Assembly (NCBI GenBank): GCA_018499905.2
Contig: JAHBAU020000037.1
Location: 1 to 38,058 of the forward strand
Direction of reading: 5' to 3'
Source of the DNA: Candidatus Saccharimonadota bacterium
Lineage (GTDB): Bacteria; Patescibacteriota; Saccharimonadia; Saccharimonadales; AQU-01
Length of the DNA: 38,058 nucleotides
Below the pieces are notes generated by a model. That model was not told the DNA's origin. It saw only the letters and a list, made by a program, of their open reading frames with translations, and made no database searches. The position numbers and the translations under genes were made by a program. Every line of letters begins with the position of its first letter. Positions within the stretch are counted from its first letter, which is position 1. Below, piece after piece: positions 1-38,058 of the stretch.

Positions 1-99
1 CTTCATTTGGCTGTTGTGACTGCGCCTCGCGCTGTTGTTGCTTGGCTTCCATGTATTTAACCGACAATTCTTTAAGATGGTCGATACCACGAATGTCCA
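1..99. repeat. Left copy of 99-bp terminal direct repeat
   Basis: These 99 bases are identical to the last 99 bases of the window (37960-38058). The portal reading frame continues through the join, so the repeat is best read as the overlap left by assembling a circular or circularly permuted molecule. The unit length is then 37,959 bp. A true short terminal repeat is less likely, because the repeat lies inside a gene and P22-like phages package by headful. Confidence 0.95.
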
Positions 100-1876
100 T
101 GTTATCAAGAATTACCTCTAAGCCAAATTCATTGATAAATGCAGCAAAATCAGGTGATGCGGCAGTTAAACGAATTATCTGGTCAATAGCTACTTGTTTT
201 TGCACCGCAGCCGAGACACCCATCTCAACTTTGATTTGTAGATTATTTGGATCATAATCCATCATCACATTATCTGGCACATTGGGCTGATTAATGATTT
301 GATAATCGTGCTTGCCATCTGGTTTAATAATAGGCAGTGTGCGCGGTGTTCTGTAATATTTAGGGATTAAGTCGAGAATAACCTCTGCAAAACGTGACAT
401 GCCATTAGTGAAGCCAACAAGATAAGGAATGGCTGCGGCATTACTTTGCAAGGCTCCTTGTTGTATAGCCACACCAGATAACTGATTATCATTAATACCA
501 AGACTAGCTTCGTAAGAACCAAGTATGGTTTGTATATGATTAATAGCTCCGTTAAATGTGCTCTCTAATATCGGCGGAATCTGTCTGCGTTCTAATATTT
601 GCGGCGGATTTAACTGTATTGAAGGGTCTTTATCATACAGCTGATTATAAACTAAAACGTTAGCTAGTTGCGGATTAGTATAAGCACCTTCATATTGCTC
701 GTCATCTGGTATTGATTCAATAGCTGCAATATATTGATGCTGTACGATGTTTTCCATCTCAGAGGCGAGTGATTGCCCTGCATAATTCATAAGTAATTGC
801 ATATCTTTGGCATGCATGATGTAAGGCTTGGTCATTTGTTGCACCTCACCGCCATCACCGCTGCCGCCCGATTCAGTGCCAGTATCTACGCCGTTGAATG
901 TATCAATGCCACGAATTAATACCGAGTTACCATCCATAAAGATAAGCGGTAACATTTTAAAATCAGTTTCTTCATAAGATAAAACGCGCTCACCACAGAA
1001 TCTATAGCGACAAATAACTTCATCATCGGTCCAGCGCTCATCTAGCACTGTTGGCGGCACTTCGATTACACCTTCTTGTTCCCAGGCTTCGAGCAGTAAT
1101 TTGTAGTGTTTCTCTGGCACCACGTGCCCGTTAGATAATTTTACAATCTTGGTGCGCTTTTGTTTTTTAATAAACATGCTGGCAACTAGCACGATATCTT
1201 GCTGTTGATTCTGGTAAGCCCAATTAAAGCCCTCAAGTCGCGCACCGTTGCTAAACTCAATGTCCTTAGCAGCTTCGGCCCCGAATTCCAGCTTGAAATC
1301 TTCAACTGACATCGGCACTAATTTGCCGCAATATTGGCCGTCGCCTTTATGTGACTGCCTGGCCAGCGGGTCAAAGAATGTTAAGGTGGGGTCAAATACG
1401 CGCTCGACTTTAATTACTTGCTCAAAGCTTCTAGGGTTTACATATTTAGTAAACACCTCTCCTACACTGAAGCCGCCAACTAATAAGTCGGTATAGAATT
1501 TATATTTAAGCGAGTCATTGGTTGAATCGCTAAAGATAGCGCGCATATGGCCCTCGATAACATCAATGGTGCGGGTGAATTCTGGAGTTAATAACTGAAT
1601 TGGCACGCCGTCTGCGGCCCGCACTTCAAAGCTGGGGGTGTGCTTGGCAAACTCACCACGCAAGCGTGCAACCATCGCTTCGATGACGTTAAACTCAAGC
1701 GGCGGTTTATTGAGGGATTGCAGGGCGGTGCGCTGGGCATTAGATAGCGTGGTTGCACACACAAACTTAGTATAATCCCAAAAGCGCTGATTGTTGCGTT
1801 TAAAATACTCGTGCCATCGTTCTACATATCTTTTTAATTGTGGTAGTCGGTCACGATGCTTGGCTGCCAAATCCAT
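1..1876 (-). CDS. P22-like portal protein, N-terminal part (continues at the right end)
   Basis: The portal is the dodecameric head vertex through which DNA is packaged and ejected. The frame opens with ATG at 1876 and stays open to base 1. It resumes at 37959 and stops at 37685, giving 716 residues, close to the 725 of P22 gp1. The protein starts MDLAAKHRDRLPQLKRYVER and continues with a portal-like core. Its C-terminal part is Gln/Glu/Lys-rich and helical, like the P22 barrel. It begins 3 bases after the terL stop. The P22-type assignment rests on length, gene order and the barrel-like tail. The gene is broken only by where the contig was opened. Confidence 0.9.
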   Translation of the reverse strand, partial: MDLAAKHRDRLPQLKRYVERWHEYFKRNNQRFWDYTKFVCATTLSNAQRTALQSLNKPPLEFNVIEAMVARLRGEFAKHTPSFEVRAADGVPIQLLTPEFTRTIDVIEGHMRAIFSDSTNDSLKYKFYTDLLVGGFSVGEVFTKYVNPRSFEQVIKVERVFDPTLTFFDPLARQSHKGDGQYCGKLVPMSVEDFKLEFGAEAAKDIEFSNGARLEGFNWAYQNQQQDIVLVASMFIKKQKRTKIVKLSNGHVVPEKHYKLLLEAWEQEGVIEVPPTVLDERWTDDEVICRYRFCGERVLSYEETDFKMLPLIFMDGNSVLIRGIDTFNGVDTGTESGGSGDGGEVQQMTKPYIMHAKDMQLLMNYAGQSLASEMENIVQHQYIAAIESIPDDEQYEGAYTNPQLANVLVYNQLYDKDPSIQLNPPQILERRQIPPILESTFNGAINHIQTILGSYEASLGINDNQLSGVAIQQGALQSNAAAIPYLVGFTNGMSRFAEVILDLIPKYYRTPRTLPIIKPDGKHDYQIINQPNVPDNVMMDYDPNNLQIKVEMGVSAAVQKQVAIDQIIRLTAASPDFAAFINEFGLEVILDNMDIRGIDHLKELSVKYMEAKQQQREAQSQQPNE

Positions 1877-1878
1877 AT

Positions 1879-3414
1879 CTAATATCCCCTTGCGTTCTTA
1901 ATTGCATTTACCCGCTGATTAAAGTCTCGAGCCAGCGTACGGGTAAGCCCTTGTTGCCGATGCTTGGCATCTTGGCTGTATAAAGTTTTATCTATCAAAG
2001 CTATCTTAACCGCATCATAAAGTGAGTCTGCTATATCATCATGCCTGTGCGTATCATTGGCGGTAATCTTCATCATGTGTTCGATACAGGGGCGTATATG
2101 TTTTGCCCCATAAGTAAATGATATAAGTTTAGCCGCTATTACCGGCTGCATCTCAAGATAACGTTCGGTCTTGCTGCCAGATGCCTTGGTGCGCTTTACC
2201 TCGCGGATTTCTAGGCCGCGCATTTCGGATAAAACACTACATAGTGTAACCCCGGATGATTTCTTTTCAATGGCGGCAATTAAGGGCTTCACCTTATGTA
2301 GCATGCACTCGCCATAGAAGGACTTGAACTCGCCCTCTAAGTCCTTTGGCTCAACGCGCAATTCCCAATTATCTAGCCAGTGTAGTGCTAGCTGTCCTGT
2401 TTCTTGACCATTGGCCTCTAACTTATAGATGCCCCAGAAAGAAAAGGCACTGGCATCATTGTAAGTTTTAGAGGTCTCTGCGGTATCGGCTGTGATGAAG
2501 GTGCATAACAATTTTGGCTCTTCATCTAGGATTACAAAATCTTTTTCTTTAAATAGCGCCCCGCCCGCTGGAATTGGCTCTTGCTGATATTGTGAGGAGA
2601 ACACATAGGGGTTTTTGTCTTTTTTCTCTAGCAATTGAGAAAGCGGGTTAACCTCGGGGTAGAGCGCGTTACCGGCGATGTCTATGGCAGGTAGCACTAC
2701 AGATTTCCATGTCCGCTCATCTTTGCCGGATAGTAAAAACGCTGGCAAGTCATCTTCATGCAAACGTTGGCCGATGAAAATCATCGGAACATTTGGTGCA
2801 CGTGGTCGTTGTACAATGGTTTCTTGGTAATTTTTAATCACGCCCAAACGTGTAGTGTCTGAGTGAACCTCGTCTGGCTTATGCATATCATCCATCACCA
2901 AAGCGCCGCTAAAGTGCTGACAATTAGGCAAGCCTGCATCTTGACCGGTGATGGGGCCGGATGAGCCGAAGGCTTTAACGGAGCCGCCATGATTGTTTAC
3001 GAAGTGGTCTTTTGCTTTCATGTCGTGGCGAATGTTGACGTTAAATAAGTCTTGATAATAGGGGCATTGAATGATGCGGCGGATAAACTCGGTGTGTTTT
3101 GCGGCTAATTCGTGGCCATAAGAGATGTATAAATATTGGCTATGTGGAAACTCGGACATAGTCCAAGCTACCCATAGCGCGAGCAATGTGCTTTTGCCTG
3201 AACCAGGCGGCACATTAATTAATTCGCTGGTAGTTTGTAAGCGCTTGATTTGAGTTAATTCTTTGGCGATTGTGATGAAGTGTGATTCACGACAAGTGGG
3301 GCTACTTATTCTAAATTCACGCCCCGTAACTAGCGGAAAAAATACTTGGCAAAACAATAAAAAAGAACCCCAGAGCTGTGCTTTGATTTCGTCAACATCA
3401 ATAGTCTTTTGCAT
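1879..3414 (-). CDS. terL: Terminase large subunit
   Basis: This is the ATPase-nuclease motor that cuts concatemers and pumps DNA into the prohead (511 residues). The ATPase half has a Walker A motif NVPPGSGKST around residues 67-76 and a Walker B-like strand ALVMDD around 171-176. The nuclease half starts with the strand FITAD (Asp310), and an HDD motif lies near residue 460, as expected for the RNase H-like metal site. The gene begins inside the last codons of terS and ends 3 bases before the portal start. That is a tightly coupled packaging operon. The Walker B motif ends Asp-Asp rather than Asp-Glu, which occurs in other terminases. Confidence 0.95.
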   Translation of the reverse strand: MQKTIDVDEIKAQLWGSFLLFCQVFFPLVTGREFRISSPTCRESHFITIAKELTQIKRLQTTSELINVPPGSGKSTLLALWVAWTMSEFPHSQYLYISYGHELAAKHTEFIRRIIQCPYYQDLFNVNIRHDMKAKDHFVNNHGGSVKAFGSSGPITGQDAGLPNCQHFSGALVMDDMHKPDEVHSDTTRLGVIKNYQETIVQRPRAPNVPMIFIGQRLHEDDLPAFLLSGKDERTWKSVVLPAIDIAGNALYPEVNPLSQLLEKKDKNPYVFSSQYQQEPIPAGGALFKEKDFVILDEEPKLLCTFITADTAETSKTYNDASAFSFWGIYKLEANGQETGQLALHWLDNWELRVEPKDLEGEFKSFYGECMLHKVKPLIAAIEKKSSGVTLCSVLSEMRGLEIREVKRTKASGSKTERYLEMQPVIAAKLISFTYGAKHIRPCIEHMMKITANDTHRHDDIADSLYDAVKIALIDKTLYSQDAKHRQQGLTRTLARDFNQRVNAIKNARGY

Positions 3415-3916
3415 GCTTTTCTTTTAGTGCTTCCATGGCTTCGGCAATTATCTGAATGTTTTGTCCGAGGCTTGAATTACTATCTTGCGTTTTATCGCCA
3501 TAAACTTTCGGCAATAATTTACATGCTATCCATTTACGCGTATCAACGCGCAATCTGTCGCGCTGAACTTTGGCAGCATTTGCCACCCATCCCTTTTCAG
3601 TTTCGATTAAATCTCGGGTGCTATTGTCAGAGATTTCCGCGATTTCTTCGGCTAATAAATCGGCTTGGTGTCTTTTTGCTTCGGCGTACAGGGCGGCGAA
3701 CTCTGGATAATCAAGCCTCCATTCATGAATGCTACATTTATGTTTGGGAAAGAAATCGTAAGTGTCGCACATTTTTTGCAGAGGAATTGTATGAGTAGAG
3801 ATAACGCGACATATTTTAATTCCGCGCTCAAGATTATATGTGCTCGGTCTGCCGCCTGGGTGTTTTGGTTTTATGCTATCGGAATCAGCCGGTGGCTTTA
3901 CTGTCTTTTTTGGCAT
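3398..3916 (-). CDS. terS: Terminase small subunit
   Basis: This is the probable DNA-recognition subunit of the packaging terminase (172 residues). The frame is open further upstream. I chose the ATG at 3916 because an AAAGGA sequence precedes it at good spacing and the protein then begins MPKKTVKPPADSDSIKPKHP. The GGRPSTYN segment near the N-terminus is typical of phage TerS proteins. It is followed by a helix-turn-helix-like stretch and a helical region containing DLLAEEIAEISD, also common in TerS. The start overlaps the end of the zinc-protein gene and the stop overlaps terL. Confidence 0.88.
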   Translation of the reverse strand: MPKKTVKPPADSDSIKPKHPGGRPSTYNLERGIKICRVISTHTIPLQKMCDTYDFFPKHKCSIHEWRLDYPEFAALYAEAKRHQADLLAEEIAEISDNSTRDLIETEKGWVANAAKVQRDRLRVDTRKWIACKLLPKVYGDKTQDSNSSLGQNIQIIAEAMEALKEKHAKDY

Positions 3917-4109
3917 TAGCTTTTCCTTTAGCTGCTCTAATTGAAGAAACTTCATCTGGCACAAGTACGACATTTTCAACAACTGCGGGCTTAACTATTT
4001 CGGTCAAAGTTAACACGCCGGTGCCTTTGCAATTCTTACAGTCAGCAATAATATTGCCTAACTGACGCGTCTTTTTTGTGCCATGACAGGCCGGACAATT
4101 GCTAATCAT
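3885..4109 (-). CDS. Small DnaJ-type zinc-finger protein
   Basis: A 74-residue protein. Its first 31 residues carry two CxxC pairs in the pattern CPACHGT ... CKNCKGTG, which is the CxxCxGxG zinc repeat of the DnaJ cysteine-rich domain. The second half is plain and ends lysine-rich. It has a strong AAAGGAG ribosome site and overlaps the start of terS, so it is probably co-transcribed with the sigma and terminase genes. The role is unknown. Zinc binding is well supported by the motif; a chaperone or DNA-binding role is only a guess. Confidence 0.8.
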   Translation of the reverse strand: MISNCPACHGTKKTRQLGNIIADCKNCKGTGVLTLTEIVKPAVVENVVLVPDEVSSIRAAKGKANAKKDSKATG

Positions 4110-4148
4110 AAGCTATACTCCTTTGATGCAAAGTGTATGCCTACTGCC

Positions 4149-4655
4149 TTATGATGTCAAACCAAAACGCTGCTCGAGTATTCTGCGGCCCTTATGAATC
4201 CTAGAGCGCACGGTGCCGATGGGTACATCAACCGCCATGGCTATTTGCTTGTAATCCATATTGCCAGCTAGCCATAAGAGCATAGTTTCGCGATAGGGTT
4301 TTGGTAGGCACATTAGGCATTGCTGCAGCCTATCTCGGGCCTCTTGCTCATTTAACAAGTCTTCAGGTGTTGTTTGTGTTTTGGATGCATGATAAGCGTC
4401 ATCAAACTGCACTGTTTTGGCGTTGCGCAGCTTGTGTTTGAAGGTGTTTAGTGTGTAGTTAATAGCTATGCGAGTAATCCAAGTAGTGTACTTGCTACGA
4501 CCCTTAAAACTAGCCCGGTTAGTCCAGGCGCTAATAAACACCACTGAGGCAATATCCTCAATTTGAGAGCGATTGTATACATATCTGCCTATTACACCAC
4601 AAACCTTAGAATAATTCTCTCTATACCTTTGGGTAAACAATTCTGTCTCATCCAT
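4149..4655 (-). CDS. ECF-type RNA polymerase sigma factor
   Basis: A 168-residue protein with the two-domain plan of ECF (group 4) sigma factors. Sigma-2 lies at about residues 6-75, with a core-binding stretch DIASVVFISAW and a -10-recognition-like segment TTWITRIAINYTLN. After a short linker, sigma-4 lies at about 104-160, including LPKPYRETMLLW and a helix-turn-helix around YKQIAMAVDVPIGTVRSRIH. No region 1, 3 or C-terminal extension and no anti-sigma gene is seen. It is the first gene of the leftward late direction, upstream of terS. Redirecting host polymerase to late or other phage promoters is my inference. A perfect TATAAT lies 29 bases upstream of its start. Confidence 0.9.
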   Translation of the reverse strand: MDETELFTQRYRENYSKVCGVIGRYVYNRSQIEDIASVVFISAWTNRASFKGRSKYTTWITRIAINYTLNTFKHKLRNAKTVQFDDAYHASKTQTTPEDLLNEQEARDRLQQCLMCLPKPYRETMLLWLAGNMDYKQIAMAVDVPIGTVRSRIHKGRRILEQRFGLTS

Positions 4656-4683
4656 AAGACACCTTGCTAGCTGACCATCTTAA

Positions 4684-4689
4684 TTATAG
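4684..4689 (-). promoter_or_regulatory. Candidate -10 box of the sigma-factor promoter
   Basis: Reading leftward, a perfect TATAAT sits about 29 bases before the sigma-factor ATG at 4655. The -35 region at 17-bp spacing (AATACA) is poor, so this may be a weak or activator-dependent promoter. Confidence 0.5.
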
Positions 4690-4718
4690 GCGATAGTAAA
4701 AATATTGTATTCATATGT

Positions 4719-4741
4719 TGACATCAGTGGGTATTAATGGG
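4719..4741 (+). promoter_or_regulatory. TTGACA plus operator-like 15-mer (copy 1)
   Basis: TTGACA (4719-4724) is followed by CAGTGGGTATTAATG (4726-4740). The same 15-mer occurs at 7587-7601 and a degenerate copy at 10140-10154, where it forms the spacer of a good promoter. Here the -10 position 17 bases after TTGACA reads ATGATG, which is poor. The site lies between the diverging sigma gene and the small gene at 4780. Confidence 0.55.
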
Positions 4742-4779
4742 ATGATGAATCATCGGGTAAACAATTAGGGGTTCAAGAC

Positions 4780-4968
4780 ATGGGCGCATTGGCAGTTAGA
4801 AAAACAGCGGTGATGGATATAGACAACCATTCAATTTTAATTAAGAATGCCGAGGATGATATGGTTTTAATTAACATATTAGATAGCGACCCCGGGCAAA
4901 TTACGGTAATAAAAATGACTGCGAGCCAAGCGCTAGACCTAAGAATTGCCATAGGCTCTGTAAGCTAA
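4780..4968 (+). CDS. Small protein of unknown function
   Basis: A 62-residue protein that I do not recognise. It has a clear AGGGG ribosome site 8 bases before the ATG. It looks compact and beta-rich: alternating hydrophobic stretches such as SILIKNAEDDMVLINIL and QITVIKM, then a helical ALDLRIAIGS tail. There is no cysteine and no membrane segment. It diverges from the sigma-factor gene across an operator-like site and is followed 15 bases later by an acidic small gene. A regulatory partner of the sigma factor is possible, but nothing in the sequence demonstrates it. Confidence 0.65.
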   Translation: MGALAVRKTAVMDIDNHSILIKNAEDDMVLINILDSDPGQITVIKMTASQALDLRIAIGSVS

Positions 4969-4983
4969 ATATAGGGGATTAAA

Positions 4984-5172
4984 ATGCTAGAAAATCACAT
5001 GGTTATGATGGATGAAGAAGAATACAACGAGCGTTACAACTGCTATGCGGGTTTTGATAATTATGACGAGCCTAATTTAGATACCGGTCCTGAATTTGTA
5101 GCCTACCTTGCGGCTCCAGAGACTCAGGATGACGACACAGATTATGATGACGAGGACGACGAGGGGTATTAA
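4984..5172 (+). CDS. Small acidic protein of unknown function
   Basis: A 62-residue, very acidic protein with a C-terminal run rich in Asp and Glu (DDDTDYDDEDDEGY) and an N-terminal MMDEEEYNERYN segment. It has a good AGGGG ribosome site. Such acidic phage proteins sometimes mimic DNA or bind basic host proteins, but that is speculation here. Its stop codon abuts the stop codon of the convergent Lar-like gene with no gap, and I see no terminator between them. Confidence 0.65.
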   Translation: MLENHMVMMDEEEYNERYNCYAGFDNYDEPNLDTGPEFVAYLAAPETQDDDTDYDDEDDEGY

Positions 5173-5370
5173 TTACCACTTTTTCTTTTTGTTCCACTCT
5201 TTTACCGCATCTAACGAATATTCATACTCTTGAGTTGAGCGCCCACAATCAAAACATGTAATAACATGGGCGCTTCTCAATTCATCACTTTTAAGATTAT
5301 CGTCGAGTAAACGTATACGATTATACACACCTTTTCCCCCGCATACACTACAAACTTTAATTTGTGGCAT
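5173..5370 (-). CDS. Lar-like zinc-ribbon protein (1)
   Basis: A 65-residue protein with CSVCGGKG and CFDCGR pairs and a C-terminal VKEWN motif. This is the layout of the Lar-type restriction-alleviation family: two zinc knuckles followed by an Ala/Val-x-x-Trp-Asn end. It is the last gene of the recombination operon and overlaps the upstream KfrA-like gene by 14 bases. Whether it alleviates restriction cannot be told from sequence. Many members of this family have no tested function. Confidence 0.7.
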   Translation of the reverse strand: MPQIKVCSVCGGKGVYNRIRLLDDNLKSDELRSAHVITCFDCGRSTQEYEYSLDAVKEWNKKKKW

Positions 5371-5692
5371 GTATTTTTATGTGGGGGTGAGTACCACGTA
5401 ACTGTACGAGGTTATCGTACAACTCTAGCTTTAACTTAACGATAGTATTGCGGTAGAAATCCACCTCTTCTTGTAGCTGGTGTACATGCGAGGCGGCCTC
5501 ACTGCAGAACACGCAACCAGCGGCTGCACTAGCTAACAAATTAGCCTTCCACTCCTTGAGGTACTTTTGCAGAGTAGATTCGCTGCCTCTGTTCCCCAAT
5601 GCCTTGCGTACGCTTAGAATGCTAGGCATATCGCCTTGTGCGGCTAGCATATTAGCCGCAGCAAATACCTCTTGGCGTGTTATGGCGCTCAT
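5357..5692 (-). CDS. KfrA-N-like DNA-binding protein with coiled coil
   Basis: A 111-residue protein. Residues 1-50 match the pattern of the plasmid KfrA N-terminal DNA-binding domain: ITRQEVFAAANMLAAQG, then PSILSVRKALGNRGSESTLQ and YLKEWK. After a Cys pair and His (CVFCSEAASHVH), a heptad-rich stretch (LQEEVDFYRNTIVKLKLELYDN) looks like a coiled coil. The ATG at 5692 is chosen over an upstream TTG because AAGGA lies just before it. It lies between recT and a Lar-like gene in the same operon. It is a probable regulator or DNA-organising accessory; full-length KfrA proteins are much longer. Confidence 0.75.
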   Translation of the reverse strand: MSAITRQEVFAAANMLAAQGDMPSILSVRKALGNRGSESTLQKYLKEWKANLLASAAAGCVFCSEAASHVHQLQEEVDFYRNTIVKLKLELYDNLVQLRGTHPHIKIHATN

Positions 5693-5701
5693 GATCAATC
5701 C

Positions 5702-6589
5702 TTATAAGTTTTTGGCTATCTTTTCTGCCTGGGTTAGTTCTTCTTCGTCTTCACTTTCGGCAAAAAAGTCAGCCACTACAGCGTCCTCTGCATGTCCAGC
5801 ATCTTTCATCTGTTGCTTGGCCGCTTTCTTTTCTAGCTGCAGCATAACGTCGCTAAAGCTCTCGGCGTGCATCAGCTCTAGGGCTGGGATGCGCAAATAA
5901 GCACAAATGCCCTTTTCTTCGGTTTTAGTGGCGGCTATTGCCTCGCGTAAAATCTTAATTTGCTCTTCAGTTACCAAGTCCTGGCGCACCACCTCGCCTG
6001 CGACTATGTCGCCACGCCTAGCTTTTTTAGCTGGCGCACCATCATAGTTAGCAGCCGGAATATCTTGCGCTTCCTCGGAGCTTATAATACCACGCAATAA
6101 ATCGGGAAAGGAGTCGCGCAAACAAAAACCACGCGCCCGCATCTGCAGCATTCTCTTGGGGTACTGAGTCCACGGCCCTTGCTTGCCCCAAAGACTCGCC
6201 ACCTTGGCGTCCTCTTTAGAAAATGTGCTTACAAACTCTGGCTCGTTTTTACGCTTAATTACACAAGTTGCCACCATGGTATCTTCTTTAACATTTTCAT
6301 TAATGTACTCAAACTCCGGGGATTGGCGGCAAACTGCAAGCATAGCATCGCCCCACAAGCTTGGCCGACCATTAATTACCGCTATGTTTTGTAGCGCCTG
6401 CATCGGCTTCAAGCCTAGTTCTTGGCCCATCTGTAGGCATACCAATACATCTCCAGGCTTACCCCTAAATACCTGCGGACAGAAACTAGACTGCGCTATG
6501 TATTCACTACACTTAAGGGCCTGCTCTAAAGTGGCAACCGACATGAAACCGCCGGTGCTAGCTGTAGTTGTTAATTCGTTATTACTCAT
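5702..6589 (-). CDS. recT: RecT-family single-strand annealing protein
   Basis: A 295-residue recombinase that would anneal complementary single strands produced by the adjacent exonuclease. Family-typical segments are FRGKPGDVLVCLQMGQELG, LKPMQALQNIAVINGRPSLW with GDAML, the KSxPEFE-like region, and WTQYPKRMLQMRARGFCLRD followed by FPDLLRGI. The C-terminal third is acidic and poorly conserved, as usual. The start ATG overlaps the exonuclease stop and has a GGGAG site. The exonuclease-annealase pair is a complete Red-like recombination module. In P22-type phages this helps to circularise or concatenate infecting DNA. Confidence 0.9.
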   Translation of the reverse strand: MSNNELTTTASTGGFMSVATLEQALKCSEYIAQSSFCPQVFRGKPGDVLVCLQMGQELGLKPMQALQNIAVINGRPSLWGDAMLAVCRQSPEFEYINENVKEDTMVATCVIKRKNEPEFVSTFSKEDAKVASLWGKQGPWTQYPKRMLQMRARGFCLRDSFPDLLRGIISSEEAQDIPAANYDGAPAKKARRGDIVAGEVVRQDLVTEEQIKILREAIAATKTEEKGICAYLRIPALELMHAESFSDVMLQLEKKAAKQQMKDAGHAEDAVVADFFAESEDEEELTQAEKIAKNL

Positions 6590-7541
6590 TTTTATCTCCC
6601 GGTGTTAAAACTCTAAATGGACGGCTAGCGTTACCTGTTTTGCTGTAGTGTTTATACATCTCTGGCCGCTCTTGTTTAAATTTTGCGCTGTCAAACCTCT
6701 CAGGGGCTTTGCTAAATTTCCAGCTAATTAGCCGCTCTCCAACCTCGTTAACCATTAGCTGTTTATCGCCCATTCTAACGCACAACTTGTCGCGCAATAA
6801 CCGTAGTTGTTCTTGCTGCTCGGCAATTAAAGCATCTAAAGCCTTATATTTTATCACCAACACCTCCTCCTCTGTGCTTGCGTAATATGGATCAAAGCTA
6901 GTGGCCGCAGGATACATTAACTTAATGTCGTTTTCAGTTAACGGGGGCGGCATGATATCGGTTAACACATGGTTATGCCAGAAATCGCTCTCAGCCTTAA
7001 TTAGTTTTTCTTCTAGTTTTAAGCTTCTTTCATATTCATACCAACGCATCTCGCGGGTGGTGGTAAATACTACAGCCACATACGCCTTATCAAAATTGCC
7101 CACCGCACAATAATGCGCCACCTGTAGCAAGTAATGGGTAGGCATCTCATTAGTGTCACGCCCCCAGTCCTGGTCGTTATACGCGGTCTTGCACTCTAAA
7201 ATTGCGTTCTCATCAGCCAAGAACCTATCTACATTGCCAGCCATCCAAGGGTAATCTTTATGCACCAGCATCGGCGAGCTGGCCGAATTCGGCCCATTAA
7301 TAACCGAATTCGGTTTTAATTTTTTACCGCTCTCAGCCTCAAACCACTTAGCCACGCCATCTTCCATATAGTTTCCGAACTTTATATGGTTAAGGTTAGA
7401 TAAATCATCGGGCTCACTTTTACCGGTTTTTTCCATCCATACCGCGAAAGGAGTGCGGTGCGGGGATAAGCCGCAAATAGCTGCAGCGTCCGAGCCGGTA
7501 ACATAGCTGAGCCTCTGTTGTAACTGCTCTTGCGTTAGCAC
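6582..7541 (-). CDS. YqaJ/lambda-type exonuclease
   Basis: A 319-residue 5'-3' double-strand exonuclease of the YqaJ viral recombinase family. The PD-(D/E)xK-like core is visible: YVTGSDAAAICGLSP near the N-terminus, KFGNYMEDG (Glu60), MAGNVDRFL (Asp105) and AILECKTA (Glu116 and Lys118). A helical QVAHYCAV region follows, with VAVVFTTTREMRWYEYER after it. The C-terminal half contains a short coiled coil. The start is a GTG at 7541 with an upstream AAGGGG. It heads the leftward recombination operon and is served by the leftward promoter at 7577-7605. Confidence 0.9.
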   Translation of the reverse strand: MLTQEQLQQRLSYVTGSDAAAICGLSPHRTPFAVWMEKTGKSEPDDLSNLNHIKFGNYMEDGVAKWFEAESGKKLKPNSVINGPNSASSPMLVHKDYPWMAGNVDRFLADENAILECKTAYNDQDWGRDTNEMPTHYLLQVAHYCAVGNFDKAYVAVVFTTTREMRWYEYERSLKLEEKLIKAESDFWHNHVLTDIMPPPLTENDIKLMYPAATSFDPYYASTEEEVLVIKYKALDALIAEQQEQLRLLRDKLCVRMGDKQLMVNEVGERLISWKFSKAPERFDSAKFKQERPEMYKHYSKTGNASRPFRVLTPGDKNE

Positions 7542-7552
7542 TTAATTACCCC

Positions 7553-7581
7553 TTGATATTTGTTGTTAGTAAGGGTATAGT
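7553..7581 (+). promoter_or_regulatory. Rightward early promoter
   Basis: TTGATA (7553-7558), a 17-bp spacer and TATAGT (7576-7581). It points at the RHH-like gene at 7625. Its -10 box shares bases with the -10 box of the opposing promoter, so both probably cannot be occupied at once. Confidence 0.65.
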
Positions 7582-7605
7582 ACCACCAGTGGGTATTAAT
7601 GACAA
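7577..7605 (-). promoter_or_regulatory. Leftward promoter of the recombination operon
   Basis: Reading leftward, TTGTCA (7600-7605), a 17-bp spacer and TACTAT (7577-7582). The operator-like 15-mer at 7587-7601 fills the spacer, so a bound protein would block this promoter and probably also affect the rightward one. Confidence 0.65.
7587..7601 (+). promoter_or_regulatory. Operator-like 15-mer (copy 2)
   Basis: CAGTGGGTATTAATG, identical to 4726-4740. It lies between the two start sites of a face-to-face promoter pair and 24 bases upstream of a gene for an RHH-like protein, the usual place for an autoregulatory operator. Confidence 0.6.
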
Positions 7606-7624
7606 GCAAAAAAGGAAAAAACAA

Positions 7625-7813
7625 ATGGGGCGCAGTCCAGTGCCAGATATGAACGGTGAAGAAAAAGTGCGTAAGCACATAGTTCTATCGCCAACTATTT
7701 ATGCTTTATTTGAGAAAGAGGCAAACGATACCGCTGGTGGCAATATCAGTTTGTTGCTTAGAAAAATATTAAGAAAACGTTACAATCTTAAACCCAATGG
7801 CGGAAAAGAATAA
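7625..7813 (+). CDS. Small ribbon-helix-helix-like DNA-binding protein
   Basis: A 62-residue basic protein. The frame is open from 7553, but that region holds the promoter and operator. The ATG at 7625 has AAGGA 8-12 bases upstream. A short beta strand (RKHIVLSP) followed by two helices (TIYALFEKEAND and ISLLLRKILRKRY) fits the Arc/MetJ-type RHH fold. P22 uses two RHH repressors, Arc and Mnt, so a repressor role is natural. Position directly behind the repeated 15-mer suggests autoregulation. The fold is inferred from pattern only. Confidence 0.7.
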   Translation: MGRSPVPDMNGEEKVRKHIVLSPTIYALFEKEANDTAGGNISLLLRKILRKRYNLKPNGGKE

Positions 7814-7817
7814 ACTA

Positions 7818-7830
7818 TGTCTATACTATA
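7818..7830 (+). promoter_or_regulatory. Shared 13-mer TGTCTATACTATA (site A)
   Basis: This 13-mer also occurs on the minus strand at 37226-37238, again just upstream of a small gene. It contains a TATACT -10-like box preceded by GTC. No good -35 at standard spacing is seen at either site, so it may be an extended -10, a site for another sigma factor, or chance. Confidence 0.35.
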
Positions 7831-7832
7831 CA

Positions 7833-7898
7833 TGCGACCCCATCTTTCGTGTCCAACGAATAAACCAGTCATTGTTACCCGCTATGCCAGGGGTCGCA
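7833..7898 (+). promoter_or_regulatory. Leader stem that pairs the ribosome binding site of the 7903 gene
   Basis: TGCGACCCC (7833-7841) is perfectly complementary to GGGGTCGCA (7890-7898). The right arm contains most of the AGGGG ribosome site (7889-7893) of the gene starting at 7903. Inside the 48-base loop, TTCGT and ACGAA (7846-7860) form a second small hairpin. If folded, the messenger would hide its own ribosome site. Confidence 0.5.
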
Positions 7899-7902
7899 CT
7901 TC

Positions 7903-8217
7903 ATGAATAACACCGAAAGCACCGAAACAATAATTCTATCAGGGCGCATAGCAAATGCGCTTCAAGATACGCTCGTGAAAGAGATGCCCAGGATTGCAGG
8001 GTCAAATTTCCAAGAAGCCGCAACTCAGATGGCATTAGCCATATTTATCGGGCGGATTATGGCCTTAATTGAAATGGCCACCATCGCCAACGAAGAGGGC
8101 CGAAGCGAGCTGCGTAAAATGTTTGACCGCGCATGGCGTATAGCTGCAGATGATACCGCGCGCCAGCTTGAAGCAAGGTTTGCAGATTTTAAGAGCGGGG
8201 TTACAGAAAATGACTAA
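7903..8217 (+). CDS. Small protein, paralogue of the next gene
   Basis: A 104-residue protein that I do not recognise. It is mostly helical. The segment ALAIFIGRIMALIEMATIAN followed by RSELRKMFDRAWRIAADDTA aligns with the next protein (LSIFIGHVFANQTLSLGLSS, then RKGLYKHFDDGWRDVAKIAA). The two genes are therefore tandem paralogues from an old duplication. No transmembrane signal is convincing, although the IFIG segment is hydrophobic. Its ribosome site is inside the stem described at 7833-7898. It overlaps the next gene by 8 bases. Confidence 0.7.
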   Translation: MNNTESTETIILSGRIANALQDTLVKEMPRIAGSNFQEAATQMALAIFIGRIMALIEMATIANEEGRSELRKMFDRAWRIAADDTARQLEARFADFKSGVTEND

Positions 8218-8503
8218 AGAAGAAAAAGAAATGCAGTTTGCCAGCGAAACGGCAGCCGCGCTTAACACTACACTTACGTCTATGCTGGCAAGCCCCGACA
8301 TCGACCCGGAGCTGCGAAGATGGTCTTTAATGAATGCCGCGCTATCGATTTTTATTGGCCATGTTTTCGCTAACCAAACACTATCATTGGGCTTGTCATC
8401 CAGTCAAAGAAAAGGCCTTTACAAACACTTTGATGATGGGTGGCGTGATGTGGCCAAGATAGCGGCAAAGGGTATTAAAGAGGGCGCAAATACTAATGAA
8501 TGA
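8210..8503 (+). CDS. Small protein, paralogue of the preceding gene
   Basis: A 97-residue protein of unknown function. The frame is open from 8150, but the ATG at 8210 overlaps the preceding stop in the usual coupled manner. It shares with its neighbour the pattern A-L-x-I-F-I-G, a variable loop, then K-x-F-D-x-x-W-R-x-x-A. That suggests a common helical fold and perhaps a heterodimer, which is inference. Its last codons overlap the start of the 8496 gene. Confidence 0.7.
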   Translation: MTKEEKEMQFASETAAALNTTLTSMLASPDIDPELRRWSLMNAALSIFIGHVFANQTLSLGLSSSQRKGLYKHFDDGWRDVAKIAAKGIKEGANTNE

Positions 8504-8720
8504 AAAATATTTAACCGATACAGTAAACATTTTAGGGGCAGAGTTTAAGCTCACCACTCCAGAGGTAATGAGCTACCAAGAATACCGGTTGTTTGTGCAA
8601 TGGCTTGTGCTGATAAAGGAGTTTAAAGGCGAGGCCGCAAAAGCATTCGAGGCCGCACGGGATGCCCAAAACGCCAAAGACAACCCACCAGTACGAATAA
8701 ACGTTGAAAGGGTGGACTAA
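8496..8720 (+). CDS. Small protein of unknown function
   Basis: A 74-residue protein. It starts inside the end of the preceding gene and ends one base before the next ATG. Residues 20-55 are helical (MSYQEYRLFVQWLVLIKEFK, then EAAKAFEAARDAQNAK). No motif is recognised. Its place in an unbroken chain of overlapping early genes is the main support for its being real. Confidence 0.65.
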   Translation: MNEKYLTDTVNILGAEFKLTTPEVMSYQEYRLFVQWLVLIKEFKGEAAKAFEAARDAQNAKDNPPVRINVERVD

Positions 8721-8721
8721 A

Positions 8722-8925
8722 ATGACCGAACAAAATTTAATGCCGTGCCATTGGCATAAAACCCAGCCGCTCTCCGGCACACAAAGACATGGCTTGTGGG
8801 TGACGTGGTGCTCAGAGCCAAATTGCGAGTTAACTGGGGTCTATAAAACCATAGAAGAATCTGTGCAGGCATGGAACCAGATGATGGAGCGGTGCGAAGG
8901 ATTAGTCAGCCACAAGCTAAAATAA
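8722..8925 (+). CDS. Lar-like zinc-ribbon protein (2)
   Basis: A 67-residue protein with PCHWHKT, a tryptophan-containing strand (LWVTWCSEPNC) and a C-terminal EESVQAWNQM motif. It is the same overall plan as the protein at 5173-5370 and Lar-type proteins, although the first knuckle uses Cys and His (CHWH) rather than two Cys. The ATG at 8722 is preferred over an in-frame start at 8704, which lies inside the previous gene. It is the last gene before a 129-base gap ahead of the putative replication gene. Confidence 0.65.
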   Translation: MTEQNLMPCHWHKTQPLSGTQRHGLWVTWCSEPNCELTGVYKTIEESVQAWNQMMERCEGLVSHKLK

Positions 8926-9000
8926 TATTTTAGGTTTTAGGTCAAAAACGGTTGATCTATTTGGCTGGTGCTTGTAATTTTGTTTTAATATTTTAATTTT

Positions 9001-9037
9001 GTAGCACGCGTTGCCTTGCAGGGTCGAGGCGTGCTAC
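9001..9037. promoter_or_regulatory. 9-bp perfect inverted repeat before the replication gene
   Basis: GTAGCACGC (9001-9009) is complementary to GCGTGCTAC (9029-9037) across 19 bases. A third AGCACG follows at 9038-9043. It ends 18 bases before the ATG at 9055. It could be an operator, a messenger hairpin or an initiator binding site. No T-run follows, so a terminator is unlikely. Confidence 0.55.
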
Positions 9038-9054
9038 AGCACGAAAGGTCCACC

Positions 9055-10050
9055 ATGCAAATTTTAACATCTGTAGCCACCAAGTCAACCCCCCAACAAC
9101 ACTTAAATCAAGCATATAACTTAATAGAACAAGGATATTCTATGTCTAGACCACAGGCATTGGGTGCCATATTGCCTCGCACCTTAAAAACCACCGGCCA
9201 AATTTGTTACGTTCCTAGAGAACAATGGAAACAAAACAAGAAAAGAATCTACGAATGGGTAGACTCATGCGCTAAAGAAAAGCAGCTAAGCCCCACTTAT
9301 CGAACCCTACTAAAAGGGCTGGCAAACTGTTGCGACATTCATGGCGTATCCCACGTTTCCATCCCAGGAATAATAGAAGCCACCTCCAAAATTGCCCCGT
9401 ACAAAACCTTTTCAAGTGGTACAGTGAAGAGGTTTATAGCCCACTGCTTAAAGCACGGTCTTATATCGCGCACGCCTGGCACCAAATGGAAAGAGACAAG
9501 CACCACAAGGCTTCTAGCCCCGTTTTTAGTTGATCAACAAGGGATCATTTTGATCCCCGTACTACCTATAGCTACATCTCATAGTTCTAATAACAACAAT
9601 ACCAAGACTGATCTCCTCAAGGAAAAGACAGATAACAAACATTGTTCTGTTTTTTCAAAGGAGCAATTAGCAATACTAGCAACGATACTGAGCTGGAAAA
9701 CAGATAAGCCGACGGCGCTAAGGTGGCTCAAAACATATACAATCGATGAAATCCAAAAGGGGATAGCTTACATGCAGCATAAAAACATTAGTTATTCAAA
9801 ACGTGGCGGCTATATGCGCATTATTTTACAAAGCCTGGACGAACGGAAGGCGGAGGCGGCAAAGCTGCTTAAACCAGGTTACGTTTCGCCAATGGAGCAA
9901 GAAACCAAAGAGGCGCTGCGTCAGCATGAAGCAAACGCATATCGAGCCAAACGACTAAAAGAAAACCCAGAGAGAAGGGGAGCGGCTCTCTCGTTGTTAA
10001 AGCAAGCCAAGGGGGTATGCATAAGCGCTGCCAAGCAGGGAAAACCATGA
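9055..10050 (+). CDS. Winged-helix protein, probable replication initiator
   Basis: A 331-residue protein, the largest early gene. The ATG at 9055 has AAAGG 6 bases upstream. Residues about 60-140 look like the winged-helix domain of phage and plasmid replication proteins (TYRTLLKGLANCCDIHG, then VSIPGIIEATSKIAPYKTFS and GTVKRFIAHCLKHGLISRTP). The middle is Asn/Thr-rich linker, followed by a second helical domain containing SWKTDKPTALRWLKTYTIDE. The C-terminus is basic. No Walker motif, polymerase or primase motif is present. I infer that it recruits host replication proteins, in the way lambda O or P22 gp18 do. A transcription regulator is the alternative. Confidence 0.65.
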   Translation: MQILTSVATKSTPQQHLNQAYNLIEQGYSMSRPQALGAILPRTLKTTGQICYVPREQWKQNKKRIYEWVDSCAKEKQLSPTYRTLLKGLANCCDIHGVSHVSIPGIIEATSKIAPYKTFSSGTVKRFIAHCLKHGLISRTPGTKWKETSTTRLLAPFLVDQQGIILIPVLPIATSHSSNNNNTKTDLLKEKTDNKHCSVFSKEQLAILATILSWKTDKPTALRWLKTYTIDEIQKGIAYMQHKNISYSKRGGYMRIILQSLDERKAEAAKLLKPGYVSPMEQETKEALRQHEANAYRAKRLKENPERRGAALSLLKQAKGVCISAAKQGKP

Positions 10051-10132
10051 GCTATAAACACTACATTTATGCCTCATCGACATAGTCCGCCAACTTGTCG
10101 ACGTTTCTAGCAAACGCGTACACGTTCATGTT

Positions 10133-10161
10133 TTGACATTGATGGGTAGTAATGGTATCTT
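10133..10161 (+). promoter_or_regulatory. Rightward promoter for the accessory early genes
   Basis: TTGACA (10133-10138), a 17-bp spacer and TATCTT (10156-10161), 27 bases before the ATG at 10188. The spacer is the degenerate third copy of the operator-like motif (10140-10154), so the site resembles 4719-4741 in layout but has a better -10. Confidence 0.65.
10140..10154 (+). promoter_or_regulatory. Operator-like motif (copy 3, degenerate)
   Basis: TGATGGGTAGTAATG matches CAGTGGGTATTAATG at 11 of 15 positions and keeps the core TGGGTA-K-TAATG. It sits between the -35 and -10 boxes of the promoter at 10133-10161. Confidence 0.5.
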
Positions 10162-10187
10162 AGGCGCAACAAGGATGATACAAGCGA

Positions 10188-10487
10188 ATGATTAACTTCA
10201 TAAAGCAGTCAAGCCCGGATGGCGGGCGCAAAAGATTTACAGTTTATCTGCCAGTGAACCTAAACCAGGGGGCGCAGGGTAATATGCGGCGGCTGATTTT
10301 GTTTTTGCAACAAGTTCACCCGTACTGGCAACATAGCAACATCTTGGTGAGAACCAAGGGGGTGGATGTGATTTGTATGGATGCCCCCTATGACTTGGGC
10401 GATGTTGATCCATGCATAACATTGGTGCGTATGTTGCAAGAAATGTACGATGGCAGCTTGAATGAATATCTAAGCTATTCTAAATGA
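10188..10487 (+). CDS. Protein of unknown function
   Basis: A 99-residue protein that I do not recognise. It looks like a mixed alpha-beta domain: strand RKRFTVYLPV, helix NMRRLILFLQQVHPYWQH, strands NILVRTKG and VDVICMDA, then a C-terminal helix ending SLNEYLSYSK. The ATG at 10188 is preceded by a distant AAGGA and overlaps a seven-codon frame (ATG at 10174, stop at 10192-10194) that could be an upstream leader. It is the first gene behind the promoter at 10133. Confidence 0.65.
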   Translation: MINFIKQSSPDGGRKRFTVYLPVNLNQGAQGNMRRLILFLQQVHPYWQHSNILVRTKGVDVICMDAPYDLGDVDPCITLVRMLQEMYDGSLNEYLSYSK

Positions 10488-10502
10488 CAAAAGCGGGTAA
10501 AA

Positions 10503-10730
10503 ATGATTAGCGCTATATGGGGCTGGTTTTTGGCGCAACTCTGGCGCGCGGCGGAATTGGCAATGGCAATATTTGTGTGTAGTGTTGCTGTGACACTGCT
10601 TTTATTGGCCGTATGCGCCTTGATTGTCATTATCGGCAATCTACGGCCTGGGAATAAAAAGAAAGACGGCAACGCCGACAACATTTATGTGTTGGGTGTT
10701 ACGAGTAAGAGGAGGAAAAATGATAACTAA
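10503..10730 (+). CDS. Small membrane protein
   Basis: A 75-residue protein. Residues about 1-48 form one long or two short membrane segments (IWGWFLAQLWRAAELAMAIF, then AVTLLLLAVCALIVIIG). A basic, hydrophilic C-terminus follows (RPGNKKKDG, KRRKN), probably cytoplasmic. Its stop overlaps the next start. It lies in the early accessory operon rather than beside the lysozyme, so a holin role is not favoured. Superinfection exclusion or host takeover are possible but unsupported. Confidence 0.65.
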   Translation: MISAIWGWFLAQLWRAAELAMAIFVCSVAVTLLLLAVCALIVIIGNLRPGNKKKDGNADNIYVLGVTSKRRKNDN

Positions 10731-10905
10731 AGACCAAGCCGAATACGTGATAGAAAAACTACAGCACTTTGCCAACCTTGAGGCAGGTTACCCTGAAGAG
10801 GAACCAATAATGCAAGAGGTGTTCAAGGTGATTCGCATGTGTGCTAAGGAACCACTACAAGCGTGGGATGGTGAGAAATTTATTGAGGTGGGGCGTAGCG
10901 AATAA
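10720..10905 (+). CDS. Small protein of unknown function
   Basis: A 61-residue protein. The ATG at 10720 has a textbook GGAGG site 5 bases upstream, which rules out the longer open frame. It begins MITKDQAEYVIEKLQHF, similar to the start of the 11338 protein (MKKLTKEQAEYLLSIFGG), so the two may share an N-terminal helix. It ends with a tryptophan-containing strand (AWDGEKFIEV). No known function is recognised. Confidence 0.65.
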   Translation: MITKDQAEYVIEKLQHFANLEAGYPEEEPIMQEVFKVIRMCAKEPLQAWDGEKFIEVGRSE

Positions 10906-10918
10906 GCTTGCAGAGAAA

Positions 10919-11341
10919 GTGGTTCCGAAATTTAGGGCTTGGCATAGAGAATACAAAACATGGTGCGAGCCTAAAGCATTTAGCATTCAAGATTTAATGA
11001 CAATAGGTTTTTGCCTTTCGGTTCGTGATGATGATGGTGATTGCGCGTGCGCAAAGTATGAAGACATAGAGCTTATGCAGTGGACGGGATTACAAGACTC
11101 GGTGGGTAATGATATTTATGATGGTGACATTATTTCCTATCAGAACTCCACGCTAGCAGCCCTGGGTTTAGGCGCCCATGTTTTACGCCAAACATGCCGT
11201 CTTCACACAACAAGGTTTGGCGTAAAACATGGAGATTTAAAAAATATAGAGCCATTGCGCAACTGCATTAAATATGGAGAAAACTTGCGGGTAATAGGCA
11301 ACATATACTCTAATCCTGAGTTGCTTGAGGAAACAAAATGA
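10919..11341 (+). CDS. YopX-family protein
   Basis: A 140-residue protein. The typical YopX frame is clear: PKFRAWHREYKTW at the start, MQWTGLQDSVGNDIYDGDII in the middle and LRVIGNIYSNPELL at the end. YopX proteins are common in phages; their function is not known. I choose the GTG at 10919 because it puts PKFRAW at the N-terminus, as in the family; the ribosome site is weak. The segment between DGDII and the C-terminal motif is unlike the usual family sequence and coincides with an 18-bp perfect inverted repeat (11176-11232). Confidence 0.8.
   Translation: MVPKFRAWHREYKTWCEPKAFSIQDLMTIGFCLSVRDDDGDCACAKYEDIELMQWTGLQDSVGNDIYDGDIISYQNSTLAALGLGAHVLRQTCRLHTTRFGVKHGDLKNIEPLRNCIKYGENLRVIGNIYSNPELLEETK
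11176..11232. repeat. 18-bp perfect inverted repeat inside the YopX gene
   Basis: CCATGTTTTACGCCAAAC (11176-11193) is exactly complementary to 11215-11232, with a 21-base loop. It lies within the coding region and is translated. It could be an in-frame palindromic insertion or a messenger hairpin. There is no T-run after it. Confidence 0.85.
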
Positions 11342-11724
11342 AGAAACTTACCAAAGAACAGGCCGAATATTTATTAAGTATTTTTGGGGGTGCTGAGTTC
11401 GGATATGCACACTTTTTTGGGAGCAAAAGCGCCGAGCTTTGCTTAAACTATAAACAGGCTGTAAATCTAATACACGAAGCCACCGAACAAGAATTTCCAT
11501 CATTTAAGCTTGTTACGTCAGGCTCATCTATTAATGTCTTAAATATGTGTAGTGAAGAGGGGGAAAACCATGTGTGCAACGAGGCCATTTTTATTAAGAT
11601 CCATAATAGTACGTGGAACCAAAAGGCTTACATCATTGTTAATCCCGAAGAGTTCAAAGAATTCACCGCTAACTGCAACAAAATCGTGAAATGGCTAGAA
11701 GAACAGAGCGATAATCATGAGTGA
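11338..11724 (+). CDS. Protein of unknown function
   Basis: A 128-residue protein overlapping the YopX stop by ATGA. After the KEQAEYLLSIFGG helix comes a mixed region with strands (FKLVTSGSSINVLNMCS, EAIFIKIHN, KAYIIVNPEEF) and a C-terminal helix (CNKIVKWLEEQ). No catalytic motif is seen. The following gene starts 8 bases before its stop. It is a real gene by spacing and coding character, but unassigned. Confidence 0.65.
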   Translation: MKKLTKEQAEYLLSIFGGAEFGYAHFFGSKSAELCLNYKQAVNLIHEATEQEFPSFKLVTSGSSINVLNMCSEEGENHVCNEAIFIKIHNSTWNQKAYIIVNPEEFKEFTANCNKIVKWLEEQSDNHE

Positions 11725-12037
11725 GCGCGGCAGCTTTATTACCGAATACATGTATTGCCATGATTGCCGCAAAAAAGTAGGCGAGCTTTTAACTGATGCG
11801 CGAGAGTCAGGGTGGTTCTTGGCGCAACCGCTAGCCACGATGCAAGATGACACCTGCTCTATATGGGGGGGCATGATGTATGATACTTATTCTGGTGGAG
11901 AAATACACCACTGGGAAGCGTGGCGAAACAAAATAGAGGGCGCAATTTGTCATCCACTACATGTGGCGGTAATGAGCGAAGATGATGACGGTAAGCAGAT
12001 AATGATTTTTAAACCCCGTGAAAAAATAAATGATTAA
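11717..12037 (+). CDS. Protein of unknown function with a CxxC pair
   Basis: A 106-residue protein. YCHDCRKKVGELL near the N-terminus could be half of a zinc site, but no second close CxxC pair is present; His and Cys residues further on (EIHHWEAW, AICHPLHV) may complete it. Aromatic residues are frequent. It overlaps both neighbours, so it is translated as part of the early accessory chain. Function unknown. Confidence 0.65.
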   Translation: MSERGSFITEYMYCHDCRKKVGELLTDARESGWFLAQPLATMQDDTCSIWGGMMYDTYSGGEIHHWEAWRNKIEGAICHPLHVAVMSEDDDGKQIMIFKPREKIND

Positions 12038-12233
12038 CAAAGAACAAACCGACACAATAACTATCTACGCATCACGCGAGTTAAACAATTGGTTTATAGA
12101 AACTGCCAAAGAAATGCAGTGCTCGCGCTCACAGTTGATTGCATGGGCTATGCAAGAATATAAAAACAAGATTGACGCACAGCCTGCAGAGAGGGCGCAT
12201 CGTCACAGAATAGAGGGCAAAGGATGGCTGTAA
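12030..12233 (+). CDS. Ribbon-helix-helix protein (CopG-like)
   Basis: A 67-residue protein. Strand TDTITIYAS, helix ELNNWFIETAKEM, the turn CSRSQ and a second helix LIAWAMQEYKNKI match the RHH pattern better than the 7625 protein does. The tail is basic (RAHRHRIEGKGW). It is a second candidate repressor for the repeated 15-mer, though it is far from any promoter I can see and may instead regulate as a late-early switch. Its stop overlaps the start of the 30-residue gene. Confidence 0.75.
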   Translation: MINKEQTDTITIYASRELNNWFIETAKEMQCSRSQLIAWAMQEYKNKIDAQPAERAHRHRIEGKGWL

Positions 12234-12316
12234 GAAATAAACAACAGGCTGATTTGTTAAAGCGTAAGCAGAGAGAGCAGGATAAGAAGAAGGGTAGCAG
12301 GCATGAAAATAAATAG
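12224..12316 (+). CDS. Very small basic protein (30 residues)
   Basis: ATG at 12224, stop TAG at 12314-12316. The start overlaps the previous stop, and the stop overlaps the next ATG at 12303. An AGAGGG ribosome site lies 6 bases upstream. The product begins MAVRNKQQADLLKRKQREQD and ends in more Lys and Arg, so it is a strongly positively charged helix. The perfect fit into the overlapping chain supports it being translated. A nucleic-acid-binding peptide is a guess. Confidence 0.6.
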   Translation: MAVRNKQQADLLKRKQREQDKKKGSRHENK

Positions 12317-12566
12317 TATTGAAGATTTGCGCAACCACGCAATTAAAACTTTAGAGAAATTAGAAAGCAAGAAAATAGATATGGCCGAGGCTGGCGTTAC
12401 CGCCAAACTTTATGAGTCACTCATGAGCAGTTTAAAAACCGAAATGGAATATCATAAAATGCTTGGGCATTTACCAAGAATTAAATTTCTAGAGGGTGCA
12501 ACCTATGAGCTGAAAGAAGAGAAAAAAGAAAAACTAGAAAACCAAAAGAAAAAAATTGCAAAATGA
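12303..12566 (+). CDS. Small helical protein of unknown function
   Basis: An 87-residue protein that looks almost fully helical: INSIEDLRNHAIKTLEKLES, KIDMAEAGVTAKLYESLMSS, then a conserved-looking YHKMLGHLPRIKFLEG segment and a Lys/Glu-rich tail. The first 65 residues resemble a type of small phage protein I have seen without an assigned role. The tail (KEEKKEKLENQKKK) is low complexity. It overlaps the next gene by ATGA. Base composition becomes clearly AT-rich from here on. Confidence 0.65.
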   Translation: MKINSIEDLRNHAIKTLEKLESKKIDMAEAGVTAKLYESLMSSLKTEMEYHKMLGHLPRIKFLEGATYELKEEKKEKLENQKKKIAK

Positions 12567-13042
12567 CTGTAGTAAAAATATGTAAAAAGCATGGCGACCT
12601 AACTATAGATCAAATTATGAAAATCCCAGATAAAAATATAAAAAGGGGTTACTATTATAAATGCAATATATGTCAAAAAATATCTCAAGAAAAATATAGG
12701 GCAAAACTTTTAGAACAAAGAAAAGCTACATCTAAAACATGGGCAACCAGAAATAAAGAGTTATCTCAATTAAAATCTAAGCTGCATGGGTTAAAAGGAC
12801 GTGAGCGGCAAAAAAAAGCACAGCAAATATGGTACGAAAAAAATAAAAATGATCCAGATTATTTAGCAAACAAGCGCGAATACGATATATCCAGAAAAGA
12901 AAACCTAACAGACTCTTATATAAAAAACTTATTGGCAGCGGGCAGCAACACATTAAGATGCGCTGACTTGGATAGTCCAGCCATAATTGAGTTAAAGCGA
13001 GCCATGGTAAAAATTAAGCGTACAATTAAAAAATGCGAATAA
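12563..13042 (+). CDS. Zinc-finger protein, possibly nucleic-acid binding
   Basis: A 159-residue, very basic protein. An N-terminal Cys/His set (ICKKHGDL, YKCNICQK) followed by KYRAKLLEQRKATSKTW recalls the zinc-binding front of phage HNH-type proteins, but no HNH core follows. The middle is lysine-rich (GRERQKKAQQIWYEKNKN). The end (ENLTDSYIKNLLAAGS, then SPAIIELKRAMVKIKR) looks like a second small helical domain. The AT content and the AAA/ATA codon preference differ from upstream genes and suggest separate origin. Confidence 0.65.
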   Translation: MTVVKICKKHGDLTIDQIMKIPDKNIKRGYYYKCNICQKISQEKYRAKLLEQRKATSKTWATRNKELSQLKSKLHGLKGRERQKKAQQIWYEKNKNDPDYLANKREYDISRKENLTDSYIKNLLAAGSNTLRCADLDSPAIIELKRAMVKIKRTIKKCE

Positions 13043-13260
13043 AGTTGCTAGCAAGTGGCACATGGCACATAGGAAGCATTTCAATAGCAGCTACAACAAG
13101 AGACTTGATTGAATTATCAAATTTTGACAAACAAATTCTTTGTATATCAATATGTTATTTGTGCGAAAATTTTCCGCCCAACTTTTTAGACCTTCATATT
13201 TTTTCTAATGGTTCAAGAAAAGCCCTAACCCGTGATTATGATATTAATCACGGTTATTAG
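13033..13260 (+). CDS. Small AT-rich gene of unknown function
   Basis: A 75-residue protein. The ATG lies 10 bases before the previous stop; there is no good ribosome site, so it would depend on coupling. It has a strand-rich start (IKLLASGTWHIGSISIAATT), a Cys-containing middle (ILCISICYLCENF) and a short end. The last codons include the hairpin at 13230-13253. It is the last gene of the rightward operon and the least certain of the chain. Confidence 0.5.
   Translation: MRIKLLASGTWHIGSISIAATTRDLIELSNFDKQILCISICYLCENFPPNFLDLHIFSNGSRKALTRDYDINHGY
13230..13253. terminator. Hairpin between convergent operons, possible terminator
   Basis: CCGTGATTA (13230-13238) pairs perfectly with TAATCACGG (13245-13253) over a 6-base loop. 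It ends 22 bases before the lysis-operon stop at 13276, where rightward and leftward transcription meet. The following sequence (TTATT rightward, GCTTTTC leftward) is only weakly T-rich, so termination strength is uncertain. Confidence 0.4.
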
Positions 13261-13275
13261 ACTAACATATAACCT

Positions 13276-13560
13276 TTAAGCCTTTTTCTGTTTCTTGGCT
13301 GGCACACACTTACGGCCCGACTGGGCATCCCTAATACCCTTTTCGATAATCTCAATAGTCCAGCCATCTTCAATTAAAGCTTCAATCTCGGGAATAAAAT
13401 AAGATCCATCTGGCAAAACAAAAATGGTGGGCTCAACTTTTACCCATACCTCGCCATTATCGACAATATTATCCTCTCGCGAGGCCGTGGTGATACACGC
13501 TATGCCAATTAACAGCATGGCAATCACAATTAAGAACCCATACACTACGCGCTTTTCCAC
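13276..13560 (-). CDS. Small membrane-anchored protein in the lysis cassette
   Basis: A 94-residue protein. One N-terminal membrane segment (VVYGFLIVIAMLLIGIAC) is followed by an exported or cytoplasmic domain (EVWVKVEPTIFVLPDGSYFI, EIIEKGIRDAQ) and a lysine-rich end. The start is a GTG with GGAGG 6 bases upstream. It comes directly after the lysozyme gene, where spanins or holins usually sit. It lacks the long coiled coil of Rz and has no embedded Rz1 frame. The sequence ending in Cys (LLIGIAC) is only a poor lipobox. Holin or unimolecular spanin are both possible. Confidence 0.6.
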   Translation of the reverse strand: MEKRVVYGFLIVIAMLLIGIACITTASREDNIVDNGEVWVKVEPTIFVLPDGSYFIPEIEALIEDGWTIEIIEKGIRDAQSGRKCVPAKKQKKA

Positions 13561-13583
13561 ATGGAACCTCCATGGTATCCAAT

Positions 13584-14099
13584 TTAAACGTCAGAATAAG
13601 CCCTATTTAGCCATCCCTTTAAGAACACTTTCTCTTGTGGCTGGGCCTGAAATATAAGCCTGTAGTGGCCTGCGGCCTCTGATTTTAGTGCGGCATACAA
13701 ACTAGCTGGCTCTGCATAATTTACCGCATACAAAGTATTTGGGCCTAGGATGCCGTCTTGCCCAACATCGCGCCCGCTTGCAGCAAGGATTGCTCTTTGC
13801 AGGCACTTGTTAGCGTTTAATGCGCCCATATTCACCGCTAAGTCAAATACCTTGCCAGCAATTTTCTGGCTAGCAATCATGTTGTATTTGTTTTTATCCC
13901 AGAACTCTTTGCGATAAATAGCTACCGCCATATCACGCGTTAGAAGCTTGATATCAGCAGCTACGGCATCTGGCTTTATGGTTTTATAAAAATTTAAACT
14001 AATGCCGTAATTGGTAATGCCGCCATTGTCAGCGGGATTATTTACCAAGCCACCTTCATTTTTTAATACCGCGCTAATAGCTAGCTCAAAGGCCGCCAT
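13584..14099 (-). CDS. Endolysin, GH108-type lysozyme
   Basis: A 171-residue muramidase that would cleave host peptidoglycan at lysis. The catalytic signature KNEGGLVNNPADNGGITNYG is at residues 13-32, with Glu15 as the expected acid. The body contains AVAIYRKEFWDKNKYN and DLAVNMGALNANKCLQRA. A C-terminal peptidoglycan-binding-like segment (GQDGILGPNTLYAVN) matches the PG-binding_3 partner usual in this family. The length is normal. There is no signal peptide, so it needs a holin. It follows the 67-residue gene within a few bases. Confidence 0.92.
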   Translation of the reverse strand: MAAFELAISAVLKNEGGLVNNPADNGGITNYGISLNFYKTIKPDAVAADIKLLTRDMAVAIYRKEFWDKNKYNMIASQKIAGKVFDLAVNMGALNANKCLQRAILAASGRDVGQDGILGPNTLYAVNYAEPASLYAALKSEAAGHYRLIFQAQPQEKVFLKGWLNRAYSDV

Positions 14100-14102
14100 T
14101 AA

Positions 14103-14306
14103 CTAGACCATCTCGCCGCTAGCAACGCCCGCGTCCACTACCACTTCGCCCTCTAGCGGCTCAGCAGCAGCCTTAGCTTTTAACAGCCCTAGCAACTCTT
14201 GGCTCTCGGTTAAACGACCAATTAACATATTGTGATTACCAGCGCTTTGCTCTGATGCTTTGGTTAATTCCGCTACGCGCTTTTCTAGCTCTGCAATCAT
14301 ATCCAT
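14103..14306 (-). CDS. Small coiled-coil protein ahead of the endolysin
   Basis: A 67-residue protein. The ATG at 14306 follows AAGGA and is preferred over an upstream in-frame start at 14372 that lies in the promoter region. It is a heptad-patterned helix (MIAELEKRVAELTKASEQS, then MLIGRLTESQELLGLLKAKA) ending in an acidic, flexible tail. There is no membrane segment, so it is not a holin. It is the first gene of the lysis cassette. Its function is unknown. Confidence 0.65.
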   Translation of the reverse strand: MDMIAELEKRVAELTKASEQSAGNHNMLIGRLTESQELLGLLKAKAAAEPLEGEVVVDAGVASGEMV

Positions 14307-14343
14307 ATTTAAATCCTTAAGTGAAACAATTACCTTTGAGCTT

Positions 14344-14376
14344 TTGATTGTAATGGTATTCAATGTCAACAATCAA
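14344..14376 (-). promoter_or_regulatory. Inverted repeat and possible promoter of the lysis cassette
   Basis: TTGATTGT (14344-14351) and ACAATCAA (14369-14376) form a perfect 8-bp inverted repeat 17 bases apart. Read leftward, TTGATT (14371-14376), 18 bases and TACAAT (14347-14352) make a fair promoter built from the same arms, about 40 bases upstream of the 14306 start. A regulator binding the repeat would control lysis timing; that is inference. Confidence 0.45.
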
Positions 14377-14422
14377 GGATGCCCGCCAAATCAACTCATT
14401 ATCTGACGGACATCATAAGGCG

Positions 14423-15583
14423 CTACTTAGTTATAATATAGTTAAAAGTTCCAGCACCTATATCAACGGTACTAGTGACCACAAAACTACCGTTGCCAGG
14501 AACAATTTTAACCACTTGCCCTGCATTGGTTTGAGTCGCCCAGTTACCAACAACGTTGCTGCCTGTTGTACAGAATGCATCGGTAAACGATTGAGCTGCC
14601 GCGCCACCTGCTGCTGCTGCTCCGGCTACTGACTTCATCACAAATGGAGTGGTTGTCGCAGCAAGGCCGCCAGTTGCCGCGCCAATATCAGCAATTGTGT
14701 AAACAGTTGCTTGCCCGTGGGCTGCGTTTGAAATAGTTACATCTGTGTTGCCAGTGTTTGCTACCGCAACTAATTTTAGCGAACCACGTGCTGCTGTTGA
14801 TGGGAACGAGCTGACAGTACCGGCAGCTCCAGACGAGCCTGCAACTAAGTTACCTGCAGTTGCCGTAATGTTACCAGTTGTTGCGGTCACGCCTGTGCCA
14901 GCGGTGACAGTTGTGCCAGCGGCAACCGAGCCTAGAGTTGCTGCGATATTACCGGCGGCAGCGGTTATGTTGCCTAGCGTTAAAGCTAGTGAACCAGTTG
15001 CAATTGTCTGCGTGGTCGCATTGTTGGTTAAAAGAATGCTAGATGCAGTTTGTCCGCCGTCTGGAATTGTGATTGTGCGCGCTGCTGCTTGCGCTGCATT
15101 AGTTAAAACCAGCGCGGTATTTCCGGTGTTTGCAACCGCAGTTATTTCAAAATAACCACGCGATGCGGTTGCTGAATAACTACGCAGTGTGCCAGCAGTT
15201 CCGCTCAATCCTGCATAAATGCCGCCGCCGTTAATAATGTTTATGCCATTAGCGGTTGATAAGTTTCCGCCTGTGGTCGTGGCATACACAATGTGATTAG
15301 CAACAGTTGGCAGCACTATTGCTTCAGAGCCAGCGGCAGCCTGTAACGTGATTACTCCAGTTGATACTGCAACTGAAATTTGCAACAACACCGCGCCCTG
15401 ATCTGTTGTTTGTACCATCGCCATTTGATATTTAGAAAATACATTGCCATAAACAGGAATTACTTTGTTTAAATAGCTAGCAGCAGTAACAGTGGCTAGC
15501 GTGTCATCAGTATTGATATATAGTAGTGATGGCTTTGCATCTGCTAGTCCGGTTGTAGGAAATATTATTCCTTTTACGCTCAT
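14423..15583 (-). CDS. Low-complexity tail fibre-like protein
   Basis: A 386-residue Ala/Thr/Gly-rich protein. A unique N-terminus (residues 1-55, GIIFPTTGLADAKPSLLYIN) is followed by two copies of a domain of about 60 residues (ASRGYFEITAVANTGNTALV and ARGSLKLVAVANTGNTDVTI). Between them is a short-period repeat (GNITAAAGN, GSVAAGTTVTAG, GNITATAGN), typical of trimeric fibre shafts. The C-terminus is unique. It is the last tail gene before the lysis cassette. A minor fibre or decoration protein is likely. It has a good AAGGAGAG ribosome site. Confidence 0.7.
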   Translation of the reverse strand: MSVKGIIFPTTGLADAKPSLLYINTDDTLATVTAASYLNKVIPVYGNVFSKYQMAMVQTTDQGAVLLQISVAVSTGVITLQAAAGSEAIVLPTVANHIVYATTTGGNLSTANGINIINGGGIYAGLSGTAGTLRSYSATASRGYFEITAVANTGNTALVLTNAAQAAARTITIPDGGQTASSILLTNNATTQTIATGSLALTLGNITAAAGNIAATLGSVAAGTTVTAGTGVTATTGNITATAGNLVAGSSGAAGTVSSFPSTAARGSLKLVAVANTGNTDVTISNAAHGQATVYTIADIGAATGGLAATTTPFVMKSVAGAAAAGGAAAQSFTDAFCTTGSNVVGNWATQTNAGQVVKIVPGNGSFVVTSTVDIGAGTFNYIITK

Positions 15584-15609
15584 TTGTTACTCTCCTTATT
15601 AAAAAACTA

Positions 15610-15975
15610 TTAAATTAAATCAACGCTCGCATCCGCTATTGCGGATGTATCGTATTCATCCACCATAGGATATTTTTTCTTAATCACTTCACGAATCTTT
15701 TGCAAAGCTTTGGCGTCCTCTGGACGATTTTCGACCACCATTTCCCATAAGCATACAACCATTTGATTAATACTGGGATATTCAGCATTTCTTTTTTGTA
15801 TATATTTTATTTTCTCATCTTCAACTGCTAATTCTCTTAGCGCAACCTCTACTTCTTCTATAGTAGGCTTAGGTAAATCATTATGAATAATTAATGAATT
15901 ATAATCCTCGCCTGTAACGGAGAAAACCAATTCCGGAAACTTGTGACGTAATGCTCGGCATAAATTAGAACTCAA
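15610..15975 (-). CDS. Small protein among tail-fibre genes
   Basis: A 121-residue protein. It starts at a TTG that overlaps the preceding stop (TTGA), with GGAG 8 bases upstream. It begins SSNLCRALRHKFPELVFSVT and GEDYNSLIIHND, then a PTIEEVEVALRELA helix. That resembles small phage proteins carried beside fibres, possibly assembly chaperones of the XkdW kind, but I am not certain. The C-terminal half is helical (AKALQKIREVIKKKY). Unlike its neighbours it is rich in Glu and Lys, so it is probably not itself a fibre. Confidence 0.6.
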   Translation of the reverse strand: MSSNLCRALRHKFPELVFSVTGEDYNSLIIHNDLPKPTIEEVEVALRELAVEDEKIKYIQKRNAEYPSINQMVVCLWEMVVENRPEDAKALQKIREVIKKKYPMVDEYDTSAIADASVDLI

Positions 15976-16424
15976 GATGCTATCTCCATTAATACAATAT
16001 CAAAATTAGATGAGGTGATTGTAACGCGACTAAAAGCTGAATAATGCTGAAATTTATAAGCCGTAGCTGATTGCGAACCAGGGGCATCTACAAAATTATA
16101 ATTACATACAAATTGACTGCCATTACCGGCAGTGTTGTTGGCGCAAGTAATCTGCGAATATGGCGAACCACCTATTGTAGTCACCCCCCGCAAGCACTGA
16201 AAATAGCCAACGGTATTGGCCACAGCATAAGGTACGCTCATATAAAAGGTGGCCGCCACTATTATCTTGCTGCTGGTGTAATGCGGTGCAATTACAGCAA
16301 TTGCGCCGGTAATGTCTACAGCTGTAGAGCTATTAGTAGAACTGCCACCGCCGTTTACATAAACAATCTGCACTATGTTTCCTAGGGCTTTTTGACCAAC
16401 TGAACTAAATGCACTATTACTCAT
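15972..16424 (-). CDS. Jelly-roll-like tail protein, paralogue 2
   Basis: A 150-residue beta-rich protein. It shares with its upstream neighbour the start MSNSAF, then VQIVYVNGGGS, a STAVDITG segment, YFQCLRGVTTIGGSPYS, ATAYKFQHYSA and the end NFDIVLMEIAS. The two are tandem duplicates with roughly half their residues conserved by eye. The compact beta pattern with a conserved C-terminal strand looks like a small receptor- or carbohydrate-binding jelly roll. Start and previous stop overlap as TAATG. Confidence 0.65.
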   Translation of the reverse strand: MSNSAFSSVGQKALGNIVQIVYVNGGGSSTNSSTAVDITGAIAVIAPHYTSSKIIVAATFYMSVPYAVANTVGYFQCLRGVTTIGGSPYSQITCANNTAGNGSQFVCNYNFVDAPGSQSATAYKFQHYSAFSRVTITSSNFDIVLMEIAS

Positions 16425-16882
16425 TAGGCCACTATCTCCATTAATACAATATTCATGTTAGAGGTAGTAATGGTTGGCGCATTAGCGCTACCATAATGCT
16501 GAAATTTATACGTAGTGGCTGAAGTTGTAGCAGGATTGTCAACATAGATATATCCGGAGGCAGAATCGGTAACACAAGAACCAGAGCTTAATAACGCCCC
16601 AACTAGCGCATAAGGGGTTCCACCAATAATAGTTGAAGTCCTTACGCATTGAAAATAACCGCTAGTTGCTTGCGCAACAATTGCTCCGACATCATTATAC
16701 CAAGTTGCCCAAACTAGAATCTTATTCGAAGCCGAAGTTGGCGTAATAGTAGTTGAGCTACCGGTGATATCCACCGCAGTGGTACTAGAGGTAGCACTTC
16801 CGGCGCCATTATTGTAAATCACCTGCACGACGCTACCAGTTAATGATGCTGTGCCTGAAACCGTGAATGCACTATTGGACAT
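16424..16882 (-). CDS. Jelly-roll-like tail protein, paralogue 1
   Basis: A 152-residue beta-rich protein, paralogue of the next gene downstream (MSNSAF, VQVIYNNGAGS, TTAVDITG, YFQCVRTSTIIGGTPYA, TTYKFQHYGS, MNIVLMEIVA). The second of two adjacent ATGs (16882) has better spacing from AGGGG. It follows a 61-residue tail-type gene with overlap. The variable parts between the conserved strands are where the two copies differ, as expected for binding loops. Confidence 0.65.
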   Translation of the reverse strand: MSNSAFTVSGTASLTGSVVQVIYNNGAGSATSSTTAVDITGSSTTITPTSASNKILVWATWYNDVGAIVAQATSGYFQCVRTSTIIGGTPYALVGALLSSGSCVTDSASGYIYVDNPATTSATTYKFQHYGSANAPTITTSNMNIVLMEIVA

Positions 16883-17057
16883 CATTAACCCCTGTGTCGT
16901 AATTAACCTCAGTAATTAAAACGCCCTCTTCTTTGTCTTTTAGATAGCGTCGATAATCACCATTATCTAAATCAGCTGGAATCCAGGCACCATCTGGCAG
17001 CCTATGAATTAATTGTCTGCCGCCAGCTATTACATGTTCATAAGTATAGTTACTCAT
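16872..17057 (-). CDS. Small tail-associated protein
   Basis: A 61-residue protein. The segment GAWIPADLDNGDYRRYLKDKEEG follows the common phage pattern Ile-Pro-x-Asp-x-x-Asn-x-Asp-Tyr-x-x-Tyr-Leu. That pattern is found in small proteins and fibre C-termini near tail genes. The rest is a short strand-rich start (TYEHVIAGGRQLIHRL). It lies between the adhesin triplet and the jelly-roll pair and overlaps the latter. The precise role is unknown; an assembly helper is plausible. Confidence 0.6.
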   Translation of the reverse strand: MSNYTYEHVIAGGRQLIHRLPDGAWIPADLDNGDYRRYLKDKEEGVLITEVNYDTGVNDVQ

Positions 17058-17066
17058 ATAAGCCCC

Positions 17067-18392
17067 TTAAACTAAACCACGCTCTAAAATGTATTGATAA
17101 GCCATGCTATCACCAATTGCAGCCCCCGCCACCCCTGAACCGCCTAAACGTACCGAGTTATTAGTTAACAACGTAGTTGGAGCGCCACCGGCTTGTGCAG
17201 AGCGCGTCACATTATATGCGCGCCCCGCGGTGGCCCCTGCTGGGTTGTAAGTGGTTAGGCCGGTGGTTGATGGCACCATCATTCGTTGTAATTGATAAAC
17301 AATACCATTGCTAGCGGTTGCCCCTGCCACCGTTGCTGGGGTGTATAGCTCGCCATTACCAAGGCCCGGATTATCTACCGGAGCCACGCTGTACAAGAAA
17401 GTCTTTTGATAATAGAACTGGCAAGACTTTAGCTGCTGGGCAAAACTTTTGCGCTGGAACGATGTTGCCTGTGGGGCAATCTCTAGCTGCACGTCAGTGA
17501 TAAAGAAACTATCATCAGCCCCAGCCGTTCCTGTTGGTGCCATAGTAAACTGTATAGCTAACTGGGTAACTGTGGAGCCTAAGGTTGAACTGCTGGCTGT
17601 GAAACTGGTCAAGGTAGTGCTCAATGTTACCGAGGTTGATATAGGGCTCGCACTTCCTGTGTATGCCCCGTTTATACCGCTAGTAAAGCCTGTTCCGGTA
17701 CCAGAATAAACCGTAACGCTCAATAACGAACTAGTTGGCGAGTAGTTGGCACCACACTTGGCTTTAAAAGATAGCGTTACCACGTTCCCTGCCGCCCCAG
17801 TGCAAGCATCAAACACAATAGATTGACAGAAAGCTACGTTACCTGTTCCGGTTTGGCCGTTATTGCGCTGCACCTTGGCTAACCAAGAACCAGAGGTGGC
17901 CCCAGCCGTTTGGGTGACGGTAAATGCCTGATTAGTGCCAGTTGCTAGCTGCCACATATCAGCGGTATAAGCAGTGGTTGATGCTGCAACTGCAATGGCT
18001 GCAGCCCCGCCAGCGCCTCTCTGCCACACCTGCATGTCACCATTTATTGCTAAATTATTGCCAGTAATACTAGCTGGTAAATCCACGGCTATAGTGCCGC
18101 TACTGGTAACGGCAGAACCGGTTACCGTTAACGTGGAGCTGGAGACTGCAACGCTAGTAACCAAACTGTTGGTAGCCCATTTTACCCCAGCGCTTTGCGC
18201 AGAGTCGGCGGTTAATGACTGACCATTGGTGCCAACTGCCAGGCGAATATTATTAGTGCCATCTCGCACAACAATATCGCCCTTAGTGGTTAGGGGCGAT
18301 AAATTATTAAACGCGGCAGCTGCGGTCGTAGCATTCGTGCCGCCTTGCGCGATAGTTAGTGTAGTGCTGGTATTGGCTATATTAATTGTCAT
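17067..18392 (-). CDS. Tail adhesin paralogue 3 of 3
   Basis: A 441-residue protein with the plan of its two upstream neighbours. An N-terminal fibre repeat is GGTNATTAAAAFNNLSPLTT, then KGDIVVRDGTNNIRLAVG and SLTADSAQSAGVKW. A jelly-roll-like domain follows ([42 protein letters not shown], then [20 protein letters not shown]). The C-terminal domain starts near FYYQKTF and is the most diverged of the group. Start and preceding stop overlap (TAATG), with GGAG in the last codons of the upstream copy. Confidence 0.8.
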   Translation of the reverse strand: MTINIANTSTTLTIAQGGTNATTAAAAFNNLSPLTTKGDIVVRDGTNNIRLAVGTNGQSLTADSAQSAGVKWATNSLVTSVAVSSSTLTVTGSAVTSSGTIAVDLPASITGNNLAINGDMQVWQRGAGGAAAIAVAASTTAYTADMWQLATGTNQAFTVTQTAGATSGSWLAKVQRNNGQTGTGNVAFCQSIVFDACTGAAGNVVTLSFKAKCGANYSPTSSLLSVTVYSGTGTGFTSGINGAYTGSASPISTSVTLSTTLTSFTASSSTLGSTVTQLAIQFTMAPTGTAGADDSFFITDVQLEIAPQATSFQRKSFAQQLKSCQFYYQKTFLYSVAPVDNPGLGNGELYTPATVAGATASNGIVYQLQRMMVPSTTGLTTYNPAGATAGRAYNVTRSAQAGGAPTTLLTNNSVRLGGSGVAGAAIGDSMAYQYILERGLV

Positions 18393-19711
18393 TATGTTAA
18401 CTCCGCAACCAAAGTTACATGATAGCTTGCGCGGTCGCCGGTAGTAGAGCCAGCATCACTGTTGCCGGTGACGGCTAATCCATAAAGGCTGGAGACCGCA
18501 ACTGTGCTAGAGGAAAAGTCAGCAGCAGTGGTAACGTTTCTTATCTGCGCATTGGCGGCCGATGGATTATACAAAGTGGCCGTTGGAGCAGCGCGCATAT
18601 AGTTAGGCAGCATCAGCATAGCGCCGGTGTTAAATGCATTGGCGGCCACCACTGATAAGCTTATTTCCCCGGTTCCGGTGCCCACGTTTTGCGCAGGGGC
18701 TGTGCCGTAATTAAAGCTCTTATAATAAAAAGCCTGGCACTGGTTTAGCTGCCAAGAATATGTGCGCCTTTGAAAATTAGTGGCTTTAGGGGCTATCTCC
18801 ACCTGGACATCGCCCAGATAATAACTATCATCTGCGCTAGCAATCCCCGTTGGGGTGTAGCTAAACTGCAAGGCAAGCTGGGTTACAGTTGAGCCGATAG
18901 TGGAACTTGTTGCACTAAAACTAGTTAAGGTGCTAGTTAATGTAACGGAGGTTGATACGGGGGTCGCGCTGCCTGTAAAAGCGCCATTAATCCCAGATAT
19001 ATCAGTTGAGCCAGTCCCAGTATAGAGCGTAACCGACAAGGCGCTGCCAGATGAGGAAAAATTAGCACCTGATTTGGCCTTAAAAGACACCGTAACAACA
19101 CTTCCTGCAATGCCTATGCACATGTCTCGTGGCAGGGACTGACAAAAGCGCATTGGATCTGTGCCAACTGCCGCATTATCTCTTTGCACCTTAGCTAAAT
19201 ATGAGCCACTGGTTGCGCCAGCAGTTTGGGTAACCGTTGAAGCACCCCCCGCCGCAGTAGAAATTTGCCACCTATCGGCCGTATAAGCAACAGTAGAAGC
19301 CGCAACTGAAATTGCCGCGCTACCATCCGCCCCTCTCTGCCATACTTGAAAATCACCATTTATCAATAAATTATTGCCAGTGATGCTCAGTGGAGCATTT
19401 ACCGTAATAGTGCCGGAGGTTGTAATTGGGCTACTAGCCACAGTCAAGTTGGTGCTGCTAATACCAGCACTAGTTACGGTCCCCGAGACGGTCGCCCATT
19501 TATTGCCAGTGGTTTGCGCGGAATCTGCCGTAAAAACAGCGCCATTGCTGCCCACAGCTAAACGGGTGTTAGTAGTGCTATAAGTTAACACGTCCCCCTT
19601 GGTTGTTAAGGGTGATAAATTATTAAAAGCAGTAGTTGCGGTTGTCGCATTGGTTCCACCATTGGCCACAGCTACCGGTATGTTAAAGTTACATTCGTTA
19701 TTGGTACTCAT
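18392..19711 (-). CDS. Tail adhesin paralogue 2 of 3
   Basis: A 439-residue protein. The same three parts are present: fibre repeat ([36 protein letters not shown]), jelly roll (NLLINGDFQVWQRGADGS, YTADRWQIS, VVTVSFKAKSGANFS, ASADDSYYLGDVQVEIAP) and C-terminal domain (QCQAFYYKSFNYGTAPAQNV, SAANAQIRN). It starts MSTNNECNF, unlike the other two copies (MTIN). Its ATG overlaps the upstream TGA. The upstream gene's last codons GCGGAGTTAACATGA supply its ribosome site, an arrangement copied in the next gene pair. Confidence 0.8.
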   Translation of the reverse strand: MSTNNECNFNIPVAVANGGTNATTATTAFNNLSPLTTKGDVLTYSTTNTRLAVGSNGAVFTADSAQTTGNKWATVSGTVTSAGISSTNLTVASSPITTSGTITVNAPLSITGNNLLINGDFQVWQRGADGSAAISVAASTVAYTADRWQISTAAGGASTVTQTAGATSGSYLAKVQRDNAAVGTDPMRFCQSLPRDMCIGIAGSVVTVSFKAKSGANFSSSGSALSVTLYTGTGSTDISGINGAFTGSATPVSTSVTLTSTLTSFSATSSTIGSTVTQLALQFSYTPTGIASADDSYYLGDVQVEIAPKATNFQRRTYSWQLNQCQAFYYKSFNYGTAPAQNVGTGTGEISLSVVAANAFNTGAMLMLPNYMRAAPTATLYNPSAANAQIRNVTTAADFSSSTVAVSSLYGLAVTGNSDAGSTTGDRASYHVTLVAELT

Positions 19712-21024
19712 GTTAACTCCGCATCGGCTGTGTAGTGAAATATAGCTCGACCATTAACTGCGCTGCCTGCAGCAGATGTACCGGTGACTGCAAAACCACC
19801 GCGGCTAACAGTAGCGGTAGTTGAGCCGGTATAGTCGGCCGCCGCTGTTTGATCATTAATCTGTGCGTTGGCGGCAGTTGGGTTATACAAGGTTATAGTT
19901 GGTGTTGCCCGCATAGTGCTAAAAAAACCAAAATAGTGTGAATTCTGAGTAACCGCTCCAGCCCTGGCGTTTTCAAAAGCTAGGTGACCTGAAGATGTGC
20001 CGACGTTTTGCGCAGGTGCGGTATTGTAGTTAAAAGATTTTTGGTAAAACGGCAAACAAGCCAGCTGCTCTTGCTCAAAAGATTTATTTTGAAACTTGGT
20101 AGCTTGCGGTGATTGCTCTAACTGTAACTGCAACACAGTTACACTATCATCGGCCCCCGCCGTGCCAGTTGGGGTAAACTGAACATAAACCGCCAGTTGC
20201 GTAACAGATGCGCCAAGGGTGCCGGTGGAGACTGAAAAGCTTTGTACCGTAGTAGATAGTGTTATCGAGCTTGTGGCCTCTAAGGTTGCACCCGTGAAAC
20301 CGGTTGAGAGCTGAGAGACGTCGGTTGAACCGGTGCCACTATAAATTGAAATCACTGCTAGCGAACTAGTTGGCGAGTAATTAGCCCCGCATTTAGCCTT
20401 TAACGAAAAAGTTACCACGTTCCCAGCTGACCCTATGCACATATCTCGTGTTAGAGACTGCGCCAAGGTTATGGTGCCTGTTCCGGTTTGGCCGTTGTTA
20501 CGCTGCATTTTAAGCGTGTAGATATTGTTAACAGTACCTAACTGCAAAGACACCGTAGATGCCTGATTAGCCCCGCAGCTAAATTGCCATCTGTCAGCGG
20601 TATACTGCGTAGTGGACGCTGAAATGCTAAAACTGGCGCTATTACGCACGCCCCGCTGCCAAATCCACAGCGTGCCGTTAGCCAACATATTGTTGCCAGC
20701 CACGCTAATTGGCGTATCAATGGTTATGGTGCCAGAGGTGGTTATCGGTGTGCTAGCAATGGTTAAATTAGTGCTGGTGATGCCAAAGCTTGTAACGGTG
20801 CCAGCGGCGGCATAATTTAAACCCGATGCCTGGGTAGAGTCAGCAATTAATACCGTGGTATTGGCCCCAACGGCCACCCTCGCATTAGTGGTAGTGTAAC
20901 CCGCCACGTCCCCCTTGGTAGTTAACGGCGATAGCGCGTCAAACGCATTGGTGGTTGTAGCCTGCCCTGTTGCGCCATTAGCAATTGCAATTGGGTTGCT
21001 AAAATTAGCCGGATTAATTGTCAT
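19708..21024 (-). CDS. Tail adhesin paralogue 1 of 3
   Basis: A 438-residue protein. Fibre repeat ([20 protein letters not shown]), jelly roll ([52 protein letters not shown]) and C-terminal domain ([31 protein letters not shown], then [20 protein letters not shown]). The C-terminal end is close to that of copy 2 and of the spike at 23757-25871. These are likely alternative or co-assembled receptor-binding proteins. The start overlaps the stop of the long fibre gene (ATGA). Confidence 0.8.
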
Positions 21025-23312
21025 GCTGGTGTTAAGTTACCCCATGCTGTTTGGCCAACGAATGTGGTGTTGGCGGTAGTGCAAAGAATTTCCACGCAAT
21101 CATATCGATTGCTAGAAGCTAGCGTGCCAGCGCTAGAGGTGGCGCTGCTACCGGCATTAATTATCTGCCCGGTATTAGCTTGTATTATCCAGCCGCCTGA
21201 CGACTGGCCCGAGATTCTAAAATAAAATCCACGCTGGGTGGTGGCCGGAATAGTTAAAGTCACCAATGATGCGCCATTATCAATTATATACCCGGTTTGG
21301 TCCGCCACGGTTACTGAGCTAGATGCCACATTTACCCATGAGAATACCGTTGGCGTGCTAGGGATGACTTTGCCACGATAATTGTTAACGATAGCACCGG
21401 TGGTGCTATAGGCGACAAATAACGGCTTGGATATGTTGCCAATAGTTGTAGGCTCGGTTGCAGTATACGCGCCCGCAGTTGAGTCTGAAAGGAAATATAC
21501 TGTGCCAGCGGTTAGGCCAGAGAGGGTTGTTATTTGGCCGTTAGTTACCAGCGTGAAAGTATTGGCATCTACTATGACTGATATAACCCCTACCGATTCA
21601 GCGGTGGATGCGGCATCCGCCTTGGCCTTGGTGTAGGTGGAGCTGTTTAAATACACTACATCGCCGACGGCAAAACCATGTGCAGTTTGGCTAACGTTAA
21701 AACTGGTGGCAGCCCCGCTAGCAACGGTTGCCCAAGTCGCATCCCCACGCCAGAATGTGGTAGCCGAGGCTGAGGTGCCGGAGTTTAGGTTTGCAACTGG
21801 TAAATTGCCGGTCACGCCATTCGCCAGATTTACTTGCGCCCAAGCTGGATTATTAGTGGTGCCAGTGTTGGAGAGATAGCGTGTAGCGTTTGTATCTTTC
21901 GCCAAGGCGGTTAGTGTGTTAGCCGCTGAGGCGTATAACAAATCGCCCTGAGCGTAAGTGTCAGGGATGGTAAATGTTGAGTACACGTTATTGGTGCCAT
22001 CAGCACGAATCACTTTGCCAGCGCTACCTGATGCACTCGGGTAAGTTGGCGTAGACCAGCTAGGGGCCGCATTGCTGCCAGACTGTAGTACTTTTCCAGC
22101 GGTCGCGGTGCTAGCTAATAATGCAAAGGCTGCAGCAGTAGAATAAACAATTGCGCCATTATCGGCCACCAAACTAGCATTGGTGCCACCGCGAGCTAAA
22201 GATAGCTGGCCTGTCCAACCAGCGGTAATTGAGGTTGCCTGTAGCAGAGCGGTCGTAGGCGAGCCGCCCAAGGTTAAGGTTACGTTAGTATCGTCAACCT
22301 TAGTTAACGCGGCTGGAGTCACTGCCGGAATACTCTGCCAACTCGGCAACACCGCCGCGCCATTTGAAGTTAAGACTTGACCCGTAGTGCCAACCCCGGA
22401 TACGTTTTGGAAAGCACCGGTAGCTGTAGTGCCAGCACAAATTACGCTGTAGGCGGTAAATGTAGTATTAGCTGTGCCCCCATATTGGACCTCCAGTGGT
22501 GTAGTTAATCCTATAGTTGGAGTTGCCCCGCCAGTGCTAGTTATTGGCGCGGTGACACTAATAGAAGTTACTGGAGCCGTACCGCTACTGGCCGCGGTTA
22601 TGCGCCCATAGGCGTCTACCGTTAAAGAAGTATTGGTATAAGAGGCCGGAGTTACCGCCGTGACTGCCAAATCAAAAGTTGGGTCCCCCGCCAGGCCAGT
22701 TGGATTAGTTATAGTTATGCGCGAACTAGAGCCTGTAGCTAGCGTTCTAGAATTTAATACCCCAGTAGCTGTAGTGTTTGCTAGAAATCCTGTGGATAAA
22801 CCGGAGAGAGGTATGCTATTTGGTGCACTAGCTGTTTCGTTAGTCTTGGTGATATAGGTTAAATTTGCTAAAGCACCACCAGCAGCCGAGGTCCAAGCCA
22901 GTGTTAATGGGTCATACCATTCAAACAAGCCAGATGTAGTATTAACTCGGGTATCCCCTGCCACACCAGCTGGCCGCTGCCCTGTAGTACCAGAGGGAAT
23001 GGTAAACGCCGTAGTGCCCGACACTTTTACCTGACCAGTTAAACCGCGTCCAGACAAAGACAGGTCAACGTTAGTATCGCCGCCGGTTGCAGCAATTAAC
23101 GCCGGATTGCCAGAGGATGCGCTAGTGAAAGTTACATAGTTGGTGTTGGTGCCGCCCCCCGGAGTCCAGCCCAGCAGGTAATTACCGGCTGAATCTTTAA
23201 TGCCAGTACCGGGGAAATCAAACTGGTAGTTTAGGCTGTTACGTAAGCCTACAACTATGTCATCCACCCGCGCTTCATCGCCGGTCGTGAACTGGTCAAA
23301 CTTTACTGACAT
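21021..23312 (-). CDS. Long tail fibre protein
   Basis: A 763-residue beta-rich fibre. N-terminal attachment-like segment: [20 protein letters not shown], then [15 protein letters not shown] common fibre motif follows ([33 protein letters not shown]). The middle is a series of short repeats ([37 protein letters not shown], each with a following GQVL or GKVL strand). The C-terminal domain has [20 protein letters not shown] and [11 protein letters not shown]. It precedes the three adhesin paralogues in the same operon and probably forms the shaft or a longer fibre. Confidence 0.8.
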
Positions 23313-23318
23313 TTAGCC

Positions 23319-23732
23319 CTACTCCTGTATGGCGTAGAATGAAATGGACATTTCCCCACCGACGGTTGCGGTTATGGCGTGAATTACATCCCCGGCTTGC
23401 ACATTCCAAGCAGTAGGGTTTAGCTGAGAATTGCTAGCGGCTAGTGTCGCACCAGCTGGAACCGCAGCGGTTGCATTTAATGCTACAAACACATCCGCTG
23501 GCGTTTTTACCCCATAACTAAATATAGCTATCCACTTATTATGCGCAACCGCAGTTGTTGGATCTGTGGGTGAGCCAATCATACCTAGCGCCCCCAAAGG
23601 GTTAGATGATGGCACGGTGACTGTGGCCTCCGTTGCAGCTGCAAAGGTAACTGTGTAGTTGTCTTTGCAAGCTTGCAACGCAAAGCCGTTTACGCCTCTG
23701 GTTGTTGGGTTAATGTTGTATGGTACTGGCAT
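23319..23732 (-). CDS. Small virion-associated protein of unknown function
   Basis: A 137-residue beta-rich protein between spike and fibre genes, with a strong AAGGAG ribosome site. It begins MPVPYNINPTTRGVNGFALQ. The pattern of short strands (NYTVTFAAATEATVTVPSS, KWIAIFSYGVKTPADVFVAL, ISFYAIQE) resembles a small capsid- or fibre-decorating domain. I do not recognise a specific family. Position suggests a tail component or fibre connector. Confidence 0.6.
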   Translation of the reverse strand: MPVPYNINPTTRGVNGFALQACKDNYTVTFAAATEATVTVPSSNPLGALGMIGSPTDPTTAVAHNKWIAIFSYGVKTPADVFVALNATAAVPAGATLAASNSQLNPTAWNVQAGDVIHAITATVGGEMSISFYAIQE

Positions 23733-23756
23733 TTAAATTCACTCCTTAAAAAATCT

Positions 23757-25871
23757 TTATTGTCCAAGTCTAGCGTCTGCTGTCCAATGAATGCCGCAAC
23801 TCTCGCCTATTGATGAACCACCGGCAGTAGTGCCGGTAAACTCCACGCCTTTTAGAGATATATTTACCGCAGCAGTTGCAGACCAGTCCGCAGGGGATGC
23901 CGAGGTATTTCTAATTTGTGCGTTATTACTAACAGGATTGTACGAAACAATCGTGGGGGTTGCATACATTGCTACTGGAAAAGAAACATAAGGCCCGAGC
24001 GATTGTGCGCTTGATGCAGGGGATGTTTGCGCCGCGATTTCAAAAGCGGTGCCCACTTGGGTCGCTGGCTTGGTTTGTGGCAAAAATGACTTTTGATAAT
24101 AATAGTAACAGTCATCGGCTACGCTATTGATACTTTTGGGCGCGGGCCTGGTTGCAATATCCCCTGGCACCAATGATACAGATTGGAAGCTGATGCTTTT
24201 AGTGTTAGCGATAGAGCCAGTACCCACCACAATGGCAAAGAACGTGGCGTTATAAATATCTGAGTCCCCCTCCATATCCCAGCCAAAAGCTGAATAGTCA
24301 GCAAAATCGCTATTGGCCGACATGGTTAGCTCCGCGCCGTTATCGCCCGCCCCAGTACCCAAGCCCCCGCGAGGCACAGGCACCCATGTGCCGTTTTGCG
24401 TAGTGGGGTAACCATCAGCATCTAGGGTTAACACGATTGAGTTGTTAGAGCCAATTGTAGAGGGAAGAGATACATCGGTGGTATACCACAGCGACACGGT
24501 TAACGTTAGCGCCGTTACCGAGCTAGTTTTGGCGTACACATTTACCGCTAAGCGATTTTGTAATATTTCTCTAGCAATAGTTGCTGGCTGGTATTGCACA
24601 ATAGCTAGCTGAGTATCTGTTGCCGCAGTTAAAACTAAGGCCCCACTAGTTGCGCGACTGGTCGTGAAAGCACTGTTGGCTGTTTGGAACACTATAGTTT
24701 GGTCCCAGACATAGGCCGACTTATTGGCACCAATTGCAAAGGCGGTAACAGTTGAGGTTAAAAACTGCGCTGGGTTTAACGGAAAGTCCCAGGCGGTTAA
24801 AAAACTATTAATGGGTTTTTCTGCCAATAAAGGTTTGTAGTGATTAAATAAATGGTCAACTTGACGATTAACCGGCTCTTGAATAAAAGCAATTCCGGTA
24901 GTGTTAGTCTCTAGCCCCACTACCTGCACGCTGCTGACGATAGATGTGCCGGAGGTTGGCAAGTTAATAACTATATCTACATAACCTAAGTCCGCAGTGG
25001 CAGTATTAGCCGAAGCCGGTAATTGCACAGTGCCGCTAAAGCCTACATATTCTGCCGAAGCATTCGCCGCCGTTAATAAAGTCGTTACGGCCCCAACATT
25101 TGGCTCATATGTAACGGTCACCGTAGTGGTTGGGCCAGTTAAAATATATGTTGCCACATAGCCGTTAACCGCGTCAGGTTTTGGCGACCAAATTCCTGGG
25201 TTATGGCTTAATCTCTGCACCAATTGCAACGCAGAGATGCTGCCGGTTACCACAAAAGTCATTGTGTATGGTGGATTGGTGGGGTAGTTAAGGTCGCCTC
25301 GGATTGCATTACGATTGACGGTTATAGTGCCCGCGCCAGTATAAGTAGCAACCAAATCCCAGCCTGGGGCGATTGCAAAAGCAGTAGTGCCGGAGCCGGA
25401 AACAGCTAAACTTAAACCTAAATCCGCATCAAAGTTAATATCCACAAACTGGGGATTAGTTAACAGGTTCTCGGAAATGCCGTTTTCACTAGCTACCTGT
25501 TCAGCTAAGGTGTCAGGCCAGCCTTCGCGAGTGAATTGTTGCACCCCCAGGCTGTTAAATACCGCCACGTAATACAGCTCCACATTACCTTCATCGTCAA
25601 ACGGATAATAGTAGAGGGCCACATTGTTACCGTTGGCATCCTGCACCGTGCCCACCGAACTTAGGGTCACCGGGTTAGGCAGCGCCACATACGTATACAC
25701 TGGATTGCCCGAGGAATCAGTGGAGCTTGTCTGCTTGCTGTAAACTAGTTTTGGCGCTGTGCGGTCTGAATCTTTCCAGAACTGTACATAACCGCCAGAC
25801 AGCGGCGTGCCATCATCCTTGGATACAAAATACTGCTCTAAATCTACCGAGGTTATGTAAGATGTGGTCAT
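23757..25871 (-). CDS. Tail spike or fibre with N-terminal virion-binding domain
   Basis: A 704-residue protein. Residues 1-120 (ISVDLE-like start, DDGTPLSGGYVQFWKDSD, LPNPVTLSSVGTVQDANGNN, GVQQFTREGWPDT) recall the layout of the P22 tailspike head-binding domain. Two jelly-roll-like domains follow (ENLLTNPQFVDINFDADLG; FLTAWDFPLNPAQF). From about residue 575 it carries the C-terminal domain shared with the adhesin triplet (CYYYYQKSF, VSNNAQIRN). No pectate-lyase-like coil is obvious, so enzymatic activity is not claimed. The ATG has an AGGGG site; both lie in the loop of a 12-bp stem (25845-25909). Confidence 0.8.
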   Translation of the reverse strand: MTTSYITSVDLEQYFVSKDDGTPLSGGYVQFWKDSDRTAPKLVYSKQTSSTDSSGNPVYTYVALPNPVTLSSVGTVQDANGNNVALYYYPFDDEGNVELYYVAVFNSLGVQQFTREGWPDTLAEQVASENGISENLLTNPQFVDINFDADLGLSLAVSGSGTTAFAIAPGWDLVATYTGAGTITVNRNAIRGDLNYPTNPPYTMTFVVTGSISALQLVQRLSHNPGIWSPKPDAVNGYVATYILTGPTTTVTVTYEPNVGAVTTLLTAANASAEYVGFSGTVQLPASANTATADLGYVDIVINLPTSGTSIVSSVQVVGLETNTTGIAFIQEPVNRQVDHLFNHYKPLLAEKPINSFLTAWDFPLNPAQFLTSTVTAFAIGANKSAYVWDQTIVFQTANSAFTTSRATSGALVLTAATDTQLAIVQYQPATIAREILQNRLAVNVYAKTSSVTALTLTVSLWYTTDVSLPSTIGSNNSIVLTLDADGYPTTQNGTWVPVPRGGLGTGAGDNGAELTMSANSDFADYSAFGWDMEGDSDIYNATFFAIVVGTGSIANTKSISFQSVSLVPGDIATRPAPKSINSVADDCYYYYQKSFLPQTKPATQVGTAFEIAAQTSPASSAQSLGPYVSFPVAMYATPTIVSYNPVSNNAQIRNTSASPADWSATAAVNISLKGVEFTGTTAGGSSIGESCGIHWTADARLGQ

Positions 25872-25909
25872 TTTTTGCCCCTGAAATAGTTGACAAGATA
25901 ACCTCGGTA
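25845..25909. promoter_or_regulatory. 12-bp perfect inverted repeat around the spike start
   Basis: TACCGAGGTTAT (25845-25856) and ATAACCTCGGTA (25898-25909) are exact complements 41 bases apart. In the leftward messenger the stem would hold the ribosome site and ATG of the spike gene in its loop. In DNA the right arm lies between the -35 and -10 boxes of a rightward promoter (25890-25918), so it could also be an operator. Confidence 0.7.
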
Positions 25910-25918
25910 TGCGATAGT
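25890..25918 (+). promoter_or_regulatory. Rightward promoter inside the leftward late region
   Basis: TTGACA (25890-25895), a 17-bp spacer and GATAGT (25913-25918). It points at the 24-residue membrane-peptide gene at 25949. GTCTATA, a piece of the shared 13-mer, follows at 25922-25928. Confidence 0.5.
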
Positions 25919-25948
25919 GAGGTCTATAACTTTAATAAGAGGTGAAGC

Positions 25949-26023
25949 ATGCTTACTAATATTATCGGCTGCCTGCTTGGATGGGGGCTTGGGATGCTTG
26001 TTTGCCTGTATTTTGACGTATAA
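25949..26023 (+). CDS. 24-residue membrane peptide on the opposite strand
   Basis: ATG at 25949, TAA at 26021-26023. AGAGGTG lies just upstream. The peptide begins MLTNIIGCLLGWGLGMLVCL and ends YFDV. It is almost entirely one hydrophobic segment with two Cys and a Gly-rich face. It fills the gap between the 766-residue ejection gene and the spike gene, against the direction of all neighbours, and has its own promoter. A larger overlapping frame (25917-26102) runs into the antisense of the ejection gene and is less likely. Function unknown. Confidence 0.5.
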   Translation: MLTNIIGCLLGWGLGMLVCLYFDV

Positions 26024-26032
26024 TTGTCTCAT

Positions 26033-28333
26033 TTATCTTCCCTCTTCCGAAGCGGCTGTTTCTGCAATAGCAAAATCTTTCGCAGCTTGCTTCAATATTT
26101 GAGTAAACTCAGCATCTGAAATAGGCCGAGATTTTTTAGTCTGATTTTTTTCCATTCTATCCAAAACAGCCCGTCTAAACTCAGGCGATGTATAAAGCTT
26201 AGCCAACCGAGTGTTGTTTGCTTTAGAGATTGCCTTGCCCGCAACTGTGCCAGCCGCTCCACCCAAAAGACCGCCAGGGGGGCCTCCAAGTATGGTGCCT
26301 ATTGAGCCTCCTATTACACCGCCAGGACCAGATCCTTTTACGACCTCCATAAGCTGGGCTATCATGCCTTGGTTTTTAGCCCCTGTTTTAGGATTAAACC
26401 ATTTATTTAGCGCTTCGGCATTCATATTTTTAAGATTGATAAAGTCATGAATAGACTGGCGCATGGCGGCATCAGGAAATAATGCATTTTGCTGTCTCTT
26501 GCCTAATTTATTCCATAAATTTGCCATCTCTGTTGGCTGTAGCACACCGTATTGATCAAATGCTTTTTGCAAATAAGCTGCGCCTAGCAAATGTTTTTGT
26601 TCTTTCGGCAGAACATCTATTATTTTTTCAATTTGCGAAAAATTATCTTTGATTTTACTGGGCTTAATAATATCGTGCACAATGGAATCATAGTCTTTAT
26701 TTTCATCTAAAAATTTACGTACGTCTTTATCTAAAAATCTTGAAAAATCGCTGCGATAATGTTCTTGCGCTTTCTCATAAGTGTCTCGAATCTTTTTAGA
26801 ACCTTTGTTGTTTAATAAATTCTGAATGTCGGCATTGCCAGCTTTCGCTAATCGCTTATAAAGCTTGCCGGTAGCCCTATCAACCGCGCTTTCGCTTTTT
26901 TCCATGCGCAAGCCTTCGGTATACAAATCGTTAAATATGGCCTTAGCATCTGAAATAGATGATGTTTGAACTGTTTCGGTTAAAGGTTTGCCAGATTTAT
27001 CAACAATTTTACCAGGGGTTACATTTTCAGTTTTTTGTAACCCGAGTAATTTGTTGTAACGATTTTTAAACTTGCTATCTGCTTTTAGCATTGGGCTGTT
27101 TTCAATAGATGCTGCATTTTCAGAGGCTATTTCTTTAAAGGAGGGAAGCTCAAGTTTTATACCTTCCGATTCAGCTAGTTTATCTATCGGCTTATATAAT
27201 TCATTTTTAACAAACTCAGACTCTCTCTTGGCCTCTTGTGTTAGCTTCTCAACCAATGGGTTTAAATCAACATTAGTAAGCTTGCCTTGAGCGGTAGCGT
27301 CGCCCACCTGCTCGGCTCTTTGTTGTACTTCTTTTTCCCGTTGACGCATGATTTTGTCAACGACCGTATCTTTTGCTTGCGGGATTATTTCGTTTGATAA
27401 TTTATGCGCAAGCTCTGGTGAGCCTATAACGCTCCCAATATCGGTATGAGTGCCCTCAGCAGCGCGTACATTGCGAGCTAACTCTTCCGGGCTTAATAAG
27501 CCTTCAGCCTGTTTTGCAATTTTACGAGCCTGTGAAAATTTATCCGCAATTGCACCACCAACTTTTGATATGCCGGCGCCAGCTCCTTTTATGCCGCCCT
27601 CTGCTGCTAAGAAAGGTATTAAGTCTTCAGCTATGTTTTTGTTTTCACCCACAGAGTTAATAACTGCTGCAACATAAGGGTTGCCACCGCTTGCTAATAA
27701 TGACGGTATAAACTTGGTAAAGCCTTCCACTAGTTGCGTGCCAGGCGCTTGCTGGTTTGTAGGATTCCAATATTGCTGAGCATTTTTAAATGTTTGAGTA
27801 TCTTGTTCGCTTGGTCTCCAGGCTTTAAGGTCATCGGAAATGGGGATCAACTCTTCAGATGATGTGCGGCCAAAAGCATTACCTATTTTAGATATAAGCG
27901 GATGATTTTGTTCAAACTCAGATTTTTTTTGCTGTTCGCGCTTTTGATGTTCGCGGATATACTCAACCAGGTTGTGTGGCACATTAGCTAAAACCTCGGC
28001 ACCACCTGCTAAACCCTTCATGGCGGCGTTGCCATAGTCAGACGGAGAATTGTTAAATAAATCCATCAAGCCGCCACCTATGGCGCTGGCAGTATCTAAA
28101 ATGCGGCCGGGCGCACGCATCCCAGCATCAACTAATGCGCCGCCAGGTGTTTCATAATCAGTGCTGCCAGGTGAAAATTGCATGGGGTTAACGTTTAATC
28201 CAATCTGCGAATAATATTCTTCATCAGGCATGTCGGCATAATATTTATCTTTTAACGCATCGGCTAATTCTCGGTCGCTCCAGTCTTTATACTGAGGATA
28301 AGCTTTGCGAACTTCGTCTAATGATTCACTCAA
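26033..28333 (-). CDS. Large ejection (internal virion) protein
   Basis: A 766-residue protein in the position of P22 gp16. It has an N-terminal YPQYKDWSDRELADALKDKY motif, long helical and coiled regions (TVVDKIMRQREKEVQQRAEQ, TQEAKRESEFVKNELYKPID) and a Gly/Pro-rich hydrophobic stretch near the C-terminus (GPGGVIGGSIGTILGGPPGG) that could insert into membranes. A helical end follows. The start is a TTG overlapping the previous stop (TTGA), with AAAGGA upstream. It is the likely product ejected first to form the trans-envelope channel; the assignment rests on position and architecture. Confidence 0.7.
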   Translation of the reverse strand: MSESLDEVRKAYPQYKDWSDRELADALKDKYYADMPDEEYYSQIGLNVNPMQFSPGSTDYETPGGALVDAGMRAPGRILDTASAIGGGLMDLFNNSPSDYGNAAMKGLAGGAEVLANVPHNLVEYIREHQKREQQKKSEFEQNHPLISKIGNAFGRTSSEELIPISDDLKAWRPSEQDTQTFKNAQQYWNPTNQQAPGTQLVEGFTKFIPSLLASGGNPYVAAVINSVGENKNIAEDLIPFLAAEGGIKGAGAGISKVGGAIADKFSQARKIAKQAEGLLSPEELARNVRAAEGTHTDIGSVIGSPELAHKLSNEIIPQAKDTVVDKIMRQREKEVQQRAEQVGDATAQGKLTNVDLNPLVEKLTQEAKRESEFVKNELYKPIDKLAESEGIKLELPSFKEIASENAASIENSPMLKADSKFKNRYNKLLGLQKTENVTPGKIVDKSGKPLTETVQTSSISDAKAIFNDLYTEGLRMEKSESAVDRATGKLYKRLAKAGNADIQNLLNNKGSKKIRDTYEKAQEHYRSDFSRFLDKDVRKFLDENKDYDSIVHDIIKPSKIKDNFSQIEKIIDVLPKEQKHLLGAAYLQKAFDQYGVLQPTEMANLWNKLGKRQQNALFPDAAMRQSIHDFINLKNMNAEALNKWFNPKTGAKNQGMIAQLMEVVKGSGPGGVIGGSIGTILGGPPGGLLGGAAGTVAGKAISKANNTRLAKLYTSPEFRRAVLDRMEKNQTKKSRPISDAEFTQILKQAAKDFAIAETAASEEGR

Positions 28334-29409
28334 TCTTTTTTCCTTTTGCTTAAGCCTAGCGGATTATCTTGAGTAACATTGGCTTGCTGTGAAATTATTT
28401 TAGAAAAATCTTGTGGTCCGAGCTGTGCCGCTTGAGAGCCAGAATTATATGCCTGCGGATTTTTTAATGCTTGGGTAAATGTGTCGATTTGTTTCTTGAT
28501 AGTGTCGCGTGATTTTTGAATCATGCGTTTAGCAGCTTCCGGGCTTTTAGTTAAAGATGTAGCATTTACCATCTCATAAATAGCGTTGGCAGCATCAGGG
28601 GTAATAGAGTCACCAAAGAATTGACGTAACTCTTTAGCCTCTAACTGCACAGCTTGCAATGCCTCTAAGTACTGTAAATATTCTTCACTTGGTTTTCCCA
28701 TCAAATCTTTAGCTTTTTCAGACGCCAATTTAGCGCCGCCTTTCAATCCCGAATAGCGAGTTAGCGCATCTAAATTTGATGAATCAATAGATTTTAATAA
28801 ATTTTGTCCACGTAACGCCGTGGTTCTGGTTGCAGAATCAGTACTTTGTTTTTGTATTTGTAAATCATAACGATTTAATAATTGCGCCTGTTCTTCAGGG
28901 GTTAGAGGTATCTCGCCATTAGAGCCAGGCAAATATCCTTCCTCGGCTTGCTGTCTTTCGGTGTATAGCTTGCCTAAACCGGACGGGGCAAATCTGCTGC
29001 CACCCTGTGCTTTAATCACGCGGTCGTATTCGGCAATTAGCGGGCTGTTTGGATCTTTAGCTGCCAAGTCGGCACGCTCTTGCACTAGCTTGCCAAGACC
29101 GCTAGGTGCAAACGTGCGCCCTGCTGCTTGGTCCTTATAATGTTGAATCTGCGCCTCGGTTAATTGTGGATAGTATTGATTAACCAAGTTTTGATGCGCA
29201 ATATCCGCCTCAGCTTTCGGGGCATAATACTGGTTTTGCAGTTCTGATAAACGATTAGCTAGCTGCATTTTACGCTGCTCATCATCCATGCGCGCAGGCT
29301 CTTTGGCAATTTTATAACCTTTGAGAATGTTAGAGAAAAAGTTCTCAATATTTGAGTAATCATTTTGTCGCTGAGGTATCCTGGTAAAGTCAGTAAATTG
29401 TATTGGCAT
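28330..29409 (-). CDS. Ejection protein (gp20-like position)
   Basis: A 359-residue, mostly helical protein. The N-terminal half is rich in charged helices (ENFFSNILKGYKIAKEPARM, RKMQLANRLSELQNQYYAPK, EADIAHQNLVNQYYPQLTEA). Two similar segments, APSGLGKLVQERADLAAKDP and APSGLGKLYTERQQAEEG, form an internal repeat. The C-terminal half contains ALTRYSGLKGGAKLASEKAK and DTIKKQIDTFTQALKNP. It is co-transcribed between two other ejection candidates. A GGAGATAG ribosome site precedes the ATG. Confidence 0.65.
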   Translation of the reverse strand: MPIQFTDFTRIPQRQNDYSNIENFFSNILKGYKIAKEPARMDDEQRKMQLANRLSELQNQYYAPKAEADIAHQNLVNQYYPQLTEAQIQHYKDQAAGRTFAPSGLGKLVQERADLAAKDPNSPLIAEYDRVIKAQGGSRFAPSGLGKLYTERQQAEEGYLPGSNGEIPLTPEEQAQLLNRYDLQIQKQSTDSATRTTALRGQNLLKSIDSSNLDALTRYSGLKGGAKLASEKAKDLMGKPSEEYLQYLEALQAVQLEAKELRQFFGDSITPDAANAIYEMVNATSLTKSPEAAKRMIQKSRDTIKKQIDTFTQALKNPQAYNSGSQAAQLGPQDFSKIISQQANVTQDNPLGLSKRKKD

Positions 29410-29412
29410 ATA

Positions 29413-30135
29413 CTATCTCCACGCCGAACCAGGCACGGTTTTACCGCCGCCAAAACCGCCAAATCCACCGCCACCACCAAAGCCCATGCCTTGCGCGCCC
29501 AAGCCTAGCAGCGAACTAAACAAAGCATTGCGACGCCCATTGCTGCCCTCAGCTCTTTGATAAGCTAATCCGCCGCGTTGATTCAAACTTCCGCCAATTA
29601 AATCAGCCAATGAGTTTGAAGCCTGGAACCCACGGTCGGCGACATTTTCTTTACCTGCCAATCCGGTGCCATGCACACCCCTAACATTCTCTAGGTATTG
29701 CTGCATATCTTCACCGAGCAGGGCATTAATTAGCTCGCTTTGGTTTTGTACATCAAAGTTAGTGCCACGAAAACCACCGGCTGCTGCGGTGTTGGATGCT
29801 GCGTCTTGTAATCTTTTTTCTCTAAATTGATAGCCTTGCGAGGGCTTATAGCTCTCGAGGATTTTATTAATAAAGCCGGTGGGGTCTTGCAGCATCTTGC
29901 CGTATTCAGCATTAGCCATGTCGCCAGCTTCGCGCCCCTGGGTAATGTAGGGGTCAAAATATTGCTTACCAATCCCCGGTATTTGGCTTAAGTATTGGTT
30001 GGCTGCATCTTCAGAATTACGCGAGCCGCCCATTAAACCGCCTATACCTGAGCCTAGAGCGGCACCGGCTGGGCCGCCAAAGAAGCCTCCGGCTATGCCA
30101 CCGGCAACTGGTAATATGTTTCTAAAAAAGCCCAT
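29413..30135 (-). CDS. Ejection protein with glycine zipper (gp7-like position)
   Basis: A 240-residue protein. It opens with a hydrophobic glycine zipper (VAGGIAGGFFGGPAGAALGS, IGGLMGG), followed by a helical domain (YLSQIPGIGKQYFDPYITQG, AEYGKMLQDPTGFINKILES). The C-terminal tail is Gly/Phe-rich (GGGGGFGGFGGG). Similar short proteins beginning with glycine zippers are found as DNA-transfer proteins in P22- and T7-like phages. It is the first gene of the three-gene ejection set. It has an AAGGGG site. Confidence 0.7.
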   Translation of the reverse strand: MGFFRNILPVAGGIAGGFFGGPAGAALGSGIGGLMGGSRNSEDAANQYLSQIPGIGKQYFDPYITQGREAGDMANAEYGKMLQDPTGFINKILESYKPSQGYQFREKRLQDAASNTAAAGGFRGTNFDVQNQSELINALLGEDMQQYLENVRGVHGTGLAGKENVADRGFQASNSLADLIGGSLNQRGGLAYQRAEGSNGRRNALFSSLLGLGAQGMGFGGGGGFGGFGGGKTVPGSAWR

Positions 30136-30144
30136 AATCGCCCC

Positions 30145-30456
30145 TTAAGGATAAGCTGCTGTAGTAAATTGCACTAACACTGTTGGCCCGCTTGCTTGTT
30201 TGCCAACCCAATTAGGTGGCGTAGCATCGGTTACAAACCATATAGTCCCAACTGGCATTAAATCGGCCACCGTAGTAAAGCTGCTGTCATTTGGGTTTAG
30301 AACTGGTGTCACGGTTAAGTCGGTATTAGTAATAGTTGTAACGCTAAAGCCATTTGGGCCTAAATTTTGCCGAATAGTTTGGTTAAATTCTTGATGATAG
30401 TTTTCTTGCGCTATCGCTTCACTGTCAGGATTGGTTATATATGCTGGTAAATCCAT
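30145..30456 (-). CDS. Small virion protein of unknown function
   Basis: A 103-residue protein. An N-terminal helix (DSEAIAQENYHQEFNQTIRQ) is followed by a beta domain (TVTPVLNPNDSSFTTV, VGTIWFVTDATPPNWVG, PTVLVQFTTAAYP). It sits between the gp10-like and ejection genes, where P22 encodes its needle gp26. It is too short and lacks the long coiled coil of a needle. A small fibre-like beta unit attached to the tail is plausible. The ATG overlaps no neighbour but follows the previous stop directly. Confidence 0.6.
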   Translation of the reverse strand: MDLPAYITNPDSEAIAQENYHQEFNQTIRQNLGPNGFSVTTITNTDLTVTPVLNPNDSSFTTVADLMPVGTIWFVTDATPPNWVGKQASGPTVLVQFTTAAYP

Positions 30457-32139
30457 TTAATACGTATCCAATAAACCGTTATTTACTATCAAGCTGCCTT
30501 TGCCCCAGAACCTAAATTTTAACACTAAATCATTGCAGCGGCCTAGATTATTGTAGGTGATTATATTCTGTCTGTTCCCTATCGGGTTTAATAGGCGCGA
30601 CACCGTGTTGCTATAAGTATAGCCGCCGTCTTTTGAGATACTCAAGTCAACTCGTGGCCTGTAAACCAAGGTGGTGGGAATAGCATACGGTAGAGGTGAA
30701 TACGGGGTGATAGGTGAAGTATTCACCTGGGCGACCATAAGCTGCCCACTCTGGCTAATTATATCATCGTTAGATGGGTCGAAATTATCTTCAGTAATTA
30801 AATTATCCGGATAGGCGCTAGCTATTGATAAGCCAGCAACTAATGGATCATCCCCTTGCGCCAATGTAAATACTAGAGAGTTAACTATAAATCTGGCTGA
30901 ATCAGCACGTCTTATATTGTCAGTTATTCTGGTTCTAGGTATTTCATATACCAAAGATGAATCGTATTCTGTGCTGGTTGCTGGGACTACGTTTTCATCG
31001 TATACCGTTATGTCAGTGTTGGTTTCATAAATTGCACCATTTTTTAATGATATAAAATAACTTTTCTGGTTAAAATATGCAGTTTGCCGGGCCGGATGAT
31101 ATGCTTCAAATTGGTCTGTTAGGTGAAAAAATTTCTTTTCGTCAAAGTCATATAAAATAGTTACATTATCTTCTTGATTAAAAAACGTTAGCTGATAAAA
31201 CAAATGCCCGTCTTGGCGATAAAATAGTGCTGTAGATTGTTCTGGGTATTCTAATTGACCAAGCAAATAATCAATACCATCAGTTGAGATAGAGATTGCA
31301 CTTTGTCCGTGATACACCATAATCACTGGCGCATTAGCCTGGTTAACTCCAAGCCATGCAATATATTGGTCGCTAGATGCTATGGTGGATACGCTCAAGC
31401 AGCCAAAGTCTACATTAACTGTAGAGTTGCGGCGATAGTTTTGCGTGCCGCCAATATGCGTATGAATCTCACAAACAGTGGTGCCAAATACTAGAACCTG
31501 GTCTGCTTGCGATGGAATGGCTTTTACTGCAATTGCATAATCGGGCTTGGTTTGCAGGGCTAATTCGGTAGTCTGCGAAATAGTGGTTGGCGATGCATAA
31601 GAATAGGCATACCATTTAGCGCCATTGCCTGTAGTATCTCCATTACCAATTAAAAAAAATGTATCGTGAAAACATACATAATTGGGAATCAAAGTGCTAC
31701 CTAGCGGGCCACCTGTTTGCACAGTTAACACCGGAGGCAGCGAGTGATTAATGATATAAGCATTAACCCCATCAACAATACAAATTTGATTATTTAAGTT
31801 CTCATCCATGAACACTTCGCCTGATTCGGTAGCGAGCGTACCGGAGTATTCGGTAACATTTAAATTTTCATCAATGCGATACACTTTGCTGCTATACACT
31901 GCAATCATGATGTTACCGCGAGTGGATTTAAATAAACCGCGGCCCTGAGCTGGCGCTTGTGCATTAATTGCTTTTTTATATCCGGCAAAACCAACTAGCC
32001 AATCATCTGAAATAAACATGTTTTGTGTATATGAGGATGATATTTTTTTATATCTGCCAAAGGTGCTAGAACCTACAATTTCCACTGGTATTTGCTGGGA
32101 ATTTGGCGTTTGCCGAAAATTAGGTGATGGGTTTTCCAT
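30457..32139 (-). CDS. gp10-like tail accessory / DNA-stabilisation protein
   Basis: A 560-residue protein in the position of P22 gp10, which plugs the tail after packaging. Features: NPSPNFRQTPNSQQIPVEIV, then YTQNMFISDDWLVGFAGYKK (compare the beginning of gp10 proteins), GLFKSTRGNIMIAVYSSKVY, and repeated beta-propeller-like strands (ICIVDGVNAYIIN, YVCFHDTFFLIGNG, HLFYQLTFFNQEDNVTILYD). I use the ATG at 32139, which overlaps the previous stop (TAATG), rather than an upstream GTG at 32154. A WD-like beta structure is inferred from the regular strand pattern. Confidence 0.75.
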   Translation of the reverse strand: MENPSPNFRQTPNSQQIPVEIVGSSTFGRYKKISSSYTQNMFISDDWLVGFAGYKKAINAQAPAQGRGLFKSTRGNIMIAVYSSKVYRIDENLNVTEYSGTLATESGEVFMDENLNNQICIVDGVNAYIINHSLPPVLTVQTGGPLGSTLIPNYVCFHDTFFLIGNGDTTGNGAKWYAYSYASPTTISQTTELALQTKPDYAIAVKAIPSQADQVLVFGTTVCEIHTHIGGTQNYRRNSTVNVDFGCLSVSTIASSDQYIAWLGVNQANAPVIMVYHGQSAISISTDGIDYLLGQLEYPEQSTALFYRQDGHLFYQLTFFNQEDNVTILYDFDEKKFFHLTDQFEAYHPARQTAYFNQKSYFISLKNGAIYETNTDITVYDENVVPATSTEYDSSLVYEIPRTRITDNIRRADSARFIVNSLVFTLAQGDDPLVAGLSIASAYPDNLITEDNFDPSNDDIISQSGQLMVAQVNTSPITPYSPLPYAIPTTLVYRPRVDLSISKDGGYTYSNTVSRLLNPIGNRQNIITYNNLGRCNDLVLKFRFWGKGSLIVNNGLLDTY

Positions 32140-33164
32140 TAACCGATAGTCCACCCTAGACCAAGATTTACTTGGGAATAACTAATGGTTGCACCGTTTG
32201 CAAAAGTGCTAATCTTAGTTTGACTCAAATCCATCGGCGCTGAACGCTTAGCAATCCAGTTTTGGTATTGCAGTAATTGCTTAGCAACCCCTGGCGGCAC
32301 TATAAAGTTAAATTCAGTACATAGTCTTTCAGCTAGACTAAATTTTAAATAATTAATGTAGAACTGGTCTAGCACTAATGGCAAAAATGTTTGGGCGATC
32401 GGTCCATTTTGCGTGCTGAAATTATAAAAAGTTACATAATCAGTGGTTGATTGTGTGCCGAGAGTTTCAATAATTATATTGCTGCCACGCGTGTTGGTTA
32501 AAATTAGTTCATTTAACACTACGGTTGCTGTAACATTTGGCACATCTGTATTAATTACTGTAGCTAGATTTGCGGCAGTTTGCGTAACGCCATACGCACC
32601 AGCTAAATCTACATCGTTAATTACTAGCTCACCAGCGGCTAAGGTGCCAGCAGTTGCCGCAAATACGCGACCCAAGTTTACTTTGGTAACACTAGATAAT
32701 AAATTTTGATTTAATGCCACGCTAGATAACCTAAAGGTGCCCCATGCCTCTAATTCATAATTAGTTTGCGGAAAGAAATATAAAAATAAATTAGCGCCGC
32801 CAGTGCATCTTTCAATATGCCAATTAAAAGGCAAGCTATTAATGTTGTTGGCACGAGATGAACCAAAATATACTTTGCGATTAATCGGACGCATTTGATA
32901 GCGCACATCATTAATAAAAAATACTAAAGTTTCTAAATCTTCTAGGTTTGGAATAAAATATTGTTCTTGGCCTGCAATTGCATTGAAGGTGTATTTTTGA
33001 AAATACGGAATCATGTCTTTTTCGATGGCTTTGTCGGCTAATATTTCATTTAAAAATTGTAAGCCGTCATTCATCTGAGTGCCGGACACTGTCTCAAACT
33101 CGCGCGATACTATACCACTTGCGTAATATGCGTTCGTTACTAGCTCAATAACAGTGTACGACAT
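32139..33164 (-). CDS. gp4-like tail adaptor with an extra inserted domain
   Basis: A 341-residue protein. Residues 1-150 (VIELVTNAYYASGIVSREFE, GLQFLNEILADKAIEKDMIP, TLVFFINDVRYQMRPINRKV) and 255-341 (PLVLDQFYINYLKFSLAERL, LLQYQNWIAKRS) look like the gp4/tubular adaptor that attaches below the portal. Residues 160-250 are different. Segment AGELVINDVDLAG, helix TAANLATVINTDVPNVTATV and strand ELILTNTRGSNIIIE resemble the flagellin-hook IN repeat. P22 gp4 is only 166 residues, so this insertion explains much of the extra length. It has an AAGGGG ribosome site. Confidence 0.7.
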   Translation of the reverse strand: MSYTVIELVTNAYYASGIVSREFETVSGTQMNDGLQFLNEILADKAIEKDMIPYFQKYTFNAIAGQEQYFIPNLEDLETLVFFINDVRYQMRPINRKVYFGSSRANNINSLPFNWHIERCTGGANLFLYFFPQTNYELEAWGTFRLSSVALNQNLLSSVTKVNLGRVFAATAGTLAAGELVINDVDLAGAYGVTQTAANLATVINTDVPNVTATVVLNELILTNTRGSNIIIETLGTQSTTDYVTFYNFSTQNGPIAQTFLPLVLDQFYINYLKFSLAERLCTEFNFIVPPGVAKQLLQYQNWIAKRSAPMDLSQTKISTFANGATISYSQVNLGLGWTIG

Positions 33165-33181
33165 GTTGGCCCCTTATAAGG

Positions 33182-34060
33182 TTATAGCTCGTCTACATAG
33201 CCTTGAACGTTGATTGCAACAGAACCAGCGGCAGTTATCTTATAGTCCACGCCGGAGGCTAATGTTGCACCAATTGGGCAGACAAGATTACCGCGCGTTA
33301 CAACGCCTGCTGCATCGCCAGATAATGTTGCTTGCGCTGCATCAGTTGCAGAATCGCCACAACGTAAATCTAACTGGTCATCCGCACCAGTAGGTGTGAA
33401 AGCAATTGCAAAAATACCGGTGCCGCTAGCTACTGGGATTGATGCAGCAACGCTAACTGCAGCAAATGCAGTAGATGTGCCCGCTGTAATATCAGTTGCA
33501 ATTGATGTGCGGTAAATCACAGTTCTATCTACGCCATTGCCGCGTTGGTCAAAAGGCAAGAAATTAGCTGAGCCATCAGTTAATACAGCACCAATACGGC
33601 GGAACTGATCAAAGCCTGCTGGCAATGTAGGCGCTGTAAAGGATGTGGAGATTACAACGTTAGCTTGCACATAGTAAGCGCCTTGTACAACCGCTGATGT
33701 TGGTGATGGAGTAGTAAACGGAGGCACCGCCAAACTTTGTTGCTCACTTGGTGGCAGGTTTATCCATGAATTCTCAGAACTAGAAATCACATACACTGCG
33801 TAATGTGTGTTGTTTGCCATTGTGCCAACATCTAAACCACCAGCGCCAACCACAGCGGTTGAAATTGTAAAACCAGTTGTAACAGCCGTGCCATTGTTTA
33901 ATGGTGGGCGCGCTAAAACTATATCGTTTACGTTTGTTGAATTACGGCATTGGCCCTGAGCGATAGTTAATGTATCGGTATCAGTCCAAGTCATTTGTAA
34001 GCCGTTAAGATATGATAAACCTTTGTTAACCACCGGGGTTAAAGGTATTTGAGCTGCCAT
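33182..34060 (-). CDS. Beta-rich structural protein after the coat gene
   Basis: A 292-residue protein. It begins AAQIPLTPVVNKGLSYLNGL and GQCRNSTNVNDIVLARP, then THYAVYVISSSENSW and QGAYYVQANVVISTSF. DQFRRIGAVLTDGSANFLPF and DRTVIYRTSIATDITAG follow. All segments are short beta strands with Thr/Ser/Ala loops. I do not recognise an exact family. Position downstream of coat and upstream of the adaptor suggests a head-decoration or tail-associated protein. It is expressed with its own strong ribosome site (AGAGGATC). Confidence 0.65.
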   Translation of the reverse strand: MAAQIPLTPVVNKGLSYLNGLQMTWTDTDTLTIAQGQCRNSTNVNDIVLARPPLNNGTAVTTGFTISTAVVGAGGLDVGTMANNTHYAVYVISSSENSWINLPPSEQQSLAVPPFTTPSPTSAVVQGAYYVQANVVISTSFTAPTLPAGFDQFRRIGAVLTDGSANFLPFDQRGNGVDRTVIYRTSIATDITAGTSTAFAAVSVAASIPVASGTGIFAIAFTPTGADDQLDLRCGDSATDAAQATLSGDAAGVVTRGNLVCPIGATLASGVDYKITAAGSVAINVQGYVDEL

Positions 34061-34072
34061 ATTAAGATCCTC

Positions 34073-34681
34073 TTAGGTTAATAATTTCTCAGCTTCATGG
34101 TGCTCACGATGATGTTTTCTACATAACCAACGTATATCCATTGGTTTAGTATAGTCATCATGGTGCGCCTCAATCTGCTCGTGATTCCCGCAAACTTCGC
34201 AGGGCTGTTTAATAAGCTTGCCGGACCTGATGTACGTACGCGTAAGGGTCCGGACTTGATGCTTGAGCTTTTGCTCTTCAGTTTTGGGCCGCTGAGCATA
34301 TTTATTTGCGCGTCGCCAAGCTTGGTTTTTCTCCAGCGCACATTTCTGACAATAAGATGGATTGTGGGGCGCTCTTTCTGCGCCGCATGGGCATAGGCCC
34401 GTGATGTGCTTTTTAGTGCGTCCGGTTTCCAATCGCCACTCATTGTCTCGCGCTCGATTGCAGGCATTACAATAGCCCTTCTTTGGGTTTTCTTTGAGCG
34501 CCTTGCAAGTATAGCAATAGGGGCTGCGGCCTTCGCCCAAAGGAAGCTGTCCTCTAGCCAGCCTAGCCTTAAGCCTATTTGCTTTGTTTCTATCGCTTTT
34601 ACACTTCTTGCAGCAACTCTCATTATCCCTTCCAGGTTCTTTCTCAAGCTTGCAAACACTACAATAAATACTTCTAGCCAT
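34073..34681 (-). CDS. HNH nuclease with three tandem zinc-ribbon units
   Basis: A 202-residue basic protein. The C-terminus is an HNH-type domain: CEVCG (161-165), IEAHHDDYTKPMDIRWLCRK (170-189) and HHREHH. In front of it are three similar units, each with two cysteine pairs (C7/C10 with C24/C27; C56/C59 with C71/C74; C97/C99 with C111/C114) and a basic helix. It interrupts the structural operon between coat and the next head gene, like many free-standing homing endonucleases. It has AGAGGGG upstream. Cutting target unknown. Confidence 0.85.
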   Translation of the reverse strand: MARSIYCSVCKLEKEPGRDNESCCKKCKSDRNKANRLKARLARGQLPLGEGRSPYCYTCKALKENPKKGYCNACNRARDNEWRLETGRTKKHITGLCPCGAERAPHNPSYCQKCALEKNQAWRRANKYAQRPKTEEQKLKHQVRTLTRTYIRSGKLIKQPCEVCGNHEQIEAHHDDYTKPMDIRWLCRKHHREHHEAEKLLT

Positions 34682-34746
34682 TTGTCACCCCTCTGTCAAA
34701 AGCAGCACAATGCCTGATTTTAACAAGAAGGGCAACTATTTTGTAC

Positions 34747-35997
34747 CTAAACTGGGAAGGCAAGCATCATCGAATCCTCCGGCACCAGTGTAGAGCCCCA
34801 TATAGCATCGTGAACCATCCCGCGAACATTTTGCCCGAACTGAGAACCGTAGTACTGACGAATGCTCATGCCAGTTAATGGATCAACCGCGTTACCTGTT
34901 GGGTAAGGAGTTTCATTTGGTAACTGTGGCATTGCTAGGAACAATGGATCGCCTGAAGTAATCAAACCTGCACGATGGCTTGGAAGCACAGATACTTGCA
35001 TGCCAACTTGGATTGCTTGGTTTAAGTTTTGCTCAGCAGTTGGCAGTGATTGCAAGTATGGGTAACAGCTCACTGTAACCTGTGAACCGGCAGTTGATGC
35101 CGCATCCGCTGTTGCTTGGAATTGCACAGGGTTGCTAGAGTTTTGATGCCCAACGAAGGTTAGGTAACGCATGTTGTTAAAACCGGCAACACCGTCATTA
35201 AACTGTAACTTATCGTATTGTTTGATTGAACTAGCATCCGATGCGCCATGACAACCACTAAAAGTAATTGTGTCGATTGAAGAGCCAGGACCATTAGTTG
35301 TAAAGCTTACAACTGTCAATGTAGATGCGTAAGTTCCTTCAGAGCCAGACACATGCACTGGTAACAAGTTAGATTTGTACCATTTGCAATCAGCAAATGG
35401 AGATAATTCCCAACTGTTAGCCATCTTGTTGTTTCTATCTGGGGCAAACTGTGCCAAACCGCCGGCAACAATTGGAGGAATTGCTACATCAGATAAATAA
35501 CCTTTAGCCTCACCTGCGATAGCGCCGTAGTTTCTAAAAAACGCCATGGCTTCAGCTAATTGAGTTGGGCTGTTAATTGGAGTTGTGCCGTTACCATAGA
35601 AACGATAAGTATTAGTTACCGCATTTAACGCAACGTTAGCTTCAATCTTAGAGCCTATTTCGCGCACAGCTGACATGCCAAAACGGGACATGTAGTCTTT
35701 AACGTTTAATATAAATTGTTGGTCTGTAAAAGCATATGATGCTGAGATTTCGTTGTTAATTACCAATGGTTGCACACGTTGATTAGCTGGTTGGAATTGG
35801 GCTACCAAGCTGTCAACTGTTGTCATACGTGGTGGTAAATCGAATGTAACAGTAGAGCCTAAGTTTGCAGTTCTGTCTTGGAAATTCTTGAACTTTTTGT
35901 TACTAGTTGAGATAAACGGGCCGAAGTTTTGCATTGCTGCAAGTCCTGACAATTGATATGTCTGGACGGTCTGTAGAATTTGATTTGGCACTGCCAT
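34747..35997 (-). CDS. Major capsid protein, P22 coat-like
   Basis: A 416-residue protein. The ATG at 35997 follows AGGTG; a GTG at 36006 lies inside that ribosome site. The sequence MAVPNQILQTVQTYQLSGLA, VTFDLPPRMTTVDSLVAQFQ, then ASYAFTDQQFILNVKDYMSR and GMQVSVLPSHRAGLITSGDP reads as the P22-type coat (P22 gp5 has 430 residues). A middle part rich in Ser/Thr (FTTNGPGSSIDTITFSG) could be the inserted I-domain. It is preceded by the scaffold gene and a sigma70-like promoter. It should be the most abundant virion protein. Confidence 0.9.
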   Translation of the reverse strand: MAVPNQILQTVQTYQLSGLAAMQNFGPFISTSNKKFKNFQDRTANLGSTVTFDLPPRMTTVDSLVAQFQPANQRVQPLVINNEISASYAFTDQQFILNVKDYMSRFGMSAVREIGSKIEANVALNAVTNTYRFYGNGTTPINSPTQLAEAMAFFRNYGAIAGEAKGYLSDVAIPPIVAGGLAQFAPDRNNKMANSWELSPFADCKWYKSNLLPVHVSGSEGTYASTLTVVSFTTNGPGSSIDTITFSGCHGASDASSIKQYDKLQFNDGVAGFNNMRYLTFVGHQNSSNPVQFQATADAASTAGSQVTVSCYPYLQSLPTAEQNLNQAIQVGMQVSVLPSHRAGLITSGDPLFLAMPQLPNETPYPTGNAVDPLTGMSIRQYYGSQFGQNVRGMVHDAIWGSTLVPEDSMMLAFPV

Positions 35998-36062
35998 GTG
36001 AATCACCTATATTTATCATAAAAAAATAATAAATAGATGTGTTTAGAGGGGCAGTAACTAGA

Positions 36063-36782
36063 TTAGAACTTCAACCAATCTGCTTGCTTTAAATCCTCAA
36101 GCGTCATATTCCCCCTATCCGCACCTACGTTAGATGGTCTAGTTTCAGATAATGGAGGGTTGGTTGGTTCATACTCTGCGGCAGCGGCACGATTCTGACT
36201 GATAGAATCAGCTAGTTTCTGTAACTCCACCATACCTCTATTGGGCATTTTGTTTAGCCAATAGTCGATTTGCTGTAGTTTTAATGGGTTTTTGCTCAGC
36301 TCATACATAATGTCGCCAGCATTTTCCATTCCGCTCACGGCATGTACGATTTGTGGGAAAGCTTCGTGCTCAAAGTCGCCCATTATTTCGTCAAAATCAT
36401 TGTAGCGCTCTTTGGCTGCTTTGAGTTTCGAGAAATAAGTATCTGCTACTCTGCGCATTTCAGCCTCGCGAGCTTCAGCGGCGATAGCGTCTTGCTGGGC
36501 ACGCAAGTCACGCTGGAATTTAGTCGAGAAGTCTTGGTAGAGCTTTTCAGTATCTACCGAGCCTGTCATGCCACCTAATGCGGCGGTTTGACCGGTCTTT
36601 AACTTGTCTAATTCTGCGGCGTGTGCGGCTTGCAACTCTTGGCGTATCTTAGCTTCTCTAGCTGCGAGTTCTGCTTTCTCTCTCTTGACGACCCTATCTA
36701 CTTCCTCTTGCGTGAGTGTTTTAGGCTCGGCAACAGGTGCAACAGTTTCGCTTTGAGATCCATCCAAATCAACATTTTCCAT
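36063..36782 (-). CDS. Scaffolding protein
   Basis: A 239-residue acidic, helical protein. It contains a long coiled-coil region (EEVDRVVKREKAELAAREAK, REAEMRRVADTYFSKLKAAK) followed by a conserved-looking GDFEHEAFPQIVHAVSGMEN segment. The Ala/Glu/Lys/Gln composition and position immediately before coat are those of P22-like scaffold proteins (gp8). The end is a short amphipathic helix (LEDLKQADWLKF), possibly for coat binding. It is the first gene behind the promoter at 36893-36921. Confidence 0.85.
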   Translation of the reverse strand: MENVDLDGSQSETVAPVAEPKTLTQEEVDRVVKREKAELAAREAKIRQELQAAHAAELDKLKTGQTAALGGMTGSVDTEKLYQDFSTKFQRDLRAQQDAIAAEAREAEMRRVADTYFSKLKAAKERYNDFDEIMGDFEHEAFPQIVHAVSGMENAGDIMYELSKNPLKLQQIDYWLNKMPNRGMVELQKLADSISQNRAAAAEYEPTNPPLSETRPSNVGADRGNMTLEDLKQADWLKF

Positions 36783-36892
36783 AACTTAAACCCACTATTT
36801 CCCCGTGACGGTGATGCCTGCTGACGATGCAGTACGCTCATTTTGCCCGATGAGTCGGTGTAACCCAGGTTAATGCCTGGTCATATGCACTA
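36783..36892 (-). promoter_or_regulatory. 5' leader of the scaffold-coat transcript
   Basis: About 105 bases of untranslated leader between the promoter and the scaffold ATG. Read leftward it can form several small hairpins, including CCAGG with CCTGG and CTCAT with ATGAG. I see no known riboswitch or tRNA. AGTGGGTTTAA near the scaffold ATG loosely recalls the operator-like motif but is not a match. The gap between this gene and the upstream one (36783-37015) holds only this leader and the promoter. Confidence 0.45.
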
Positions 36893-36921
36893 TTTATAGC
36901 CGCGGCGATATATTTTGTCAA
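36893..36921 (-). promoter_or_regulatory. Strong sigma70-like promoter for scaffold and coat
   Basis: Read leftward: TTGACA (36916-36921), 17 bases and TATAAA (36893-36898), about 110 bases before the scaffold ATG. This is the best promoter in the window. Immediately upstream, CTGAT-TTTC-ATCAG (36922-36935) is an inverted repeat that could bind a regulator. Confidence 0.75.
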
Positions 36922-37015
36922 CTGATTTTCATCAGAACGATGTTGCGCTACCTTTTGCAAAATGCTAGATTAAATTCACGCAGCGCAATGCGTCCGGGGG
37001 ATAGGTTGACAGCTC

Positions 37016-37195
37016 CTAGTCCCCCTTCTTGCAATTATCTTTTTGTTTATCCGCATCACTAAAGTCTATGTTAATGCCTTCTTGTTTTAATACTTCCTCG
37101 GCTATTTGTTCTACTGCTGAATCGTTAGTGTTGGTGAAATAACGCCAGCCAGCGCCGATAACAATTGCGGCCACTATTATTAATGCATGTACCAT
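37016..37195 (-). CDS. Small membrane protein between portal and scaffold
   Basis: A 59-residue protein. The ATG at 37195 has AAGGGGG upstream and is preferred over an in-frame start at 37222. One N-terminal membrane segment (VHALIIVAAIVIGAGW) is followed by a hydrophilic part (RYFTNTNDSAVEQIAEEVLK, DFSDADKQK). Short proteins of this shape are common in podovirus head regions, where their role is unknown. It is too simple to name a holin, though that remains possible. Confidence 0.65.
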   Translation of the reverse strand: MVHALIIVAAIVIGAGWRYFTNTNDSAVEQIAEEVLKQEGINIDFSDADKQKDNCKKGD

Positions 37196-37225
37196 GTTAG
37201 CCCCCTTACAAGTTGCAGACACTAA

Positions 37226-37238
37226 TATAGTATAGACA
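37226..37238 (-). promoter_or_regulatory. Shared 13-mer TGTCTATACTATA (site B)
   Basis: Identical to 7818-7830 on the other strand. It lies 31 bases before the ATG at 37195. TATACT could be a -10 box; the -35 at 17 bases (TTAGCT) is weak. Confidence 0.35.
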
Positions 37239-37257
37239 AATTTGGGTGTTTAGCTAA

Positions 37258-37455
37258 TCATTTAACCAAGCGTAGATTTGGCACAAAACCATGGGCCGAC
37301 AACACTACATGAGCGGATTTATCGTCGTTAATTTCGCCAACTACAGCTTCGAGCAGGTAAATATAGCCATCTTGATCGCACTCAAGATAGCAGTCGACGT
37401 CACCCCAGCGCTCGAGAGAACCCTGGGCGTAAAAGATGAGTTGCGATAGTTTCAT
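37258..37455 (-). CDS. Small protein of unknown function in the head operon
   Basis: A 65-residue protein. The ATG at 37455 follows AAGGATGG; an in-frame start at 37470 is less well placed. Beta-rich pattern (MKLSQLIFYAQGSLERWGDV, CYLECDQDGYIYLLEAVVGE, SAHVVLSAHGFV). No known family is recognised. It lies between two other small genes downstream of the portal. Confidence 0.6.
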   Translation of the reverse strand: MKLSQLIFYAQGSLERWGDVDCYLECDQDGYIYLLEAVVGEINDDKSAHVVLSAHGFVPNLRLVK

Positions 37456-37482
37456 TTGCCATCCTTGCAAACTAGCTAATAC

Positions 37483-37692
37483 TTATTTGCTCTTTTTGAG
37501 CACGCGCCTAGCTTTGGCCCTTATTTTATCGGCCGCAGCTTTACTAATGTTACCCTTATTTTCTTGCTGGGTAACGCGACTTAGTGCATTTTTGGCGTGC
37601 GCTTTATCTTCAATTGGGTATTTGCGGTCACCAGGCTCGGCAAATTGCGATTTCTTTAGCTTTTTGCGAGCGGTAGCGGTTAACTTAGTCAT
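37483..37692 (-). CDS. Small basic protein following the portal gene
   Basis: A 69-residue, Lys/Arg/Ala-rich protein. The start overlaps the portal stop; of two adjacent ATGs, 37692 has better spacing from AGGGGG. The text LTATARKKLKKSQFAEPGDR and KYPIEDKAHAKNALSRVTQQ matches a type of small phage protein I have met repeatedly near portal and head genes (DUF6582-like). The strong charge suggests nucleic-acid or portal binding, but the function is not established. Confidence 0.7.
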   Translation of the reverse strand: MTKLTATARKKLKKSQFAEPGDRKYPIEDKAHAKNALSRVTQQENKGNISKAAADKIRAKARRVLKKSK

Positions 37693-38058
37693 CATTGCCC
37701 CCTTGTAGTGTTTTAACAGTTTTAACTGCTAGCTCAACTGCCGTTCTTGCTTGTTCTGCGGCCAGCTTTTCTTTCTCGATGGCATCTTTTTTATCGCCCT
37801 GCTCAATCTTGGCTAACATTTCAATAAATTTAATTTGCGTTTCTTGCTCTTTAATGGCAAGTTCAGCCGCCTTGTTGGCTTGCACACCTTGCGCCGCCTC
37901 TCGACGTTGCTCGGTCTCCATTTGAGTTTTTTGTAGCTCAGTTTGCGCTAGAATCTCCACTTCATTTGGCTGTTGTGACTGCGCCTCGCGCTGTTGTTGC
38001 TTGGCTTCCATGTATTTAACCGACAATTCTTTAAGATGGTCGATACCACGAATGTCCA
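37685..38058 (-). CDS. Portal protein, C-terminal part (joins 1-1876)
   Basis: The end of the 716-residue portal protein. Bases 37960-38058 repeat 1-99, so the reading frame continues from base 1 to base 37959 of the circular unit. This part is rich in Gln, Glu and Ala (KQQQREAQSQQPNEVEILAQ, LQKTQMETEQRREAAQGVQA, LAIKEQETQIKFIEMLAK) and strongly helical, as in the long barrel of the P22 portal that extends into the capsid. It stops at 37685 and overlaps the next small gene by 8 bases. A frame starting at TTG 38026 is only an artefact of the contig end. Confidence 0.88.
   Translation of the reverse strand, partial: DIRGIDHLKELSVKYMEAKQQQREAQSQQPNEVEILAQTELQKTQMETEQRREAAQGVQANKAAELAIKEQETQIKFIEMLAKIEQGDKKDAIEKEKLAAEQARTAVELAVKTVKTLQGGNDD
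37960..38058. repeat. Right copy of 99-bp terminal direct repeat
   Basis: Identical to bases 1-99. It demonstrates that the contig closes into a circle of 37,959 bp, or that the packaged DNA is circularly permuted. Confidence 0.95.

Follow-up and report, generated by a model that had tools for sequence, protein, structure and literature searches.

The well-studied phages with multiple adhesins display different tips on shared anchor domains. In the Ackermannviridae the branched tailspike complex (TSP1-4) comprises several receptor-binding proteins which are encoded in neighbouring genes and between which recombination has been observed; these tailspikes have N-terminal assembly domains in common, whereas the receptor-binding part differs (PMC11414711). 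For the T5-like phage DT57C it has been proposed that LtfA/LtfB form branched lateral fibres in which one protein joins the tail through the other and both carry recognition domains (PMC4728585). Two similar short tail fibre paralogues per genome, which vary little between genomes, are found in the Vequintavirinae (PMC8594841), and an apparent excess of tail fibre genes has been noted in the Sulfitobacter phage PhiGT1 (PMC10386132). Loci with several receptor-binding proteins are already known, and the combination of a beta-sandwich with a tip is widespread in phage tail fibres.

Here we describe a window (the whole stretch of DNA that was analysed, 38,058 bases) with three tandem fibre genes, C, B and A, downstream of a gene at the spike position, S. 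New here are the tandem duplication of a whole fibre with its tip in a P22-like podophage and the comparative evidence on the domain that moves. No direct precedent for tandem fibre paralogues in podophages was found in the open-access papers searched, and one may exist elsewhere. In contrast to the Ackermannviridae tailspikes, homology between A, B and C extends from end to end and takes in the tip, and assembly domains of that kind (XD/TD) were not identified in the Pfam and NCBIfam comparisons. With DT57C the array would share a fibre that is connected via another fibre protein, both having recognition domains; DT57C is, however, a siphovirus with two such proteins, whereas three full-length paralogues are found here in a P22-like podophage. 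The likeness to the Vequintavirinae consists in fibre paralogues in one genome, but their paralogues closely resemble one another, whereas A, B and C have diverged strongly. In our case the whole fibre has been duplicated, the synonymous sites have been randomised, and a sister array suggests which domain was exchanged and which was kept distinct. The locus thereby offers a natural comparison for asking how a phage comes to have several attachment proteins and which roles tip and sandwich play.

The phage genome and its late gene run

The same 99 bases stand at both ends of the window (1-99 and 37960-38058), so that the contig probably holds a phage genome in full; the most fitting interpretation is a podophage genome of ~37,959 bases that was assembled as a circle. 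It encodes the small and large terminase, portal, major head protein, Hc3 head-closure protein and scaffold as well as a DNA-ejection-like protein and an endolysin. The portal matches phrog_156 (E 9e-56) and the Hc3 protein phrog_578 (E 2e-33), which we take to be the P22-type portal and head-closure/tail hub families. Judged from these two predicted proteins the window is a P22-like podophage with a putative short non-contractile tail, and portal, large terminase and head-closure protein are the homologues on which the likeness to the P22 tail rests. Unlike in P22, the protein at the spike position lacks a PHROG or Pfam match and has a fibre tip at its end, and additional fibre genes come after it. 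Near-identical phages were not found by blastn in the phage collection.

The late genes follow each other on the minus strand in the order S, E, D, C, B, A, Y, X2, X1, Z with short gaps or overlapping ends; the last of them, Z, encodes 121 residues.

23757..25871, minus strand: gene S, spike position, 704 aa, with relatives in 45 viral contigs; tip at about residues 569-704
23319..23732, minus strand: gene E, 137 aa, small conserved protein; almost all relatives whose sequence covers this place have it between the spike and the first fibre
21021..23312, minus strand: gene D, 763 aa, first fibre, with a conserved N-terminus of ~32 residues, a repeat stalk and its own, different C-terminal domain
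19708..21024, minus strand: gene C, 438 aa, first tandem paralogue (phrog_4492, E 2e-28), its tip being the nearest to the spike tip among A, B and C
18392..19711, minus strand: gene B, 439 aa, second tandem paralogue, structure predicted (phrog_4492 tail fibre, E 6e-36)
17067..18392, minus strand: gene A, 441 aa, third tandem paralogue (phrog_4492 tail fibre, E 4e-26)
16872..17057, minus strand: gene Y, 61 aa, after the array here and in the contigs L005, L006/L007, L133 and L143
16424..16885, minus strand: X2, 153 aa, first of a second pair of tandem paralogues (49% identity to X1)
15972..16424, minus strand: X1, 150 aa, second of this pair (49% identity to X2)

Gene E has no match in PHROG, Pfam or NCBIfam, and A, B, C, D and S likewise lack a match in Pfam and NCBIfam.

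At 4149-4655, adjoining the terminase genes, lies a gene with a match (E 1e-18) to phrog_1740, a family of phage RNA polymerase sigma factors, and at 5702-7541 overlapping genes encode a RecT-like annealing protein and a RecE/YqaJ-like exonuclease. The GC content of the window is 44.8% compared to 48-51% in four sampled contigs of its bin, and the tetranucleotides differ too. No spike relative was found in 59 genomes related to this bin; among cellular genomes spike relatives occur in only two MAG contigs, one from a betaproteobacterial and one from a Desulfosporosinus bin. A 16S gene was not found in the genome to which the window is assigned. Given the deviating composition and the missing spike relatives, the phage contig may have been wrongly binned with its small-genome bacterium.

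The spike was also used as a query for related loci. It matched 45 viral contigs, several of which are the same or near-identical phages and the longest of which measure about 36-42 kb. Nearly all of these relatives, as far as their sequence reaches, have E next and then at least one fibre gene. In L008, L010/L102, L133, L143 and L166 one fibre of the A/B/C type stands behind S and E, in many cases as a fusion with a long D-like stalk, and in the window there are three; overall its copy number at this place ranges from 0 to 3. In contigs in which no spike was found there are three copies (L005) or two (L006/L007), followed by Y. Other fibre families stand in tandem at the same place in six relatives (L111, L113, L123, L124, L127, L128/L129). 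With its varying copy number and these tandem sets of other families, the locus downstream of S and E is an expansion site where fibre genes have multiplied repeatedly, the window being one example. As a separate observation, the set in L123 (12213-19913) consists of four tandem fibre genes with the C-terminal domain of D, which are up to 62% identical over 583 residues.

Three fibre paralogues and the tip of the spike

That three paralogous putative adhesins lie in tandem had been predicted from the sequence with exact coordinates, and this was borne out: the open reading frames of 441, 439 and 438 residues on the minus strand are similar over essentially their full length, with identities of 56% (A-B), 52% (B-C) and 45% (A-C) and E values of 1e-102 to 1e-145 (BLASTP). 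All three are built from a fibre segment of ~105 residues, a CBM4-like beta-sandwich and a tip domain; in A these parts correspond to residues 1-105, about 110-308 and 309-441.

23760..24167, minus strand: tip domain of the spike, homologous to the array tips
19711..20115, minus strand: tip domain of C
18797..19384, minus strand: CBM4-like beta-sandwich of B, residues 110-305 (AlphaFold2 pLDDT mostly 80-97)
18395..18796, minus strand: tip domain of B, residues 306-439 (pLDDT 72-95), homologous to the spike tip
17070..17468, minus strand: tip domain of A, which pairs with the tip of L005 copy 3 (95/94)

The original prediction also held that the spike ends in the same C-terminal domain, and our results are in agreement with this. 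In BLASTP the C-terminus of the spike is 35% identical to C over 153 residues (E 2e-18) and matches B with an E value of 7e-15, and the pairwise match to A is weak (E 0.007). Composition does not account for this likeness, as none of 1000 composition-preserving shuffles reached the observed score (z = 27.8, 20.8 and 8.5 for C, B and A, respectively). A profile-profile comparison of the spike tip with the array tip gave a probability of 99.9 and an E value of 2.4e-35 over 123 columns. The shared domain comprises ~125 residues and runs from a short helix before the motif YYQKSF to the end of the protein. It belongs to the spike in most of the spike relatives and is thus an old part of it. Further upstream no similarity is detectable: the beta-sandwich of the array was not detected in the spike by profile comparison (probability ~1%), and the spike model, with a mean pLDDT of 71 and a tip mostly under 70, found only generic jelly-roll matches.

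The structure of B was predicted with AlphaFold2 from an alignment of 46 sequences. Residues 110-439 are well predicted, including a confident beta fold for the tip at about residues 329-437, and the first 108 residues have a pLDDT under 50. The predicted sandwich, at residues 110-307 in the model, superimposes on the carbohydrate-binding module CBM4-2 (2y6j; VIA Z 14.7, rmsd 2.5 over 153 residues) and with Z about 13 on phage tailspike and fibre domains (8iqe, 7xyc, 5w6h), being near to domains of the K2-2 tailspike, Kp7 gp52 and CBA120 TSP4. The model thus assigns it to the CBM4/16/22-type beta-sandwich (jelly-roll) fold, and sugar binding is putative, as a shared fold alone demonstrates no function. 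No solved structure related to the array, B tip included, was found by sequence, and none credible for the spike.

By their C-terminal profile matches, which span positions about 700-1096 of the 1096 of phrog_4492, A, B and C can be assigned to the phage tail fibres with sandwich and tip. The layout has numerous matches among viral structures in BFVD, and the named ones are mostly tail fibres; examples with a similar sandwich and C-terminal tip are fibres of Ralstonia phage phiAp1, Xanthomonas phage OP1h and uncultured Caudovirales. Annotated phages matched by gene B (tblastn) have such a sequence in a single place each and none covers 80% of the gene, whereas the window has three tandem full-length copies. 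Homology, domain fold and gene neighbourhood together support the naming of A, B and C as a probable receptor-binding array with a distal domain common to the spike.

Age of the array and probable exchange of a domain

At four-fold sites A, B and C are 0.26-0.40 identical, compared to about 0.30 expected by chance, and the longest exact DNA stretches shared among them measure 15-20 bp. Synonymous sites at chance identity indicate an ancient array, and recent gene conversion among the three genes was rejected from the same numbers. The duplications appear to be even older than the split from the phage of contig L005. In the tip tree A pairs with L005 copy 3 (95/94) and B with L005 copy 2 (99/96), two of the three tips thereby pairing by position, and a clade of A, B and C is rejected (p 0.03-0.05), from which we conclude that the duplications predate the split of the two phages. 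C and L005 copy 1 pair clearly in neither the tip tree nor the sandwich tree.

The inner sandwich has a different history. In the sandwich tree copies 1 and 2 of L005 join each other (96/91), which is incompatible with a pairing of B and L005 copy 2. As an unrecombined gene could not yield both trees, the sandwich was probably exchanged or homogenised between the L005 copies while the tips stayed distinct, a conclusion that rests mainly on this one phage pair. The sandwich tests of B with L005 copy 2 shift with the taxon set, the pairing being rejected in two (p 0.0003 and 0.016) and not in a third (p 0.087). Recombination between copies, as originally envisaged, would thus belong to the past of the L005 array and not to the present state of the window, where exact DNA matches reach at most 20 bp and synonymous sites are saturated. 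The RecT-like and RecE-like proteins of the phage could serve such an exchange of sandwiches.

The tips of spikes and arrays form separate clades (100/99), and a clade uniting the spike with A, B and C is rejected (p 0.0003). A tip copied from the spike within this genome was rejected by the same test; the match to the spike reflects deep homology, and according to the trees the spike tip takes no part in recent exchange with the array.

The original prediction had further noticed that the ribosome-binding site is copied in the last codons of the genes.

19717..19720, minus strand: GGAG ribosome site within the final codons of C and 9 nt ahead of the start codon (ATG) of B
18401..18404, minus strand: GGAG ribosome site within the final codons of B and 12 nt ahead of the start codon (ATG) of A

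This is correct for the junctions from C to B and from B to A, as C and B terminate with the identical GCGGAGTTAACAT. A ends otherwise, however, and in L005 the copy preceding Y also ends with CGGAGTTAACAT, whereas the site is absent at one of the two internal junctions. The site in the last codons is therefore not a general mark of the copies. Given the codon usage of these genes, the exact spelling of the four AELT codons is expected about once in 130, and four-fold sites of B and C elsewhere are close to chance. Thus, we read the shared gene end as a ribosome site retained in overlapping genes and not as a fresh copy. The starts and stops of the array overlap or abut, and the run S, E, D, C, B, A is tightly packed and probably translationally coupled.

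Proposed docking of the fibres and role of the tip

With moderate confidence we regard as the best reading that A, B and C are translationally coupled distal tail-fibre adhesins with diversified tips. The N-terminal 32-residue segment of D is kept in the first fibre of many relatives or in a protein of 146-160 residues that replaces it, and it is missing in A, B, C and the later fibres of the relatives. These often start with the motif N-x-hydrophobic-N, which begins 19 distinct later fibre genes compared to 1.9% of internal 12-mers, the motif having been defined after the sequences were seen. D or its adaptor would be anchored to the tail. As no array member carries the N-terminal segment of D, docking is probably via their own N-termini: A, B and C would each attach by the short N-terminal peptide (N-x-hydrophobic-N) and the fibre segment to the assembly of D, E and spike. 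Each of them would be a homotrimer ending in sandwich and tip, of which either or both may bind cell-surface glycans, and the copies may persist because their tips recognise different surfaces, with the inner sandwich being occasionally exchanged between copies.

The divergence of the domains fits a recognition role of the tip, which in most pairs diverges faster than the sandwich. Between A and B the sandwich is 68% identical and the tip 35%, and between A and L005 copy 3 the values are 68% and 47%. B and C are equal (49% for both domains), so that the faster divergence of the tip is not uniform. Given the tip divergence, it is plausible that the array widens the host range. A tandem pair of sandwich-tip fibres on another contig of 66 kb (L187, 7839-10162), in which one base is common to stop and start, has the opposite relation of A and B, its tips being 62% and its sandwiches 52% identical; the fetched stretch contains no spike relative.

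Alternatively, the C-terminal domain shared by spike and fibres might serve folding or trimerisation, or act as a chaperone-like tail, and be needed by both for assembly; receptor binding would then be carried out by the CBM4-like sandwich. CBM-like folds of other proteins bind sugars, the spike carries the tip even though its inner domains are unlike the array sandwich by sequence, and the most regular part of the domain is its extreme C-terminus (AD[AS]RLG in the majority of spikes and AD-A-[ED]-[LVI]-[TV] in the majority of array members). Nevertheless, we hold this to be unlikely, since both the mostly faster divergence of the tip and the separation of the tips by position in two phages would be expected more of a recognition surface.

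Somewhat less likely still is one hetero-oligomeric or serially joined fibre made of A, B and C, comparable to the parts of the T4-type distal fibre. The fixed order of the overlapping genes would suit such a fibre, as would the conserved N-terminal segment being present only on D while the array members begin directly with the fibre segment. However, the relatives L008, L133, L143 and L166 manage with a single gene of this type, often fused to a stalk, and partners of the same kind are thus unnecessary. It is very improbable that the copies are largely redundant and kept by chance or dosage without distinct specificities: architecture and length are the same in all three and tandem duplication recurs at the locus, but the tip lineages of A and B have been separate since before the L005 split, the synonymous sites are saturated, and the open frames have survived that long.

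The reading of A, B and C as distal adhesins with diversified tips can be extended, though doubtfully, to the locus as a whole. It might be an evolvable fibre locus in which fibres of several unrelated families, docking via a short N-terminal peptide, are duplicated in tandem behind spike and E, with sandwiches homogenised and tips diverging by position, and which would give the virion several specificities without a branched system of anchor domains.

Further down the same gene run lies the tandem pair X2/X1 (15972-16885), which had been overlooked by the earlier reader. Both genes have an identical 21-base stretch near their ends that contains GGAG ahead of the next gene, and in contig L018 an X2-like domain comes after a fibre segment.
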